Source: Nostoc sp. TH1S01 (GTDB lineage Bacteria; Cyanobacteriota; Cyanobacteriia; Cyanobacteriales; Nostocaceae). From it: a DNA stretch of 64,000 nucleotides. Shown in pieces: positions 1 through 64,000 of the stretch. A program made the translations under genes and the position numbers. The notes under the pieces are model-generated. The model worked only from the letters and a program-made list of their open reading frames with translations. It was not told the DNA's origin and made no database searches. Positions within the stretch are counted from its first letter, which is position 1. The number at the start of each line of letters is the position of its first letter. The stretch lies in contig JAGKSW010000035.1 of assembly GCA_018993265.1 (NCBI GenBank), positions 1 to 64,000 on the forward strand, written 5' to 3'.

Positions 1-132
1 AAAATCTGAACGCTAGATATCTTCCAATACGGTTCGGTTAAGATCCCCCCGCCTGCGGCGACCCCCTTAAAAAGCAAGGCTGTTTCATTCCTAAAACAGG
101 TAAAATTGCAAGTTTTGAGGGGGTAAAAAATT

Positions 133-255
133 ATGGATGCTTCTGTGATTGAACATCTGCAACAAGTTGAAGACTTTAGAACGACTGATGGTCGGAGACA
201 TCAACTTTGTTTAATGTTGCACTACTACCGAATAATGCTTCTAATAAGCTGTTAA
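133..255 (+). pseudogene. ISAs1-type transposase N-terminal remnant
   Basis: An ATG opens 40 codons whose product contains VEDFRTTDGRRHQL, resembling the N-terminal segment of ISAs1/H-repeat-associated transposases (IEHL...DFR...GRRH). The similarity ends after about 30 residues and the frame stops at TAA, far short of the roughly 370 residues of the family. No DDE catalytic region follows. The rest of 1-545 is non-coding, with several HIP1 octamers. I read it as a dead 5' fragment of an insertion sequence; the family assignment rests on one short motif. Confidence 0.45.
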
Positions 256-545
256 GCACCTAATTTGCAGTTTAGACCACAGGGGGAGCAGAGGGGCAGA
301 GGAGCAGAGGAGAAGGTTTAATTCATTTATTCACTATTTTAATAGTGCAACTTAAATGCTGATTAGCTTATACGGCGATCGCATATATTGTTAATGCTCA
401 AGTGACATTGCCGATGGAATCATATCAGGCGATCGCCTTTACAAATCTACACCAAAAAAGCGATCGCTGGAGTTTTCATACAGTCGTTACTTTTACTCCT
501 AACAATGCGATCGGAGTGTATCTAAATCTTGCTCATTTATCACAA

Positions 546-1493
546 TTAATATAATGCCTTCACCCACTGCCATTCTTGTGCCAATCCCTCCCGCAGCGGA
601 ACTTGCGGCTGATACCCTAAAACTTTCTGCGCTTGGGATATATCCGCAGCGGTATGGCGTGCATCTCCCATTGCTTTTTCAATGTAGTTTTTCTTAATAG
701 GTTGACCGACAATTTCTGCCATTGTGTCCAAAACTTCGGTTAACACGACTCGGCTACCACCACCAATGTTCAAAATTTTACCCACAGCGTTAGCTTCACT
801 CGCTGCTGCCAAATTTGCCGCTACCACATCACTCACAAACGTAAAGTCTCGCGTTTGCTGTCCATCTCCATAAATCGGAATTGCTTCATCCTGTAAAACA
901 GCTTTGAAAAACTTATGAAATGCCATATCTGGGCGCTGTCTCGGCCCATAAACTGTAAAATAGCGCAATGACACAATCGGCACATCAAAGTTTTTCTGAT
1001 ACAGTCCACATAAACGTTCTGCTGCTAACTTGGTAATGCCATAGGGTGAAACCGGATGGGGGTGAGTGCTTTCGTGGGTGGGTAAAGTTTCAGCATCACC
1101 GTAGACGCTAGATGTGGAAGCAAATACTAATCTTTTAAGATTTTTAGCATCCTTTGCTGCTTCTAATAAAACTTGTGTAGAATTGATGTTCCGTTCAGTA
1201 TAAGCACGGAAACCTTGACCCCAACTAGCCCTGACTCCTGCTTGGGCTGCTTGATGGTAAATAATTTCTACATCTTGGAGTAAGGTTTGCCAGTCTAAAA
1301 ACTGTATATTTCCTTCAATTAATTTAAAGTTAGGCCAGCAGCTTAAGTGAGAAACGTTCTTACGTTTTAATACTGGATCATAATAATCATTAAATTCATC
1401 GATGCCAATTACTTCTTCTCCTTGTTGTAACAGCACTTCTGCAATGTGAGAACCAATAAAACCTGCTGCTCCCGTAACAATAATTTTCGTCAT
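546..1493 (-). CDS. NAD-dependent sugar-nucleotide epimerase/dehydratase (UDP-glucuronate 4-epimerase-like)
   Basis: Extended short-chain dehydrogenase of 315 residues. The NAD-binding loop GAAGFIGSH lies at residues 8-16 (G8, G11, G14). The catalytic triad is visible as the Ser of ASTSSVYGD and the Tyr and Lys of SPYGITK. RYFTVYGPRQRPDMAF and the later DFTFVSDVV segment are typical of UDP-glucuronate/UDP-glucose 4-epimerases that supply sugars for polysaccharide synthesis in the cytosol. I chose the ATG at 1493 because it puts the Rossmann strand (TKIIVTG) right at the start; an upstream ATG at 1535 would add 14 unconserved residues. No sugar-pathway partner is adjacent, so the exact substrate is inferred from family only. 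Confidence 0.85.
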   Translation of the reverse strand: MTKIIVTGAAGFIGSHIAEVLLQQGEEVIGIDEFNDYYDPVLKRKNVSHLSCWPNFKLIEGNIQFLDWQTLLQDVEIIYHQAAQAGVRASWGQGFRAYTERNINSTQVLLEAAKDAKNLKRLVFASTSSVYGDAETLPTHESTHPHPVSPYGITKLAAERLCGLYQKNFDVPIVSLRYFTVYGPRQRPDMAFHKFFKAVLQDEAIPIYGDGQQTRDFTFVSDVVAANLAAASEANAVGKILNIGGGSRVVLTEVLDTMAEIVGQPIKKNYIEKAMGDARHTAADISQAQKVLGYQPQVPLREGLAQEWQWVKALY

Positions 1494-2155
1494 GTTGTCT
1501 ATTGACCCGTTTTTTTGATAATTTCCTGATTGCAATATTCACAGGTTAATACTTATCCAGGACTTCCGCAAAAATCGCCAAAAAGCTTAATTTATCGAAC
1601 TGCCAAGTCGTCAAACATACCAATAAATCTTAGAGTCTGCGTAAGTCCTATTATCTTGTGGGAACGTCATCATTTAGCAATAATAATAATGTTTAAATTA
1701 ATCATAGGAATATAGCAGGACTTCTTCTGTATACTTATTGATATCTCCTGGCAATAATTTAAGTTTAAACATAGTAATGACGTAAGTTATTCACTTGAAA
1801 ATAGAGGCTAGAGATTAGAGGCTAGGGGTTAGAAAAGAAAGTTTTTGATGTTTGATGATATTAACTAGTGCAGTACGGCAAAAATAAAGATCCCATTTCA
1901 AGTTAGTGAAAAGCTTGTGATATGAGCTTATTGACTTTTGACTTCCGCGTAGCGGTACTAGCCTCTAGCCCCTAGCCTCTAATCCCTAAACGTAGGACTT
2001 GCATCAGTACCTAAATTAGTGAAAAATTGATCCGCGAGTAGTTCTAGTACAGCGTGGCAGAAATATGGCTGCCACTGTCAATGGTGCAAGAGTTAGAAAT
2101 TGACTTTTGACTTCCTAGACTGTTCTCGTGTCACAAGGCACGCAAGAGGAAATCA
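1494..2155. other. Intergenic region with a MITE-like element and heptameric repeats
   Basis: No convincing gene. It holds a small element with inverted termini (1559-1649, listed separately) and blocks of degenerate heptamers of the tagaggc/ggctagg type at about 1803-1836. The inverse form (agcctctagcccctag) appears at about 1958-1990, so the two blocks could pair across 130 bp. The phrase tgacttttgacttcc occurs twice (near 1932 and 2101). This is typical Nostocales short tandemly repeated sequence. An ORF at 1530-1715 runs through the element and is not believed. Confidence 0.6.
1559..1649. repeat. MITE-like element with AGGACTTmCGCA-type inverted ends
   Basis: The left end reads aggacttccgca (1559-1570) and the right end tgcgtaagtcct (1638-1649), an 11/12 inverted match, 91 bp overall. 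An internal run close to the left end (aaaaatcg...agcttaatttatcg) recurs in a diverged copy at about 33129-33250, which also ends in tgcgtaaatcct. It has no coding capacity. Probably a non-autonomous transposable element; no transposase with these ends is in the window. Confidence 0.5.
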
Positions 2156-3436
2156 GTGAAAGTTTTAGTTGTAGGTAACGGCGGGCGTGAACACGCTATA
2201 GCATGGAAATTATTGCAATCTCCGCAAGTTGAACAGGTCGTCTGTGTGCCAGGAAATGGCGGTACAGCTAATATGGCAGGTTGTCAAAACTTGCCCTTGG
2301 CAGTGGATGATTTTGCGGGAATTAGCCAATATGCCTTAGCAAATAACATTTCTTTGGTAGTCGTCGGGCCAGAAGTTCCACTGGCGAAGGGAATTATAGA
2401 CTACTTGCAAGCTAAGGGACTGATGGTATTCGGCCCTGTCAGAGCGGGAGCGCAAATTGAAGCTAGTAAAGCTTGGGCAAAATCACTGATGCAAGAAGCT
2501 GGTATTCCTACAGCTAAAGCGGCGGTATTTACGGAAGCAGCAGCAGCAAAATCTTATGTGCAAGCTCAAGGTGCGCCGATAGTTGTGAAAGCTGATGGCT
2601 TGGCAGCAGGTAAAGGTGTAATAGTTGCTACTACAATAGAACAAGCAGAGAGTGCCATTGATGCGATTTTTCAAGGGCAGTTTGGCAGTGCTGGTGAGTT
2701 TGTTGTCATTGAAGAGTGTCTATTTGGACAAGAAGTATCGGTGTTAGCCTTGACCGATGGGTTAACCATTCGCCCCCTACTGCCAGCACAAGACCATAAG
2801 CGAGTCGGGGAAGGTGATACAGGCGAAAATACTGGCGGGATGGGTGCATACTGTCCAGCGCCAATTGCCACACCAGAGTTAATGGCAAGGGTGCAAACAG
2901 ATGTTTTAGAAAAAGCGATCGCTACTCTTCGCAGCAAAGGTATAGATTACCGGGGTGTACTTTACGCCGGGTTAATGATTACCCCCGAAGGCGACTTTAA
3001 GGTGTTGGAATTTAACTGTCGCTTTGGCGATCCCGAAACCCAAGTAATTTTGCCGTTGTTAGCTACACCCTTATTAGACTTAATTTTGGCTTGTGTCGAA
3101 CAGCGTTTAGGCGAAGTCCCCATTACTTGGCACAGTGGCGCAGCCGCTACCGTGGTGGCGGCTTCTGGTGGTTATCCGGGGGATTATCAAAAAGGCAAGG
3201 TAATTACAGGGATTGACGCAGCAGAAACAGCAAAAGCCACTGTATTTCATGCCGGGACAAAATTGAACGACCAACAGCAAGTTGTGACTGATGGCGGACG
3301 GGTATTAAATGTGACAGGCACAGGCGAAAACTTTCAACAAGCGATCGCTCAGGCTTACACAGGACTGAAATCTATCCAGTTTGAAGGAATATATTATAGG
3401 AGAGACATTGGCTATAGAGTGCTGAATCAAGTATGA
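2156..3436 (+). CDS. purD: Phosphoribosylamine--glycine ligase (GARS)
   Basis: Catalyses ATP-dependent joining of glycine to 5-phosphoribosylamine, the second step of de novo purine synthesis, in the cytosol. The 426-residue product has the family's usual length. The N-terminal signature VGNGGREHAIAWKL is at residues 6-19, the ATP-grasp nucleotide loop at VVKADGLAAGKGVIV, and the metal/substrate segment at LEFNCRFGDPETQ. The start is GTG at 2156, with AAGAGGA about 7 bases upstream; no in-frame ATG lies close by. nblS follows on the same strand after 180 bp of repeat-rich spacer, so co-transcription is possible but not shown. Confidence 0.97.
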   Translation: MKVLVVGNGGREHAIAWKLLQSPQVEQVVCVPGNGGTANMAGCQNLPLAVDDFAGISQYALANNISLVVVGPEVPLAKGIIDYLQAKGLMVFGPVRAGAQIEASKAWAKSLMQEAGIPTAKAAVFTEAAAAKSYVQAQGAPIVVKADGLAAGKGVIVATTIEQAESAIDAIFQGQFGSAGEFVVIEECLFGQEVSVLALTDGLTIRPLLPAQDHKRVGEGDTGENTGGMGAYCPAPIATPELMARVQTDVLEKAIATLRSKGIDYRGVLYAGLMITPEGDFKVLEFNCRFGDPETQVILPLLATPLLDLILACVEQRLGEVPITWHSGAAATVVAASGGYPGDYQKGKVITGIDAAETAKATVFHAGTKLNDQQQVVTDGGRVLNVTGTGENFQQAIAQAYTGLKSIQFEGIYYRRDIGYRVLNQV

Positions 3437-3616
3437 AGTATGAAGTGTGAAGTATGAAATGTATTTTGCTTTAGCCTACGGTAACGGCATTGCTAAGCAA
3501 CCTTCAAAATTCAGACTTCAGAATTCAGACTTCAGACTTCTCTCTACCCCATTGGGCAAATTAACTGTTAATTTTTTAGTTGTTGGGGTTTATCACAAAA
3601 ACTACTAACAACTTGA

Positions 3617-5515
3617 TTGAAAATGTTAGCTCTGTTAAAAACAATCCGAGAAGCGATCGCCAATTGGTGGTCAGATTTCACCCTCCAAACTAAGCTGTTA
3701 GCTGTTGCCACTTTGGTGGTTTCTTTGGTGATGAGTGGTCTGACCTTTTGGGCTGTAAATACAATTCAGCAAGATGCGCGTTTGAATGACACCCGATTCG
3801 GCCGCGACTTGGGACTGCTGCTTGCTGCTAACGTTACCCCCCTGATTGCAGAAAATAATCTGACTGAGATTGCCCAATTTTCCCAAAGATTTTATAGCAG
3901 TACTTCGAGTGTGAGGTATATGCTTTACGCTGACGAAGGCGGCAAAATCTTTTTCGGGATTCCATTTTGGGAACCAGAGGTGGAAAACTCTTTGTTGACA
4001 ATTGAGCGGCGAATACAATTACCAGAAGATTACCCTGGTAATGACGATAAGCCAATGGTGCGGCAACATAACACCCCCGATGGTATTGTCACAGATGTAT
4101 TTGTCCCACTGATTGTTGATAAAAAATACTTGGGTGTCTTGGCTATTGGCATCAACCCCAACCAAACGGCCGTAATTTCCACTAACTTCACCCGTGATGT
4201 TACCATCGCCGTGTTTATCACAATTTGGGTAATGGTGATTTTGGCGGGGGTAATTAATGCTTTAACCATCACCAAGCCGATTAAAGAACTGCTAGTTGGT
4301 GTCAAACAAATCGCCACCGGGAATTTTAAGCAGCGCATCGATTTACCCCTAGGCGGCGAACTCGGAGAGTTGATTCTCAGTTTTAATGATATGGCAGAGC
4401 GTCTAGAACGCTATGAAGAACAAAATATTGAAGAACTAACCGCCGAAAAAGCCAAGCTCGAAACTTTAGTTTCTACTATCGCCGATGGTGCTGTGTTGAT
4501 TGACAACAACATGCAGGTGATTTTAGTCAACCCCACAGCCAGAAGGATTTTTGCCTGGGAAGGTAATGATGTAGTCGGTAGTAATGTCCTGCACCAATTA
4601 CCCCCCGCCATTCAGATGGAAATCACCCGTCCCTTGTACGAAATGGCTGCGGGTGAATGCGACAGTGCTGAGTTCCGCATTCATCTTAATCAACCAACTA
4701 AGCGCACCATTCGGATTTTATTAACTACGGTGCTGAATTTACAACGGGAAAGTATTAAAGGAATTGCGATTACTGTACAAGATATTACACGAGAAGTAGA
4801 ACTCAACGAAGCCAAAAGCCAATTTATCAGCAACGTTTCTCATGAATTGCGGACACCGTTATTTAATATCAAATCTTTTATTGAAACTCTGCACGACTAC
4901 GGCGAAGATTTGAGTGTAGAACAGCGTCAGGATTTTCTCAAAACCGTTAACCATGAAACCGATCGCCTGACTCGTTTAGTTAACGATGTTTTAGACTTAT
5001 CTAAGTTAGAATCTGGTCGCAGTTATAACTTTGATGGTGTAGACCTCGCCCAAGCTATTGAACAAACACTGCGAACTTATCAACTCAACGCTAAAGATAA
5101 AGGGATTGAACTTATTCAAGAAGTCGCACCTAATTTACCACTAGTCATGGGTAATTATGATTTGTTACTCCAAGTTTTAGCTAATTTGGTCGGAAATGCT
5201 CTGAAATTTACCAAAGCTGGCGGTCAAGTCGCTCTCCGCGCCTATCAATTAGATCCCAAACCCCATTCGCAAAATCAATCTCCCCGTGTGCGCGTGGAAG
5301 TAGCTGATACTGGTATTGGTATTGCTTCCGAAGACCAACAAGCAATTTTTGACCGCTTCTTCCGAGTGGAAAACCGAGTCCACACTTTAGAAGGTACGGG
5401 TTTGGGTTTATCAATTGTGAGGAATATTGTGGAAAGACATGGAAGCAAAGTTCACTTGGTCAGTGAAGTTGGCGTAGGTACAACTTTCTGGTTTGATTTA
5501 GCTTTATTTGATTAG
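3617..5515 (+). CDS. nblS: Sensor histidine kinase NblS (Hik33/DspA type)
   Basis: Membrane histidine kinase of up to 632 residues. Order: helix TM1 (about 26-46), periplasmic sensor (about 50-190), TM2 (about 194-215), HAMP, PAS (about 275-385), HisKA with phospho-acceptor His near residue 409 in FISNVSHELRTPLFNIKSF, then HATPase_c with N box (NLVGNALKF), G1 (DTGIGI) and G2 (GTGLGL). The sequence around the His is characteristic of NblS/Hik33, which controls high-light, cold and nutrient-stress responses and phycobilisome degradation in cyanobacteria. The longest frame starts at TTG 3617; the ATG at 3623, two codons in, is more likely. No response regulator is adjacent, which is usual for this kinase. 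Confidence 0.9.
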   Translation: MKMLALLKTIREAIANWWSDFTLQTKLLAVATLVVSLVMSGLTFWAVNTIQQDARLNDTRFGRDLGLLLAANVTPLIAENNLTEIAQFSQRFYSSTSSVRYMLYADEGGKIFFGIPFWEPEVENSLLTIERRIQLPEDYPGNDDKPMVRQHNTPDGIVTDVFVPLIVDKKYLGVLAIGINPNQTAVISTNFTRDVTIAVFITIWVMVILAGVINALTITKPIKELLVGVKQIATGNFKQRIDLPLGGELGELILSFNDMAERLERYEEQNIEELTAEKAKLETLVSTIADGAVLIDNNMQVILVNPTARRIFAWEGNDVVGSNVLHQLPPAIQMEITRPLYEMAAGECDSAEFRIHLNQPTKRTIRILLTTVLNLQRESIKGIAITVQDITREVELNEAKSQFISNVSHELRTPLFNIKSFIETLHDYGEDLSVEQRQDFLKTVNHETDRLTRLVNDVLDLSKLESGRSYNFDGVDLAQAIEQTLRTYQLNAKDKGIELIQEVAPNLPLVMGNYDLLLQVLANLVGNALKFTKAGGQVALRAYQLDPKPHSQNQSPRVRVEVADTGIGIASEDQQAIFDRFFRVENRVHTLEGTGLGLSIVRNIVERHGSKVHLVSEVGVGTTFWFDLALFD

Positions 5516-5817
5516 ACTTCTTGCGCGTATGTTAGAACTCAAGAATTTTATATCTCACGCAAAGGCAAGGCAGCGCGTTGGGGAGACAGCGCCGTGGGCG
5601 GCTTTGCCACGCCAGTCGATGAAGATACAAAAGCATAATCGGCAACTACAAAAATCAAAAAAACCTAGTAGTTCCACTATGTGACACCCCAAGGTGCGGA
5701 ATGTGAGATACAAGAGACTCCATGAATAAAATTCACAACGAGGGTATGAAAATGTCTTACCCTCACACCCTCACACCCCTACACCCATTGTTATTGAAGA
5801 AGTCAGGGATCTGACAA
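5516..5817. other. Intergenic region with GC-rich dispersed repeat
   Basis: No gene seen. Around 5560-5620 is a GC-rich stretch (cacgcaaaggcaaggcagcgcgttgg and onward) containing ggcagcgcgttg, the same opening as the 44-bp repeats at 48230 and 63263, but diverging afterwards. A related inverse-looking stretch lies at 14110-14175. Near 5750-5780 are short ccctcacacccctacaccc repeats. The flanking genes are convergent. Confidence 0.5.
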
Positions 5818-6732
5818 TTAAAGCCAGCCAACAATCATCCCTGCCAGTAAAATAAAGCCAATCCACACATTCTGTCGAAACATTTCGCCATAAGCCGCAT
5901 TCGGCAAGTCTTGCTGTTTCAATCGCCAATATTGCCAAACCCAACCGATACTAGCCAATGCAAGAGTTATCCAAAAAGCTAGGTGTAGGTGAATGACAAT
6001 ACCCAGCCAGCCTAATAACAAGATTGTGCCGATAAAGAAAATACCTATAGCATCTGGGGCATAATCACCAAAAAACAAAGCACTAGAATTAATACCTATG
6101 CGTCGGTCATCTTCGCGATCGCTCATGGCATACACAGTATCAAATCCCAGCGTCCACAGTACAGTTGCGCCCCAAAGTAACCAAGTTGGTTGAGAAAGGC
6201 TTTGAGTAACTGCACTCCAGCTAATCAACACCGCAAAACCCCAAGCAATAGATAGTACCAATTGTGGCACAGGAAACACGCGCTTTGCCCCTGGATACAG
6301 TAGAATTACGGGGACGGCGGCAACCGATAGCCAGAAGCTCAGAGGGTTCAGATAAAATGCCAGCATCGCCGCACATCCCAGGGCGATAATAGCCACTACA
6401 ATGCCAACTTTAATTGATAACGCACGAGAGGCTAAAGGGCGATCGCGTGTTCTTTCAACTTCTGGGTCGATATCCTTATCCCACAAGTCATTGACTACAC
6501 ACCCAGTTGCACTTGTGGCCAGAGTACCCAAAACAATCACTCCCACCAAAGGTAAAGGCGGTTGACCAGCCGCCGCCAAAACCACAGCCCACAGGGCAGG
6601 AATCATTAAAATTAACCGCCCTTCCGGTTTATGCCACCGTAAAAGTCGGATAATCACAGACCACACAGGTTCTTGGTTGCGTTCTGGCGTACTCAACATA
6701 GAAATCAAGCAAAGATTACTAAATTTTGACAA
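5818..6732 (-). CDS. 4-hydroxybenzoate polyprenyltransferase (UbiA family)
   Basis: Integral membrane prenyltransferase that attaches a solanesyl-type chain to 4-hydroxybenzoate, an early step of plastoquinone synthesis in cyanobacteria. The 304-residue protein carries both Asp-rich motifs that bind the Mg-diphosphate: NDLWDKDID (about 83-91) and DREDDRRIGI (about 205-214). Eight or nine hydrophobic helices are visible. The N-terminus may begin at the ATG 6732 or at Met12 (MLSTPERNQEPVW), closer to the usual family start. It is divergent from ppx, with 373 bp between. Confidence 0.88.
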   Translation of the reverse strand: MSKFSNLCLISMLSTPERNQEPVWSVIIRLLRWHKPEGRLILMIPALWAVVLAAAGQPPLPLVGVIVLGTLATSATGCVVNDLWDKDIDPEVERTRDRPLASRALSIKVGIVVAIIALGCAAMLAFYLNPLSFWLSVAAVPVILLYPGAKRVFPVPQLVLSIAWGFAVLISWSAVTQSLSQPTWLLWGATVLWTLGFDTVYAMSDREDDRRIGINSSALFFGDYAPDAIGIFFIGTILLLGWLGIVIHLHLAFWITLALASIGWVWQYWRLKQQDLPNAAYGEMFRQNVWIGFILLAGMIVGWL

Positions 6733-7105
6733 GTTAACACTTCTTTACATCTATAGAATAACTTTATTTGTTATTTGTAAAAACACAACCTAAATTTGCA
6801 ACGATGGATACATAATTCATCGTTAAAAATTAGGGGTGTAAAAGAATAAGGGTAAAGGGGTATAGGGGAAAGCACATCAATAAGTTGATGCAAATCCTTG
6901 ATATATAGAGGCTACTTCTTAACCCTTGCACGCTTATACGCTTACACCCGCCGCAAAAAGGCTTCGTCAATTAAGTTGTAAATGGCAGGGTAAATCTACA
7001 GGCTAAAGGCGAGAGACTAAGTATATTACTCAGCACTCAGCCCTTGTCTCTATAGTCCGCAATCCCATCTTTTATCGTCCTTCCTAAATAAAGAGAGAAA
7101 ACTAG
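6733..7105. other. Divergent intergenic region
   Basis: Lies between the divergent prenyltransferase and ppx genes and must hold both promoters. AT-rich next to the prenyltransferase start. The middle has short repetitive phrases (gggtgtaaaagaataagggtaaaggggtatagggg). AAAGAGAG at about 7090 can serve as ribosome binding site for ppx. I see no further small gene. Confidence 0.4.
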
Positions 7106-8755
7106 ATGCTAAATTTAGTTTCTGCTAGCTGGGAGAGTGTGAAAACTCAACCAGTTCAGCAACACCGGATTATTGCTGCCATTGATTTGGGAACTAATTC
7201 TCTGCACATGGTAGTGGTAAAAATTGACCCAACCCTACCAGCTTTTAGCATTTTTACCAGAGAAAAAGAGACTGTGAGACTGGGCGATCGCGATTTAGTT
7301 ACTGGCGAGTTAAAACCAGAAGTGATGGATAGGGCGATCGCCACTTTAAGACGCTTCCAAGCAGTTGCAAAAACTTTTAATGCCGAAACTATCATTGCTG
7401 TAGCTACCAGTGCAGTGCGGGAAGCCCCCAACGGCAAAGATTTTCTCCACAAAATAGATAGCGAGTTGGGTTTAAGCGTTGACTTAATTTCTGGTCAAGA
7501 AGAAGCACGCCGCATCTATTTAGGAGTGCTGTCGGGGATGGAATTTAACAACCAGCCCCACATCATTATTGATATTGGCGGTGGTTCCACAGAAATTATT
7601 TTGGGAGATAGCCAAGAACCACGCACACTCACCAGTACCAAAGTCGGCGCAGTCCGGCTAACTGGGGAATTCATCACCACTGACCCCATTAACAATAGCG
7701 AGTTGCAATATCTGCAAGCTTATGTCAGGGGAATGTTAGAACGTTCTGTAGAAGATGTTTTAGCAAATATTCAATTTGGCGAATCGCCGCGGTTGGTAGG
7801 AACATCCGGCACAATTGAAACTTTAGCCATGATTGATGCTAGGGAAAAGTTAGGTACTGTACCTTCCACCCTGAATGGCTATCAATTAAGTCTTCAAGAT
7901 TTGCGTGGCTGGGTGAATCGCTTGGCAAAGATGACCAATGTGGAAAGAACAACTATTCCCGGTATGCCAGAAAAGCGGTCAGAAGTGATTTTGGCAGGTG
8001 CGGTAGTTTTGCAAGAAGCAATGACCTTGTTGGGTGTAGATGCGGTCACACTATGCGGACGGGCGTTGCGCGAAGGTGTAATTGTCGATTGGATGCTGAC
8101 TCACGGTTTAATTGAAGACCGCTTGCGTTACCAAAGTTCAATTCGCCAGCGCAGTGTATTGAAACAGGTTAGCAAATACCACATCAATATTGAACATAGC
8201 GATCGCGTGGCTGTTTTTGCCCTGAGTTTATTTGACCAAACTCAAGGTATTCTCCACAACTGGGGAGATGATGAACGTCAACTTTTATGGGCAGCAGCCA
8301 TCTTACACAACTGTGGTCACTATATCAGCCATTCATCTCACCACAAACACTCATACTATCTAATTCGCAATGGTGAATTATTAGGCTATACCGAAACCGA
8401 AATCGAAATTATTGCTAACTTAGCCCGTTATCATCGCAAATCGCCACCAAAAAAAAAGCACGAAAATTTCCGCAATTTGTTGAGTAAAAATCATCGACAA
8501 ATAGTCAGTCAATTAAGTGCAATTCTCCGATTAGCTGTTGCTTTAGATAGACGACAAATTGGGGCAATATCTCAGGTAAAATTCAGGTATTATCCTGATT
8601 TACAACAGGTTCATCTAGCAATTTTTCCCTCTCATTCTGATGATGATTGCTCTTTAGAAATGTGGAGTTTAGATTACAAAAAAGGCGTATTTGAAGCAGA
8701 GTTTGGAGTGAAGTTAGTTGCGGCTTTGGAAACTGCTAAATTCGCAGTTAACTAG
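7106..8755 (+). CDS. ppx: Exopolyphosphatase (Ppx/GppA family)
   Basis: Releases terminal phosphates from polyphosphate (or removes the 5'-phosphate of pppGpp). The 549-residue protein starts with a Ppx/GppA actin-like domain: IAAIDLGTNSLHMVVVKID (about 23-41), the Glu-bearing AVATSAVREAPN region, and the second phosphate loop IIDIGGGSTEII. The C-terminal half is HD-like, with WAAAILHNCGHYISHSSHHKHS. Length and order match long bacterial Ppx enzymes. The 3' end is followed within 21 bp by a MITE-like element. Confidence 0.92.
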   Translation: MLNLVSASWESVKTQPVQQHRIIAAIDLGTNSLHMVVVKIDPTLPAFSIFTREKETVRLGDRDLVTGELKPEVMDRAIATLRRFQAVAKTFNAETIIAVATSAVREAPNGKDFLHKIDSELGLSVDLISGQEEARRIYLGVLSGMEFNNQPHIIIDIGGGSTEIILGDSQEPRTLTSTKVGAVRLTGEFITTDPINNSELQYLQAYVRGMLERSVEDVLANIQFGESPRLVGTSGTIETLAMIDAREKLGTVPSTLNGYQLSLQDLRGWVNRLAKMTNVERTTIPGMPEKRSEVILAGAVVLQEAMTLLGVDAVTLCGRALREGVIVDWMLTHGLIEDRLRYQSSIRQRSVLKQVSKYHINIEHSDRVAVFALSLFDQTQGILHNWGDDERQLLWAAAILHNCGHYISHSSHHKHSYYLIRNGELLGYTETEIEIIANLARYHRKSPPKKKHENFRNLLSKNHRQIVSQLSAILRLAVALDRRQIGAISQVKFRYYPDLQQVHLAIFPSHSDDDCSLEMWSLDYKKGVFEAEFGVKLVAALETAKFAVN

Positions 8756-8775
8756 GAAACAGTAAAGCTTAAATT

Positions 8776-8883
8776 GTAGGGTGCGTTATAGCAACGCTGA
8801 ACGCACCGAAAGATATGGTGCGTTACAGCTAATCCTGATTCTCTCAAAATCCCAAATCTTTCCATAGCCGTAACACACCCTAC
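8776..8883. repeat. Small inverted-terminal element between ppx and a kinase gene
   Basis: gtagggtgcgtta (8776-8788) and taacacaccctac (8871-8883) are inverted with one mismatch, enclosing about 80 bp with further ggtgcgtta/aacgcacc words. A related hairpin with ggtgcgtta/taacgcacc is at 12131-12157. The right terminus contains the complement of the TAG stop codon (8880-8882) of the downstream-reading histidine kinase gene, so the element appears to have landed at that gene's end and supplies its stop. Confidence 0.5.
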
Positions 8884-10088
8884 TCAATACTAGAATGAGA
8901 ACCGCTATATAATGGCAAAATTACCGTAAATGTAGAGCCTTTTCCCAATTGAGAATCTACCTTAATTTCACCATGCAATAATTGAACTAACCGAGATACA
9001 ATTGCTAACCCCAAACCTGTACCATGAGAATCTGATGCTTGTTGCTCACTAACGGCGCGAAAATAAGGCTGGAAAATTTTACTTTGAGCATCCGATGCAA
9101 TACCTAATCCAGTATCTGTAATTGATATAGCCCAAGTTTGTTCAGATTCCTGGTAACATTGCAAACTCACCGTCCCCGATTCTGTATAGCGAATGGCGTT
9201 ACTGAGTAAATTCGTCAGAATTTGCTGAACGCGCAACGGATCTGTAGTAACTTGATTGGGAGCGCGATCGCAATCCACAATTAAAGATAATTCTTTGTTA
9301 CGTGCTAAAGGTTCAATAATCTCAATAACTGAGTTAATTACCTCACACACATTAATAACAGTCGGCTGTAAAATCATTCTGCCAGCATCATAACGAGAAA
9401 TTTCCAGAGTATCGTTAATTAAACGCAGAATCAGCCTTCCGCTTTTCATCACTCGCTCGATACTTTCGAGATTAGAATAGGAATCCTTGAGTTCGGGATT
9501 TTGGCGCTGCTGACGCAGAAATAAATCCGCGTAACCAATAATGGAAGTTAACGGTGTTTTGAGTTCATGCGCCAACTGCGACAGACTATCTTTACTAGCG
9601 CGAACCAAGCGAGTTAGTTCTTGGTTAGTCAAACGTAACTGACTTTGGAGTTGTTCTAACTCTTGTAGCCTTCCGTGAGTATAACTGTTAAAGCAACGAG
9701 CGATCGCTTCATCAATCACCGTATCAATCAGGCGCACAGCCCGCAACAGTTCCACAGGAGATGCTTTTAATAAATCTTCTTCCAGAAATGAGAAAATTAT
9801 AAACCGCAATAAACGATACTCTCGTGCAATTTCTGCTGGCTCAAATCCTTGTTCAGCACGCAGCAAGCCGTGTTCTAAACTTGCATCGACTACTGTTTGT
9901 AAATCGCTTTTTTCTGATTCTGAAAGTACTGTGGCTAACGCTTTTAAAACCCTAGGTAAACTATCACGTACAGCTTTAAAAGTTAACTCCTTAGTCGCTT
10001 CAATTTGTTCATCTTGATAGACTGCTTCTACCCATTGCTCAACAATCGCATCACTTTTATTAATCAGAGTTTGGCTAAAATCCATCAT
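8880..10088 (-). CDS. Sensor histidine kinase with RsbRD-type N-terminal domain
   Basis: Soluble histidine kinase of 402 residues. Residues about 1-135 (LINKSDAIVEQWVEAV...) resemble the RsbRD N-terminal helical sensor domain. A short coiled coil (LQELEQLQSQLRLTNQEL) leads to HisKA with the phospho-acceptor in SQLAHELKTPLTSIIGYADL, then HATPase_c with NLLSNAIRYT, DTGLGIA and GTGLGLAIV. No membrane segments are visible, so it should sense a cytosolic or protein signal. No response regulator gene is adjacent. The stop codon lies inside the end of a small repeat element. Confidence 0.88.
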   Translation of the reverse strand: MMDFSQTLINKSDAIVEQWVEAVYQDEQIEATKELTFKAVRDSLPRVLKALATVLSESEKSDLQTVVDASLEHGLLRAEQGFEPAEIAREYRLLRFIIFSFLEEDLLKASPVELLRAVRLIDTVIDEAIARCFNSYTHGRLQELEQLQSQLRLTNQELTRLVRASKDSLSQLAHELKTPLTSIIGYADLFLRQQRQNPELKDSYSNLESIERVMKSGRLILRLINDTLEISRYDAGRMILQPTVINVCEVINSVIEIIEPLARNKELSLIVDCDRAPNQVTTDPLRVQQILTNLLSNAIRYTESGTVSLQCYQESEQTWAISITDTGLGIASDAQSKIFQPYFRAVSEQQASDSHGTGLGLAIVSRLVQLLHGEIKVDSQLGKGSTFTVILPLYSGSHSSIE

Positions 10089-10232
10089 TTATTTAAGGAT
10101 AGTCAGCATCTTCAACAAGAAGTAGCTTAGTGCGTTGTGAATGCTCTCCGCACCTTACAAAAGATGGAATTTAGATAGAAATATCTGTCCTTTGTTAGAG
10201 TCGGACAATAAAACATCGCAGTCTTAACAGCA

Positions 10233-10265
10233 AGATACCCGACTTCTAAAAGAAGTCGGGTATCT
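10233..10265. terminator. Dispersed palindrome agatacccgacttct, copy 1
   Basis: A 15-bp perfect inverted repeat (agatacccgacttct / agaagtcgggtatct) with a 3-base loop, at 10233-10247 and 10251-10265. A second, nearly identical copy lies at 15347-15379. It lies downstream of the ATP-grasp gene, which ends at 10294. It could act as a bidirectional terminator, but the recurrence points to a dispersed cyanobacterial palindrome. Confidence 0.6.
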
Positions 10266-10293
10266 GAAACACTGAATTTTGCTCAAGCTTAAT

Positions 10294-11355
10294 TTAATTA
10301 GAGTTAAGACAAACTTGCTCATTTTCCAACGCTTTCAGAATTTTGAAATATAAATTCTCAACTCTTTGTACTTGCATCTCACCAATAGAAGCAAAATTAG
10401 TTAAACTAGGCGACCCATTAATTTCGATAATTACATAATTGTTCATTGGCTGAGTTATATCATCAGTAATAACATCTAAACCTGATAATCTTAAGCCCAT
10501 ATCTTTTGTAGCATTTATCGCTAACTTTTTAAAGTCAGGATGGATATTTTCAGTCATGTCTACTCCCTGACCACCACTTGATAAATTGGCATTATCTAAC
10601 AAATAAACAACCTGATTTTCGGGGATGATACTATCTAACTTCAGCTTTTGTCGTTTTAATTTCCGTTTGATGCGGAAATCATCAGCATCTACATTATTTT
10701 TTCTCCCATTCGCAGTCAATTCTGCTGATTTTTTTTGGATTAATTCTGCAATAGTAGACTTGCCATCACCAACAACACACAAAGGAATTCTTTGATATAC
10801 TGCCAGAACTTCATCATCTACAACGACAATTCTATAATCGTTACCAGGATAAAATCTCTCAACTATAAATCCGGGAGTGATACGTAAGATTTTTTTAGCA
10901 ACTTGATAATATTCTGTTTTATTATATACTTTTGTAACAAATCTGCCTTGGCTGAGATTAATCGGCTTAACAATTACCGGAAAACCTAATTCTTTAGCAT
11001 AATCAAATCCGGCATCAATATTTCTCTCACTGCCGATTTTTTCACATATTTTATTGCTAAAAAAAGTTTGTCCTTCAGTAACTTTATATCCAAAATGTTT
11101 CAAAAAAAAGTTTGAATATGCTTTATCTTTAGCTATCTCGGCAGAACCAAAACCATTGATATTTAATTTACTATTACTAAAACAAGCTTTATTGCCGTTT
11201 TTAAATGTAATATGTCCGACAAAAGCATATTCTGGATCTACTACAACTACTGCTCCTATTTGCAGAGCAATTTTTTGAATTATCGATGTTACTAATGGCA
11301 TTTTCTGTATCCAAAAGTTCGCAGAAATTTTAACGAATTGGTAATCATTGGTCAA
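10294..11355 (-). CDS. ATP-grasp domain protein (cyanophycin synthetase-like ligase)
   Basis: Product of 353 residues with an ATP-grasp fold: nucleotide-binding strand LGFPVIVKPINLSQGRFV (about 142-160), YPGNDYRIVVVDDEVLAVYQRIP (about 194-216), GDGKSTIAELI, and metal-binding end VIIEINGSPSLTNFA (about 318-332). This order, especially the GDGKSTIxELI insert and EINGSP, resembles the ATP-grasp halves of cyanophycin synthetase and GshF/RimK-like amino-acid ligases. The Mur-ligase half of cyanophycin synthetase is absent, so it is a stand-alone ligase of unknown substrate. Expression context is monocistronic. Confidence 0.75.
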   Translation of the reverse strand: MTNDYQFVKISANFWIQKMPLVTSIIQKIALQIGAVVVVDPEYAFVGHITFKNGNKACFSNSKLNINGFGSAEIAKDKAYSNFFLKHFGYKVTEGQTFFSNKICEKIGSERNIDAGFDYAKELGFPVIVKPINLSQGRFVTKVYNKTEYYQVAKKILRITPGFIVERFYPGNDYRIVVVDDEVLAVYQRIPLCVVGDGKSTIAELIQKKSAELTANGRKNNVDADDFRIKRKLKRQKLKLDSIIPENQVVYLLDNANLSSGGQGVDMTENIHPDFKKLAINATKDMGLRLSGLDVITDDITQPMNNYVIIEINGSPSLTNFASIGEMQVQRVENLYFKILKALENEQVCLNSN

Positions 11356-11829
11356 GATAATAAAAATAAAGCACTTTTTCGGAGCTTTTTCTCAACAATA
11401 AAAAAATCAAGTAAATTTAGTTAAAAATAATTAATAAAAATTAATATTATTTATTAGCAAATAAATAGAGTTCTGACAGTAATTTTAAATACGGAATTAA
11501 TCAAATGTATATATTGAGACGTTAAGAAATTTTTCCGGTTGGTATTAAATGTGCGTGTAGAAGTAAGTAACCCTAGTGGAGATGCCACACTTGTTAATAT
11601 TTAAATTTTGGATTTGTTTTTGCCTTCTTTAGTTGCTAATGAAGGGTTTGAGAGCGATCGCAAGTTTAAATAACAAGATAAGTTCTTGTAAAATAATCCG
11701 CGAAATCTTGACAATCCAAAAATAATCGAATAACAAGGTGGCAGCAACTTGAAAAAAGGCGTTAGTGCATCCCCGCCAAGAGAAGTCAGTAACGCCTTCA
11801 CTGAAAATTACACACGGATATTTTAAATC
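11356..11829. other. Intergenic region with candidate promoter and structured leader
   Basis: AT-rich to about 11560. A candidate -35 (ttgaca, 11708-11713) with a weak -10 (taacaa, 11731-11736) at 17-bp spacing precedes the small gene at 11830. The presumed leader contains inverted arms ggcgtta (11758-11764) and taacgcc (11790-11796), giving a stem-loop about 35 bases before the ATG. Overlapping minus-strand frames here look like chance. Confidence 0.35.
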
Positions 11830-12066
11830 ATGCCACAAAATACTGAATACAAAGCAAATCACAACGAAAATCACGCGATCGCCTACAAAGAACGCCTAAA
11901 TTCTTGGGCAATTGCCCGCTTACAGCCCGATGCCCAAAGAGAAATTGTAGCTCGCTTTCGCAGTCGTTCTGATGCCGATGGTTATATGCAGCGCCTACGT
12001 CAAATGATGCCAGATGCTTCTTTTATGGTTGTATTTGATTGTCAACGCGAAGAAGTTGTCGCTTAA
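11830..12066 (+). CDS. Conserved cyanobacterial small protein
   Basis: A 78-residue soluble protein: polar N-terminus, then IARLQPDAQREIVARFRSRSDADGYMQRLRQMMPDASFMVVFDC. I recognise it as the type of small, widely conserved cyanobacterial protein of unknown function; the alternating helix/strand pattern (helix at ERLNSWAIARL, helix at DADGYMQRLRQMM, strand at SFMVVFD) suggests a compact alpha/beta fold. The start ATG follows a possible structured leader. No function can be inferred from context. Confidence 0.7.
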   Translation: MPQNTEYKANHNENHAIAYKERLNSWAIARLQPDAQREIVARFRSRSDADGYMQRLRQMMPDASFMVVFDCQREEVVA

Positions 12067-12130
12067 AGTGTCGAGTAGTTATTTAAATTCAAAGTTGAAG
12101 GATTAAGGGTGCGATTACCATTGTTATTAC

Positions 12131-12157
12131 GGTGCGTTACATCCTAATTAACGCACC
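12131..12157. terminator. Hairpin ggtgcgtta/taacgcacc
   Basis: Nine-base arms at 12131-12139 and 12149-12157 with a 9-base loop, between the convergent 11830 gene and the aminotransferase. The arms share ggtgcgtta with the repeat at 8776-8883, so this may be a repeat-derived terminator. No U-run follows on either strand. Confidence 0.35.
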
Positions 12158-12237
12158 AGTATTAGATTATGTATGAATATTGGGAATGAAGAATCGGGAA
12201 TAGGGGATCATTTTCCCTACTCCCTAGCTACTAGACC

Positions 12238-13383
12238 CTAATGTAATACTTTTGCCAGTGCTTCTATCAGTCGGTCAACATTTTCTTTCCGGCTATTAAA
12301 GCCCATTAGCCCAACGCGCCAAACTTTACCAGCCAATTCTCCTAGTCCACCGCCAACTTCAATTCCGTGTTCTGTTAATAGCTGTCTAGCAATAGCTTTA
12401 CCATCCACCCCTTCAGGAATGCGGACTGTAGTTAAAGTTGGTAAACGATATTCCCGTTCAACGTGACAACTGAGTCCAATTTCTTCTAGCTTGTCCCAGA
12501 GATATTCCACATTCTTTTGATGACGTTGCCAACAGTTTGCTAATCCTTCCTCAGCAACTAACCGCAAAGCTTCCCGCAGAGCATAATACAAATTAATTGG
12601 GGCTGTATGATGATAAACACGTTCACTACCCCAATACTTACTCAGCAAAGTCATATCTAAATACCAGTTAGCCACCTTCGTGCTGCGGCGCTGCAATTTT
12701 TCCCAAGCACGAGGACTCATGGTAAAAGGTGAAGCCCCAGGCGGACAACCCAAGCCTTTTTGACTACAGCTATAAGCTAAATCAACTCCCCACTCATCTA
12801 AAAATATCGGCACACCACCAAGGCTAGTGACAGTATCGATTAATAACAGCGTGCCGAATTCTCGACACAGTTCACCAACAGCATCTAAAGGTTGACGCGC
12901 ACCTGTCGAAGTTTCGGCGTGAACCAAAGCCAAAATTGTCGGGCGATGAGTTTCCATAGCCGTGCGGAGTTCTTCTAAAGAGAAAACTTGCCCCCAAGGT
13001 TTGGTAATTGTACGGACATCAGCACCGTATCGCCCGGCCATATCGACTAAGCGATTTCCGAAATATCCAGCCACACCAATTAATACCACATCACCAGGTT
13101 CTACCGCATTGGCGATAGTTGCTTCCATTGCAGCGGAACCAGTACCACTGACAGCGATAGTATGAGGATTTTCGGTTTGCCAAACATAGCGGAGTAAAGA
13201 TTGAATTTCATCCATCAGCCCTAAGAAATCTGGGTCAAGATGCCCTAGAGGTGAGGTATTCATTGCCTGGAGAACGGTAGGATGAGCATTAGAAGGGCCA
13301 GGGCCTAGCAATAATTTGGAGGGGATTTCTAGGGGTTTGAGTTGTAATCGCTGACTATCGTTAATTGAGATGGTTTGCGACAT
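12238..13383 (-). CDS. Alanine/serine--glyoxylate aminotransferase (class V, PLP)
   Basis: Class-V aminotransferase of 381 residues. LLGPGPSNAHPTVLQAM opens the fold. GTGSAAMEATIANAV binds the cofactor phosphate, DTVTSLGGVPI holds the Asp contacting the PLP nitrogen, and SCSQKGLGCPPG carries the PLP lysine near residue 200. The family detoxifies glyoxylate formed by photorespiration, using alanine or serine as donor; cyanobacterial members are sometimes labelled soluble hydrogenase small subunit, a historical misnomer. The exact amino donor cannot be read from sequence. Its start codon overlaps the longest frame of the divergent HPP gene. Confidence 0.88.
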   Translation of the reverse strand: MSQTISINDSQRLQLKPLEIPSKLLLGPGPSNAHPTVLQAMNTSPLGHLDPDFLGLMDEIQSLLRYVWQTENPHTIAVSGTGSAAMEATIANAVEPGDVVLIGVAGYFGNRLVDMAGRYGADVRTITKPWGQVFSLEELRTAMETHRPTILALVHAETSTGARQPLDAVGELCREFGTLLLIDTVTSLGGVPIFLDEWGVDLAYSCSQKGLGCPPGASPFTMSPRAWEKLQRRSTKVANWYLDMTLLSKYWGSERVYHHTAPINLYYALREALRLVAEEGLANCWQRHQKNVEYLWDKLEEIGLSCHVEREYRLPTLTTVRIPEGVDGKAIARQLLTEHGIEVGGGLGELAGKVWRVGLMGFNSRKENVDRLIEALAKVLH

Positions 13384-13527
13384 AATTCATTTTTGTCTAG
13401 ACAGTACTTACCGCATCATAGAGCGATCGCATCACCCTTGCATCGTCTAGAATTAATCCCTCATTTGTCGGAAGCAGCAATTTTGGCAAAGTTTTACAGT
13501 CAATCTAGGCAGTATTACCAAAATGCA

Positions 13528-14046
13528 ATGAAGCGAGAACGGTCGAGTTTAAAACCCCTAGAAGGGGCAAATCGCCAGTGGCGACGCAGATTAAACCTTA
13601 AGGGAGAGATAGTCTTGGTAACTGTACCAACGGTGATTGTACTGGCGGTAATGGCTTTAGTAGAAGCCCTGACTCAGCAGCGTTTATTATTTGCGTCGCT
13701 TGCTTCTAGTGCATTTCTGATTTATCTCGATCCCCAGCATGGAACAAACTCTGTGCGAACCCTGATTCTTTCGCAGATGATGGCTGCTAGCATTGGCTTT
13801 ATCACCTATGTGTTATTTGGTGGAGGATATTTGTCTGGTGGGATGGCGATGGTAATTGCGATCGCACTGATGATTTTCTTCGATGCTATGCATCCTCCGG
13901 CTGTCGCTACTTCCTTAAGTTTTGCTTTAAAAGCTGGCAATGTGAGTAATTTAGTGCTGTTTGCTTTGGCAATTGGAATTACTGCTGTTTTAGTAGGATT
14001 AGAGCGTTATACCTTATGGGTATTAGCACATTATCATCATGATTAA
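13528..14046 (+). CDS. HPP family membrane protein
   Basis: The sequence motif MHPPAVATSL defines the HPP family, membrane proteins implicated in nitrite transport into plastids and cyanobacterial cells. From the ATG at 13528 the product is 172 residues with about four hydrophobic segments (VTVPTVIVLAVMALVEAL, LFASLASSAFLIYL, MMAASIGFITYVLF, MAMVIAIALMIFF) plus a C-terminal one. A longer frame from 13375 adds 51 residues overlapping the divergent aminotransferase start; I prefer 13528 because family similarity begins just after it. Intergenic position then leaves 144 bp for two promoters. Confidence 0.75.
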   Translation: MKRERSSLKPLEGANRQWRRRLNLKGEIVLVTVPTVIVLAVMALVEALTQQRLLFASLASSAFLIYLDPQHGTNSVRTLILSQMMAASIGFITYVLFGGGYLSGGMAMVIAIALMIFFDAMHPPAVATSLSFALKAGNVSNLVLFALAIGITAVLVGLERYTLWVLAHYHHD

Positions 14047-14207
14047 ATCAGAATTCAGGAGTCAGAATTCAGAATTCAGAATAAAAAATGCTTTATATTC
14101 ACATCTTGCACCAAGCGACTGAAGTCGCACGCCAGTGAGGGAGTCGGCAAAGCCGCCCAACGCACTGGCTCGGCTACACGAACAAAACCTTATCAGGCAA
14201 CAAAACT

Positions 14208-14600
14208 ATGATATTTGCAGGTAAACGTCCGAATAACTTGGGTGTGAGTAATGGCAAATTAGCAGCTTGTCCTAATTCACCTAATTGTGTATCTAGCCAA
14301 AGTACAGACGCAATTCACCAAATTGCACCGCTGACTTTTAATACTAGCCCCGAACAAGCGATCGCTAATCTCAAAAGCGTCATTCAATCCTTACCCAGAA
14401 CTACAATTATTACCGAAACTCAGGACTATATATATGCAGAATTTAAAAGTGCTTTGATGGGATTTGTAGATGATGTCGAGTTTTATTTAGACCGAGATGC
14501 TAATCTTATTCACGTCCGTTCTGCTTCTCGGTTAGGTCAAAGTGATTTAGGTGTTAACCGCAAAAGAATTGAAACCATTCGCGCTCAGATCAAAGAATGA
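14208..14600 (+). CDS. DUF1499 family protein
   Basis: A 130-residue protein with the DUF1499 hallmarks: CPNSPNCVSSQ near residues 21-31, a middle TTIITETQDYIYAEFKSALMGFVDDVEFYL strand pair, and the closing IHVRSASRLGQSDLGVNRKRIETIR. The Cys-x5-Cys near the start and RSxSRxGxxDxGVNRxR are the family signature. Function is unknown in the literature I can recall. No signal peptide is seen, so a cytosolic location is likely. A strong terminator follows at 14667. Confidence 0.85.
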   Translation: MIFAGKRPNNLGVSNGKLAACPNSPNCVSSQSTDAIHQIAPLTFNTSPEQAIANLKSVIQSLPRTTIITETQDYIYAEFKSALMGFVDDVEFYLDRDANLIHVRSASRLGQSDLGVNRKRIETIRAQIKE

Positions 14601-14666
14601 TCATCTATTGGTATTCAACCCAATTATGTAATTCTTTGTAAAGACTAATTTTTTTAAGAACAATAC

Positions 14667-14697
14667 CCTCGAATTCTCAAAGAATTCGGGGTTTTTT
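14667..14697 (+). terminator. Rho-independent terminator after the DUF1499 gene
   Basis: Arms cctcgaattct (14667-14677) and agaattcgggg (14681-14691) pair over 11 bp with one G-T pair around a 3-base loop. A run of six T follows (14692-14697). Confidence 0.8.
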
Positions 14698-14836
14698 ACA
14701 TGAAATTATTTATGAAGTATATCTTCATCAAAAACTAGTATAAACGCGAATCTCGAAATTAATTAACTTAGCAAATAATAGTTACAACACAATTTGATGT
14801 GTTGTAGTAACCAACTAAATATTATGAGGAAATAGT

Positions 14837-15238
14837 ATGATAAAAACAAGTTTTAAAAAAAGCTTATTGACAGCGATCGCTGTCATTTCTATATTACCAG
14901 TAATTACCCAAACTGCTCAGGCCGGCTCTACCAGAAACGTATTTGGGGCAATTTCTTATTCTCCATCTACTAGAACTTACTCATCTGGAATTGCGAAAAC
15001 AAAGCAAGCAGCAATCAACGCATCCTTGAATAAATGTCGCCGTGAAAGTGGAGCCAAAGACTGTACCACACCATTGTGGTTTAAAAATGCTTGGGGAGCT
15101 TTAGCTGTGGGTACTGATGGTAGTTATGGCACAGGTTGGGGTACTGACCAATCTCTCGCCGAAAGATTTGCTGTAGAAACCTGTCAGAAATACGGTGGTG
15201 AAGATTGTCAAGTCGTTTTCATTAAAGAAGCCAGATAA
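14837..15238 (+). CDS. Secreted DUF4189 protein
   Basis: A 133-residue protein beginning with a signal peptide: basic MIKTSFKKS, hydrophobic LLTAIAVISILPVI, then cleavage most likely after AQA (TQTAQA-GS). The mature part matches DUF4189: FGAISYSPSTRTYSSGIAKTKQAAINASLNKC, followed by CTTPLWFKNAWGALAVG and SLAERFAVETCQKYGGEDCQVV. Four Cys in the mature part suggest two disulfides. Probably periplasmic or extracellular; function unknown. GAGGAAAT, 8 bases upstream, is a good ribosome binding site. Confidence 0.82.
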   Translation: MIKTSFKKSLLTAIAVISILPVITQTAQAGSTRNVFGAISYSPSTRTYSSGIAKTKQAAINASLNKCRRESGAKDCTTPLWFKNAWGALAVGTDGSYGTGWGTDQSLAERFAVETCQKYGGEDCQVVFIKEAR

Positions 15239-15346
15239 ATCAGAATTTAGTGCGTAGGCTGGGCATTTTCAATCCAACTCTTACTTAACCAAGAATATAG
15301 TAAATGCTCACCTTACAAATTAAACAAGCTAGATAAGTCATCATTC

Positions 15347-15379
15347 AGATACCCGACTTCTCAAAGAAGCCGGGTATCT
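15347..15379. terminator. Dispersed palindrome agatacccgacttct, copy 2
   Basis: Arms at 15347-15361 and 15365-15379 repeat the palindrome at 10233 with one transition in the right arm (agaagccgggtatct), leaving a G-T pair. It sits between the convergent DUF4189 and glycosyltransferase genes and probably terminates both. Confidence 0.65.
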
Positions 15380-15411
15380 TGTTGTTCACATTCTGACTGC
15401 TGAAGCCTGAT

Positions 15412-16500
15412 TTATTTCTTGGCAATTCCTGAAGTTAGAGTACTGCGAACATGGCCATTTTTCGCAAATTTATGTTGCAAAAGTTGCCGATAAACTTCTT
15501 CATAACCATCAGTCATACGCTGAAAACTAAAATGATTTTGGACATGTTGACGACAAGCATATCGATCTAACTCTGCCACTTTGTTAATTGCACTCACACA
15601 TTCGGTCACATTATTACAGATAAAACCCGTTTTACCGTGGGCAATTACTTCTGAAGTAGACCCTAAGTTCATGGCAATTACTGGTGTACCTGCGGCCATT
15701 GATTCCACCATTACTAAACCAAAGGGTTCTCGCCAAGTAATCGGGAATAAAGTGGCGACAGCACCTCCCATTAGAGCATTCTTTTGTTGATGATTAGCTT
15801 CGCCTAAATACTCAATTTGTTCGCCGTCAATTAAAGGTTGAATTTCTCTTTCAAAGTACTCTATATCAACAACATCTACCTTACCAGCCATTTTTAACCG
15901 CCAACCAGATTGTTTAGCAATTGCAATTGCTAAATGTGGCCCTTTCTCTGGCGATAAGCGACCTAAAAATGCTAAATAAGGTGGTTCTTCGGGTTCGGGA
16001 TGAAATTTGTAACTACTAACATCTATACCGTTATAAACTGTGCTTGTATAGTTCAAACCTAGTGAACTTTCCCGTTGAGCATCAGAAATACTAACAAAAG
16101 GTTGACGTTTCGCATGTTGAAACATCTTTTGATTATCTGGTGTAAAAATCCCGTGTAATGTATGAACTGTTGGGGTATTTACAAGTTTTGCATAAGGTAA
16201 TGCTGCACAACCCATGTGAGAGTGAATAATATCAAACTCATCTGCTCGTTCGTAGACAGAAGCTAACTGCAACATTTCATAAATGTTATATTCTTTGACA
16301 TCCTTATCAAGTCGTAAAGCACGAGGATGCACTGATTCTAGCTTGGCTAAACTGATAGAATCACCTGACGCAAACAAAGTAACTTCGTGTCCACGCCGAA
16401 CTAATTCATCGGTCAGTAACCCCACAACTAACTCGATACCCCCATAAGCAGGTGGTGGTACTCTCTCCCATAGTGGGGAAACTTGAGCTATTCTCATCAC
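15412..16500 (-). CDS. Glycosyltransferase family 4 protein
   Basis: GT-B fold transferase of 362 residues. The N-terminal half shows VSPLWERVPPPAYGGIELVVGLLTDELVRRGHEVTLFASG, the usual acceptor-side loop. The C-terminal nucleotide-sugar side shows FLGRLSPEKGPHLAIAIAKQSGW and the E-x7-E motif EPFGLVMVESMAAGTPVIA. Likely adds a sugar to a lipid or glycan precursor at the cytosolic membrane face. The start MMRIAQVSP has AGGAGGTTTG just upstream. The specific donor and acceptor cannot be told, and no polysaccharide cluster surrounds it. Confidence 0.85.
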   Translation of the reverse strand: MMRIAQVSPLWERVPPPAYGGIELVVGLLTDELVRRGHEVTLFASGDSISLAKLESVHPRALRLDKDVKEYNIYEMLQLASVYERADEFDIIHSHMGCAALPYAKLVNTPTVHTLHGIFTPDNQKMFQHAKRQPFVSISDAQRESSLGLNYTSTVYNGIDVSSYKFHPEPEEPPYLAFLGRLSPEKGPHLAIAIAKQSGWRLKMAGKVDVVDIEYFEREIQPLIDGEQIEYLGEANHQQKNALMGGAVATLFPITWREPFGLVMVESMAAGTPVIAMNLGSTSEVIAHGKTGFICNNVTECVSAINKVAELDRYACRQHVQNHFSFQRMTDGYEEVYRQLLQHKFAKNGHVRSTLTSGIAKK

Positions 16501-16892
16501 AAACCTCCTAAAAAATGAATTTTGAGTTGATAGGATATGCTTTTTGGTTCACATTTATTTATTTTTTAACGCGATGAGTTTTGAGTGAGAATAACTCACC
16601 GGAGTTCTAATTCAGCATTTTTTTCTAGCACTATCAACTCACTTTCAAAAGCAATTTGATAAATAAGCGCATCCAAATCTTAGACTTTAACTTCTTAATA
16701 AGTAGTCTATCTTTGTAGAGAAATTTAACTGTCCTTAAGAAGTAAAAGTACTTTTCAAGGTATACAACTAGCTACATTCATTCAGTCTCTTTAGGTCGGG
16801 TGCAAAAGCAGCCATTCCTACAGCCCGATTTTTTGACTTTTGAGTAAAATCAGATACACTAGGAAAATATAGAAAATCACTAAGCTTTAAAT
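16501..16892. other. Intergenic region with a free-standing terminator-like hairpin
   Basis: Between divergently oriented genes. A plus-strand hairpin tcggg (16796-16800) / cccga (16824-16828), extended by wobble pairs and followed by six T (16829-16834), lies downstream of no annotated plus-strand gene. A short unannotated RNA starting somewhere in 16700-16790 would end there. I see no open frame of note. Confidence 0.35.
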
Positions 16893-17693
16893 ATGAATAT
16901 TTCGCCTACACAGAAAAAACCGCGTGTCGCATGGCAGGCGGTTTTGTCAGTAATAATGTTTCTATTTATGTATTTGCCTATACTAGTACTAGGATTTTAT
17001 AGCTTCAACCAATCACCTTACAGTGCAACTTGGCAAGGATTTACTTTCGACTGGTATCGCAAACTTTTCAGTGACGATCGCATTTTATCTGCTTTAAACA
17101 ATAGTTTGATAGTTGCCTTTTGCGCTGTAGGAATTGCAGCCGTATTAGGGACATTAATGGCGGTGGGCTTGGCGCGGTATAAATTTCCGCTAAAGAGTTT
17201 GTATCGTGGCGTAGCTTACTTACCATTAATTATTCCTGATATTGCGATCGCTGTTGCCACTCTCGTGTTTCTCGCCGCCTTTGCGATTCCTTTGAGTTTA
17301 TGGACAATTGTCGCGGCGCATATCGTATTTTGTTTAGCCTACGTAGGTTTAGTTGTGGGGTCACGACTCAATAACTTAGATCCCCACTTAGAAGAAGCTG
17401 CGTTAGATTTAGGCGCTACACCAGTACAAGCATTTATTAAAGTATTACTACCACAATTAATGCCGGGAATTGTTGCTGGTTGTCTACTAGCTTTTGTTCT
17501 CAGCTTAGATGATTTTTTGATTGCTAGTTTTACCGCCGGTAGTGGTTATAACACGTTACCAATGGAGATTTTTAGCCGAATTAGAACTGGTGTGAAACCT
17601 GATATTAATGCTCTCAGTATGTTACTAATTTCAGTGTCAGCAATTGTTGCTTTTGTTGCTGAATTAATGCGGATTTTGGGAGAAAGAAAATAG
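16893..17693 (+). CDS. ABC transporter permease, PotC-like (spermidine/putrescine type)
   Basis: Inner-membrane permease subunit of 266 residues with six hydrophobic segments, beginning with WQAVLSVIMFLFMYLPILVLGFYSF. The ABC-interaction EAA loop is clear at EEAALDLGATPVQAFIKVLLPQLMPG, and FDWYRKLF, near residues 49-56, is typical of PotC/YdcV. Polyamine importers normally carry PotA, PotB and PotD genes in the same operon; none is adjacent, so the partners must be elsewhere. A hairpin terminator follows at 17706. Confidence 0.85.
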   Translation: MNISPTQKKPRVAWQAVLSVIMFLFMYLPILVLGFYSFNQSPYSATWQGFTFDWYRKLFSDDRILSALNNSLIVAFCAVGIAAVLGTLMAVGLARYKFPLKSLYRGVAYLPLIIPDIAIAVATLVFLAAFAIPLSLWTIVAAHIVFCLAYVGLVVGSRLNNLDPHLEEAALDLGATPVQAFIKVLLPQLMPGIVAGCLLAFVLSLDDFLIASFTAGSGYNTLPMEIFSRIRTGVKPDINALSMLLISVSAIVAFVAELMRILGERK

Positions 17694-17705
17694 TAACTGT
17701 ACTAA

Positions 17706-17740
17706 GAGATACTCAATTTATTAAATAATTTGGGTATCTC
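17706..17740 (+). terminator. Hairpin terminator after the permease gene
   Basis: Arms gagatactcaatttatt (17706-17722) and aataatttgggtatctc (17724-17740) are complementary except for one mismatch and one G-T pair. The AT-rich apex should open into a loop. No long T-run follows. The remaining 17741-18086 is AT-rich spacer in which I see no gene. Confidence 0.5.
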
Positions 17741-18086
17741 AGCAAATGTATATAAATTTAACTTTAAAAATAACTCAAAAAATATCAATTATTACAAAAC
17801 ATTTTCAGGATAAATTTGTACTGATATCCATCATTAAATACCCTTGACAATAGCAATATTCCCGTCTTATCATTCCTGGTGGAATGGAAATTAGTGCTAT
17901 CATTCATTCTCAAAATTAAACAGTACCCAACACAAAGCGACAAATAAATAAATTACTCTCATTTGTATTTTTTCGTGCTGGTATATATGCAGATGAGATT
18001 GAGTTAATATTTATTTGTCTAGAAATCGGTTTTCAATTCGATAATATTGGGGCTAACTTTGGACAAGATGCTACCTCCTCCTCGTT

Positions 18087-19925
18087 ATGCAAATCTGCCA
18101 AAATCCCAATTGTTCAAATCCATTCAATGCTGACGGCAATAGATTTTGCATAAGTTGCGGACAAAGCAGTTTTGGTAAACTGCTGAGAAACCGTTACCGC
18201 GTCATCAGACTCTTAGGCGAAGGCGGATTTAGCAAAACTTACGCAGCCGAAGATGCAGATAGACTAGATGCACCTTGTGTTATTAAACAGTTCTTTCCGC
18301 AAATTCAAGGAACTGGACAACGTACTAAAGCAGCGGAATTCTTCAAAGAAGAGGCATTTCGACTGTATGAATTAGGAGAAAATCATAGCCAAATTCCGAG
18401 ATTATTGGCTTACTTTGCTCAAGGTTCTAGTTTATATTTAGTCCAAGAATTTATCCAAGGTAGAACACTTTTAGAAGAAGTTAAAGATGAACCTTTTAAT
18501 GAAGAAAAAATCCGGCAAATATTAACTGATTTATTACCAGTATTAGAATTTATCCATTCTTGTAATTTTGTGCATCGAGATATCAAGCCAGAAAACATTA
18601 TTCGGCGTGATAACGATAGCAAATTAGTATTAATTGACTTTGGTGGTGCAAAACAAGTCACTCAAACCAGCATAGCCAGACAAGCAACAGTAATTTACAC
18701 AATGGGTTACGCGCCGAGTGAGCAGATGGCTGGTTTTGCTTGTCCTGCTAGTGATTTATATGCTTTGGGTGTGACTTGTGTGCGGTTGCTCACTCAATGT
18801 TTACCCATCCAAGATGTTTACGGACAGATTAAAGATCCCCTTTATGATGCCATGAACGGTCAGTGGTTATGGCAGGAATATTTACAAGCACAAGGTATTT
18901 CGATTAGCGAAGACTTAAGAAATATTTTAGATAAATTATTGCAACATTTAGCAAGTGATAGATATCAATCAGCAACGGAAGTTTTGAATGATTTGAAATC
19001 TGCTAAAACAGTTATTATTGAACCACCAGTAACTCAACCGACATTACTCAAATTACCCACAGAACCAAAAATAATTCGACCATTACCGCCATTACAAACC
19101 TGTGAATTTGATGTAGTCACAATAGACACAGGCGGTAGAGAAGTTAACCGCGATCGCGCTACAGCCGAGTTTTTTGTGGAAGAATTAAGTAAAGGCGTAA
19201 CCTTAGAGATGGTAGCCATTCCTGGCGGCACATATCTCATGGGTTCACCCAACTTTGAAGGCGATGCAGACGAACGTCCCCAACATCGAGTAGCGATCGC
19301 ACCCTTTTTTATGGGTAAATATCCCATAACCCAAGCACAGTGGCGTGCTGTCACCGCCTTACCCAAAGTCAAACAAACCTTAAATCCCTATCCTTCTAAA
19401 TTTAAAGGGATGAATCGTCCCGTAGAAAATGTTTCTTGGCACGAAGCTGTAGAATTTTGCGTCAGACTCTCGCAAAAAACTGGACGAGAATATCGCCTCC
19501 CCAGTGAAGCCGAATGGGAATATGCTTGTCGCGCCGGAACCACCACATCCTTTCACTTTGGCGAAAAAATCACCACAGAATTAGTCAACTACAGCGACAG
19601 CGATACCTACATCATGGAAACCAAAACCAGATATCGCAAAGAAACCACCGATGTCGGCAGTTTTCAAATAGCCAACGCCTTTGGATTGTACGATATGCAC
19701 GGGTTAGTTTGGGAATGGTGCGCTGACCCTTGGCACAACAATTACCAAAGCGCACCGACAGACGGAAGAGTTTGGGAAGATGGCGGCGATATCCATCGGC
19801 GAGTATTGCGTGGTGGTTCTTGGAACTTCGGTGCGGAACTGTGTCGCAGCGCCAGCCGCAGCTGGAATGAATCAGACGGCGGTTTAAGAATTTGCGGTTT
19901 TCGTGTCGTCTTTTCTGTGGGATAG
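18087..19925 (+). CDS. Serine/threonine protein kinase fused to an FGE-sulfatase (CLec-fold) domain
   Basis: 612 residues in three parts. A zinc-ribbon-like N-terminus carries CQNPNCSNPF and RFCISCG. A Hanks-type kinase (about 30-310) shows LLGEGGFSKTY, the ATP lysine in CVIKQFF, the catalytic loop VHRDIKPENII, and LIDFGGAKQV in place of canonical DFG-AK, as usual for cyanobacterial kinases. The C-terminal formylglycine-generating-enzyme/C-type-lectin-like domain (about 380-612) has MVAIPGGTYLMGSP, RLPSEAEWEYACRAGT, WEWCADPWHN and RGGSWNFG...GFRVVF. The C-terminal domain probably binds a ligand or protein rather than oxidising Cys. Its last 40 codons are not enriched for NNY codons, unlike the relative at 48774. 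Confidence 0.88.
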   Translation: MQICQNPNCSNPFNADGNRFCISCGQSSFGKLLRNRYRVIRLLGEGGFSKTYAAEDADRLDAPCVIKQFFPQIQGTGQRTKAAEFFKEEAFRLYELGENHSQIPRLLAYFAQGSSLYLVQEFIQGRTLLEEVKDEPFNEEKIRQILTDLLPVLEFIHSCNFVHRDIKPENIIRRDNDSKLVLIDFGGAKQVTQTSIARQATVIYTMGYAPSEQMAGFACPASDLYALGVTCVRLLTQCLPIQDVYGQIKDPLYDAMNGQWLWQEYLQAQGISISEDLRNILDKLLQHLASDRYQSATEVLNDLKSAKTVIIEPPVTQPTLLKLPTEPKIIRPLPPLQTCEFDVVTIDTGGREVNRDRATAEFFVEELSKGVTLEMVAIPGGTYLMGSPNFEGDADERPQHRVAIAPFFMGKYPITQAQWRAVTALPKVKQTLNPYPSKFKGMNRPVENVSWHEAVEFCVRLSQKTGREYRLPSEAEWEYACRAGTTTSFHFGEKITTELVNYSDSDTYIMETKTRYRKETTDVGSFQIANAFGLYDMHGLVWEWCADPWHNNYQSAPTDGRVWEDGGDIHRRVLRGGSWNFGAELCRSASRSWNESDGGLRICGFRVVFSVG

Positions 19926-20164
19926 GACTGATGGCGCAAAAGCCTTTGAAAATCTTTAGTTATCAGTGTCCCTCACTTAAGGGGCAACTCTTGAAGAAGT
20001 CGAGGATCTGAGCCTAATTTCATTTACAAGAATTTTATAAACTTGCCGTATTTTCCCTGATTACACAAAGATTTTATCAATATTATAAATAGCAGTTCCG
20101 CAATCTTACGAATATAGTTTATTTGTTGGGTATATGCAGATGAAGTTTAGCAGCACCCAACGCA

Positions 20165-20743
20165 ATGCAGCGATCGCACCTTGCTAAAGCCGCCATGATA
20201 GTTTTCCTTTCCCTTGGTAGTTTAGGGATTGTGGGCGGAAGTTTTTTAATCCGTAAAGCCTTTAGTAGTACTACTGAATCGGGAATTATTACTAATACAG
20301 CCCGTTACAGTGAAATCCGCAATCAACTATGGGCAAGTCCCGCCGATATTCAGCATTTTCCCCGCGCAATTTCTGCCAATTCCCCAGATGTGCGAATTGC
20401 ATATTCTCCAGGGGTTGCCCAAGCTAGTAGTTTTTTCCAAGTGCGAGAAAAACAATCTCCCGCCCAAATTCAAAAATTACTGGCACAATACCAAAAACTA
20501 GCTACGCATAAATACTTAGGTGGCGATACCAATGTCCACTCCAACCTTCCTAATGGTGTTCCCACTACCTTTTTCTACACTAGTGATGCTGAGAGAGAAT
20601 CTTTTCCGCCTTCTTATGAAATTTTAGTATTGAATGCCAAAGATAAAGGTACTCCGGGATTTAAGTGGAATCACGGTGATAGTTACGGCGTAGCTATTGA
20701 TAGTGCAGCTTCGGAAATTGTTTATTGGGCTGAAAAATGGTAA
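20165..20743 (+). CDS. Hypothetical protein with N-terminal membrane anchor
   Basis: 192 residues. Residues about 8-27 (AKAAMIVFLSLGSLGIVGGSFLI) form a signal anchor; the remainder is soluble and probably periplasmic, with a central helical stretch SPAQIQKLLAQYQKLATHKY and a C-terminal strand-rich part (SYEILVLNAKDKGTPGFKWNHGDSYGVAID). I do not recognise the family. It ends 7 bp before the LOG-type gene, so the two probably form an operon. The start ATG lies inside a HIP1-rich stretch, with no clear ribosome binding site. Confidence 0.65.
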   Translation: MQRSHLAKAAMIVFLSLGSLGIVGGSFLIRKAFSSTTESGIITNTARYSEIRNQLWASPADIQHFPRAISANSPDVRIAYSPGVAQASSFFQVREKQSPAQIQKLLAQYQKLATHKYLGGDTNVHSNLPNGVPTTFFYTSDAERESFPPSYEILVLNAKDKGTPGFKWNHGDSYGVAIDSAASEIVYWAEKW

Positions 20744-20749
20744 GCCTGA

Positions 20750-21238
20750 ATGCGGAAAATAATAATTGGGGTAATGGGGCCGGGAGAGAAGGCGACAACC
20801 AATGATTTACAAAATGCTTATGAATTAGGTCAACTCATCGCCCAACAAGGATGGATTTTGTTGACAGGTGGGCGAAATGTGGGAGTGATGGAAGCCGCGA
20901 ATCAAGGTGCAAAGTCTGCTGATGGGTTAACTTTAGGGATTCTTCCTAGTAGTCAACCAGATGGTATTTCGGAAGCGGTAGATATTGCAATTTTCACAGA
21001 CATGGGAAATGCACGCAATAACATCAATGTTCTTTCTAGCCATGTAGTGATTGCTTGTGGTATGGGTGCAGGAACTGCTTCTGAAATTGCCTTAGCGTTG
21101 AAAGCGAATAAACCAGTTATTTTGTTAAATGATGATAGAGAAAGTCAGAATTTCTTTCAGAAATTATCACTAAACAACGTTTATATTGTCGATACTGCTT
21201 TAGATGCGATCGCTACTATCCATAAATATTTACTCTAG
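20750..21238 (+). CDS. LOG-like Rossmann protein (TIGR00725 type)
   Basis: A 162-residue nucleotide-binding Rossmann protein. IIIGVMGPGEKAT begins the fold; LLTGGRNVGVMEAANQGAKSADGLTLGILP and the closing GMGAGTASEIALALKANKPVILL match the TIGR00725 branch of the SLOG/lysine-decarboxylase-like superfamily. The classic cytokinin-activating LOG motif PGGxGTxxE is here GMGAGTASE. The exact reaction is unknown; nucleotide or nucleotide-derivative hydrolysis is the family precedent. Follows the anchored protein gene by 6 bp. Confidence 0.75.
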   Translation: MRKIIIGVMGPGEKATTNDLQNAYELGQLIAQQGWILLTGGRNVGVMEAANQGAKSADGLTLGILPSSQPDGISEAVDIAIFTDMGNARNNINVLSSHVVIACGMGAGTASEIALALKANKPVILLNDDRESQNFFQKLSLNNVYIVDTALDAIATIHKYLL

Positions 21239-21261
21239 CGTTTTAGAGTTATATATTCTAT

Positions 21262-22281
21262 CTAAGATACAGCTTTCAGCGGCGAGAAATCAGCGTATTC
21301 CCAACTTACCACTTGGTTACGTCCTAAAGTTTTTGCCTTCAACAAGCATTGATCAGCACGATGGAGTAAGCTATAACCTTTATCATCATCATCTGCTTGC
21401 AGACTAGCAACACCTAAGCTAATGGTAATTGGAATAGTTAGTTCTTTACTAATGGCAAATGGTTGTTCTGCAACTATGCGATTTAAGCGTTCTGCGACTA
21501 TAACAGCTTCTTCACCCGTGGTATTACTCAACACAACTACAAATTCTTCACCCCCATAACGAAATGGCGTATCTTTTGAGCGAAGATTGTGCCGTAGGCG
21601 ATAGGCTAATAATTGTAAGAGGCGATCGCCAACTAAATGCCCATAAGTATCGTTAACTTTTTTAAAATAATCGATATCTAGAATAATCAAACTCAAAGAA
21701 TTACTTTGAGTCCGAGCTTTTTTCACCTGTCGAGGTAAATCCCATTCCATCGCCCGACGATTACTAATTTCTGTTAAAGAATCTGCTAAAGCGATCGCAG
21801 ATAATAAATCATTTGTCCGCATCAGTTCCCGGTATTTTTGGGCTTTCCGTAAACCAACACTTAATTGAGATAGTATTATCTGATTATGGGCAGCTACGCT
21901 TGCTGGATTCTTTTCGATTATTTCATCCGTTAGCTGCCAAATATAAGCATCTGCACCTTGTCTAAGGGCAGTAGCTGTCATTTCCCATTCCCAACACAAA
22001 TCCTGCTCACTTTTAGCAGCTAACTGATAGGAACGATCCTCGAAAAGGATACAATACAACCAAGATAGTTGGGTTTGGTTCTTCAACCAACCACAAAGTT
22101 CTATACTTCCATCCAAACTTGCTTGTATAAATATGACATCAGGCGGTGCATTTTCCAGTTGAGAAATTGCCTGATGGAAATCAGTAATAACTTCTAAACT
22201 AAAAGCGGTTGCATCCAGGATCTGATCAGGAAGTTTTGCAACAAATTTTTTACTTCCAAAGACCAGAATTGAAATATTCAT
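21262..22281 (-). CDS. Diguanylate cyclase with receiver-like N-terminus
   Basis: 339 residues. The C-terminal GGDEF domain (about 165-330) has an intact active-site GGEEF in FRYGGEEFVVVLSN and an upstream inhibitory-site RxxD (RSKD, five residues before GGEEF), so it should make c-di-GMP with product feedback. ADSLTEISNRRAMEWDL is the usual entry strand. The N-terminal 130 residues (ISILVFGSKKFVAKLPDQIL..., DVIFIQASLDGSIELCGWL) resemble a degenerate receiver domain lacking an obvious phospho-acceptor Asp context. Convergent with the LOG-like gene, with 23 bp between stops. Confidence 0.88.
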   Translation of the reverse strand: MNISILVFGSKKFVAKLPDQILDATAFSLEVITDFHQAISQLENAPPDVIFIQASLDGSIELCGWLKNQTQLSWLYCILFEDRSYQLAAKSEQDLCWEWEMTATALRQGADAYIWQLTDEIIEKNPASVAAHNQIILSQLSVGLRKAQKYRELMRTNDLLSAIALADSLTEISNRRAMEWDLPRQVKKARTQSNSLSLIILDIDYFKKVNDTYGHLVGDRLLQLLAYRLRHNLRSKDTPFRYGGEEFVVVLSNTTGEEAVIVAERLNRIVAEQPFAISKELTIPITISLGVASLQADDDDKGYSLLHRADQCLLKAKTLGRNQVVSWEYADFSPLKAVS

Positions 22282-22887
22282 TTTTGTGGTATCTGCCTTA
22301 TTTCAACCTACAAATTTTTGTTAACTTTTCCCATAGTGAACCTATCAGTATTTTTATTATTGATAGATTTTCCTCTAATTGATAGTCATAACCTTAAAAT
22401 CACTATACCCTGATAATTTTAATATCATCTTAATACATAACTTTGAATCCAATCGGTGAACTCTCTAGTTATAATAATTACTTTCCGTCTTTATCCTTTT
22501 TTTTTAAAACAGTAGAAACACTGAACTTATATTTACTTGTAATAGGATAAATATAGCTTAAAAATTTTGGTTGTATATAAGTGTAAACACAATAAAATAG
22601 TTTGGTTTTTGTTTGGGAGAACTTTATTTTATTTTGCTGAATTAAATTTTAAAAAAAGATAAATTATGGCTTTTGTACGTAAAAGCCGAGATGCTAAATA
22701 ACTCAAAAAAATGCTATGCACTTTTTATCAGTAAAGATTCGTTAATGAATAAAGCCTAGTTATACAAATGAATTCAACTAGGCTTGATTATGCCAATTTT
22801 TTTGTGGAATAGGTAAATGTACGAAAGTAAAATATTTAGAGCTAGAACAAGCTAATCTAAAAACTTCGTAAAGCATTTATGAAGTAA
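22282..22887. other. AT-rich intergenic region
   Basis: About 600 bp without a supported gene. It should hold the promoter of the diguanylate cyclase on its left side. The inverted arms aagcctagtt (22752-22761) and aactaggctt (22776-22785) form a 10-bp stem about 100 bp past the end of the copper-chaperone gene and may terminate it. Small frames here are short and uncharacteristic. Confidence 0.4.
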
Positions 22888-23088
22888 TCAATAACCTTCA
22901 ATGTTGTATCCAGAAGCGACAATTACCTGTTTGATAGACTCTTCCGATGCTGCGGATTCCACGGTAACAGTTTTGTCTTGAACATTAACATCTACTTTGG
23001 CATCAGGTTCCATAACATGAATAGATTCGGTAATTTTTTCCGCACAGCCTTCACAAGTAATGTTGGGAACTTTTAATTTTAGTGCCAT
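22888..23088 (-). CDS. Heavy-metal-associated domain protein (copper-chaperone-like)
   Basis: A complete HMA fold in 66 residues: beta strand LKLKVPNI, metal loop TCEGCAEKI (the CxxC pair), helix, then strand KVDVNVQDKTVTVES and closing helix EESIKQVIVASGYNIEGY. Such proteins carry Cu(I), or sometimes other soft metals, to P-type ATPases in the cytosol. The usual Met before the first Cys (MxCxxC) is Ile-Thr here. No ATPase gene is adjacent. The ATG is preceded by AGAGGTAA. Confidence 0.85.
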   Translation of the reverse strand: MALKLKVPNITCEGCAEKITESIHVMEPDAKVDVNVQDKTVTVESAASEESIKQVIVASGYNIEGY

Positions 23089-23412
23089 TACTTACCTCTT
23101 TTCATATTTGCTTTACCAAGAAATTTTATTTTGGCGTTGGGAACGCACACATCTAGCTAGAGTAAGGTAGTAACATTACTTATATAGGCGTAGGCGATCG
23201 CTGGATAAATATCTCTCTAAGTAAAACTTCCTAGCAGCAAACCGAAACAAAATGCAAAAATAAGGCTAGAGGTTAGGGGCTAGAGGCTAGAGGCTAGAAT
23301 GATGTTTATAATTTCTGTTTGCATCAGTGTCTAGCTGAAAAGTACTGATTTCTTTCTAAAAATACTAGTCCCTAGTCCCTAGTCCCTAATCATTCTTTTT
23401 TGTTTTTCATCC
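23089..23412. other. Divergent intergenic region with heptameric repeats
   Basis: Lies between the divergent HMA and alaS genes. About 23262-23299 is a run of ggctagaggttaggggctagagg-type heptamers and 23362-23395 a run of agtccctagtccctagtccct, the two inversely related types seen elsewhere in the window. No gene is visible. Confidence 0.5.
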
Positions 23413-26055
23413 ATGTCTTCTAATCCCCAGTACCGCAGCGGTAACGAAATTCGCACCTTATTTCTTGACTTCTACGCCCAACGGGAACACCAAATTCTGC
23501 CCAGTGCTTCCCTCGTACCGGAAGATCCAACCGTGCTGCTGACAATCGCGGGGATGTTACCATTTAAGCCGATATTCCTGGGACAGCGCACACCCGAATT
23601 TAAAAGAGCAACCACATCACAAAAATGTATTCGTACCAACGATATCGAAAACGTCGGACGCACCAAACGCCATCACACGTTTTTTGAGATGTTGGGTAAC
23701 TTTAGCTTTGGTGATTATTTTAAAGAACAAGCGATCGCTTGGGGTTGGGAAATTTCCACACAAGTTTTTGGCTTTTCTCCCCAAAACCTCGTCGTCAGCG
23801 TCTTTGAAGAAGATGACGAAGCATATAATATCTGGCGCGACAAAATTGGTGTATCCGAAGCCAGAATTAAACGGATGGGTGCAGATGATAACTTTTGGGC
23901 TTCTGGCCCCACTGGCCCTTGCGGCCCTTGTTCGGAAATTTATTACGACTTCCACCCCGAACGCGGCGACGATAATATTGATTTAGAAGATGACACTCGG
24001 TTTATCGAGTTTTATAACTTGGTATTCATGCAGTACAACCGGGATGCAGCCGGGAATTTAACACCACTGCAAAATAAGAATATCGATACTGGTATGGGTT
24101 TGGAGAGAATGGCGCAAATTCTCCAAAAAGTGCCGAATAACTACGAAACAGATTTGATTTTCCCGATTATTAAAACCGCCGCCCAAATTGCTGGCATTGA
24201 TTATCATACAAGCGATGAGAAAATCAAAGTCTCTTTAAAAGTCATTGGGGATCATGTACGCGCAGTGGTTCACATGATTGCTGATGAAATTCGCGCCTCC
24301 AACGTAGGACGGGGTTATGTGTTGCGGCGATTAATTCGGCGGGTGGTGCGTCACGGTCGATTACTTGGCATTTCTGGGAATTTTATCAACCAAGTTGCGG
24401 AAACTGCAATCGCCCTGGCTGAATCAGCTTACCCCAATGTCCGCCAACGGGAAGCAGCCATCAAAGCCGAATTAGAAAGGGAAGAATCCAACTTCCTCAA
24501 AACTCTCGATAGAGGCGAGAAGCTTCTCGAAGATATTATCCAACAAGTCAAACAGCAAGGGCAAACCCAAATTAGTGGTGAAAGCGCCTTCACCCTGTAC
24601 GATACCTACGGCTTCCCCCTAGAACTCACCCAAGAAATCGCCGAGGAAAACAACCTCACCGTTGATGAAGCCGGATTTAACACCGAAATGCAAAAGCAGG
24701 TGGAACGTGCGAAAGCCGCCCACGAAACTATCGATTTAACTGTACAAGGTTCCCTCGACAAACTTGCAGAACATATCCACGCCACGGAATTTTTAGGTTA
24801 TACCCAAGCTGCGGCGACGGCGAAAGTGGAAGTTTTACTAGTCAATGGTGTCGCCGAAGAAGCAGCCGAAGCCGGGACAGAGGTACAAATCGTCCTCAAC
24901 CAAACCCCATTTTATGCGGAATCTGGGGGACAAATTGGCGATCGCGGTTATATCTCTGGCGATGGTATTGTGGTGCGAGTGGAAGATGTGAAGAAAGAAT
25001 CTGATTTCTTCGTCCACTTCGGACGCATCGAACGCGGAACACTGCGGGTTGGCGATACCGTTACCGCCCAAATTGATTCTGCTTGTCGTCGTCGCGCCCA
25101 AGCTAACCACACCGCCACCCACTTATTGCAAGCGGCGTTAAAGAAAATTGTCGATGAGGGAATCTCTCAAGCTGGTTCACTCGTTTCCTTTGACAGATTG
25201 CGCTTTGACTTCAACTGTCCCCGCGCTTTAACTGTTGAGGAAGTCCAGCAAGTTGAAGAACAGGTAAACACTTGGATTTCCGAGGCGCACTCCGCCAAAA
25301 TTGAAGTATTACCCTTAGCCGAAGCCAAAGCTAGAGGTGCGGTGGCGATGTTTGGGGAAAAATACGGAGAAGAAGTCCGCGTGATTGATTTTCCTAGTGT
25401 GTCGATGGAATTGTGCGGCGGGACACACGTAAGTAATACTGCGGAGATTGGCGTATTTAAGATTATCTCTGAGGCGGGTGTTGCTTCTGGAGTACGGCGG
25501 ATTGAAGCGGTTTCCGGCCCGGCGATTTTAGATTACCTCAACGTCAGGGATAAAGTAGTCAAAGATTTAAGCGATCGCTTTAAAGTTAAACCCGAAGAAC
25601 TACCAGACAGAATCACAACACTACAAACCGAACTGCGAACCGCCGAGAAGCAACTAGAAACGCTAAAAGGACAACTAGCGATCGCTAAATCAGACAGCTT
25701 GCTAGACACAGCCCAAACCGTAGGCGACCATAAAATTATTGTTGCCCAACTCGAAGGCGTTGACCCCGAATCCTTAAAAACTGCGGCGGAACGTTTACTA
25801 CAAAAAATCGGTAACGGTGCAGTCGTACTCGGTTCCGTTCCCGAAGCTGGTAAAGTCAGCATAGTTGCAGCCTTCAGCCCAGAGGTGAACAAGAAAGGTT
25901 TGCAAGCTGGAAAATTTGTGGGTGCGATCGCTAAAATCTGCGGTGGCGGCGGCGGCGGTAGACCAAACCTCGCCCAAGCCGGCGGCCGCGACGACAGTAA
26001 ATTACCACAGGCTTTGGAACAAGCGCAGAGTGATCTAAAGTCTGCCTTGGGTTAA
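23413..26055 (+). CDS. alaS: Alanine--tRNA ligase
   Basis: Charges tRNA-Ala in the cytosol. The 880-residue protein is full length. The class II catalytic core occupies about 1-450, including [19 protein letters not shown] and the [19 protein letters not shown] loop. The editing domain has the zinc ligands [11 protein letters not shown] and [13 protein letters not shown]. The C-terminal C-Ala domain has a coiled stretch ([19 protein letters not shown]) and ends with the glycine-rich [17 protein letters not shown] strong terminator follows at 26075. Confidence 0.98.
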
Positions 26056-26074
26056 CTATTTTCTAGCTAGGAAC

Positions 26075-26108
26075 AAGGAGGAAATCTGTCGCTAGTTTTC
26101 CTCCTTTT
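26075..26108 (+). terminator. Terminator after alaS
   Basis: Arms aaggaggaaa (26075-26084) and tttcctcctt (26097-26106) pair perfectly over 10 bp with a 12-base loop. T residues flank the right arm. Confidence 0.75.
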
Positions 26109-26147
26109 CATTAGATTTTTTATAAATTACTTTTAGATAATTAATAA

Positions 26148-26702
26148 TTATCTTCCTTTTCCAAAATCTGCGTATATTATAATTTCTACACCCAAAAATA
26201 TTAATAGTCCCAATTCAATCCAACAAAGAATTTGAATAATGCCAAGGGGTTGTGGTACTAAAATCCAAAATGCTATCAATCCAATTATTCCAGAAAATAC
26301 AAAAGTAATTTGGTCAATAATTTGCTGCTCTATTTTGCGTCGTTTACGTCGCTGATCGTTTCTATGAGCAATTTCCCAACCAAAGATAGACTCGATATCA
26401 TTATTAGCCGTCTCTTTCTTAATTTTTTCTACCAATGTTAGGCGAATATACTTACCAATAGCCGTAATTTTTTCATCATTTACCAAATAATTCCAACCGA
26501 GAATTAGACAAACCCAAGGGATAACAAGAAGTGCATAATAATTAGCTTTATTGGAAACTGCGAAAGAGATGATTGCGCCCAACACACCAAGTGTGACATA
26601 AAGCAGATTGTCACGGAAGGCAATTCGTTGCGTTTGCTCATCCTTGAGTTTTTCATATTCTTTGAGATACACTTCTAAGATTTGCTGATTATCATCACTC
26701 AT
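26148..26702 (-). CDS. Four-helix membrane protein next to a SNF2-phosphorylase gene
   Basis: 184 residues from the ATG at 26702 (a longer frame from 26738 adds 12 unlikely residues). Predicted helices: LLYVTLGVLGAIISFAVSN, YYALLVIPWVCLILGWNYLV, ITFVFSGIIGLIAFWILVP and IIQILCWIELGLLIFLGVEIII. Between helices 2 and 3 is a basic cytosolic loop containing HRNDQRRKRRKIEQQ. I do not recognise a named family. It starts 49 bp after the stop of the SNF2-phosphorylase gene on the same strand, so the two probably form an operon. In conflict systems, small multi-helix membrane proteins often serve as membrane-disrupting effectors; that role here is inference. Confidence 0.65.
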   Translation of the reverse strand: MSDDNQQILEVYLKEYEKLKDEQTQRIAFRDNLLYVTLGVLGAIISFAVSNKANYYALLVIPWVCLILGWNYLVNDEKITAIGKYIRLTLVEKIKKETANNDIESIFGWEIAHRNDQRRKRRKIEQQIIDQITFVFSGIIGLIAFWILVPQPLGIIQILCWIELGLLIFLGVEIIIYADFGKGR

Positions 26703-26751
26703 GGTGTGTTCCTGGTAGTCAAAGTGAAGAATATACAAATAAATTTAAAAG

Positions 26752-29391
26752 CTAACTTTGTGAATTTCTTGGTTCAAGAGGTCGGTCAAGAAGAAAATGT
26801 TTAGTATAGCCTGCGACAACTTTGGCCGCATAAGGATGCCATTCACTATTTTTACTAGAGTCTGCAAAATCACAAATCGATCTGATAACCAAGTGACGCA
26901 CTCGCTCAAAGCTTTGCCAAGCAGCCTTGCTTACACCGTACCCCTCCATTTCAATCGCTACTATTTTTCTATGAGCAGTAGCTATATCATCACGCATTGC
27001 TGCATCAGCTATTACCTTTTCTCCAGAAGCAATTATTCCACGATGAATTTTCGGAATAGTATTCGTACCGTCAGGTCTTGATAATGAAATAATTCCATCC
27101 CACTCAGGGAGAGAAATAATCCGGCTCCACAAAGTTTGATCAACAGGATACTGATATGGTTCAGGTTTTAAACCATCAGGTGTAATTTTTCCTCGTTCAT
27201 AGTAGTGAATGGCATTTCCCACAACAATATCTCCTAACGCTTGCTCTTCACTTGCTGCACCTGCTATACCAACCATTAACATAGCCTCTGGATGCCAGTG
27301 GTGAATTGTATCAGAAGCTAAAAGAGCCACATCCACATTAGCCATATCAGGTGACTGTGCAACCACAATTTCATAAAAATCCCCATCTTTAAGTTCCAAT
27401 CGATTGCGCCAGTATACACGCGATCCTTTACGTACTCTATGCTCTGGTGTCATTTTCAAAGCTTCACATACAGCCTTACTTTCAATCTCAATAGCTGTGA
27501 TAATTGCAAAATCTATCATAAATTCTTGAGAGTCAGAAATTCTCTCTTGATCATCATTACTAGTTTGTAATGAAGGTTGCTTTTTATCCCTTGTTGTTAA
27601 TTTCTTAGGTTTTGTTTTTACACCAAGCATATCAAGCCACTCTTCAGTAGTAACTATATTATCGAAAGCCTCTTCTGCTAGTGGATCGATTATGTTCTGA
27701 ATGAGAGAGCGTTTTTCATGTAATTTCTTTTTAATATCTTCTTCTATAGTGTCTCGCATCCAAAAACTATAAACAGTTAATTTGTTAGTTTGTCCAATAC
27801 GGTGCGCTCTATCTTCTGCCTGCTGCATTACAGACGGATTCCACCAATGGTCAAAATGAATTACATAGGATGCTTCCGTCAAAGTTACCCCAAAGCCAAC
27901 AGCCTTAAACGTACCAAGTAGTATATAAATGTCCGGTTTGTTTCTGAAATCATTTAACGCTTGATTTTTATCAGTTTCAGACATTCCTCCTTTATATGAA
28001 ACAAAACCTATTTTTTTTGCTTTTAAAACTTTTTCTAGTTTCTCAATGCCATTTTCTATATATTGAGAAAATATCAAAATTTTTTTATCATTAGCAATTA
28101 TCGTTTGAATATACTCCATTAAAAGTTCAATTTTTGGACTACTTAGCTTGTTATGTGCAAAATTACAGATTTGCTTCAGCTGGTGAAGTAAAGCGAAAAT
28201 ATGATTTCTAACATGAGAAATATCTTCATTATTTATAGAATTTTCGAGCTTATTGCGACCTGCACCTAATGCCATCTCGTACTCTAATTTTTGAAAGGAA
28301 TCGAGTTCTAACCAGTCTTCTTGATAAACTTTATCAGGGAGGTCTTTTAAAACATCTTTTTTTAAGCGACGAAGCATATATGGTGCAATAGTGCTTTTAA
28401 CTTGCTGTCCTAAATAATCAACTCCTGATTTAAAAAGGCCTGGTTTAACAAACTCAAAAATGGATATAACATCCTGACTACTATTCTCTATTGGCGTGCC
28501 AGTTAAAGCCCAACGATACTTAGGTATTAATTTACGAACAGCTTGCGATATTTTGGAACTTTTATTTTTTATTTTTTGTGCTTCATCGATAATAACGCAA
28601 TCAAATTTTATTAAATTTTTATCTTTTAAAATGCCATCTTTTAAATCATTACGAAGAGTCTCATACGTCGTAATGTAGATATGAGCAGGAGTATCCCAAT
28701 CAACTTTACGTTGTTCACGATTATCTCTAAGAACAGTAACTAAAAGTTCTTTTGCCCAATTGTAAAGGTGACCATCCCACCCTTCTGATTTTCCAGTTTC
28801 TTCACTCAAGTAGGCACTACCAATAACTGCCAAAGGACAAATGATCAAAGCACAATGTATTCTTCCTTGTCTAAAGAGAATACGCAAAGCATTGACTGTT
28901 TGAACCGTTTTCCCGGTTCCCATTTCATCTGCAAGTAACGAAGAAGTATTTTGAACTAAAAAATTAATACCATCTACTTGATAGCTACGCAATGGCTGAA
29001 AAAAATCAATATCACCGAAGTCATCATGCAGAGGTGGGCAAAGTAATGGATAAAGTAAACTCCACTCGTCTAAAGATGAAACTTGAGAAGAAGCCTTACG
29101 TATTTTTGGAACCGATTGTAATTTATTTGTATGTATTTTTGTGTCTTTATAAAGAATTTTACCCTTTATCTCTGGTTTTTCAATTTCTATAAAAAGATTT
29201 TCGGAAATACCTAGCTTTGATTGCGTTAATTCATTTAAAAAATTTAATATTTTAGGATGAGTAACTGGTATACAAGAAGAATAATTAATTGTATGAATAG
29301 ATGATTTCAACTCAAACCCTATAAATGGCTCATAGTTCTTGATAGGTAATAAAGGTTCATGCTTATCGGTAATCTCAAGATAAATACTCAA
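26752..29391 (-). CDS. SNF2-family helicase fused to a nucleoside phosphorylase/MTA-SAH nucleosidase domain
   Basis: 879 residues. An unassigned N-terminus (1-130) precedes a full SNF2 motor: Walker A ADEMGTGKT (about 154-162), DEAQK (motif II), ALTGTPIENS (motif III), and the second RecA lobe with ILIFSQYIENGIEKL and RAHRIGQTNKLTVYSF. A polar linker (about 590-630) leads to a PNP/UDP-phosphorylase-type domain (about 632-870) with IITAIEIESKAV, GIAGAASEEQALGDIVVG, IEMEGYGVSKAA and RSICDFADSS, which retain the base/ribose-binding Glu and catalytic Asp positions. Fusion of a DNA- or RNA-remodelling ATPase to a nucleosidase suggests a sensor-effector protein of a conflict system. Lower GC than alaS hints at transfer. 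Confidence 0.85.
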   Translation of the reverse strand: MSIYLEITDKHEPLLPIKNYEPFIGFELKSSIHTINYSSCIPVTHPKILNFLNELTQSKLGISENLFIEIEKPEIKGKILYKDTKIHTNKLQSVPKIRKASSQVSSLDEWSLLYPLLCPPLHDDFGDIDFFQPLRSYQVDGINFLVQNTSSLLADEMGTGKTVQTVNALRILFRQGRIHCALIICPLAVIGSAYLSEETGKSEGWDGHLYNWAKELLVTVLRDNREQRKVDWDTPAHIYITTYETLRNDLKDGILKDKNLIKFDCVIIDEAQKIKNKSSKISQAVRKLIPKYRWALTGTPIENSSQDVISIFEFVKPGLFKSGVDYLGQQVKSTIAPYMLRRLKKDVLKDLPDKVYQEDWLELDSFQKLEYEMALGAGRNKLENSINNEDISHVRNHIFALLHQLKQICNFAHNKLSSPKIELLMEYIQTIIANDKKILIFSQYIENGIEKLEKVLKAKKIGFVSYKGGMSETDKNQALNDFRNKPDIYILLGTFKAVGFGVTLTEASYVIHFDHWWNPSVMQQAEDRAHRIGQTNKLTVYSFWMRDTIEEDIKKKLHEKRSLIQNIIDPLAEEAFDNIVTTEEWLDMLGVKTKPKKLTTRDKKQPSLQTSNDDQERISDSQEFMIDFAIITAIEIESKAVCEALKMTPEHRVRKGSRVYWRNRLELKDGDFYEIVVAQSPDMANVDVALLASDTIHHWHPEAMLMVGIAGAASEEQALGDIVVGNAIHYYERGKITPDGLKPEPYQYPVDQTLWSRIISLPEWDGIISLSRPDGTNTIPKIHRGIIASGEKVIADAAMRDDIATAHRKIVAIEMEGYGVSKAAWQSFERVRHLVIRSICDFADSSKNSEWHPYAAKVVAGYTKHFLLDRPLEPRNSQS

Positions 29392-29606
29392 TAAATTTTC
29401 CGAAATTACTATGTTTACAATATCATAACAGATGTTATCAGATACTAATCTGGGATTAATTTGAAAATCCTGTTTATTAATATTTGGATGAATTAATGCC
29501 CAATTTTCAATTTTTTTTGCAGAATAATAGTAAAATTGGAGAATATTTTTATCGTTTTAAATGCAAGTATTTTTAATACCATGCCCACTCTAATTTCAAG
29601 TAATTA

Positions 29607-30119
29607 CTAATTATTTATTTGTGTACAAGTATCTTGAATACGTTGAAATGGTTCAAGTAAGTTTCTGGACGTATATATTTCTTCCAAAGAAGTCTTGACA
29701 TCAGCTAATTTTGTTTCTATTTTTTTAGAGCAACTTATACGTATAGTCGGAAATTTAGAGGATTTTATTTCTTCTAGTATAGATTTATCCTTGGCATAAC
29801 TTACATTTTCTTGTTTTAATATACGAATAATAGGAATTTCCTGCTTATTATTCGCATCCATAAAAATTTCATCATCAACTAATACAAATTTTGGTTTTTC
29901 TTTTAGCGCAGCAAGTAAAGGAACTGCTATAAGTTCAACAAGTATATAATCATATAAAATTTCGCCGTAAAGCGTCCTTTGAACTTTAGTAGGACGAACT
30001 GGTTCAGTTACTCGAAATTCCAATGGTTTTGTGTCTTTATCTGTAACTAGTACAGCACCTCTTATTGCATCATTATCAAACTGGTATTTTGCAAGAAAAG
30101 CTATTTTAAAGTTATCCAT
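29607..30119 (-). CDS. Hypothetical protein upstream of the SNF2-phosphorylase gene
   Basis: 170 residues from ATG 30119; the longer frame from 30194 would add a hydrophobic 25-residue leader (RFTFIFVIYITVCFY) that I think is an accident of AT-rich upstream DNA, though it could be an anchor. The body is mixed alpha/beta: DNFKIAFLAKYQFDNDAIRGAVLV, then YDYILVELIAVPLLAALKEKPKFVLVDDEIF, then a Lys/Glu-rich C-terminus. I do not recognise the family. Same strand and similar low GC as the SNF2 operon 215 bp downstream, so it may belong to the same island. Confidence 0.55.
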   Translation of the reverse strand: MDNFKIAFLAKYQFDNDAIRGAVLVTDKDTKPLEFRVTEPVRPTKVQRTLYGEILYDYILVELIAVPLLAALKEKPKFVLVDDEIFMDANNKQEIPIIRILKQENVSYAKDKSILEEIKSSKFPTIRISCSKKIETKLADVKTSLEEIYTSRNLLEPFQRIQDTCTQINN

Positions 30120-30412
30120 ATAGAAACAGACAGTTATGTATATTACAAAAATAAATGTAAATCTAGTATAACTTAATTGTATTATATAATACAATATTTT
30201 GTTAAAATTTCATAGTATTCCCGTATTGCATCAACCAAATTTTGTGTCAAGGTAAAGAATAAAGAATATTTAGATTGTTATACTTTATCTTTATTTATAA
30301 ACATACTTACTAAGTTGATTTCTCACTTCACCCAACATCCTGCAAAGCGTAAAAATACTACAATTATATTAGAAAAGTTAATATCCTCAAACTAATACCT
30401 TGAAGTACTCAT

Positions 30413-30664
30413 ATGCAGAAAATAACAGTTGATGAAATCCAACAAAACCCCTTAAAATACCTCAATCAAGTTGAGGCTGGTGAAAGTTTTATTATTATTC
30501 AGGCAGATAAAGAAATTGCTGAAATCAAACCTATTCAAAGTCCTAACAAGCAGCAACGACCATTTGGTTTGTGTGCAGGAGATTTTACTGTACCTGATGA
30601 TTTTGACGCACCTTTACCCGAAGATATATTAAACGCATTTGAGGGCGGACAGCACCCAATCTAG
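30413..30664 (+). CDS. Phd/YefM-type antitoxin without a visible toxin
   Basis: 83 residues. The N-terminus QKITVDEIQQNPLKYLNQVEAGESFIIIQADKEIAEIKPI is a typical Phd/YefM DNA-binding fold. The C-terminus RPFGLCAGDFTVPDDFDAPLPEDILNAFEG is the toxin-neutralising tail usually followed at once by a PIN-domain gene. Here no PIN gene follows; instead, repeat-like DNA with acgttcctccacccaacctac begins within 30 bp. I infer that the toxin has been lost or replaced by a repeat element. Confidence 0.75.
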   Translation: MQKITVDEIQQNPLKYLNQVEAGESFIIIQADKEIAEIKPIQSPNKQQRPFGLCAGDFTVPDDFDAPLPEDILNAFEGGQHPI

Positions 30665-31062
30665 GTCTTGAGAATGTTGGGTTACGTTCCTCCACCCAAC
30701 CTACACCAGCCTGAGTTTTTAGCCTTAACTGAACTGTATTGTCATATAATGTTAGTTAATACAATACCTTTGCCAATTTACGAGGGTGAGTTTATCTGTA
30801 AACTCCCATTTCTCCGAGGCTGGGCAAAAACAATAAGTCCTAAAAATTCTTTCAAGGTTTCCCGCAAGCATTTTTTCATGTATTGCACGCAGTCTCAAGG
30901 GTTTGAGCTTCCTCGCTACCTTGTAAGCTCAACGCTTATGTATGAGTCATTTTGCCGTTTTTGCCGAAATTTTTGTAGGCTCTTATTTTGGCAAAGGTAT
31001 TGTTAATAATCAGCAAAAAATGGGAATCAACAGCTAGTCTTAGTAATATAGTACAGAAATTT
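30665..31062. other. Intergenic region replacing an expected toxin gene
   Basis: Contains a repeat fragment at about 30674-30712 (gttgggttacgttcctccacccaacctac), related to the element at 60683. A 112-codon frame at 30668-31006 has an unlikely composition, rich in Cys and aromatic residues, and no family likeness, so I leave it out. The left part of the spacing otherwise occupied by vapC shows no PIN motif. Confidence 0.45.
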
Positions 31063-31320
31063 ATGAACATTCAGCTTGTTGAATCTTTAGCTAATGCCAT
31101 CAAAGCTTTATCTACGGAAGAACGAGAATTATTAAACCAGAAATTAACCTATCAATCTCATTGGCAAAATCTCCGCCCAAAAATTTTAGCTAATGCTCAA
31201 GCTATCCAACAAAGGCGTAATGGTCAATATTTTGACCCAGATATTGACCAAATTATTTATCAAGTGCGAGAAGAAAGGGATCAACAATTGCTCCCAGATT
31301 CGTTTTCCAGCGAAGAATAA
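31063..31320 (+). CDS. Small antitoxin-like hypothetical protein
   Basis: 85 residues from the ATG at 31063: MNIQLVESLANAIKALSTEERELLNQKL, a helical segment typical of small cyanobacterial antitoxin-like proteins, followed by a Gln-rich helix and an acidic end (REERDQQLLPDSFSSEE). An upstream frame from 30988 adds 25 unlikely residues. No toxin follows on the same strand; the convergent vapC at 31333 has its own antitoxin. Role uncertain. Confidence 0.5.
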   Translation: MNIQLVESLANAIKALSTEERELLNQKLTYQSHWQNLRPKILANAQAIQQRRNGQYFDPDIDQIIYQVREERDQQLLPDSFSSEE

Positions 31321-31332
31321 TTAGTTTCTTTA

Positions 31333-31761
31333 TTATTGACCAATATTTACAAACCAGTTTTCAATCGTTAAATTATTAAATACCTCAAAATCAGAAACAT
31401 TATTAGTTACTAAAATTAAATTATTATTGTAAGCAATACTTGCAATTTGACCATCTACAAAAGCAGGAGTTTTACCAATCTGAGATAATCTAGCTCTTTC
31501 TTGGGCGTGCCACTGTGCTGCCTTTAAATCATAATCCAAGACTGGTAAACTTAATACTGATTCATAAATATAATTCCAAAGTGAGTCTCGCCGCTTAGAT
31601 TCCGGCAACCGCAAACAACCATACAAAAGTTCATGAATGACAATACTAGAAACAGCAACTTCAGACTTATGAATTTCTAGTTTTTGTAAAACATTGGCAT
31701 TCGGAATAGGACGTGCTGGCTCTGAGAGAATATTAGTATCAAGTAAAAACCTCAAGGTCAT
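31333..31761 (-). CDS. PIN-domain toxin (VapC-like)
   Basis: 142-residue PIN ribonuclease. The acidic metal-binding residues can be followed: LLDTNILSE (first Asp), SSIVIHELLYGCLRL (Glu), and TPAFVDGQIASIAYNNNLILVTNNVSDF (two further Asp). Toxins of this class cleave specific tRNAs or rRNA to halt translation. The start codon overlaps the stop of the antitoxin gene by 4 bp (ATGA type), so translation is coupled. Confidence 0.88.
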   Translation of the reverse strand: MTLRFLLDTNILSEPARPIPNANVLQKLEIHKSEVAVSSIVIHELLYGCLRLPESKRRDSLWNYIYESVLSLPVLDYDLKAAQWHAQERARLSQIGKTPAFVDGQIASIAYNNNLILVTNNVSDFEVFNNLTIENWFVNIGQ

Positions 31762-31985
31762 AAATCAATTTCTCTACCCAGGCTATAATCGCGTAAATTA
31801 GTCAAATCCTCATCATTAAAAATAATTTCCTCACTTTGAATTACTTTTCTGAATTTTTGTAATCCTTGCCAAAAATTATCCCCTGTAGATTCTTCCTTCT
31901 TTTTACGTAGAAATTCAAATAAATATTCTTGTTCTTCTCTAGGCAAACCATTAATGGAGTTAATAATTTCTTGTAAATTCATCAT
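31758..31985 (-). CDS. Antitoxin partner of the PIN toxin
   Basis: 75 residues: helical start MMNLQEIINSINGLPREEQEYLFEFLRKKKEE and a C-terminal tail FRKVIQSEEIIFNDEDLTNLRDYSLGREIDL that should wrap the toxin. This is a common cyanobacterial VapB-like type, assigned mainly from its overlap with the PIN gene. The preceding 29 bp separate it from the methyltransferase gene stop on the same strand. Confidence 0.75.
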   Translation of the reverse strand: MMNLQEIINSINGLPREEQEYLFEFLRKKKEESTGDNFWQGLQKFRKVIQSEEIIFNDEDLTNLRDYSLGREIDL

Positions 31986-32014
31986 ATATGCTAACTGTAG
32001 ATTCTCCTCACATT

Positions 32015-32998
32015 TTAACTCGATGCAAGCGTGCTATTTTCTACTCCATTCTGACTATTCATCCATACCGCAGATAAAGCACTTAAATCTAACTCATGAC
32101 TTTCACCATCGGCTGTATTTTGAAACAACATAGCAAATGCACCAGCGCCTAATTTGCTCTGCGGAAATATGCGGTAACAAGGAAGATTAGTTAGGTGAGA
32201 TTGATACGCTTGTAAATGGTTAACCTTAATTGCTTGAAACTGGGGAAAGCGTGATAAAAACCATTCACAAACCTGCTCATTTTCTTCTGGGGAATAGGTG
32301 CAGGTCATATAAGCAAGATATCCTTGCGGCGAGACTATTTTAGCAGAGTTCGCAATAATTCTTTTTTGTCGATTGGCACTTTTATTAATTGCTGTGGGGT
32401 GAAAACATCCGGGGGCTTTTTCACCTTTGGCTAGTAAAGATTGTCCCGTACAAGGAGCATCAACAATTACTAAGTTACTAGATGCAGGTATGCTTTCAGC
32501 AAAAATACTTGAATCTCGATTCACTACAATCGCGGGGTGAATCTGGCAACGTTTTAAGTTAGAAATTAACATACCTAAACGTTTACCAATGACTTCGTTA
32601 CTAATCAATAATTCTGGTTGTAAAGCTTTCCAAGCAAATACACTTTTACCGCCGGGAGCCGCACACATATCAAAAACTGTAGGGATTGGCTGCGTAATTG
32701 CTAACAAAATTGAAGCTGAAAATACAGAAGAAAAATCTAAGCAATAGAAATATCCTTGATTATGTAGGGGATGTTGACCGGGTTTTTCTCCTAAAGCTAA
32801 CCTGTCTATAAATTGTGGTTGCCAAGTTAAAGGTGTTTCTACTGCAAAGGGCGATGTTTCTGGTTTTTGTTGACACCAAAGAATAGACGGTGCAAAAGCT
32901 TGGGGATTAACTAAGGCTGCGATAAATTTTTCTTGTTCTTCTAAACTTTCAAATAAACGACGTGCGAGTTTGAGTAATAAGTTGGAAGGCTTTTCCAT
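32015..32998 (-). CDS. RsmB/NOP family RNA (cytosine-5) methyltransferase
   Basis: 327 residues. SAM-binding motif MCAAPGGKSVFAWKAL, motif IV with catalytic-pair Cys in VDAPCTGQSLL, and motif VI Cys in AYMTCTYSPEENEQV are all intact; two Cys are needed for the covalent m5C mechanism. Members modify 16S rRNA (RsmB/RsmF type) or tRNA. Motif spacing resembles RsmF/YebU, but the C-terminal PUA-like part is short. The target is not determined by sequence alone. Confidence 0.85.
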   Translation of the reverse strand: MEKPSNLLLKLARRLFESLEEQEKFIAALVNPQAFAPSILWCQQKPETSPFAVETPLTWQPQFIDRLALGEKPGQHPLHNQGYFYCLDFSSVFSASILLAITQPIPTVFDMCAAPGGKSVFAWKALQPELLISNEVIGKRLGMLISNLKRCQIHPAIVVNRDSSIFAESIPASSNLVIVDAPCTGQSLLAKGEKAPGCFHPTAINKSANRQKRIIANSAKIVSPQGYLAYMTCTYSPEENEQVCEWFLSRFPQFQAIKVNHLQAYQSHLTNLPCYRIFPQSKLGAGAFAMLFQNTADGESHELDLSALSAVWMNSQNGVENSTLASS

Positions 32999-33333
32999 TA
33001 TTTATGTGAATGATTATACGTATTTTTAATCCTAGTAAAACTGTTACACAAGAACAATGCTATGCAATGCCTTGGCTGCATACTGAAAATACAATAACCG
33101 CTATGCTGACCCATAAATCTTTGTTGGTCTGGAGTTAGGCAAAAATCGCTCTTTAGCTTAATTTATCGTAAACGCAAAGTGGCTGGCTTTCCGAAGAGAA
33201 CTGCGCTTCGGGTAAGAATGCTAATAGATCACAGAATCTGCGTAAATCCTGATATTATCTGCCCTCTGCTGTCTTTTTGGGGTCAATAGAACATCCAAAA
33301 TCTAGAGTTTGACCGTGAAACTACCTCATTGCT
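32999..33333. other. Intergenic region with a degenerate MITE-like element
   Basis: About 33129-33250 repeats the organisation of the element at 1559-1649: ggagttaggcaaaaatcgc near its left end, agcttaatttatcg inside, and tgcgtaaatcct at the right end. A GC-rich inverted motif (ccgaagagaactgcgcttcggg) lies near 33199. No gene is seen. The region carries the divergent promoters. Confidence 0.45.
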
Positions 33334-34791
33334 TTGGAGATGGTCATGATATTGGATAATTTTCAGCGGAAGTTACGCCGAGAATCGCAATTATGGCGAG
33401 ATGAAGGACTCATTAGTGCTTCGCAATACCAACAACTAGCAGACCGTTATCAATTTAATAATTTAGAAGCTGCGGCACGCGATCGCTCTACGATGACTGC
33501 GGTCATGACTGGTAGTATCCTACTAACATTGGGGATTATCACTTTTGTAGCCGCCAACTGGCTGGGATGGTCGCGGGATGTCAAATTCATCATCATGATG
33601 AGTTTGTTTATGGCTACTACCATCACAGGTTTTTACACTTGGCGACAAGCCGCCATTGGTATCCCAGAAGGCAAAAAACCAAAACGTAGTCAGCGCCTCT
33701 TGGGTGAAGGGTTGCTGATTTTAGCAGCAATGGTGTTTGGTGCAACTATCGCCTTGATGGCTGATGTGTTCAATATTAACGGTTCAACGCCAGAACTGTT
33801 TTTCGCCTGGGGTTTTGGTGTTTTGGTGATGGCTTACAGTCTGTCGTTGAATTCCCTGGGAATTTTGGGAATTATCCTCATCCAAATTGGGTATTGGACA
33901 GGTATTGGAGACTTGCGTTATTCGGCAAATGATTGGAATTGGGCAACTCTCGTCATCAAACACATGCCTTTGCTGTCGTGGGTATTGTTTGTTCCCTTAG
34001 CTTATTTTTGCCGTTCGCGGTGGATTTTTGCGATCGCCGCTTTTATTTTTGCCAGTTCTTTACAATTGAACCTCGACCCCTTACCACTGTCCAATCTGTC
34101 GGATGCTGCGCCTTGGGTCGCCTCTTTTGCTTTTACACTACCGCCGGCATTATTCTGGAGCTATGATGACCTGCTATTCCCGACAATTAATTACAGGCTG
34201 TTTCAACCTTTAGCCCGTGATTTAGCGTTAATCGCTTTTGGTTTAGCTTTTTATATCCTGTCTTTTCGTTGGCTGTGGCAAACTTCCGGCTACAATTTCT
34301 CTTCGTCAACGACTAACATGAATATATTCATGTATCGCCCAATTATTGATTTGGGAATCCTCAGCGGCTTGGCGGTACTGCAATGGTTGTTTTTAGTCCG
34401 CCAGCGAAACAACCCCATTCGTCGGGAAGCAGTCTTCAATCTACCTTTGATTGTCACCTTTCTAGGTTTTACAGCTATCGTACCTTTCTGGCATCAAGCG
34501 ATTAACCCTATCGACGATTTGGGGGTTTTTGCTTTTAATGTGTTGTTCACAGTTTTGGCTTGGGGACTAATTCGGGAAGGCTTGAAGTTTCACGACAGGC
34601 GGTCTTTTTGGGGCGGTATGCTGTTGTTAACTCTGCAAGTGATTAGTCGTGTGTTGGAGTATGACACGGAACTACTACTCAAGTCGCTGGTGTTTGTGAT
34701 GTGTGGTTCAGCGTTGATTAGTGCTGGAGTGTGGTTTGAACGCCGTTTAGGTTCTAACTCTAAGTCTTCCGGTAACGTCAAATCTTCCTAA
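33334..34791 (+). CDS. DUF2157 multi-helix membrane protein
   Basis: Up to 485 residues. The N-terminal cytosolic part (FQRKLRRESQLWRDEGLISASQYQQLADRYQF) is the DUF2157 signature; at least ten hydrophobic helices follow. The translated frame opens at TTG 33334, with ATG at 33340 and 33346 as likelier starts. It is followed by the GDYXXLXY-type gene, a pairing found in many bacteria, and the pair is thought to work at the membrane, but no function is established. The C-terminus ends in a polar Ser-rich tail. Confidence 0.85.
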   Translation: MEMVMILDNFQRKLRRESQLWRDEGLISASQYQQLADRYQFNNLEAAARDRSTMTAVMTGSILLTLGIITFVAANWLGWSRDVKFIIMMSLFMATTITGFYTWRQAAIGIPEGKKPKRSQRLLGEGLLILAAMVFGATIALMADVFNINGSTPELFFAWGFGVLVMAYSLSLNSLGILGIILIQIGYWTGIGDLRYSANDWNWATLVIKHMPLLSWVLFVPLAYFCRSRWIFAIAAFIFASSLQLNLDPLPLSNLSDAAPWVASFAFTLPPALFWSYDDLLFPTINYRLFQPLARDLALIAFGLAFYILSFRWLWQTSGYNFSSSTTNMNIFMYRPIIDLGILSGLAVLQWLFLVRQRNNPIRREAVFNLPLIVTFLGFTAIVPFWHQAINPIDDLGVFAFNVLFTVLAWGLIREGLKFHDRRSFWGGMLLLTLQVISRVLEYDTELLLKSLVFVMCGSALISAGVWFERRLGSNSKSSGNVKSS

Positions 34792-34952
34792 TTGTCTCTC
34801 TGCGACTCTGCGTGAACAAAAATTAACCGCAGATGGACGCAGATGAACGCAGATAGAACCCCTAACCCCTAACCCCTAGCCTCTAGCCCCTAACCCCTTG
34901 TTTCTCTGCGTAAGTCCTAATATTCTTTCTCCCTAATAGTAGGACTACGCCA
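34792..34952. repeat. Heptameric tandem repeats (aacccct type)
   Basis: 34855-34897 is a run of taacccctaacccctaacccctagcctctagcccc, the short tandemly repeated sequence class of Nostocales; a gcagatggacgcagatgaacgcagat run (34829-34854) lies just before. The spacer separates two genes that would otherwise form an operon. Confidence 0.6.
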
Positions 34953-35690
34953 ATGAAAAATGAATCTTCGGAATCTACTAAAAAGTCGGAATCTACTAAG
35001 AATAAATCATGGTCGCCCGAAGCGGAATTTTCAGAGAAGCTGACGTTTCGTGATTATTTGTTAGCTACAGACCAAAAAGCCAATAAGCCTTTACCAACAG
35101 GAAGGTTGGTACTTCCTTTAGCTATTCAAGCCGCAATTATTTTCGCAGTGCCTTTTTTATCGATGTACACTACCCTCACCGGTAGAGAGGTAATTTTACA
35201 AACTGTACCTGTGAATTCTCGAAATGTACTGCAAGGTAATTCTTTAGAGCTAGACTACAATATTTCGCGCATTTCTACACTCAGAAGGCTATCTGGTTGG
35301 CAAGAATTACTGCAAAGAAATCGTGGCCGGGATGGAGAATTACTAGAAAGAACTAACTTGTATGTCATTTTACAGGAACAGCCATTCTTTAGTCGTGGTG
35401 TGCCTAGGGCTTGGCGACCAGTGCGAGTAACGACTAATCCCCCCAGATCCTTACCTAGCAATCAAGCAGCCCTCAAAGGTGTGTATCAAGATGGTTATGT
35501 GCAGTATGGTGTGGAAAACTATAATGTGCCAGATGAAGAACGGCAACAGCTAAATCGGGATGTTACCCAAGCTGTACGGCAAACAAGAGACGGACAATCA
35601 CGTTCTATAGTTGTGAAAGTCAAAGTAGACCCACAGGGTAATGCTGTACCTGTGAGTCTCTGGGTACGCGATCGCAACTATCAATTTTAG
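34953..35690 (+). CDS. GDYXXLXY-motif membrane-anchored protein
   Basis: 245 residues. A charged Ser/Lys-rich N-terminus (ESSESTKKSESTKNK) precedes a single helix (LVLPLAIQAAIIFAVPFLSMY, about 68-88) and a periplasmic domain with GNSLELDY, a variant of the GDYxxLxY motif. DUF2157 and GDYXXLXY genes occur together, here in the same order and strand. Its stop codon region overlaps the end of the convergent 35687 gene by 4 bp. Confidence 0.8.
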   Translation: MKNESSESTKKSESTKNKSWSPEAEFSEKLTFRDYLLATDQKANKPLPTGRLVLPLAIQAAIIFAVPFLSMYTTLTGREVILQTVPVNSRNVLQGNSLELDYNISRISTLRRLSGWQELLQRNRGRDGELLERTNLYVILQEQPFFSRGVPRAWRPVRVTTNPPRSLPSNQAALKGVYQDGYVQYGVENYNVPDEERQQLNRDVTQAVRQTRDGQSRSIVVKVKVDPQGNAVPVSLWVRDRNYQF

Positions 35691-35926
35691 TCTTCGTGCT
35701 TGATATTCCATGCTACACCGAAAGCTGCCCCAGCCCCGGCGATTAAACCTGTACTCATTCCTTGGATCGTCTTTTCCACGGGGTCTTGGGTCAAGCATTC
35801 ACTCGTAACTTGACTCGCACGTAAACAAAGATTACTCTCTGCCCAGCTGCTAGTGCCGCCTAAAATGACACCAGCAATACTACAGGAAGCTACAAGCAGC
35901 AGTAGGCGTTTTGTTTTTCTATCCAT
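35687..35926 (-). CDS. Small secreted or anchored hypothetical protein
   Basis: 79 residues from ATG 35926 (MDRKTKRLLLLVASCSIAGVILGGTSSWAES). The start is a signal peptide or anchor; a cut after SWA is possible, and the Cys of VASC could instead suit a lipobox. The mature part has a Cys pair (NLCLRASQVTSEC) and a glycine-rich second hydrophobic patch (GMSTGLIAGAGAAFGVAWNI). I do not recognise the family. An upstream ATG at 35974 would add 16 polar residues before the signal, which is unlikely. Confidence 0.55.
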   Translation of the reverse strand: MDRKTKRLLLLVASCSIAGVILGGTSSWAESNLCLRASQVTSECLTQDPVEKTIQGMSTGLIAGAGAAFGVAWNIKHED

Positions 35927-36014
35927 AGATGGATGTATGTTGGGAAGTAAATAGTCCTCAACTACTTTACACATCTATGCTGTTATTGTCAGCCCCTTTT
36001 GATGATTCCATAGC

Positions 36015-36231
36015 TCAATTTTGGGCTAACCAATTGGTTAAATCAAGCAGGCTGGAAAAGTCTAACAAAGCTTCTCCTAAAGATTCCAGTTGAGTTAGGG
36101 ATAAAACATCGATTTGCGATCGCACTTCCTGGGGCAATTCTCCCAGTTTACGGCTCAACAACCGCAAAACGAGCGATCGGGCTTCATAATTCTCCCATGA
36201 AGGGTAGTTATACGTAAAAATTCCGTATAAT
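36015..36231 (-). pseudogene. DUF4351-like C-terminal remnant of an Rpn-family gene
   Basis: In one minus-strand frame about 70 codons without an ATG end at TGA 36015-36017. They encode WENYEARSLVLRLLSRKL, then GELPQEVRSQIDVLSLTQL and ESLGEALLDFSSLLDLTNWL. This is the DUF4351 helical tail normally attached to Rpn/PD-(D/E)XK transposase-like nucleases in cyanobacteria. The nuclease domain is missing. A related full-length Rpn gene, lacking such a tail, lies 1.7 kb downstream. Confidence 0.6.
36208..36230. promoter_or_regulatory. Palindrome, copy 1 (ttatacgt...ttccgtataa)
   Basis: An imperfect copy, differing at two positions, of the perfect palindrome at 36319-36343. Together with a half-site ttttccgtata near 36258, it makes an array upstream of the DUF4365 gene that may bind a repressor or be a repeat family. 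Confidence 0.4.
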
Positions 36232-36318
36232 ACCTAAATAAGGGGGTAAAAAAGAAGTTTTCCGTATATTCAGACAAGAATCCATTGTAATGCTTGATGT
36301 ATTAGGATTGAGAAAAAG

Positions 36319-36343
36319 ATTATACGGAAAATTTCCGTATAAT
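36319..36343. promoter_or_regulatory. Perfect palindrome attatacggaaa/tttccgtataat
   Basis: Twelve-base arms around one central base (36319-36330 and 36332-36343). It lies 131 bp upstream of the DUF4365 gene start. The arrangement with copy 1 and a half-site suggests an operator or a mobile palindrome; the AT ends plus cgg/ccg core are operator-like. Confidence 0.5.
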
Positions 36344-36473
36344 AAATAGTTATGCCGATTGAGTCTTGGTTGGGCATGTTCGTGAAAGCTTGTCTGTTAT
36401 ATTTCAAAGCTCAGTTACCTTAGAGCTAAGATTGGAGCAATATCGCTAGTTAGTTGCCTAGTCATTCTCCTCT

Positions 36474-37610
36474 ATGAAGCTTTTGATAAGTGAACATGAT
36501 GATTTTGAATCGAGATACGTACTCAAATTTAAGACTGAAGCTCAAAAATATGGGCTTTTTGTCAGTTACGAGAAGGATAGGGCTGCAATTGATATTGGAT
36601 TACACTTAACGGAAAAAGTAGAACCTAACTATAGAAAGCCAACACAGAGCAGAATTTGGTTTCAACTAAAAGGTAAGCATAAAGGTACTTTGCCGCTCAG
36701 GCAGTATGAGGAATCTGAGACAATTGATTTATCTATATCAATTGAGCAGTTAAAGTTTTGGTATGCTTCTCCGGAGGCAGTTTATCTAGCAGTTTATGTA
36801 GAGTCAGCAGATGTTTTTGTTATTGAGGATGTCAGAGATATTGTTTTGAGGCAATGGGGAGAAAGGCTATTTGAAGAAGGCACCTTTAAGGTTGATCAAG
36901 AATCTACTACTATCAAGCTTAGGAAAATCAATGAAAGTTGCCCTGAGATATGGGAAAGGATGTACTTTCATAATTCAATTAGAATAGATGGTCCATCTTA
37001 TAAAGGAAGACCTTTAGGACATAGATTAGATCCCTTGAGATGCATTCCTGAAAAATTTGAGCCGGATGATTTTGAAAATCTAGTCTTTCGTTTGCTAGAA
37101 GTACATGGCTTTAGAGAAAAAGAAGCTATAGCTCCTGAAGTTTTGTTCTCTAACAACTATGGACAAGTAAAAATAATGAAAGGCGTTTTACTTCAAACCT
37201 ACGAATGGAGATCTCAGCTTGGAACTTTCTTTGGTTTCTCAGATGAGGTAGAGCATGGTTTGAGAGGTGAGAGCAAATTGGAATCGGCACAAGGAAAGTG
37301 TTTGGTAGTTATTCATAGTAACTCAGTCACCGAACCTAACCCAGATGCCATTGATAGGTTGTCCTCAAAACTTTTAGAAGAGGAGATAAAAAATGTTCTA
37401 TTTTTTGTTAATCGAGATTTTAGCAAAAATGAATTTGGTTTAAGAAGCTTTTCCTACCTTGGCAACATCTCTAGGAATTTTGGCAAGCATGGTATTGACT
37501 GCTCACCTCAATTTCTAGGCGATCTAGCTTTCAATATTTTGATTGCAACAAATGTGTATTTAGAGTTCCGAGATATTATCAGATGGAAAATAATTAACTA
37601 TCTTCTGTAG
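36474..37610 (+). CDS. DUF4365-domain protein, predicted PD-(D/E)XK nuclease
   Basis: 378 residues. The N-terminal 140 match DUF4365: DIGLHL (acidic strand) followed by IWFQLKGKHKG, the QxK version of the ExK nuclease half-site, then LSISIEQLKFWYASPEAVYLAVYVESADVFVIEDVRDIV. The C-terminal 200 residues (FENLVFRLLEVHGFREKEA..., CLVVIHSNSVTEP..., NVLFFVNRDF) are unassigned but look like a second alpha/beta domain. Predicted role is a DNA-cleaving or DNA-binding defence component, by family only. Monocistronic; upstream palindromes may regulate it. Codon use and GC are lower than in housekeeping neighbours. Confidence 0.65.
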   Translation: MKLLISEHDDFESRYVLKFKTEAQKYGLFVSYEKDRAAIDIGLHLTEKVEPNYRKPTQSRIWFQLKGKHKGTLPLRQYEESETIDLSISIEQLKFWYASPEAVYLAVYVESADVFVIEDVRDIVLRQWGERLFEEGTFKVDQESTTIKLRKINESCPEIWERMYFHNSIRIDGPSYKGRPLGHRLDPLRCIPEKFEPDDFENLVFRLLEVHGFREKEAIAPEVLFSNNYGQVKIMKGVLLQTYEWRSQLGTFFGFSDEVEHGLRGESKLESAQGKCLVVIHSNSVTEPNPDAIDRLSSKLLEEEIKNVLFFVNRDFSKNEFGLRSFSYLGNISRNFGKHGIDCSPQFLGDLAFNILIATNVYLEFRDIIRWKIINYLL

Positions 37611-37912
37611 TTGTATCGGCATAAAGATAGCCGCTCAACCGGAACGTTAAATATTTTTTTATATCCTTAGTTTCTTATCTGGCCAAGATAGCCTTGACGG
37701 TAATCACTTTTCTTTAATTTGGAAGCTTGACGTGCAGACCACTGACGCATAGGAGTAACTTTCTCTACATGAAGTAGCTGATGGCGATAAGTATTATTAT
37801 CTGTCAGTTGGGCGATCGCGAAGCGCCGATCGCACCGTAACAGTCAGTTATCAAAATTTATATCCTCTCAGCACTAAACCGATCGTCCAGGACGTAGAAT
37901 TTTACTATTTTT
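37611..37912. other. Intergenic region with a possible gene remnant
   Basis: On the minus strand an open stretch of about 58 codons without ATG (37667-37843) encodes HQLLHVEKVTPMRQW and KKSDYRQGYLGQIRN before TAA. It looks protein-like but I cannot name a family; it may be the tail of a lost gene. HIP1-like gcgatcgcgaagcgccgatcgc is at about 37813. Confidence 0.3.
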
Positions 37913-38683
37913 ATGTATGACGATACCTGTCGATTCCTTGCTGAACACTTCTCCTCCGACTTCGCTAGTTGGCTCTTGGGAGAACCTGTGGAAATGACAG
38001 AACTCAAACCCTCGGAACTTTCTCTCGACCCAATTCGCACTGATGCTCTAATTCTGCTGCAATCGGCTGGTTATTTTTTACACTTAGAGTTCCAAACATT
38101 ACCCAAGGATAACGTTCCATTCCGAATGTTGGACTACCGTGTGCGTGGGTATCGTAAAGACCCGACCAAACCGATGCGACAAGTGGTGATTTACCTGAAA
38201 CAAACTGCTTCAGAGCGGGTATATCAGACCCGTTTTGAGATGGAAAACACGCGCCACGAGTTTGAAGTCGTTAGAATTTGGGAGCAGCCTGCATCTGTGT
38301 TTCTGCAATATCCAGGACTGATCCCCTTTGCGGCTCTCGGTCGAAGTGCTGATGCAGAGGAAACATTACGTCAAGCAGCACAACGGATCGATCAGATCGC
38401 AGACTCCGAAGCACAAGCGAATCTGATAGCAGCGTCAGGAATTTTAGCCGGGTTAAAATTAGAAAATGAGGTAATTTATCGCATTTTACGGAGAGACATT
38501 ATGCAGGAATCCACCGTTTATCGCTCAATCTGGAAAGAGGCTGAAGACGAAAAGACACGAGCGATCGCACTCAATCTTCTGCGAGAAGGTGTATCGATTG
38601 AAACTATCGTTCGTAGCACCGGTTTATCGGTCGAGGAAGTGCAACAACTTCAGCAACAACTCAACGGCTTTGCACAAAGCTGA
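37913..38683 (+). CDS. Rpn family nuclease/transposase-like protein
   Basis: 256 residues. DPIRTDALILL and FLHLEFQT give the Asp and Glu-x-Gln residues of the Rpn/PD-(D/E)XK transposase-like family; PFRMLDYRVRGYR follows as usual. The C-terminus carries LNLLREGVSIETIVRSTGLSVEEVQQL, a helix-turn-helix-like tail, rather than DUF4351. Rpn proteins make DNA nicks or breaks and promote RecA-independent recombination; they are abundant in Nostocales. The start ATG (MYDDTCRFLAEHF) is the normal family start. Confidence 0.82.
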   Translation: MYDDTCRFLAEHFSSDFASWLLGEPVEMTELKPSELSLDPIRTDALILLQSAGYFLHLEFQTLPKDNVPFRMLDYRVRGYRKDPTKPMRQVVIYLKQTASERVYQTRFEMENTRHEFEVVRIWEQPASVFLQYPGLIPFAALGRSADAEETLRQAAQRIDQIADSEAQANLIAASGILAGLKLENEVIYRILRRDIMQESTVYRSIWKEAEDEKTRAIALNLLREGVSIETIVRSTGLSVEEVQQLQQQLNGFAQS

Positions 38684-38746
38684 AGAACGCTAATGGCTCT
38701 CATCAAATTGTCTCGAAATAGGTGATCGTGTTCTGTCATTGCGATA

Positions 38747-39814
38747 CTACGCCCAGGCGCGATCGTATTGTACTGGCCAAAGTTTCTCGTATCCTAGTTT
38801 TTTGGCTGCTAGATGTGGCCAGTAAGGATTACGGAGTAATTCGCGCCCCAATAAAACTAAGTCTGCTACTTCTGTGCGAATAATTTGGTCGGCTTGTTCG
38901 GGAGAGGTAATTAAGCCGACTGCGCCTGTAGGTATTTTGGCTTCCTGGCGAATACGTTCAGCAAATTGAGTTTGATAACCAGGTTTGACGGGAATATTTA
39001 TGCCAGGGATAATTCCCCCAGAGGAACAGTCAATTAAGTCTACGCCCAAAGATTTGAGTTTATCGCTTAAGGTAATGCTTTGTTCTATGTTCCATCCTTT
39101 ATCTATCCAATCGGTGGCGGAGATTCGCACAAATAAAGGATAGGTTTCTGGTAAGATGTGGCGCACAGCTGTAACAACTTCTAATAACAAGCGAGTGCGA
39201 TTTTCAAAGCTTCCCCCATATTCATCTTGACGCTGATTTGCTAAGGGTGAGAGAAATTGGTGGAGTAAGTAGCCGTGGGCTGCGTGAATTTCGATGACTT
39301 TGAAGCCAGCTTGTAGGGAACGTTGAGTGGCGGCGACAAAGGCTTGAATAATTTGTTGAATTCCCTCAATACTCAAGGCTTCTGGAACGGGACTATCTTT
39401 ACTAAATGCGATCGCACTACTCGAAACTACAGGTCGCCAGCCTTCTTGCGATTCATCTAAAGCTTTTCCGCCGCGACTTGGTTTGGCGGTGCTGGCTTTT
39501 CTTCCTGCATGGGCGAGTTGAATTCCCGCAACTGCACCAAAATTATGAATTAATTCGACAATTTTGGCTAAACCTTCTATGTGTTCATCTGACCATATAC
39601 CCAAATCTTGCGGACTAATTCGCCCACGGGGTTCTATCGCTGCTGCTTCTGTAAATACTAAACCTGCACCGCCAACTGCGCGAGAAGCTAAATGTACTAA
39701 GTGCCAATCATTTGCATACCCATTTGTACTAGAGTATTGACACATGGGTGAAACGACAATACGGTTGCGAAAGGTGATTTCACGAATCCTGAATGCCTCA
39801 AACAAATGTGCCAT
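38747..39814 (-). CDS. NADH:flavin oxidoreductase, old yellow enzyme (YqjM/NamA-like)
   Basis: FMN-dependent TIM barrel of 355 residues. RNRIVVSPMCQYSSTNG is the start of the YqjM class, with the Cys that tunes the flavin. EIHAAHGYLLHQFLSPLANQRQDEYGGSFENRTRLL carries the active-site His pair and GGS loop; GAVGLITSPEQADQII binds the FMN phosphate. Reduces activated C=C bonds of enones, with NAD(P)H; the natural substrate is unknown. Confidence 0.9.
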   Translation of the reverse strand: MAHLFEAFRIREITFRNRIVVSPMCQYSSTNGYANDWHLVHLASRAVGGAGLVFTEAAAIEPRGRISPQDLGIWSDEHIEGLAKIVELIHNFGAVAGIQLAHAGRKASTAKPSRGGKALDESQEGWRPVVSSSAIAFSKDSPVPEALSIEGIQQIIQAFVAATQRSLQAGFKVIEIHAAHGYLLHQFLSPLANQRQDEYGGSFENRTRLLLEVVTAVRHILPETYPLFVRISATDWIDKGWNIEQSITLSDKLKSLGVDLIDCSSGGIIPGINIPVKPGYQTQFAERIRQEAKIPTGAVGLITSPEQADQIIRTEVADLVLLGRELLRNPYWPHLAAKKLGYEKLWPVQYDRAWA

Positions 39815-40203
39815 TGGAATGATTTCCTTCGCTTGCTAGGGTAGAAAAACTGCTGCAATCCATCTTGAAAAGTTCAATCTAGAGATAATGCCCGAAAGCA
39901 CCAAGGCAGGTATAATTATTTTGAAAGTTTGACCCAAAATATTATAAATTTATATAAATTAAAGTTTGATAATTTATCAAAATAGACAGTTAAAGTTTGC
40001 TCACACTCTTGTTATTTAAGTGTCTACTAGATAAACTCAAACACTAAGATTTTTGATGAGCGATCGCTCTCATCAAATTACCAGACAAATATTTATAATG
40101 CTTCTGAGCATTCATTCAATAATATAGCTAAATTGTGGCTAAACTTTGCAGCTAATTGCCTAAGAAAGTCTATATTATTAGTGAATAGTCAATTAATCTA
40201 CAA
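39815..40203. other. Divergent intergenic region
   Basis: AT-rich, with HIP1 near 40061. It must carry promoters for the old yellow enzyme and yjbQ genes. I see no gene and no strong inverted repeat. Confidence 0.35.
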
Positions 40204-40617
40204 ATGGTTCACTACCAAAAGCTACTGAGAGTTTCTACTACTGGCAAATCTTTCCACAATATCACTGCCAAAATCGAAGCTATCGTTACTGAGTCGGGTG
40301 TAGCAACTGGACTTTGCACTTTATTTTTACGCCACACTTCCGCTAGTTTAGTCATACAAGAAAATGCTGATCCCGATGTATTGGTAGATTTAGCTAACTT
40401 TATGGCCAAACTAGTTCCAGAATCGGGGGGATACATTCACGATGCGGAAGGCCCTGATGATATGCCAGCACATATCCGTTCTGCATTAACTCATACTTCT
40501 GAACATATACCTATTAATCGCGGCCATTTAGTATTAGGGACTTGGCAGGGAATTTATGTTTGGGAACACCGCCAACGCAGCCATACACGCGAGTTAGTTG
40601 TACACATTTCTGGATAA
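40204..40617 (+). CDS. YjbQ family protein (UPF0047)
   Basis: 137 residues, the full family length. Signature: LFLRHTSASLVIQENADPDVLVDL, with the His of the HTSASL motif, and LVLGTWQGIYVWEHRQRSH near the end. Members have weak thiamine-phosphate synthase activity in vitro; the true role is unclear. The start ATG (MVHYQKLLRVST) is well placed. Located alone. Confidence 0.92.
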   Translation: MVHYQKLLRVSTTGKSFHNITAKIEAIVTESGVATGLCTLFLRHTSASLVIQENADPDVLVDLANFMAKLVPESGGYIHDAEGPDDMPAHIRSALTHTSEHIPINRGHLVLGTWQGIYVWEHRQRSHTRELVVHISG

Positions 40618-40767
40618 TTAAAGTATTGCTGATGAGTGTTTATTCCTATTTTTTCCTTCCTGTAGAGCTACGGCAAATAAAGTAATCTGGTTTGATTTTT
40701 GAAATTATCTGTAAAGGTTGGGAGTGGGGAGTAGATGTGTTTTTTTCCAAAATAATCTTAAAATTGA

Positions 40768-40787
40768 CCGCTAAAATGCGGCTTTTT
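40768..40787 (+). terminator. Small hairpin with T-run
   Basis: ccgc (40768-40771) and gcgg (40778-40781) form a short stem followed by c and six T. It lies 150 bp past yjbQ. A 63-codon frame across it (40692-40883) is not convincing. Confidence 0.35.
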
Positions 40788-40899
40788 TGTATCAATACAA
40801 TTGTTAACGTTTGTTTAGATTTAATTAATAATTTTAGGTATTTCGATACAGAAGCTCATAAAATGAAATATATCACTTGCTGAGGCTAGTTAAATCTGT

Positions 40900-41649
40900 A
40901 TGAAGCAAGACTTACCTTTTACTTATAACTTTCAAATTATTGATGAATTTCTGTTGCAAAATTCGGTTAATCCTCTATCACTCAATCCCCACAAACAACT
41001 AATTACCAGCTTTGCGGAATTAGAAAGCTTAATTGAGGAAAAAACTACAAATATTAGACTGATATCGAATTTGCAAAATACATTGGAATGTATATTAGAT
41101 GCTCAATTAGAAAACTTTCCCAGCAATATTTTTTGGGATTGCGATTTTATGGTAAGTAGTATTTTGCGACAAGCTTTAGCAGTGGAAGATGAGGCTATTG
41201 GTTTTTTAAAGATGTTTACTGAGAAAATGGTTGCTCTCAGCAAGTTATTTGGTATTCATCAAGAAATCCGCTTTTGTTATGTTCACGATTTTATGTATGG
41301 TTTTGAATGGGCGAGATGGGTGCAGAAAGACCCACAAAATCGCGCATATATAGAGCCTTTCAGTCTTGTTTTTTTAGATTATTTGCTTGCTAAAGGTCAA
41401 GAATTAATTCATCGGATTAATCACGATCAACCGACATATTATCAGCTGTGTGCCACTGGTTTTCGTAATCCTTTTCCGTTTTCCCGCGAACCAGAAGATG
41501 AATATCGATTGTTAACTTATCTTGCTAGTGAAGGCTGCATTCCTGTTACAGTTTGGAATTGGCATAGTCGGCCTGTCTGGAATCAGCCTTTTCAGGAAAT
41601 ACGTCAGCAGTTAGCATTACAGTTGAATATTCAACCGCAAAGGCGATGA
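40900..41649 (+). CDS. Conserved cyanobacterial hypothetical protein
   Basis: 249 residues, no signal peptide or membrane helix. Mainly helical, with conserved-looking aromatic/acidic stretches SNIFWDCDFMVSSILRQAL, RFCYVHDFMYGFEWARWVQKDP and ATGFRNPFPFSREPEDEYRLLTYLASEGCIPVTVWNWHSRPVW. I do not recognise a named domain. The start MKQDLPFTYNFQI is not preceded by a strong ribosome binding site. Separated by a short repetitive spacer (gagtgctgagt heptamers at 41650-41683) from the Nif3 gene. Confidence 0.7.
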   Translation: MKQDLPFTYNFQIIDEFLLQNSVNPLSLNPHKQLITSFAELESLIEEKTTNIRLISNLQNTLECILDAQLENFPSNIFWDCDFMVSSILRQALAVEDEAIGFLKMFTEKMVALSKLFGIHQEIRFCYVHDFMYGFEWARWVQKDPQNRAYIEPFSLVFLDYLLAKGQELIHRINHDQPTYYQLCATGFRNPFPFSREPEDEYRLLTYLASEGCIPVTVWNWHSRPVWNQPFQEIRQQLALQLNIQPQRR

Positions 41650-41706
41650 GAGTGCTGAGTGTTGAGTGCTGAGTGCTGAGTCAATATTTTTAGTAACTAA
41701 ATAATT

Positions 41707-42504
41707 ATGAAAATTGTGGATTTAATTAGTTGGTTTGAAGAATGGGCGAATCCGGCTTGGTGTGAAAGCTGGGATAATTGTGGTTGGCAAGTTGAGCCTG
41801 GGGTTTTGCAAGAGTCGGCGCGGGTGTTGGTATGTTTAACTCCGACTTTGGCGGTGATGGAGGAAGCGATCGCACATCATGCTAATCTAATTTTTGCCCA
41901 TCATCCGTTAATTTTCACGCCTCCTAAATCTTTTCGGCGTGGTGAGGCGATATCCGAAATGGTAAGGTTAGCTTTTACCCATAATATTGGTATATACACT
42001 GCTCATACTAATTTTGACCAAGTACCAGACGGTACGGCTGATGTCTTGGCTCAAATTTTAGAACTTCAGGAAGTCTCGCCCATAGTACCGACTGTTTCTG
42101 GTTTCGGTTACGGGCGGGTTGGTGAACTGGAAAAATCACTCACACTTCAAGAGTTACTCGCAATTATTCAACAGCGCCTTTCTCCCCCTGATTTGATTTT
42201 TTCCCCCACGGCTGATTTACAACAAAAAATTTCACGGGTGGCTGTTTTGGGTGGTTCCGGCGCGAGTTTCATTTCGGCGGTGGTCAAAACTGGGGCGCAA
42301 GTTTATTTAACTTCTGACTGCAAATTTCATCAGTTTCAAGAGAGCCGCGATCGCGGTTTAATTTTAGTTGATGCGGGTCATTACGCCACAGAGCGCCCAG
42401 CTTGCGATCGCTTGTCACAAAAATTTATATCTTTAAACCTTGATTGGGTGCAGTTAAGTCAACGAGATGAAGATTTCCGGGAGTTTTTTACTAGGTATCA
42501 TTGA
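41707..42504 (+). CDS. Nif3-like dinuclear metal centre protein
   Basis: 265 residues of the NIF3/YbgI family, which forms hexameric rings with a dinuclear metal site in each subunit. The metal ligands are visible: HHANLIFAHHPLIFTPPKSF, TAHTNFDQVPDGTADVLA and VDAGHYATERPACD. YbgI-type members are proposed GTP cyclohydrolase I-like or metal-dependent hydrolases; the biological role is unsettled. A strong terminator follows at 42572. Confidence 0.9.
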   Translation: MKIVDLISWFEEWANPAWCESWDNCGWQVEPGVLQESARVLVCLTPTLAVMEEAIAHHANLIFAHHPLIFTPPKSFRRGEAISEMVRLAFTHNIGIYTAHTNFDQVPDGTADVLAQILELQEVSPIVPTVSGFGYGRVGELEKSLTLQELLAIIQQRLSPPDLIFSPTADLQQKISRVAVLGGSGASFISAVVKTGAQVYLTSDCKFHQFQESRDRGLILVDAGHYATERPACDRLSQKFISLNLDWVQLSQRDEDFREFFTRYH

Positions 42505-42571
42505 TAACGATTCAATTTTTACATTTACTTAAATTAATAGGTAGTATTTTTTCTACTCTGTATGAATAATT

Positions 42572-42608
42572 CAATCATCATCACAGTTTTTCACTGTGAT
42601 GATGATTG
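42572..42608 (+). terminator. Terminator after the Nif3 gene
   Basis: caatcatcatcacag (42572-42586) and ctgtgatgatgattg (42594-42608) pair perfectly over 15 bp with a 7-base loop tttttca. The T-run after it is interrupted (ttatttctta). Confidence 0.75.
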
Positions 42609-42662
42609 TTATTTCTTATACTAGTATACAAATAGCTATTTATTCCTGTTATCACAGATTTT

Positions 42663-42678
42663 TGTGATTTAAATCACA
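42663..42678. promoter_or_regulatory. CRP-like site TGTGATTTAAATCACA
   Basis: Perfect match to the TGTGA-N6-TCACA consensus bound by cyanobacterial cAMP receptor proteins (SYCRP1/AnCrpA class). 108 bp separate it from the ATG of the 42787 gene. A related second site follows at 42686. Confidence 0.5.
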
Positions 42679-42685
42679 TTTTTTT

Positions 42686-42701
42686 TGTAATTAAAATCAC
42701 A
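42686..42701. promoter_or_regulatory. Second CRP-like site tgtaattaaaatcaca
   Basis: Matches TGTGA-N6-TCACA at nine of ten defined positions and is 23 bp (about two helical turns) from the first site. Tandem spacing supports a regulatory role for the downstream small gene. Confidence 0.4.
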
Positions 42702-42786
42702 TGTATCTACGGTTTTATATCAATCAGCCTGAAAGCTAAATATTCCACACTAGATGTATTAAGTTGCGTATGATGCCCTAATTACA

Positions 42787-43002
42787 ATGATTCGCGCACT
42801 CGTTGAATCTGCTTTTCAAACTGGATATCTTAGTGTTGAATCTGAAGGTCTGCTCCACCAAGTCCTAGCGACCAAATGCTATCAACCAGAGGACTTGATT
42901 GTTTTGGCAGACCTATATGACGCGGTTAAGGCAGGTAAAATTAAGCGAGAAGCTTCTTCAGCGCGGCTGATAGAATTTCTTACCCCGTACAAATCCAACT
43001 AA
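42787..43002 (+). CDS. Small conserved hypothetical protein
   Basis: 71 residues, helical: ALVESAFQTGYLSVESEGLLHQVLATKCYQPEDLIVLADLYDAVKAGKIKREASS. I recognise it only as a small cyanobacterial protein without assigned function. No membrane helix or signal. Two CRP-like sites lie 85-125 bp upstream, so cAMP control is possible. The ATG has no obvious Shine-Dalgarno sequence. Confidence 0.65.
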   Translation: MIRALVESAFQTGYLSVESEGLLHQVLATKCYQPEDLIVLADLYDAVKAGKIKREASSARLIEFLTPYKSN

Positions 43003-43653
43003 GACTAAGGGTTTGAGGAAGGGTGTAGGGGCAAAATCAAGTCAAAAGTCAAAAATTCTCTGACTTTTGAATTTTGACTTCCCCGTAGGGATGTAGGTGA
43101 GCAAAACCTTTACACCCTGTCTCAACCGATAATCTTTGTTTGTCAGTTAGTATTGAATTTCCCAAACACAGCCGAAAATTTAAAACTCATTAAGATGTTG
43201 TTGTTGAAAACCATGAAGGCCAGCAAAATAATGAGTTAAGATCAAATACACAGGGGTAAAAGTAAAGCAGAGTCCCCAGACTTCCCAGTGATGCCCATGA
43301 CTACAAGTAGGCAACTTAAACAACCGCAATCACCGCTTGTTTTGGAGTATTTATTATTACATAATGATAGGAAAGACTCACCAGCAGCTTTTAAACTGGT
43401 TAGGACAAATCCCGGATTGTGTGACTTCTCTGAAGTAGACATTATCTCTTACAATCCTGGGAGAGATTTTGTTGCACGGGTGCAGTAGCTACTGGTTTAT
43501 GACCCAAAATTTACCTAAATTCATAGGTATGGTCACTAAACGCACTACATTCTTAACCGTGAAACTAACTTTCTCTAGGGATGTAATTTCTTGGGGTAAA
43601 ACCCAAATTTTTTCAGGTTTAACGTACGTTGTTTAAAAAGGCAGAAGCAGTAC
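43003..43653. other. Intergenic region with one doubtful small frame
   Basis: Starts with repetitive aagtcaaaagtcaaaaattc...tgacttttgaattttgactt (about 43040-43081), partly inverted. A 66-codon plus-strand frame (43288-43488) ends in LVRTNPGLCDFSEVDIISYNPGRDFVARVQ, which looks fairly protein-like, but I cannot name it; an overlapping minus frame is less likely. The rest is promoter space for 43654. Confidence 0.3.
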
Positions 43654-43965
43654 ATGCTACACCGCAAGATTTATCAACTGTGTTGCGATGGGCGGGAGGT
43701 ATGTGTTTTCTTGCGGGACCAGCAACGCTGGATAGAACGCGCCCGCATCATCGACATAGAGGGAGATTTGGTGACGTTACGCTATGAAACGGATGAGGAA
43801 GACGAAGTTTGTTCTTGGGAAGAAATGGTTCGCCTCGAAAGTATTGGCGCTGTCACTCAAAAGTTGGCTTCCGTACCACGGGGTAATGTCGAACCTCTCC
43901 TAACTGAAGATTGTCCTGATGCTGAACGCATCCGTAATCGTTTTACCGACTCCAATCCTGATTAA
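43654..43965 (+). CDS. Conserved cyanobacterial protein of about 100 residues (DUF6679-like)
   Basis: 103 residues. HRKIYQLCCDGREVCVFLRDQQRWIERARIIDIEGDLVTLRYETDEEDEVCSWEEMVRLESIGAVTQKLA reads as a small Sm/SH3-like beta barrel with an acidic loop. I believe it is the widely conserved cyanobacterial family named DUF6679, from memory only. The C-terminus is variable and polar. No function known. Cytosolic. Confidence 0.7.
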   Translation: MLHRKIYQLCCDGREVCVFLRDQQRWIERARIIDIEGDLVTLRYETDEEDEVCSWEEMVRLESIGAVTQKLASVPRGNVEPLLTEDCPDAERIRNRFTDSNPD

Positions 43966-44015
43966 CTAAAAGCACAGTCCTAAGTCCTGGGTGAGTGAGA
44001 TAAATTTCTCTTTAC

Positions 44016-45686
44016 TCAGGACTCAGTTGTTGATGAGCGTTCAAAAGCTGGACAATAGCCTTCAAGGGTGACTTTAAAGTTATATAAGGGCGAAACAGGG
44101 TTCCAACAACGCTGTCCTCTTTGGTGTCGGCAAGTGCCACAGCAGTCAACATCTGATAAAGTATAGCGATCGCTACTTTGATTTAGTAATTCTCTTTGCG
44201 ATAATCCCCGTAAAACAATTTCTTCTCCTTGCCAACGCGCTTCAATTAAGCCAGTATCGGCAAATTCCCGCCAACGCGGATCTTCAGTAATCGTTTCTGG
44301 TAACGTAATTGTGATGACTGTGGCTAATTCTGTCAGTTCTCCTTCGTAGTTCGTCTCCGGTGCAGCTGGTTGAACAAATGTATCCCCAATTGGCAGTTCT
44401 ACTGAGGTGTTAGCTGCTGGCGAATGGACGTGATAGCGATTTTGTAATTCCTCTAAGCTAGTGAGATCAGCTAAGTAAGCAGCAGAACCGTGAACAAATA
44501 AGACGTGCTGGGGGCGCAAATTGTGAATAAGTTGAGTTGTACCAGGGCCATCACTATGTTGAGCCAGCAAGTAGCTTTCTACAGTGGTGGGAGCTAAATA
44601 CTGTTTGTTAATTTTTATATCAATTTTTTCTGGTAGGAGGATCAGCCAAGGGCCTGTATTGGGTTGGCAATATTCCCTTAAATCAGCATTTGAGTCTGTG
44701 AGAACAATACAGGGGGACTGTCCTACAACAGTACGCCGTTCTGGCTGCAAGCGCCGGACTCTCGGACGCACCCGTTCATCCCAAAACAAGGGTTGATGGC
44801 GAGCAAAGTTCTGTACGGATGGGGGAAGATAAGGTAAAAGTTCTAGATAAGCATCGCAGCCTTTAGCCACAGTACCATCCACCCAAATATCTAAATCCCG
44901 TCCGGTGAAGTGATGATGACTCCGCAGCAGCATTAATAGTTCTTGTCCCAAACCTAATGCGGGGGTGGGGAGGATTACAGAATGAGATTCTGCTATGGCG
45001 CGATTAATTCTTTCCGCTAATTGGTTTTCTTGGTTCCGGCGGTGGGGATGACGAGATGTCCCGTAAGTACCTTCGATTATTAACACATTTACATCTAATC
45101 CCCGCAGTTCTTCTAAGCGCAAACCTTCTACTAATCGGGAATTGGATAAGAAAAAGTCACCTGTGTATAGTACTTTGTAAGAGCGATGCTCGGTTGTGTA
45201 GGTGAGTAAAATTGCCACAGCCCCTGGTAAGTGTCCGGCGGGAAATAACTCTACTACTAAACCTTCTTGCAATTCTATGGGCGATCGCAAAGGCAGAGCA
45301 TGACACAATTGGGGAATATCTTTGAGGTTTTGTTCTGGCCAATTTAATGGCAGTAATTTGGTAGTGACTTCGCTGGCATAAATAGGTAAAAGCGGAAAAG
45401 CTTTATGTAATGCCAACACACCTCTAGCATGATCTGGGTGAGCATGACTGATCAATACCACATCTGCTGGTAAGGGTGAACTACCTCGACGTGCCGACTT
45501 AGTTAGCCCCTTTTGCAATAAAGCAATGTTACCCATTCCACAATCTAGCAGAATGCGATGCGGCCCCATTTTGACCAGTAAACATACACCCTCATCATTA
45601 TGCTGGACACTGAAAGGAAAACAGTTTAATTCAACATTAGTTTCCTCAGTATCAAAGCGAGAGGATGCCGACAGATTATCCCTCAT
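44016..45686 (-). CDS. MBL-fold beta-CASP hydrolase (predicted RNA-processing exonuclease)
   Basis: 556 residues. Metallo-beta-lactamase motif LISHAHPDHARGVLAL with zinc ligands, followed by LYTGDFFLSNSRL and a beta-CASP insert (IIEGTYGTSRHPHRRNQENQLAERINRAI). The HVLFVHGSA region supplies the late His. An unusual C-terminal Cys-rich segment (CCGTCRHQRGQRCWNPVSPLYNFKVTLEGYCPAF) likely binds another zinc or Fe-S cluster. Predicted RNA nuclease or related hydrolase; cyanobacteria hold several. It reads opposite to the following 40-residue gene cluster. Confidence 0.82.
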   Translation of the reverse strand: MRDNLSASSRFDTEETNVELNCFPFSVQHNDEGVCLLVKMGPHRILLDCGMGNIALLQKGLTKSARRGSSPLPADVVLISHAHPDHARGVLALHKAFPLLPIYASEVTTKLLPLNWPEQNLKDIPQLCHALPLRSPIELQEGLVVELFPAGHLPGAVAILLTYTTEHRSYKVLYTGDFFLSNSRLVEGLRLEELRGLDVNVLIIEGTYGTSRHPHRRNQENQLAERINRAIAESHSVILPTPALGLGQELLMLLRSHHHFTGRDLDIWVDGTVAKGCDAYLELLPYLPPSVQNFARHQPLFWDERVRPRVRRLQPERRTVVGQSPCIVLTDSNADLREYCQPNTGPWLILLPEKIDIKINKQYLAPTTVESYLLAQHSDGPGTTQLIHNLRPQHVLFVHGSAAYLADLTSLEELQNRYHVHSPAANTSVELPIGDTFVQPAAPETNYEGELTELATVITITLPETITEDPRWREFADTGLIEARWQGEEIVLRGLSQRELLNQSSDRYTLSDVDCCGTCRHQRGQRCWNPVSPLYNFKVTLEGYCPAFERSSTTES

Positions 45687-45992
45687 GCTTTCCCCCCTCC
45701 AACCTGATCACCTTTGATGCATCGCAAAAGCTTGAGTTTTGGAGATTTTGCTTTTGTGACATAGGGCTAAGTGTGGTACTGCGCCCATATACCCTGAGAT
45801 TACGGATTTTTGATTGGAGAGAACGCCTCTTACAAACCCATATTGGTTCGTCAAAGCTGGGCATGATTTACCTTGAAAAAGTGCTGAGTGCTGAGTCGAA
45901 AGTGCTGAGTAAAAATACTACTCATTAGTTCCTTGTCCCTAGCCCTAGTTTCTTTTTCATTTGTCTTGCTGTACGCAGTTTATGACTGCTAG
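45687..45992. other. Intergenic region with heptameric repeats
   Basis: Frames seen at 45665-45928 and 45676-45864 look accidental. Around 45884-45912 are gtgctgagtgctgagt heptamers, and near 45932-45951 cttgtccctagccctag. It separates two minus-strand genes. Confidence 0.4.
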
Positions 45993-46115
45993 TTAATGTG
46001 CAGAGCCATTGCCATGATAGTTCTCTGAATCATAAAATCCATTTTTCGTACCAAAAAATAGGCACGCAACAGTAAACACTACTGTTAATCCAGCCAGGAT
46101 CAGCTTGACATCCAT
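45993..46115 (-). CDS. 40-residue single-helix membrane protein
   Basis: ATG 46115 to TAA 45993, 40 residues. The product begins MDVKLILAGLTVVFTVACL and continues FFGTKNGFYDSENYHGNGSAH. It has one hydrophobic helix (LILAGLTVVFTVACLFFG) with a soluble, Gly/His/Asn-rich C-terminus. It resembles the very small thylakoid proteins conserved in cyanobacteria, though I cannot attach it to a named subunit. Below the length cut of most gene callers. Confidence 0.65.
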   Translation of the reverse strand: MDVKLILAGLTVVFTVACLFFGTKNGFYDSENYHGNGSAH

Positions 46116-46430
46116 AGTCTACTACCCTCTACTAAAGACTTTCTTATCTTAATAGAATGACTCCACTGGCGGGAGGAATCACTAGAAAATCTTTACTATG
46201 CTGGGGTTGATGGTGCAGTAAGTAGATTTACTCTTATGAGACAGATTGTAAAACTTTTCGGTACACCTGTCCATCTATTAACATCAGCAGATTTTATGAC
46301 CATAAAAGTACTTTTGTACTAGTAATAACTTACGGATATTAAAAATACTTTTATCTCTCACTTTACTTATATAATTTAGCAAACAAATAATTAGCTTACT
46401 TAACTTTTGTATATAAATATTCTAAAAATT

Positions 46431-46470
46431 AAACATCTGAATGTTTCAATATTTAGCTATTCAGATGTTT
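46431..46470. promoter_or_regulatory. Inverted repeat upstream of parA
   Basis: aaacatctgaa (46431-46441) and ttcagatgttt (46460-46470) are perfectly inverted over 11 bp, 18 bp apart; further aaatgttt words follow to 46479. Position 40-80 bp before the ParA start fits an operator or parS-like centromere. The rest of 46116-46430 shows no gene. Confidence 0.45.
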
Positions 46471-46509
46471 AAATGTTTAAATCGCGTAAAATCTTGGCAG
46501 ATAAATCAA

Positions 46510-47100
46510 ATGATCATCACCGTAGCCGCCTTTAAAGGGGGGGTAGGTAAGTCAACGACAGCGTTGCATTTAGCTACATACTTTCAGAACAAAGCTGACA
46601 CACTATTAGTAGATGGAGATTTAAACCGTAGTGCTTTAGATTGGTCTAACCGGGGCTGTTTACCTTTTAAAGTTGCTGATGAAGCGCAAGCAGTCAGTTT
46701 AGCTAAACTTTATGAGCATATAGTAATAGATACTCCTGCCAGACCTGATGCAGATGAGTTAAAAACGCTGGCGAAAGGGTGTGATTTATTAGTTATACCA
46801 ACTACTCCAGATGCGATCGCATTAACTGCAACATTACAAATGGTAGATTCACTGCAAAAACTCAAAACCAGCTACCGAATTTTGCTCACTCTCATACCCC
46901 CTTATCCCAACAAGGCGGGAGAAGAAGCAAGAACCACCTTGTTAAATGCTGGTTTACCTATATTTCAATCAGGTATTCGGCGACTGGCTGTATTTCAACG
47001 TGCTGCTTTAGAAGGAGTTCCTGTAAATGCTGTTAAAGACCCATACGCTCAAATTGCTTGGCGGTGTTACGCTGAAGCCGGAAAAGAGATATTGAATTAA
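46510..47100 (+). CDS. ParA family ATPase
   Basis: 196 residues from ATG 46510 (a longer frame from 46441 runs through the inverted repeat). Deviant Walker A: AAFKGGVGKSTTALHLA (about 7-23), with both lysines of KGGxGKS; Walker A' VDGDLNRSALDW; Walker B HIVIDTPARPD. Typical small ParA/Soj-like protein that positions DNA or other cargo. The following RHH gene completes a two-gene partition module. No replication initiator is near, so it is chromosomal or part of an integrated element. Confidence 0.88.
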   Translation: MIITVAAFKGGVGKSTTALHLATYFQNKADTLLVDGDLNRSALDWSNRGCLPFKVADEAQAVSLAKLYEHIVIDTPARPDADELKTLAKGCDLLVIPTTPDAIALTATLQMVDSLQKLKTSYRILLTLIPPYPNKAGEEARTTLLNAGLPIFQSGIRRLAVFQRAALEGVPVNAVKDPYAQIAWRCYAEAGKEILN

Positions 47101-47136
47101 GTCAAAAGAATTAAACTGTTTAATCAATAACAATTA

Positions 47137-47400
47137 ATGAATAACAAGAAAAAGACAAGCCGTTTTGATGAGTTAATTGATGCTGCGCGTAGTCGCCAAC
47201 TCAGAGATAAATTGCCAACTGTTGACGAAAAACCAGCTTCTCGCACCAAAAGCACTGACCCAGATTATACCCGTACAACTATTTATTTACCTAAACAACT
47301 ACATCGCCGACTCAAAGCCGCCGCAGTCTCTCAAGAACGGCAAATGAGTGATATTGTCACAGAATTGATTGAACAATGGCTGTTAACTCAATCTGATTAA
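47137..47400 (+). CDS. Ribbon-helix-helix protein, partner of ParA
   Basis: 87 residues: a disordered, basic N-terminus (KKKTSRFDELIDAARSRQLRDKLPTVDEKPASRTK) followed by RTTIYLPKQLHRRLKAAAVSQERQMSDIVTELIEQWLL, a clear ribbon-helix-helix DNA-binding fold. As in ParG/Omega-type proteins it should bind the centromere, stimulate ParA and repress the operon. Starts 36 bp after parA. Confidence 0.8.
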   Translation: MNNKKKTSRFDELIDAARSRQLRDKLPTVDEKPASRTKSTDPDYTRTTIYLPKQLHRRLKAAAVSQERQMSDIVTELIEQWLLTQSD

Positions 47401-47473
47401 CTGGGGTGGTCAAAATTTGCCTACCGACGAAAAGATACTTGACATAAAGCTGGTGTTTGTGAAGATATAGAAT

Positions 47474-47890
47474 ATGCCAACTAAAGATATATTTCATCAA
47501 GTCGTAAAATTAGCTTTACAAAAAGATGGTTGGACAATTACAGATGATCCCTTATCGTTGCAACTAGAAGATGATCAAGTATTTATAGATTTGGGTTCTG
47601 AACGTTTAATTGCTGCACAGCGAGACCAAGAAAAGATAGCTGTGGAAATCAAGAGTTTTCTTGCTCCTTCAAATTTATCTGAGTTTCATACCGCACTTGG
47701 TCAGTTTTTAAACTATCGTATTGTGCTGCGAGAAAAACAACCGGAACGTGTGCTTTATTTAGCGGTAAATTTAGACACTTATAATGATTTTTTTAGCCGC
47801 CAACTCCCCAAAATGAGTATTAAAGAATACCAATTAAAATTGATGATTTTTGACCCATTTCAGGAGGAAATAGTAGAATGGATAAAGTAG
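47474..47890 (+). CDS. xisH: XisH family protein
   Basis: 138 residues of the XisH family, named after the fdxN-element excision factors of Anabaena. The nuclease-like core is visible: VFIDLGSERLIAAQRDQEKIAVEIKSFL (D...ExK pattern) and EFHTALGQFLNYRIVL. Overlaps xisI by 13 bp. Although originally linked to fdxN element excision, xisHI pairs are scattered in cyanobacteria and behave like a two-component accessory module; no fdxN element is here. Confidence 0.92.
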   Translation: MPTKDIFHQVVKLALQKDGWTITDDPLSLQLEDDQVFIDLGSERLIAAQRDQEKIAVEIKSFLAPSNLSEFHTALGQFLNYRIVLREKQPERVLYLAVNLDTYNDFFSRQLPKMSIKEYQLKLMIFDPFQEEIVEWIK

Positions 47891-48213
47891 AGAAATATCA
47901 ACAAATTATCAAAGAAGTTCTTACCGAGTATAGTCAAATTAAGCCAGCTAATGGAGAAATTGAAGTAATTCCTATTTTTAATAGTGAAGCAAATATCTAT
48001 CAAATTATCCATTTAGGATGGGATAATCGTCACCGGATTTATGGCTGTACAGTTCATATTGATATTAAAGATGACAAAGTTTGGATTCAAAATGATAATA
48101 CTGAAGTGGGTATTGCGAATGAATTGGTAGATAGAGGTATACCAAAGCAAGATATTGTAATTGGATATCAAGCACCTTATTTGAGGCATTTTACAGATTA
48201 TGCTGTTGGTTAA
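47878..48213 (+). CDS. xisI: XisI family protein
   Basis: 111 residues. HLGWDNRHRIYGCTVHIDIKDDKVWIQNDNTE and ELVDRGIPKQDIVIGYQAPYLRHFTDYAV define the family. Pairs with XisH from the overlapping gene. A second xisI at 60334 shares the same motifs. Confidence 0.92.
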   Translation: MDKVEKYQQIIKEVLTEYSQIKPANGEIEVIPIFNSEANIYQIIHLGWDNRHRIYGCTVHIDIKDDKVWIQNDNTEVGIANELVDRGIPKQDIVIGYQAPYLRHFTDYAVG

Positions 48214-48229
48214 TATGTCTCACGCAGAG

Positions 48230-48273
48230 GAGGCAGCGCGTTGCGGGGGTTCCCCCTGTTGTAGCGACTGCCG
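48230..48273. repeat. 44-bp dispersed repeat, copy 1
   Basis: Begins gaggcagcgcgttgcggggg and ends tgtagcgactgccg, with internal gggggttccccc able to form a hairpin. Matches 63263-63306 at 43 of 44 positions, where the second copy lies inside the mazF reading frame. Confidence 0.85.
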
Positions 48274-48376
48274 TCACGCAAAGGCGCAGAGAGGAATGAC
48301 CGCAATTTTACTCAAATCGCCCAAATAACCGATACAATCGTTTAAAACAACTCTAAATTATATTTAAGCGATCGCT

Positions 48377-48781
48377 ATGGTAACTAAATCTAATATTCAG
48401 GTGACTGTTTCCCTGACGGAGTTGGGTTTGGATGATGAAGAGTTGCAAGCCCAAGTACAGAATTTGCTTCCCCAGTTGCGAGAGGTCGATGGCGTAGAGG
48501 ATGCAGATTTAGTTGCGGTTACGGATGTACCAGAAGGTTCTAAGGCTTTGGGTGGTTTTTTGTTGGGGTTTTTGAATGCAGAGGTTAACCCCAAAAACCT
48601 GAAAGCTTTGTTTGGGTTTCTGGGCGATCGCTTTGGCAACAAACCAATTAAAATTGTGGTGAAAGCGCCTGATGGTAGAGAACTCAACATAGAAGCCAGC
48701 AGCCGCGAAGAATTTAACTTTGCTTACCAAAAAGCCCAAGAATTTCTCAACAACTCCTCGTCAAACAGCAACAATGGCTAA
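48377..48781 (+). CDS. Small EACC1-like accessory protein
   Basis: 134 residues: VTVSLTELGLDDEELQAQVQNLLPQLREVDGVEDADLVAV, then GSKALGGFLLGFLNAEVNP, then KPIKIVVKAPDGRELNIEASSREEFNFAYQKAQEFL. This resembles the effector-associated constant component (EACC1) type of small proteins that accompany caspase-like or trypsin-like proteases in cyanobacterial and actinobacterial conflict systems (description from memory). Its stop overlaps the next start by 8 bp (ATGGCTAA), so translation is coupled to the caspase gene. Confidence 0.65.
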   Translation: MVTKSNIQVTVSLTELGLDDEELQAQVQNLLPQLREVDGVEDADLVAVTDVPEGSKALGGFLLGFLNAEVNPKNLKALFGFLGDRFGNKPIKIVVKAPDGRELNIEASSREEFNFAYQKAQEFLNNSSSNSNNG

Positions 48782-50897
48782 GGTAGCACTGCTAATTGGG
48801 ATTAGTGAATATCAGGAACCAACATTAGCACCGCTACCCAAGGCTGTGGAAGATGTGGAGGCGATGCGGCGTGTGTTAAAAAACCCGGAAATGGGGGGGT
48901 TTGATGATGTTAAAACATTGACTAATGCTCCACGCCAAGAAATGGCTGAGGCTATTGAGGAATTGTACGCCAAGTGTCAGAAAGATGATTTGGTACTTTT
49001 GTATTTTTCTGGGCATGGTGTAACCGTGGATAATGGTGAGTTTTACTTTTCCACTCGCATCACCCGTAAAGATGCAGGAAAATTGCGGACAGCTTCAGCT
49101 ATAGCCGCGAAAGATGTACATGGCTGGATGAACAGCAGCAAATCGAAGCGCAGGGTAGTAATTTTAGATTGCTGCTTTAGCGGTGCTTTTGCCAAAGGTT
49201 TGATAGCTAAAAATATTGGTACGATTGACCTACAACAGCAATTAGGCGGTGAAGGAACAGCAATTCTCACGGCTTCCACTTCTACACAATATGCTTTTGC
49301 ATCTGATGAATTAGACTTGTCGATTTACACTCAATATTTAGTAGAAGGCATAGAAAAAGGTGCAGCCGATAAAGATGGCGATGGTTTTATTGCGGTGGAT
49401 GAGTTGCATGACTACGCTAAAACCAAAGTCCAAGAAGCATCTCCCGCGATGACACCGGAGTTTTATCCTTTTAAAGATGGTTATCGGATTTTTCTGGCGA
49501 AGTCACCCAAGGATGATCCTAAGCTGAAGTATCGTAAGGAAGTAGAACAACGTGCCAAGTTAAATCAGGGTAAGCTTTCTGTTTTTGCACTGGAATTACT
49601 GGAATCTAAGCGGCTTGAGTGGCAATTATCAGATAATGAAGCTAGGGCAATCTTAGAAGAAGTATTGCAACCTTATCGAGAATATGAGCGGAAACGAGAG
49701 CGTTATGAACAGGCGTTAATTCGTGCAGTTAATGAAGAAAGATATCCGTTTAACGAGTTAATTCAAAAAGATTTACACGACTATCAGCAATATTTAGGAC
49801 TTAGGGATGAAGATATACAAGCAATTAAGCAGCTTATTTTAGCGCCAAAAGAAGCCGAATATCAGCGTCAGCAGGAAGAAATTGAAAGATTACTTCAAGA
49901 GCAACAAAGAGCCGAATATCAAAGGCAGGAAACTGAAAGGTTACGTCAGGAAGAACAAAGAAGGCGGGACGCTGAAAGGTTACGACAAGAACAACAAAAT
50001 ACAAAATCAACTCAAGGTATTCAAACTCGGACTTTTGAATTTAAAACAGCCACTATCACTGGTGTAAAGTCTGGGTTTTTGGGGATAGGAAAAAGTTGTG
50101 AAATTAGTCGCAGACGTGGAAGCGCCGAGTTTTTTACTGAAGACTTGGGTAATGGCGTAGTTTTAGAAATGGTGTCCATTCCTGGCGGTACATTCCTCAT
50201 GGGTTCGCCAGAGAGCGGGAAGGAACGACGCGACTCTGAAAGTCCGCAGCATAATGTCAATGTTCAACCCTTTTTTATGGGTAAGTTTCCCGTCACCCAA
50301 GGGCAGTGGCAAGCCGTTGCGGCTCTTGATAAAGTAAATATTGATTTAGATTCCGATCCATCCCGTTTTAAGGGTACTAACCGTCCTGTGGAGCGTGTTT
50401 CTTGGGATCATGCAGTTGAGTTTTGCGCTCGATTATCTAAAAAGACTGGTAAGATATATCGCTTACCCAGTGAGGCGGAATGGGAATATGCTTGTCGTGC
50501 GGGAACGACTACGCCGTTTTATTTTGGTGAAACGATTACGACAGAGTTGGCGAATTACAACGGAAATTATACTTACGGTTCTGCTCCCAAAGGTAAATAT
50601 CGGGAGCAGACAACCGATGTTGGGGAATTTCCTGCTAACCCCTTTGGTTTATTCGATATGTGTGGTAATGTATGGGAATGGTGTGAGGATGAGTGGCACG
50701 GAAATTATAATAATGCGCCGATTGATGGCAGTGCATGGGTGAATGAGAATAATAATCAATCTCGTCTGCTGCGCGGTGGTTCGTGGGACTCCTATCCGAG
50801 GTATTGCCGTTCGGCGAATCGCGGCGGGGATGGGCGTGACGGCAGGGGCAACCTCGTGGGTTTTCGGGTTGTGGTTGTGCGGGGCAGGGCTTCTTAG
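48774..50897 (+). CDS. Caspase-like protease fused to an FGE-sulfatase (CLec) domain, DGR-type target
   Basis: 707 residues from ATG 48774; the frame opens at 48720, but MAKVALLIGISEYQ is the family start. Peptidase C14 domain (1-240): His81 in LLYFSGHGV and Cys134 in VVILDCCFSG. A Glu/Arg/Gln-rich coiled coil (about 340-420) has imperfect ERLRQEEQRR repeats. The FGE-sulfatase domain (about 455-707) shows MVSIPGGTFLMGSPESG, RLPSEAEWEYACRAGT, WEWCEDEWHGNYN and LLRGGSW...GFRVVVV. Residues 672-694 look like the variable repeat of a diversity-generating retroelement (see findings). Likely a recognition module coupled to a protease, in a conflict or signalling setting. Confidence 0.85.
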   Translation: MAKVALLIGISEYQEPTLAPLPKAVEDVEAMRRVLKNPEMGGFDDVKTLTNAPRQEMAEAIEELYAKCQKDDLVLLYFSGHGVTVDNGEFYFSTRITRKDAGKLRTASAIAAKDVHGWMNSSKSKRRVVILDCCFSGAFAKGLIAKNIGTIDLQQQLGGEGTAILTASTSTQYAFASDELDLSIYTQYLVEGIEKGAADKDGDGFIAVDELHDYAKTKVQEASPAMTPEFYPFKDGYRIFLAKSPKDDPKLKYRKEVEQRAKLNQGKLSVFALELLESKRLEWQLSDNEARAILEEVLQPYREYERKRERYEQALIRAVNEERYPFNELIQKDLHDYQQYLGLRDEDIQAIKQLILAPKEAEYQRQQEEIERLLQEQQRAEYQRQETERLRQEEQRRRDAERLRQEQQNTKSTQGIQTRTFEFKTATITGVKSGFLGIGKSCEISRRRGSAEFFTEDLGNGVVLEMVSIPGGTFLMGSPESGKERRDSESPQHNVNVQPFFMGKFPVTQGQWQAVAALDKVNIDLDSDPSRFKGTNRPVERVSWDHAVEFCARLSKKTGKIYRLPSEAEWEYACRAGTTTPFYFGETITTELANYNGNYTYGSAPKGKYREQTTDVGEFPANPFGLFDMCGNVWEWCEDEWHGNYNNAPIDGSAWVNENNNQSRLLRGGSWDSYPRYCRSANRGGDGRDGRGNLVGFRVVVVRGRAS
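50780..50882 (+). other. Candidate DGR variable repeat (VR)
   Basis: From the Trp codon at 50784 to the GTT GTG run near 50880. Codons at 50787, 50790, 50793, 50802, 50817, 50823, 50829, 50838, 50841, 50847, 50850 and 50853 all end in C or T (GAC, TCC, TAT, TAT, AAT, GGC, GAT, GAC, GGC, GGC, AAC, CTC). That is what adenine mutagenesis of AAY Asn codons gives. The framework residues (CRSAN, GFRVV) match DGR targets. Confidence 0.7.
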
Positions 50898-50948
50898 CAC
50901 TTTACTCTTTTACTCTTTTGCCCTTTACACTTTTTTATTTACCCTTCC

Positions 50949-50961
50949 CGCGCGAAGCGCG
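50949..50961. other. GC-rich hairpin downstream of the VR
   Basis: cgcgc / gcgcg (5-bp stem, GAA loop), about 67 bp after the VR end and 24 bp before the avd fragment. DGR targets often have a hairpin after the VR; this could be it, or a terminator, since seven T follow nearby (50967-50973). Confidence 0.4.
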
Positions 50962-50984
50962 ACAAATTTTTTTAGATTTTACGG

Positions 50985-51107
50985 ATGAGTGATTTACCTA
51001 TAATACAGAAAACCTACGACTTAATCAAGTGGTACGTGCCAAGCGTAATTTCTCTTCTAGTCGCGCCATTACCACTTGACTATCTAATACATCTCCATGT
51101 TCGATAG
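50985..51107 (+). pseudogene. Truncated avd-like gene (DGR accessory protein), 5' fragment
   Basis: ATG at 50985 opens 40 codons. The first 19 (MSDLPIIQKTYDLIKWYVP) match the N-terminus of Avd/four-helix-bundle proteins of cyanobacterial DGRs, which continue with an ILN-type segment and about 100 more residues. Here similarity stops abruptly at 51041 and TAG follows at 51105. The lost part coincides with entry into the opposite-strand ParD-like gene. In intact DGRs the order is target-VR, avd, template repeat, reverse transcriptase; only the first two remain. The match is from memory. Confidence 0.7.
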
Positions 51108-51285
51108 AAGCAAGTCCATCTGCTAGTTTTTGCTGAGTTTCTTCTTCCCATTCCTGATAACCCTTTTCCCATTCTTCCAGTAGTTTCAAGGCTTTAATAA
51201 TCACATCTTCAGCATTTTCATATCTACCTGTAGCAATTCTGTTTTGGATAAATTGCTCATATTCTGCTTTGAGTTGGATATTCAT
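51025..51285 (-). CDS. ParD-like antitoxin without ParE
   Basis: 86 residues: MNIQLKAEYEQFIQNRIATGRYENAEDVIIKALKLLEEWEKG matches the ParD/CopG-type ribbon-helix-helix antitoxin start; the C-terminus has EWEEETQQKLADGLASIEHGDVLDSQVVMARLEEKLRLART. A parE toxin normally follows within a few bases, but here the DNA runs directly into the avd fragment, overlapping it by about 17 bp. The toxin is therefore gone. The 3' end of this gene marks a recombination junction. Confidence 0.78.
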   Translation of the reverse strand: MNIQLKAEYEQFIQNRIATGRYENAEDVIIKALKLLEEWEKGYQEWEEETQQKLADGLASIEHGDVLDSQVVMARLEEKLRLARTT

Positions 51286-51407
51286 AATTTTTAGCAGTTA
51301 ATTTAGAGTGCTATCTAGCCACATTCTAGCCAAACTACTATTTTAGAATGTGCGATCGCACATTATTTACCTCTTTTACCTAGATCCAACGAATGGCAAT
51401 CGGGGAT

Positions 51408-51447
51408 CTAAGCCTTGACGCGATAATATACTAAATATGCGATCGCT
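51408..51447. repeat. Direct repeat, left copy (HIP1 boundary)
   Basis: ctaagccttgacgcgataat... through gcgatcgct, 40 bp, repeated with one change at 52249-52288. The HIP1 core at its right end is where the two copies stop agreeing. Confidence 0.85.
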
Positions 51448-51483
51448 CTCATAATTTTTCACTGATGCAGGAGAGATAGGCTG

Positions 51484-51747
51484 ATGAATTATTCTGAATG
51501 GAGAGTGAAGGTTTTAGAAGAAGTTCAGCAAATTCCAGATGCTGAGTTAGCACAACTATATGAATTAATTCATGGTTTCCGACTTAGTTCAGAAACCAAA
51601 ACTAACAATGCTGCTGCAATTATGAAGTTTGCAGGTTGTTGGAACGATTTACCAGATCAAGTATATGGTGAATTTTTAGACGAGATGGCTATCCGTCGTC
51701 AGCAAGCATTTTCTCAAAGAACAAATCGTGAAACCAGCATTGATTGA
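51484..51747 (+). CDS. Antitoxin partner of a PIN toxin
   Basis: 87 residues: helical start EWRVKVLEEVQQIPDAELAQLYELIHGFRL followed by an unstructured neutralising tail AAIMKFAGCWNDLPDQVYGEFLDEMAIRRQQAFSQR, the usual layout of cyanobacterial VapB-like antitoxins. The toxin frame starts inside its 3' end (20-bp overlap), so translation is coupled. GAGAGATAGG ahead of ATG serves as ribosome binding site. Confidence 0.8.
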   Translation: MNYSEWRVKVLEEVQQIPDAELAQLYELIHGFRLSSETKTNNAAAIMKFAGCWNDLPDQVYGEFLDEMAIRRQQAFSQRTNRETSID

Positions 51748-52129
51748 TACTGATATCTTGTCATTGTTTTTCAGGGGTAATGCTAATGTTGTTGCTCAGT
51801 TTCAAGCTTATCTGAGCATTTATCCTCAAATCAACATCAGCATAATAACGTACTATGAAATTCTGAGTGGTTTAAAACATCGTGATGCTCAAAAGCAACT
51901 TGCGGTGTTTTTGGAATTTTCTGCCCAAAATGTTGTCTTACCTCTTACAGAAAAGTCTGTTACTATATCAGCAGAAATATATGCAGACTTGCGCCTCCAA
52001 GGGATTCCCGTTGATGATATTGACTTACTGATTGCGGGAGTTGCGATCGCTAATAATCTAATTTTAGTCACTCACAATCAGCGTCATTTCGGTAGAATTC
52101 AAACCCTGGAGTTGCAAGATTGGAATTAA
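51728..52129 (+). CDS. PIN-domain toxin (VapC-like)
   Basis: 133 residues from GTG 51728 (MKPALIDTDILSLFFRG). Acidic metal-binding positions: LIDTDILS, ITYYEILSGLKH, VDDIDLLIAGVAIANNLILVTHNQRHF. Predicted RNase that stops translation when the antitoxin is degraded. Part of its 3' end (52043-52080) is repeated at 52280-52317. Confidence 0.88.
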   Translation: MKPALIDTDILSLFFRGNANVVAQFQAYLSIYPQINISIITYYEILSGLKHRDAQKQLAVFLEFSAQNVVLPLTEKSVTISAEIYADLRLQGIPVDDIDLLIAGVAIANNLILVTHNQRHFGRIQTLELQDWN

Positions 52130-52248
52130 TCTTGTTAAGCAATCTCCTGTAGGTTGGGTGAAACGAAACCAAACCCAACAAATGATATCAGAAAAGCACC
52201 AGGCGAATTCCATTCACCAAGGCTACCATTTTAGGAGGTGCGATCGCA

Positions 52249-52317
52249 CTAAGCCTTGACGCGATAATATACTAAATGTGCGATCGCTAATAATCTAGTT
52301 TTAGTCACTCACAATCA
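52249..52317. repeat. Composite duplication scar downstream of vapC
   Basis: Positions 52249-52288 repeat 51408-51447 (upstream of the antitoxin) and 52280-52317 repeat 52043-52080 (vapC 3' part). The two halves join exactly at a HIP1 gcgatcgct shared by both source sites. This reads as a duplicate of the vapBC region reduced by a deletion between HIP1 sites. 52222-52248 also resembles 51334-51360. Confidence 0.7.
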
Positions 52318-52359
52318 GGAAACCCAACACCAAAAATTTTATCTGGCGGTAAAGCAAGA

Positions 52360-52992
52360 ATGACACAGGTAACAGCAATCACGGAAGCAATTACCAGTTT
52401 GACAGAAGCAGAAACCCGCTTTGGTTTAGTTCGCGTTGAGTCAGAGGAATTTTTTCCAGAGTGGAATAGTGAATTACCCCAAATTCCTGAAACAGAAAAA
52501 GCTTCCCTGGATGTACTGCGTCGCAGATATCTCTACCACCGTGGTGAAGGTGATTTGTTAGAAGGAACAGTTATGTTGCTAGTGGTATCCCCATTGCTGG
52601 CGCTGTCTGGATTTTATGACCCTCCTTTCAGAATTAAAGCAGAATCATCTGTAGATTTAATATTGAATGATGGGGAAGAAGTACTGCGTGGCAGGATTGA
52701 TGTTTTGGTACTCCAAAATCAGTTGTGGATAATGGTGGTAGAATCCAAAAAAACCACACTTTCGATTTGGTCGGCTGTTCCCCAATCCTTAGCTTATCTT
52801 ATGGCTAATCCTCACATTGATAAACCTGTGTTTGGGATGGTGACAAATGGGGATGATGTTTTGTTTATCAAAGTCAAGCGAGAAGCAGGTACACCACAAT
52901 ACGATTTATCACGGGTGTTTGCTTTGTTTACATCTGCTACGGAACTGTATAATATTTGGCAAATTCTCAAGGGTATTGGTCAAGTAATTTGA
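52360..52992 (+). CDS. Type I restriction HsdR N-terminal-like nuclease domain protein
   Basis: 210 residues. Helical lead (TEAITSLTEAETRFGL), middle YLYHRGEGDLLEGTVMLLVVSPLLALSGFYDPPF, and nuclease core VLRGRIDVLVLQNQLWIMVVESKKT with D and ExK, the PD-(D/E)XK motif of HsdR N-terminal domains. The motor part of HsdR is missing, as in many stand-alone cyanobacterial copies. No methylase or specificity subunit adjacent. Likely nucleic-acid binding or cleaving. Confidence 0.8.
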   Translation: MTQVTAITEAITSLTEAETRFGLVRVESEEFFPEWNSELPQIPETEKASLDVLRRRYLYHRGEGDLLEGTVMLLVVSPLLALSGFYDPPFRIKAESSVDLILNDGEEVLRGRIDVLVLQNQLWIMVVESKKTTLSIWSAVPQSLAYLMANPHIDKPVFGMVTNGDDVLFIKVKREAGTPQYDLSRVFALFTSATELYNIWQILKGIGQVI

Positions 52993-53075
52993 TTAACCTT
53001 GCAAAATTTGAGCCACAGTCAATTTTAAGTCAGGAAATACTGGTGATGCGATCGCATTACTCCCTACATACACAT

Positions 53076-53654
53076 TTAAAGTACAATTTCTTCACCTTTC
53101 TCTGTAAAGCGCACGTCTTTAATTTTCCATTGAGAATTACTCATCAAAGTTTTGCGGAGACTCCCAAATAAAGCAAACTGCTCACAGCTAGAAAGAGAAG
53201 CTATTTGGCGTTTAGACTGAGGAGATAAGCGCAAATCAACTGTAGCCACACCATTTCGCACATTCACTCGATAACCAGACACACTAAAGTCGGCGGTGTC
53301 TCTGTCATCGATGATTTTACCAACTGCACTAGTTACAGGTTCAGCGGCTGGTACTTCCACCTTTTGCGGAATCAGTTCTTGACATTGAGTATCGCTGGTA
53401 TAGAGGGTTACATTGACAGTTTTACTTGTTTCTGTTTTGGGTGCTGCGTCTAATGGCTCAATTTTTGTATTTTTAGCTCTCAGTTGAGCCATACTAGGGC
53501 TTTGGCTAGGATTTGGACTAGGATTTGTGGTAGCGGTGGGTGTTGGGGCTTCAGCGTCAATTTTGCTGGATGTTGGTGTAGGATTAGAACTACAACTGCC
53601 CAGACTGGCTGCGATCGCTACAACAATTAATGGGATTAAATATTTTTGACTCAT
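53076..53654 (-). CDS. GerMN-domain lipoprotein
   Basis: 192 residues. Signal peptide with lipobox LGSC at about residues 18-21; then a Pro/Thr/Ser-rich linker (PTPTSSKIDAEAPTPTATTNPSPNPSQSPS), then a GerMN-type domain: VNVTLYTSDTQCQELIPQKVEV, SAVGKIIDD, GYRVNVRNGVATVDLRLSPQSKRQI and SCEQFALFGSLRKTLMSN. Likely periplasmic or outer-membrane-tethered; precise function unknown. Divergent from the recombinase gene. Confidence 0.82.
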   Translation of the reverse strand: MSQKYLIPLIVVAIAASLGSCSSNPTPTSSKIDAEAPTPTATTNPSPNPSQSPSMAQLRAKNTKIEPLDAAPKTETSKTVNVTLYTSDTQCQELIPQKVEVPAAEPVTSAVGKIIDDRDTADFSVSGYRVNVRNGVATVDLRLSPQSKRQIASLSSCEQFALFGSLRKTLMSNSQWKIKDVRFTEKGEEIVL

Positions 53655-53811
53655 AGTTGTACTGCCATACTTTATCTATTAACTTCAGTGTCCTTGGTAT
53701 CAATTCCGTATAAAATTACTAATCTTGAATCAGCTAATTGCTACTGCTTTACTTCTCGACTGTGATTAGCTATCTTCAAAACCACTACTAGTCCAATTAA
53801 CTTAAATCATC

Positions 53812-55281
53812 ATGCCCAGTAATGCAACCAGCACCTACGACCCCCGTAAAGCTGAATGGGATGGTATAACAATTGACCAATGGGAACCATCTAAATGGAA
53901 GCAGTGGAAAGCAAAACACCCTGCATCAGATGAATTTGCCAAAATAGAACGGGAATATTTAAGAATTAAATATGCCATTCAGCAAGCTAATTCTGCATTA
54001 AGCTTAGAAAAAGTCAAAGTCAAACTTAAATTAACCAGTCATAAAACTATAGGTTTGCAGGGGACATTTCCTTGTCGTCCGGGTGATATTGGTAAACAAG
54101 GTAGTCCTAATAAACAATATACAATTTCTTGTGGATTTGCTGCTAATGATACTGGATTGAAAATGGCAGTTTTAAAAGCGCGAGAATTAGACTTATTATT
54201 AATCACTAAACAATTTCAATGGACTCCTGAATTACTAGGTAAACAAGCCCAAAAAATTGAACTGCCAGATCCAGAAAAATCTACCAAACTCATCAGTGAA
54301 TTAATTCAAGAATATGAACGCCAATTTTGGCGAACTCACGAAAAAAATCGGCAAGGAATCCGCACCTGGGAAACTCATTATCTGCGCCATCTCAAAAAAT
54401 TACCCCAAGATTTTCCCCTGTCCGCTCAAGCATTAGAACTGGCGTTAGAAAAAACTAAACCTAATACTTCATCTCGCTTTTTCTTGGTTTGGCAATTGAA
54501 AAAGTTTTGCGAATTTTGCGGAATTACTAATTTTACTACGATTTACAGTTACGCCACCCCTAAACCCCATCCCACACTGCGGAAAGTGCCTACTGACGAC
54601 GAGATTATTCAAGGGTTTAGAAAAATCGGCAGTCCATTATCAATATATGCTAGTAAAGAAAATTTGACGGAACCAGAACAATGGCAATGGGCTTATGGAA
54701 TGTTAGCTACTTATGGTTTAAGACCACATGAATTATTTGCTGTTGATATCGATGCTTTTATCGATGCAGCCAACACTTTTCATTTAGTAAATTTAAATCC
54801 TCACCTGACCGAAGGGACGAAAACTGGTGAACGCAGTTGTGGAATTCCACCACTATACCCTCATTGGGTAGAATTATTCGATTTAAAAAATATTAAATTG
54901 CCTTATCATACAGGTACTTTGAGTAATAAAACTGCAAAACTACAAATTAAATTTAGAAATGCCGACATAGGATTTAAACCTTATGATTTGCGTCATGCCT
55001 ATGCAATTCGTGGTCATCGTTTAAGAGTGCCAATCAAAACAATGGGTGATTACATGGGGCATACAGTACAGGAGCATACTAAAACTTATCAACGATGGAT
55101 GAATGAGGATGCGAATTTAGCTATTTATCAAGAAGTTGTTATTCATAGACAAGGTACAACTAAAGAAGCTTTACAAGAAAGAATTAAAGAATTAGAAGCA
55201 GAAAACACAGCTTTAAAAGCTGAAAACTCTACTCTCAAAGGTTTATTGATTAAGCATCAATTAGGTGAATTGCTGAATTAG
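53812..55281 (+). CDS. Tyrosine recombinase/site-specific integrase
   Basis: 489 residues. The N-terminal 300 are helical, SAM-like/core-binding. The catalytic set is visible: GLRPHELF (Arg I), YDLRHAYAIRGHR (His and Arg II), YMGHTVQEHTKTYQRW (His III and nucleophile Tyr). A C-terminal coiled coil follows (RIKELEAENTALKAENSTLK). Layout resembles integrases of cyanobacterial elements, including developmental excision recombinases. No att repeats were identified next to it, but it lies in an island rich in partial genes and repeats. Confidence 0.85.
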   Translation: MPSNATSTYDPRKAEWDGITIDQWEPSKWKQWKAKHPASDEFAKIEREYLRIKYAIQQANSALSLEKVKVKLKLTSHKTIGLQGTFPCRPGDIGKQGSPNKQYTISCGFAANDTGLKMAVLKARELDLLLITKQFQWTPELLGKQAQKIELPDPEKSTKLISELIQEYERQFWRTHEKNRQGIRTWETHYLRHLKKLPQDFPLSAQALELALEKTKPNTSSRFFLVWQLKKFCEFCGITNFTTIYSYATPKPHPTLRKVPTDDEIIQGFRKIGSPLSIYASKENLTEPEQWQWAYGMLATYGLRPHELFAVDIDAFIDAANTFHLVNLNPHLTEGTKTGERSCGIPPLYPHWVELFDLKNIKLPYHTGTLSNKTAKLQIKFRNADIGFKPYDLRHAYAIRGHRLRVPIKTMGDYMGHTVQEHTKTYQRWMNEDANLAIYQEVVIHRQGTTKEALQERIKELEAENTALKAENSTLKGLLIKHQLGELLN

Positions 55282-55433
55282 GGAATGGGATTTATCAAAA
55301 CAGAATTCAGAAATTAAAAAACTTAGATACTTGACTTCTGATACAATTTGAAAATTTTGTTCTTGTTTGCCTGATATTGGGAAAAATATAACTTAAGTTC
55401 ATTTCAGTTCCCCAATAGGCAAGTAAAAATACT

Positions 55434-58421
55434 ATGGCTGGTAATCTGATTACTGTAGATAAAAATACTTACGATTCCCTGCAAAAAGAACTAACAAAGT
55501 TGCGTCAGGTAGTTGTTCAGTATCAGCATACCCAGTCATCCAGTAACTTACAGGCAGAAATAGAATTAGAAGCAAAAGTCGAGGAACGTACCGCAACTTT
55601 ACGCCAGAGCGAAGCCAGATTCCAAAAGCTGGCAGATAACATACCAGGGATGCTGTATGAATTTCGGCTGGATACTGACGGTGCTATGTCTTTTCCTTTT
55701 GTGTCTTCGGGATGTCAAGAAATTTTAGAGTTAGCGCCAGAACAAGTCAGAGAAGATGCACTGTTAGGATTTGCTAATGTCCACCCTGATGATTTGCCTG
55801 GGTTACAAGCTGCAATTATGCACTCTGCCCAAACTCTGCAAAAGTTTGAACATAAATGGCGGGTTGGAAGTTCATCGGGGCGAGACAGATGGGTTCGCGG
55901 TATCTCTCGGCCAGAACAGCAAGTAGACGGAGCTATTGTTTGGTATGGTTACTTGACTGATATTAGCCAACAACAACAAATTGAACAACAATTAAAAGAG
56001 CAAGCACAATTTTTACAAAGCATCTGGGAAGGTGTAGATTACGGTATTTTTGTCCTAGAGGTTTTAGAGGATGGGGCAGAGTTCCGTTACGTAAAATTTA
56101 ATCCTGCGATGCTGAGAACAGCTGCTGTACCGCTGGATAATTTTGTGGGCAGAACAGTGTCAGAAGCCCTACCTGCTGATATGGCACATCTTTATAGTCA
56201 ATACTACAGAAAATGTGTGCAGTCAGGTAAAAGCCTATTTTTTGAGGAATCTTTTTTAGCTAATGAGCAAGAAACTTGGTGGTTAATGAATGTCACACCT
56301 TTGTTTGACAGTTCCTCTAAGATTTACCAGCTAGTTATCTCTGCAACGGACATCACAGAACGTAAGCAAGCTGAAAAAGAACGTTTATTGTTTGTTTCCC
56401 TAATTGAAAATAGTAGTGATTTTATTGGTTGTGCTGACTTAGAAGGAAAACCTGTTTTCTTAAATGAAGCTGGCAGAAAGCTGCTGGGATTAGAAAATCA
56501 AGAATTTAGTGAAGATTTCACAATTGAGCAATGCTTTGCGCCAGAAGACAGAGAATATGTATCTCAGCATATTATTCCTGCGGTGATCAGAGATGGAGTC
56601 TGGCAAGGTGAATATCGTTTCCGACACTTTCAAACCGAAGAACTAATACCTGTTGATTACAATCTTTTTTTGATGAAAGACTCTGAGACTGGTGAACCTT
56701 TGTATTTATCAACTATTACACGTGATATCCGCGATCGCAAAACAGCAGAAGCTCAACTACAAGAACAAGAGCAATTTTTACGCACTATTTATGATGGCTT
56801 TCCACAATTCATCTTTGTAGTCGATGTTTTAGAAAATAGGGAATTTCGTTTTGCTGGTTGTAACTCAGCAGTAGAAAAAATGGTTGGGATTAATCATACA
56901 AGAATTGTTGGTAAAACTCCTGAAGAATTGCATGGTGCGGTTGAAGGTGCAGCCGTTACTCAGCGTTATCAAAGTTGTGTGGATGCTGGCAATAGTATTA
57001 ATTATGAAGAATGTTTAACTTTTAATGATGAAGAAACTTGGTGGTTAACTACTCTTAACCCTCTAAAAAATCGTGAGGGTAAAATTTATCGCATTGTTGG
57101 CTCAACGTTAAATATTACCGCTCGTAAAAAGGCGGAAGCAGAACTGCAAGCCAGTCAGCACTTTATTCAACGTATTGCTAATTCTTCTCCTAATTTACTT
57201 TACATTTTCGATTTAGAAGAACAGTGCAATGTGTATGCGAATCAAGAAATTGCTACCGTTCTTGGTTATTCTATCGAAATTGTTCAGCAAATGGGAGCAA
57301 ATCTAATTCCAAATATTATGCATCCAGATGATATTGCAACAATCAGAAAAACTCACGAAAAAATCCTGACTGCCAATGATGGAGATATTTTTGAATTTGA
57401 ATTTCGAGTCAAGCAAATCAATGGAGAATGGCGTTGGTTATACAGTCGGGAAACACCTTTTAATCGTAATGCAGACGGTAAAGTTAAACAAATCTTAGGT
57501 GTCTCAACTGATATTACTGAACGCAAACAAGCAGTAATGCAATTACAACAACAAGCCGAGAATTTAGAAAATACGTTGTTAGAACTCCAACGTACTCAAT
57601 CGCAACTCATTCATAGTGAGAAAATGTCTTCATTGGGTAATATGGTTGCCGGTGTAGCCCATGAAATTAATAATCCAGTTAATTTTATTCATGGTAATCT
57701 TATCCCTGCTAGCGAATATACCCAAGATTTATTACGGCTGGTAGAACTCTATCAACAACATTTTCCTGAACCTCCAGAAGAAATTCAAGCAGAAATAGCA
57801 GATATTGACTTAGAATTCCTAAAAACAGATTTAGTAAAACTGCTTCAGTCTATGCAAGTGGGAACTCAACGTATCCGTGAGATTGTCTTATCTTTGCGTA
57901 ATTTCTCACGTCTGGATGAAGCCGAATTTAAGCAAGTAGATATTCACGAAGGTATAGAAAGTACTTTGATGATTCTACACAACCGTCTCAAATGTAAGCC
58001 AGATCATCCAGAAATCGAGGTCATTAAAGAATATGGCAAATTACCTCTAATTGAGTGTTATCCTGGTCAACTCAATCAGGTATTCATGAATATTTTGAGT
58101 AATGCTATTGATGCTTTAGAAGAGACTTTTATCGGTGAACATGGAAAAATTTTTATCCACACAGAAGTGGTGAATAGTAACCGAATAGCCATCCGGATCT
58201 CAGATAATGGCATGGGAATTAATCAATCTGTACTTTCTAAACTTTTTGACCCTTTCTTTACTACTAAAGATGTCGGTAAAGGTACAGGATTAGGGTTATC
58301 AATTAGTTATCAAATTATAGTAGATAGACATGGTGGCAACTTATATTGCAATTCAGAACCTAAAAAAGGAGCAGAGTTTGTCATTGAAATTCCGATTACT
58401 CAACCGGAAAGTCGCAAATAA
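55434..58421 (+). CDS. Multi-PAS sensor histidine kinase
   Basis: 995 residues, no membrane helices. An N-terminal coiled coil is followed by at least five PAS/PAC repeats (near 55-180, 185-310, 320-435, 440-565 and 570-700), each ending in a TDI-TERKQA-type linker. The kinase core has HSEKMSSLGNMVAGVAHEINNPVNFIHGN (HisKA-type phospho-acceptor His), an insert with LVELYQQHFPEPPEEI typical of cyanobacterial kinases, and HATPase motifs NILSNAIDAL, DNGMGI and GTGLGLSISYQI. Ligands of PAS modules are unknown. No response regulator adjacent. Confidence 0.92.
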   Translation: MAGNLITVDKNTYDSLQKELTKLRQVVVQYQHTQSSSNLQAEIELEAKVEERTATLRQSEARFQKLADNIPGMLYEFRLDTDGAMSFPFVSSGCQEILELAPEQVREDALLGFANVHPDDLPGLQAAIMHSAQTLQKFEHKWRVGSSSGRDRWVRGISRPEQQVDGAIVWYGYLTDISQQQQIEQQLKEQAQFLQSIWEGVDYGIFVLEVLEDGAEFRYVKFNPAMLRTAAVPLDNFVGRTVSEALPADMAHLYSQYYRKCVQSGKSLFFEESFLANEQETWWLMNVTPLFDSSSKIYQLVISATDITERKQAEKERLLFVSLIENSSDFIGCADLEGKPVFLNEAGRKLLGLENQEFSEDFTIEQCFAPEDREYVSQHIIPAVIRDGVWQGEYRFRHFQTEELIPVDYNLFLMKDSETGEPLYLSTITRDIRDRKTAEAQLQEQEQFLRTIYDGFPQFIFVVDVLENREFRFAGCNSAVEKMVGINHTRIVGKTPEELHGAVEGAAVTQRYQSCVDAGNSINYEECLTFNDEETWWLTTLNPLKNREGKIYRIVGSTLNITARKKAEAELQASQHFIQRIANSSPNLLYIFDLEEQCNVYANQEIATVLGYSIEIVQQMGANLIPNIMHPDDIATIRKTHEKILTANDGDIFEFEFRVKQINGEWRWLYSRETPFNRNADGKVKQILGVSTDITERKQAVMQLQQQAENLENTLLELQRTQSQLIHSEKMSSLGNMVAGVAHEINNPVNFIHGNLIPASEYTQDLLRLVELYQQHFPEPPEEIQAEIADIDLEFLKTDLVKLLQSMQVGTQRIREIVLSLRNFSRLDEAEFKQVDIHEGIESTLMILHNRLKCKPDHPEIEVIKEYGKLPLIECYPGQLNQVFMNILSNAIDALEETFIGEHGKIFIHTEVVNSNRIAIRISDNGMGINQSVLSKLFDPFFTTKDVGKGTGLGLSISYQIIVDRHGGNLYCNSEPKKGAEFVIEIPITQPESRK

Positions 58422-58425
58422 TCAA

Positions 58426-59004
58426 TTAATTCCAAACTATTGCTAAATCTAAGATAAATCCTGGTAATATATCTTCTCCGGATAACTGTGTAGGCGAATC
58501 TAAAATTTCTACTGGTTTACCTTTACGATAAATTTCAACTTGCTTGGCTGGAGGATTAATTAACCAACCAAGTTGAACTTGATTATCCATATACTCTTGC
58601 ATTTTGGCTTGGGTTTCTGCCAACTCATCACTAGGCGACATCAACTCTAATACAAAATCTGGTGCAATAGGGGGAAATTTTGCTTTTTCCTGGGGAGTAA
58701 GTGCATCCCATCTATCTTGTTTTATCCAAGCAACGTCAGGTGAACGATTTGCACCGTTGGGAAGCTTAAAACAGGTGGAAGAATCAAAACATACACCTAA
58801 TTTTGTTTGACGATTCCATATACCAAATTCCACTGCAATTTCAAAATTGCTTTTTCCCGTTTCTCCTCCTGTGGGTGGCATAACAATTAATTCTCCTTTA
58901 GTATTGCGCTCAAATTTGACATCAGGGTTTTCTCGACACAGTTGATAGAACTGTTCGTCAGTGAGTTTAACAATGGCGTTGAGGTTGAATGTAATAGCTG
59001 TCAT
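58426..59004 (-). CDS. Uma2 family endonuclease-like protein
   Basis: 192 residues of the Uma2 (DUF820) PD-(D/E)XK family. Metal-binding core: SPDVAWIKQDRW and FVLELMSPSDELAETQAKMQEYMDNQVQLGWLINP. The QLCRENPDVKFERNTKGELIVMPPTGGETG start is the family norm. Very abundant in Nostocales; biological role unclear. Begins 6-54 bp from the divergent Uma2 gene, so the two share a short promoter. Confidence 0.88.
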   Translation of the reverse strand: MTAITFNLNAIVKLTDEQFYQLCRENPDVKFERNTKGELIVMPPTGGETGKSNFEIAVEFGIWNRQTKLGVCFDSSTCFKLPNGANRSPDVAWIKQDRWDALTPQEKAKFPPIAPDFVLELMSPSDELAETQAKMQEYMDNQVQLGWLINPPAKQVEIYRKGKPVEILDSPTQLSGEDILPGFILDLAIVWN

Positions 59005-59058
59005 TGCTATATGCTGGAGTTAGTACAGGTTAGGTTAACTGGAAAAGCGAGGAAAGTG

Positions 59059-59697
59059 ATGTTACTGGAACTCAACCAACTAATTGTACCTGCTGGTCAT
59101 CAGTTGTTAATTAAAAATATATCTTGGTCAACTTATAAACATATTTTGGCAGAATTAGGCGAAAATCGCAGTTCTCGCATATCTTACAGTCAAGGGGTGT
59201 TGGAAATCATGGCTCCATTACCAGAACATGAAGTAGCTAAAGTTATGATTGGGGATTTTGTCAAAGCTCTTCTAGAAGAACTCGACATTGAATTTTGGAG
59301 TTTGGGTTCTACAACTTTTGACGAAGAAAAAATGGATGCTGGGATAGAACCTGATGATTGCTTCTATATTCAAAATGAAGCGGCTGTTAGAGGTAAGGAC
59401 AGAATTGATTTAACAATTGATCCACCCCCAGATTTAGCTATTGAAATTGATATTACATCGCGGACTCGGTTTAATAATTATGAAGTGCTAGGAGTCCCGG
59501 AATTGTGGCGATGGAGAGGCAATAAATTAGAAATTAATATCTTGATTAATGGCAAATATGTAACAACTAATAACAGTCTAGCCTTTCCTAATTTACCGAT
59601 TAATCAAGTAATTCCTGAATATTTACAACGGAGTAAAACTGAAGGCAGAAATGCAACAATGAAAGCTTTTCGTGCTTGGATAAGAGAACAATTATGA
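59059..59697 (+). CDS. Uma2 family endonuclease-like protein, second copy
   Basis: 212 residues from ATG 59059 (AGGA about 6 bases upstream; frames from 58942 or 59011 are longer but extend into the divergent gene or its promoter). Core: DRIDLTIDPPPDLAIEIDITSRTRFNNYEVLGVPELWRW with D and E-x-D (ExK-like position replaced), ending in AFRAWIREQL. A different sub-group from the minus-strand neighbour. Followed by HIP1-rich spacer. Confidence 0.82.
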   Translation: MLLELNQLIVPAGHQLLIKNISWSTYKHILAELGENRSSRISYSQGVLEIMAPLPEHEVAKVMIGDFVKALLEELDIEFWSLGSTTFDEEKMDAGIEPDDCFYIQNEAAVRGKDRIDLTIDPPPDLAIEIDITSRTRFNNYEVLGVPELWRWRGNKLEINILINGKYVTTNNSLAFPNLPINQVIPEYLQRSKTEGRNATMKAFRAWIREQL

Positions 59698-59877
59698 TGG
59701 CGATCGCACTTATAAATTACTTGTTAAAACTGAGGACTTATTAACAATTATTTTTGCATTTATAGTTGACATGTATAATTTTATACCTTAATATAAAAGC
59801 ATGATAAAGGCGATCGCACACATCTTGGCCGGAGGGCGATCGCCTTTATCTCAACCCACTATCGGAGTCTAAATATA

Positions 59878-60117
59878 ATGATGGCACAATCAAAACTAGA
59901 ACAGTACCTAAACGAAGATTCAAATACACCCACCAGCAATCCCTACAGAAAACCGATAAAGCATATCCTGATGGGTTCTGCTGATGTTGTTACTAGCACA
60001 ATTCACCATTTGCAAGTGATTGGCTACGCCAGTGTGGGAGATTGGAGTCCACTGCTACCCACCGATAACGCAGATGAGGTGATGAGTATTTTAATTAGGC
60101 AAATCTTGATGCGATAA
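59878..60117 (+). CDS. Small conserved cyanobacterial hypothetical protein
   Basis: 79 residues. Polar N-terminus (MMAQSKLEQYLNEDSNTPTSNPYRKPIKHI) and a short beta/alpha segment DVVTSTIHHLQVIGYASVGDWSPLLPTDNADEVMSILIRQIL. I know it only as a recurrent small Nostocales protein. Terminated by a hairpin at 60124-60148. Confidence 0.6.
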   Translation: MMAQSKLEQYLNEDSNTPTSNPYRKPIKHILMGSADVVTSTIHHLQVIGYASVGDWSPLLPTDNADEVMSILIRQILMR

Positions 60118-60123
60118 CCCAGT

Positions 60124-60148
60124 AGAGACGTTGCATTGCAACGTCTCT
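60124..60148 (+). terminator. Hairpin agagacgttgc/gcaacgtctct
   Basis: 11-bp perfect stem with loop att, at 60124-60134 and 60138-60148, followed by tt-rich sequence. Probably terminates the 59878 gene; the sequence is also a recurrent Nostocales palindrome (from memory). Confidence 0.6.
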
Positions 60149-60211
60149 TTGTGTTGAACACCACCGCACCAGGGAGAATCAGACGTAATATGCCAGAGTC
60201 GATTCCTATAA

Positions 60212-60346
60212 TATTTAGCAGTACCTGTAGGTGTTTATGAAGTCTTTTTCAAGCGGGAATTTGCCCAAATATCTGTAGAGAGATATCAAATTAAACAAAT
60301 TATTTATGACCCAATTCAAGAGGTAATTTTACAATGGATACCCTAG
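60212..60346 (+). pseudogene. xisH 3' fragment
   Basis: Encodes YLAVPVGVYEVFFKREF then YQIKQIIYDPIQEVILQWIP before TAG, matching the XisH C-terminus (compare YLAVNLDTYNDFF and QLKLMIFDPFQEEIVEWIK of the copy at 47474). A TAA lies just upstream at 60209 and the nuclease core is absent. It overlaps the following xisI by 13 bp, exactly as in the intact pair. Confidence 0.8.
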
Positions 60347-60669
60347 AGTCTTATCGCAATATCATTCAGTCATTGCTGACGGCTTATGCTGCTATTCCCA
60401 TAGCAAATGGTCAGATTGATTGCTACACGGTTTTTGATACAAAGCAAGACCATTACATGATTATGAATGTAGGTTGGGATGGTCATCGACGAGTTTATGG
60501 CTGTGTTTTACATTTGGATATTAAGCAGGGAAAAATTTCAATTGAGCAGAATATGACGGAAATGAGAGTGGCTCAAGAACTTGTAGAGCGAGGGGTTCCT
60601 AAAGATGATATTGTTTTAGGATTTCAAGCTCCTGAAATGAGAGAATATACAGGATATGGAGTTTTTTGA
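60334..60669 (+). CDS. xisI: XisI family protein, second copy
   Basis: 111 residues with VGWDGHRRVYGCVLHLDIKQGKISIEQNMTE and ELVERGVPKDDIVLGFQAPEMREYTGYGVF, closely parallel to the 47878 product. Its XisH partner is decayed, so it is orphaned unless it pairs with the other XisH in the window. Confidence 0.88.
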   Translation: MDTLESYRNIIQSLLTAYAAIPIANGQIDCYTVFDTKQDHYMIMNVGWDGHRRVYGCVLHLDIKQGKISIEQNMTEMRVAQELVERGVPKDDIVLGFQAPEMREYTGYGVF

Positions 60670-60682
60670 CAGTTATCAGATG

Positions 60683-60845
60683 GTAGGTTGGGTGGAGGCG
60701 CACAAAAAGATATCAAAAGCAACACGATAAATCTAGATTGCGCCGTAATTCAACACCAATTGCAGCTTTAATTTTTGTAGTTGAGAAATTTTGCGGTTTC
60801 CGGCGTATCATTTGTTGGGTTACGCTATCGCTGCACCCAACCTAC
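60683..60845. repeat. MITE-like element with inverted ends, copy 1
   Basis: Left end gtaggttgggtg (60683-60694) and right end cacccaacctac (60834-60845), perfectly inverted over 12 bp, 163 bp long. The first 129 bp recur in the same orientation at 63873-64000, up to the window end. No coding capacity. Confidence 0.75.
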
Positions 60846-60875
60846 AGAAGAGGCGATCGTACTTATCTATAATTG

Positions 60876-62516
60876 TTAATTCTTTACAATTACAGGAGTC
60901 CCTATTTTTACTACTTCATACAGTTTAACCACATCTTCATTTAACATCCGAAGTGAACCATGAGAAACGGCCTCTCCTATCAAGTTGGGTTGATCAGTAC
61001 CACAAAAGCCAATTTCATTACGTCCATCTGTCCAAAAACCAATCCATCGTTTTTTCAAAGGATTATCATAACCTGGTGCAAAAACTTTTCCAGTCAGAAA
61101 ATGAAGATATGAAGGATCGCGTTGCATATTCCTTACTTGGAAAGAACCTGTTGGTGTTTCCCAACCTTTTCTACCTATAGCAACTTGATACTTAGCTTGT
61201 AAAATATCACCACGATAGACATAAACTTTCCGTTCCTTGAGTTTGACTTCTAAACGGATATTTTGAGAAAAAATATTTGTAACGATTGGTACGGGTGTAG
61301 ATGGTGAAGTTTTTCCTGTTGAAATTAAGGGAGTTTTATTGGAGCTATCTACACGATTTACTCTCAAAGTATCTTGAAAAAAGAATGTCAAACCTACTGC
61401 TAAAATAATAATTCCAATAACTTCAAATACTGGTTGTATTTGCAACAAGGAAACTAGTTGGGTTGTAAATGGTTTAAATCTTACTTTCTTAGGATTGGGA
61501 GACTTATCATTAGGTATTGCTGAAGGAAGTTCTTGATGTTCTACCGACTTATCTTGTCCTGGAAATAGTTGCCAAGATTTTCGCTTAGGAGAATCAGAAT
61601 TAGCTTGAGTACTTCGCAACCGTTCAATTCTTTGCAACGCTTTTACTGCGTCCATATCTTTACCCGAAGCCGCAGCATTCACCCGAATCCATAATTGTTC
61701 TGCTAGTTCAATATTTCTGTTGACTTCTGCTTGATAAGCGTCATTTTTCAAAGTTGCAATATCCGTCAGGGTTGCATATCGCGGTACAAGTATCAGGTGC
61801 GATTTATTTATAGGTTCAGCAATTATATATGGTGTTTGCCTCGCACTTTTATGCTGACGCACAATTTCCGGCACACGATGATTAAGATATTGGTTCAACC
61901 TCTCCACCGTGGCGCATTGTCCTCGAACTCCCAACCCTTCTAATAACGCCGTAGTAAAAGCACCTTGTTGTAACGCCTCAATTTCATAAGAATATTCCTG
62001 GGGACTACAGGAAAATATACTAATTACGCCTTGTTGACGCGCTTCCTCAGCCGTCTGTCTCCCGATACCTTCACCACCTTTTTGGGCAAGACTGCGACAA
62101 GCATCTAAAATCAAGACAACGTTATCAGCACCACAACGCCGCAACCGTTCGGTGACAAAGTTAATGGGTATCGCCGTTTCTTCAATATCTGCGGGGTTCC
62201 CATCCAAAGGCATGAGATAATCGCGTTCAGCATGGCGCATCCCATGTCCACTAAAAAAGAACCAAAAGTTATCACCCGCACCCATGAAGGGTTGATTGAA
62301 TAACTCCAAAAAGACTCGCCGCAAATTTGCACGGGTGGGACGAGTTGATTTTCCACCAATATCAGGCGAGTCATCGCTGAAAAAAAATATCCTGTCAAAC
62401 CCCGCCTCAGTGCGAAGAAACTGCTGGATTAATTCTGCATCCCGCTTGGCATAATTTAGCGGTTGCAGATAATCATACTGGTTAATGCCAACTGCGATCG
62501 CCCAATTTTTCGCCAT
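60876..62516 (-). CDS. Caspase-like protease fused through a membrane helix to an L,D-transpeptidase-like domain
   Basis: 546 residues. Peptidase C14 domain (1-245): His91 in FWFFFSGHGM and Cys140 in VVLILDACRS. A linker with a helical repeat-like part leads to one membrane helix (VFEVIGIIILAVGLTFFF, about 370-388), then a YkuD-type L,D-transpeptidase domain (about 420-546) with VYVYRGDILQAKYQVAIGRKGWETPTGSF and EAVSHGSLRMLNEDV. The canonical nucleophile in SHGC is Ser here, and the preceding IHGT position reads FCGT. Topology places the caspase in the cytosol and the YkuD part in the periplasm. Starts immediately after the stop of the Pepco-like gene. Confidence 0.88.
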   Translation of the reverse strand: MAKNWAIAVGINQYDYLQPLNYAKRDAELIQQFLRTEAGFDRIFFFSDDSPDIGGKSTRPTRANLRRVFLELFNQPFMGAGDNFWFFFSGHGMRHAERDYLMPLDGNPADIEETAIPINFVTERLRRCGADNVVLILDACRSLAQKGGEGIGRQTAEEARQQGVISIFSCSPQEYSYEIEALQQGAFTTALLEGLGVRGQCATVERLNQYLNHRVPEIVRQHKSARQTPYIIAEPINKSHLILVPRYATLTDIATLKNDAYQAEVNRNIELAEQLWIRVNAAASGKDMDAVKALQRIERLRSTQANSDSPKRKSWQLFPGQDKSVEHQELPSAIPNDKSPNPKKVRFKPFTTQLVSLLQIQPVFEVIGIIILAVGLTFFFQDTLRVNRVDSSNKTPLISTGKTSPSTPVPIVTNIFSQNIRLEVKLKERKVYVYRGDILQAKYQVAIGRKGWETPTGSFQVRNMQRDPSYLHFLTGKVFAPGYDNPLKKRWIGFWTDGRNEIGFCGTDQPNLIGEAVSHGSLRMLNEDVVKLYEVVKIGTPVIVKN

Positions 62517-62894
62517 CTACTTTGGTTCTTGTCGCTTAAATGTCAGCTTTATCGCACCTTTCCCACTGGCTTTTGCACCGCTACCAATTAACTTGACTTC
62601 CCCTTCGCCGCTAATTTCTACTGATAATTCAATTTCTTCTAGCTGCATTTTAGAACTTGCTTGCTGTTCTGCACGACTAAACAACCTTCCTACCAATTGC
62701 AGAAACTGAGTCATGTTCTGTTCTAATTTTTGCGCGGAGACGGGAACCGCATCACCTTTAGTACTGGGAGGTTCTTTTACTTCGTCTCCCCAGCCTCTTG
62801 TGTTGCTAAAACTACCTTTTGTCCCGTCAGGAATGGTAATTGGCGCTACGTCGTCGGTGACAATCAAAATGCTGTCTGGTGGTGTGTCTGACAT
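62517..62894 (-). CDS. Pepco-like small accessory protein
   Basis: 125 residues: ILIVTDDVAPITIPDGTKGSFSNTRGWGDEVKEPP, then QKLEQNMTQFLQLVGRLFSRAEQ and a beta-rich end EEIELSVEISGEGEVKLIGSGAKASGKGAIKLTFKR. This matches the small peptidase-co-occurring (Pepco) proteins that accompany caspase-like proteases in cyanobacteria, as I remember the family. Its TAG is directly followed by the caspase ATG (no spacer), implying coupled translation and a fixed ratio of the two proteins. Confidence 0.7.
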   Translation of the reverse strand: MSDTPPDSILIVTDDVAPITIPDGTKGSFSNTRGWGDEVKEPPSTKGDAVPVSAQKLEQNMTQFLQLVGRLFSRAEQQASSKMQLEEIELSVEISGEGEVKLIGSGAKASGKGAIKLTFKRQEPK

Positions 62895-63039
62895 AACTAT
62901 GCTCGGTTTTATTTAGCATTTTCGCATAAATCTTTTGTATCACGCAGATACGCGGAGAGAAGAAAAAGAATGAATATACTCATACTACCTGATGTAATAC
63001 CATTGAAGAAGAAAGTTATTCCTACTTTTTGGTAATACT

Positions 63040-63264
63040 ATGCAGGTAGAAAAGCTCTCAATTTCCTTACCAGCATCCCTCGTACAATTTGTAGAAAACT
63101 ACAAGGTGACTCATGCGTGTAAATCTCGCTCTCAAGTGATTGAAATGGCGTTGCAATTGTTGCGACAACAGGAATTAGAAGCAGCTTATCAAGCCGCTTC
63201 TACTGAAGTTGATCATGATTGGGATGTCACAATTACAGATGGATTAGCAGATGAAGCGTGGTGA
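63040..63264 (+). CDS. Ribbon-helix-helix antitoxin (MazE-like)
   Basis: 74 residues: KLSISLPASLVQFVENYKVTHACKSRSQVIEMALQLL is a ribbon-helix-helix fold, followed by an acidic toxin-binding tail (STEVDHDWDVTITDGLADEAW). Overlaps the mazF start by 14 bp. Its TGA stop (63262-63264) uses the first two bases of the 57-bp insertion in mazF and would read TGA also without it. Confidence 0.85.
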   Translation: MQVEKLSISLPASLVQFVENYKVTHACKSRSQVIEMALQLLRQQELEAAYQAASTEVDHDWDVTITDGLADEAW

Positions 63265-63646
63265 GGCAGCGCGTTGCGGGGGTTCCCCCCGTTGTAGCGA
63301 CTGCCGAACCCGTAAGGGTGATATTTATTATGCAAGTCTCAGTCCAACTGTAGGCTCAGAGATGGATAAACGCCGTCCGGTGCTGATAGTCAGTAATGAT
63401 GCAAATAATCGTGCTGCTGACACGGTGACAATTTTACCAATTACATCAAATGTTAGGCGTATTTATCCGTTTGAAGTTTTACTTAATCCAGAGGATAGTG
63501 GTTTATCTAAACCTTCTAAAATACAGGCGCAACAGGTGCGAACAATTTCTAAGCAAAGAATCCTGGGAGAGGTGGTCAATACTTTGAGTGAAGAGTTAAT
63601 GCAATTAGTTGATGCGGCTCTTAAACTGCATTTAGCGTTGGAGTAG
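63251..63646 (+). CDS. MazF/PemK-type toxin with an in-frame repeat insertion
   Basis: 131 residues. From KGDIYYASLSPTVGSEMDKRRPVLIVSNDANNRAADTVTILPITSN the fold is a standard MazF/PemK endoribonuclease with the Arg and Thr of its active site. After MKRG, 19 codons are inserted (63263-63319), encoding EAARCGGSPRCSDCRTRKG-like residues rich in Cys and Arg. The first 44 inserted bases are the dispersed repeat of 48230. The ancestral start was probably MKRGDIYY. The frame is preserved, so the toxin may be made with an extended N-terminus or be inactivated. Confidence 0.85.
   Translation: MKRGEAARCGGSPRCSDCRTRKGDIYYASLSPTVGSEMDKRRPVLIVSNDANNRAADTVTILPITSNVRRIYPFEVLLNPEDSGLSKPSKIQAQQVRTISKQRILGEVVNTLSEELMQLVDAALKLHLALE
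63263..63306. repeat. 44-bp dispersed repeat, copy 2, inside mazF
   Basis: 43/44 identity with 48230-48273. With 13 further bases to 63319 it adds 57 bp, a multiple of three, between codons 4 and 5 of the inferred ancestral mazF. Confidence 0.85.
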
Positions 63647-63663
63647 GAAAGGTAAGGTAACAC

Positions 63664-63726
63664 TAGAAAGTCTTTGAGTAAAATTTCTCCAGGATGGTTG
63701 GGAGGACGATATTTAGGTATTCTCAT
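63664..63726 (-). pseudogene. higA antitoxin 5' fragment
   Basis: ATG 63726 begins MRIPKYRPPNHPGEILLKDFL, the typical HigA-type N-terminus (PxHPGEILxxxFL); after about 21 codons the match is lost and the frame runs antisense into mazF. The helix-turn-helix is missing. Confidence 0.65.
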
Positions 63727-63737
63727 GAATATGTACC

Positions 63738-63827
63738 TCAATCATGATAATCTACTATTTCTACTTCACAAGCTCCTTCATTTGTCCACACAAAACATAT
63801 TCGATATTGCTTGTTAATTACCTTGAG
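63738..63827 (-). pseudogene. higB toxin 3' fragment
   Basis: In-frame codons LKVINKQYRICFVWTNEGAC then EVEIVDYHD before TGA match the end of HigB/RelE-type toxins (INxQYRICFxW...VEIVDYH). A stop (TGA) interrupts just upstream. Sits 11 bp before the higA fragment, the normal higBA order. Confidence 0.65.
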
Positions 63828-63872
63828 GTATTTTCATATCATCTAAAGAGATTGCAGTAAAAATTAATCTTT

Positions 63873-64000
63873 GTAGGTTGGGTGGAGGCGCACAAAAGAT
63901 ATCAAAAGCCACACAATAAATCTAGATTGCGCCGTAACCCAACACAAATTGCAGCGTTAATTTTTGTAGTTGAGAAATTTTGCCTTTTTCGGCGTATCAT
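63873..64000. repeat. MITE-like element, copy 2 (cut by window end)
   Basis: Nearly identical to 60683-60811 with a single-base deletion and about ten substitutions, same orientation. The right end is outside the window. Confidence 0.8.

Follow-up and report, generated by a model that had tools for sequence, protein, structure and literature searches.

Does the short avd-like frame downstream of a variable repeat (VR) in Nostoc sp. TH1S01 record the loss of a diversity-generating retroelement (DGR), and can the adjoining target gene still be rewritten? A preliminary description of this DNA had proposed the scar of a lost DGR, with a target that is either frozen or diversified in trans. The window, i.e. 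the whole 64,000-nucleotide stretch that was analyzed (contig JAGKSW010000035.1, positions 1 to 64,000), very probably carries a DGR target gene that has lost its cassette by deletion. It was studied together with the rest of its genome (G000; a draft of 7.65 Mb in 247 contigs, completeness 100). The site of the window's target, locus A, was compared over 11 genomes of the genus, and a second target site, locus B, located on contig C53 in G000, was examined in six of these (G000, G001, G005, G006, G007, and G008).

Target gene and variable repeat

The target gene (48774..50897, plus strand) has an intact frame encoding an N-terminal caspase domain (Peptidase_C14, Pfam 4.9e-23) and a C-terminal FGE-sulfatase domain (Pfam 1.6e-58), which we take to have a C-type-lectin fold; ATG 48774 was chosen as its start, the list of open reading frames giving an upstream TTG. 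The product is an EACC1-associated caspase (NF047832, 171.8 bits against a cut-off of 140). The small gene upstream (48377..48781, plus strand) was named EACC1-like from a weak Pfam EACC1 match under the cut-off (E 0.088) and from its neighbor of the NCBIfam 'caspase, EACC1-associated type'. Also upstream of the target is a gene pair at 47474-48213, presumably XisH/XisI-like, and similar pairs were seen near target loci in several mapped genomes.

The VR (125 bases, 50763..50887, plus strand) was delimited by alignment to the template repeat (TR) of an intact cassette in Nostoc sp. CHAB 5844 (G010). Within the part counted, 15 of the 26 adenines differ, as against 3 of the 65 other sites (p 7.4e-8). 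The adenine-restricted VR-TR differences, the location of the VR at the 3' end of the target, and the FGE-sulfatase domain identify the gene as a DGR target, and the VR reported earlier upstream of avd is thus real.

Comparison of the window with 11 alleles gave a VR dS value for 10 of them. Against five TR1-type alleles (G000_B, G001_B, G006_B, G007_B, and G010_C), dS is 0.04-0.10 in the VR and 0.34-0.70 across the remainder of that domain (FGE), which suggests that the latest rewriting of the VR from a common template postdates the divergence of the remainder. Five other alleles, with other VR types or without a VR (G001_A, G005_A, G006_A, G008_A, and G009_A), gave VR values of 0.37-1.28, so this homogenization appears to be limited to the TR1 type.

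A GC hairpin with a 5 bp stem and a loop of 3 (50949..50961, plus strand) lies 61 bases past the VR and is followed by a T-run. The stem pairs perfectly in 12 of the 17 loci aligned, carries a single base change in 3 others, and is missing in 2; the fold of the region is unexceptional (z -1.53; 14 of 200 shuffles as good), and terminator-like sites arise in shuffles too (mean 0.9). According to the available part of the account of phage BPP-1, retrohoming depends on a hairpin situated immediately downstream of the VR, and the phage DGRs depicted there have it 4-34 bp from the VR (PMC3240598). Because of the 61-base distance and the T-run, it is equally possible that the hairpin in the window is a terminator or a putative retrohoming element.

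The truncated avd gene

The frame starting at ATG 50985 has 40 codons (50985-51107), and its N-terminal residues are MSDLPIIQKTYDLIKWYVP. The first 19 residues, described earlier as typical of Avd proteins, are identical (19/19) to the N-terminus of the 119-aa Avd of G010, which itself matches Pfam bAvd (4.3e-18) and NCBIfam DivGenRetAVD (6.6e-39). Identity to avd at the DNA level stops at 51042 and parD runs from 51043 onward, so that the break is clean and the avd stub (50985..51042, plus strand) comprises 19 codons and one base. The similarity had been said to end at 51041, inside the 3' end of an oppositely oriented ParD-like gene; the parD junction is as described, and the end lies one base later.

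A comparison with Avd families, suggested in the preliminary description for both the segment and the whole frame, gave a divided result. The 19-residue segment agrees with Avd by identity, whereas the 40-aa frame matches the NCBIfam model under its cut-off (E 0.0095) and no Pfam family at E<=0.1. The match covers positions 1-18 of a 104-position model, so the stub is not a full-length family member; despite the sub-cut-off score, its 19/19 identity to an intact Avd establishes homology with avd. One further copy of the 19-mer is present in G000 (C53:44107-44163, E 2.2e-8). The genome also encodes five proteins (L003-L007) matching PF05635, the 23S rRNA intervening-sequence family, which are unlinked here to DGRs; they were weighed as possible Avd proteins and set aside, as Pfam places the G010 Avd in PF22296.

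Reverse transcriptase and template repeat in the source genome

Neither a TR nor a reverse transcriptase (RT) follows the avd stub within the window, as had been noted before, and none was found in the draft genome. A profile search of G000 with PF00078 (RVT_1), which was positive in 3 of 14 control genomes, gave no match at E<=1e-3, and the RT of G010 as a query gave no candidate among the matches listed. BLASTN of the VR region against the whole of G000 returned two VR copies only, the seven other matches having E-values of 0.06-0.8; a distant type of TR could escape this search. In this draft assembly, G000 thus yields no RT and no TR for a functional cassette and an avd of 19 codons, and the locus has the properties of a degenerate or orphan DGR target, namely a VR-bearing gene, broken machinery in cis, and evidence of a former cassette.

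Since no RT was found in the genome, the VR would no longer be rewritable, and the variable surface of the caspase-linked domain would now be ordinary inherited sequence. The term 'frozen' proposed for the target fits the present genome in its 247-contig form, and the window target is probably frozen now, although an RT or TR might conceivably be hidden in a gap of the draft. It is quite improbable that another cassette somewhere in this genome continues to diversify the target in trans. The VR and hairpin are intact in the window, and trans activity has been argued for degenerate loci of Thiohalocapsa in the part of that study available (PMC10907252), but neither RT query found an enzyme and the VR-region search of G000 recovered only the two target copies.

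In the genus, RTs that align over 349 or more residues with 68% identity or more are present in 2 of the 11 genomes (G010 and G005), in neither case at locus A. The remaining RT matches listed have at most 33% identity, save one 80% fragment in G010; no RT of the >=68% type is among the matches listed for G006 and G008, both of which are single-contig assemblies.

Remnants of the cassette at locus A

Locus A retains different pieces of the cassette in different species. The avd stub has 19 codons in the window, 18 in G008 (same junction), 14 in G006, and about 6 in G005, and G009 has none. In G007, 76 avd codons are followed by a jump into the TR (TR positions 84-140, 96%); at this junction (L168 about 17950-18235, G007:C26), avd is cut at codon 76, and the 3' part of the TR follows directly. 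In G010, the N-terminus of the caspase is fused in frame to a 53-codon C-terminal piece of RT (81%); the fusion (L160 2550-4046, G010:C160) has 497 codons after Met, the RT piece replacing the FGE domain. The target is present up to the VR in G001, where the VR was not found; in G003 and G004, the flanks are there and the target was not found; and in G002, one flanking gene only lies within the stretch fetched. Comparison of avd matches with the RT matches listed showed avd and RT together at locus A in 0 of the 11 genomes.

The adenine signature of the VR and the avd, TR, and RT remnants in congeners demonstrate that locus A once held a complete cassette, and the interpretation of the window as the scar of a lost DGR stands. 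As the ends of the parE-keeping alleles, the window and G008, G007, and G010 all differ, we infer at least four breakages at this site. Of the missing parts, which the preliminary description advised seeking in relatives, pieces are kept by G007 and G010. The same description counted related genomes with an identical junction and no DGR as evidence against its reading; G008 literally is such a genome (RT matches of only 23% identity), but the reading is not refuted, because other parts of the cassette survive at locus A of G007 and G010.

There is little likelihood that the VR-to-avd-start segment spread as one piece (target plus avd fragment) and that no cassette ever existed at this locus. 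Both target copies in G000 do end inside avd, and cyanobacterial DGR targets are dispersed as paralogs according to the accessible part of one account (PMC7517822). However, dispersal is contradicted at locus A itself by the avd-TR piece of G007 and the RT piece of G010, and the stub lengths vary between species, which also speaks against a unit.

Deletion junction and parD

The junction between avd and parD (51042..51043) is identical in G008. In the window, parD (51025..51285, minus strand; ParD_antitoxin 6.4e-8) has no parE, and its last five codons (LARTT) and stop are drawn from antisense avd. At locus A of G005 and G009, parD has another end (RIARETQG), after which comes a 94-aa parE-like frame; the G005 frame matches ParE_toxin at 2.1e-16. 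The undeleted parD-parE pair of these two genomes indicates that the deletion in the window removed everything in avd past the stub, together with RT, TR, parE, and the final codons of parD. By this sequence comparison, the deletion took parE and the end of parD as well, beyond what was described earlier.

G000 and G008 are not sisters in the tree of the flanking integrase, though they share the avd-parD junction, and the VR-to-avd-start block of G008 belongs to a haplotype other than that of G000; the junction or its flank has therefore been moved by recombination. An argument for trans diversification from the common junction was dropped in view of this block movement and the non-sister integrase tree.

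Least probable of all is a role of the 40-codon frame as a selected small protein rather than debris: G008 retains an equal frame end with an in-frame 3-base deletion, but the latter half of that frame runs antisense to parD and so is constrained anyway, and avd stub lengths differ among species.

Intact and partial cassettes elsewhere

The intact cassette of G010 (G010:C138, L055) comprises the target with its VR, avd (119 aa), RT (352 aa), and TR in this order, and the cassette of G025 has the same order; the order VR target, avd, TR, RT given in the preliminary description has to be corrected. The G010 cassette resembles the window in target architecture, avd start, VR frame, and template lineage, and differs in being complete and in occupying another chromosomal site, with different flanks. 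Across 60 related genomes, the window's genome counted in, the avd start was found at 39 places, with a full-length RT adjoining at 22, a partial RT at 2, none among the matches listed at 13, and a contig end at 2. Broken DGR cassettes are common in these cyanobacteria.

A further DGR cassette (G005:C21, L167) has an open RT frame, a TR, two target copies, and an avd without its 5' part, and it may be inactive because of this loss. Compared with its TR, the VR of G006_A differs at 18/33 adenines and 2/58 other sites, and that of G005_B at 18/33 and 4/58. Capture of these two VRs by a second DGR, i.e. template switching by retrohoming, was dropped as the main reading: G006_A, G005_B, and G008_A have in common a variant avd start without one codon, so the whole VR-to-avd-start block seems to have been transferred, as expected from recombination. 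These patterns suggest that VR-to-avd-start blocks move between alleles. Neither template gives a good fit to the VRs of G005_A and G009_A (non-adenine differences 15/65 and 13/65 against TR1; 15/56 and 18/55 against TR2).

Locus B and possible diversification in trans

Locus B lies between leuB-pilD-like and DUF433-MFS-like genes and has a target and an avd stub without RT in 6/6 genomes examined; no RT or TR remnants were seen among the alleles examined. The stubs have 38 codons in G000 and G001 and the same end codon in G005; G007 retains about 20 codons, and G006 and G008 retain 8 each. In G000 and G001, avd breaks at the identical base into a dispersed repeat (MITE-like as a label only), for which G000 has 11 matches at E<=1e-5, query included. 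Since a fully supported branch separates G000 from G001 in the unrooted flanking-gene tree, this break predates the divergence of the two. In the G006/G008 form, the ends meet at a repeated TACAG; these alleles have a derived avd deletion in common, yet the locus-B flank tree does not place them as sisters. Copies of the dispersed repeat are also found in the window (52149-52198, 60767-60851, and 63959-64000), and the same repeat borders several locus-B avd breakpoints.

Alleles sharing a break nevertheless have VRs that differ mainly where the template has adenines: 12/28 against 4/96 other sites between G000_B and G001_B (flanks 92/729), and 13/28 against 6/97 between G006_B and G008_B (flanks 73/705). 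The contrast between adenines and other sites is missing in 2 of 20 allele pairs, G005_A-G005_B and G005_A-G006_A, and for a third, G005_A-G009_A, TR placement left no upstream part counted; all three are poorly aligned. Non-adenine divergence is lower in the VR than upstream at p<0.05 in 6 of 9 pairs. The FGE tree of 16 alleles is nearly unresolved, with 11 of 13 inner branches open, and exchange between loci could be the cause.

Adenine-biased VRs beyond an older avd break imply either that locus B was diversified in trans or that VRs were recombined in. The chances are about even that locus B kept being diversified in trans, e.g. by a cassette at locus A. The earlier suggestion of diversification in trans accords with the history of locus B, yet recombination could account for some or all of that history. 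The second target copy of G000 (L008 10254-12326, G000:C53) has an in-frame TAG and a one-base, frameshifting deletion inside its VR and is a decaying DGR target.

Proposed history and significance

The ancestral order at locus A would have been target-VR, avd, RT, TR, and then a convergent parE-parD pair. Before the loss, loci A and B were very probably written from one template lineage. A deletion from avd codon 20 through RT, TR, and parE into the last parD codons would then have given parD its new end, while the target, the VR, the hairpin beyond it, and the first 19 codons of avd were spared. A wider scheme, in which the targets outlive the mutagenesis engine, is an evenly balanced proposition: in this genus, one template lineage would have served two or more dispersed targets, including one that was reached in trans once its own avd had broken, before repeated loss of the engine froze the repertoire.

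One chromosomal site can here be followed through several species with differing remnants of one cassette. The frozen VRs and those of G010, the sole congener found with an intact cassette of this lineage, form a natural experiment, which makes it possible to ask whether a useful variant was fixed and the mutator then lost, or whether mere decay took place. Both fates are seen within one genome, the window copy being intact and the second copy having a VR stop and frameshift. If targets do outlive the engine, the common breakpoints would allow the fate of these putative hypervariable sensors after the death of the mutator to be measured.

Comparison with known systems

Our literature search found no account of avd stubs, which is weak evidence since subscription journals were mostly outside its coverage. 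A close cyanobacterial case is all3226 of Nostoc/Anabaena sp. PCC 7120, which, like the window's gene, is a paralog among DGR targets that shows residual TR-VR homology and has no RT close by; unlike the window's genome, PCC 7120 has two DGRs elsewhere, as far as the available part of its account goes (PMC7517822). No avd stub is described in that part, the strings 'avd' and 'truncat' occurring 0 times in the main text (PMC7517822).

For Thiohalocapsa PB-PSB1, the available part of the published study reports degenerate DGR loci, MITE-like replacement, and trans diversification, the case for the last resting on agreement with a remote TR at non-adenine sites (PMC10907252). As in the window and its relatives, targets miss RT or TR, and MITE-like repeats stand in place of parts; however, PB-PSB1 has one complete locus per DGR class, whereas none was found in the window's genome (PMC10907252). 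Published examples exist of both degenerate and trans-diversified DGR loci. The window is a new, well-documented case with an unusually clear comparative record, in which, unlike in the portion of the PB-PSB1 work available, the loss is tracked across congeneric genomes at one locus.
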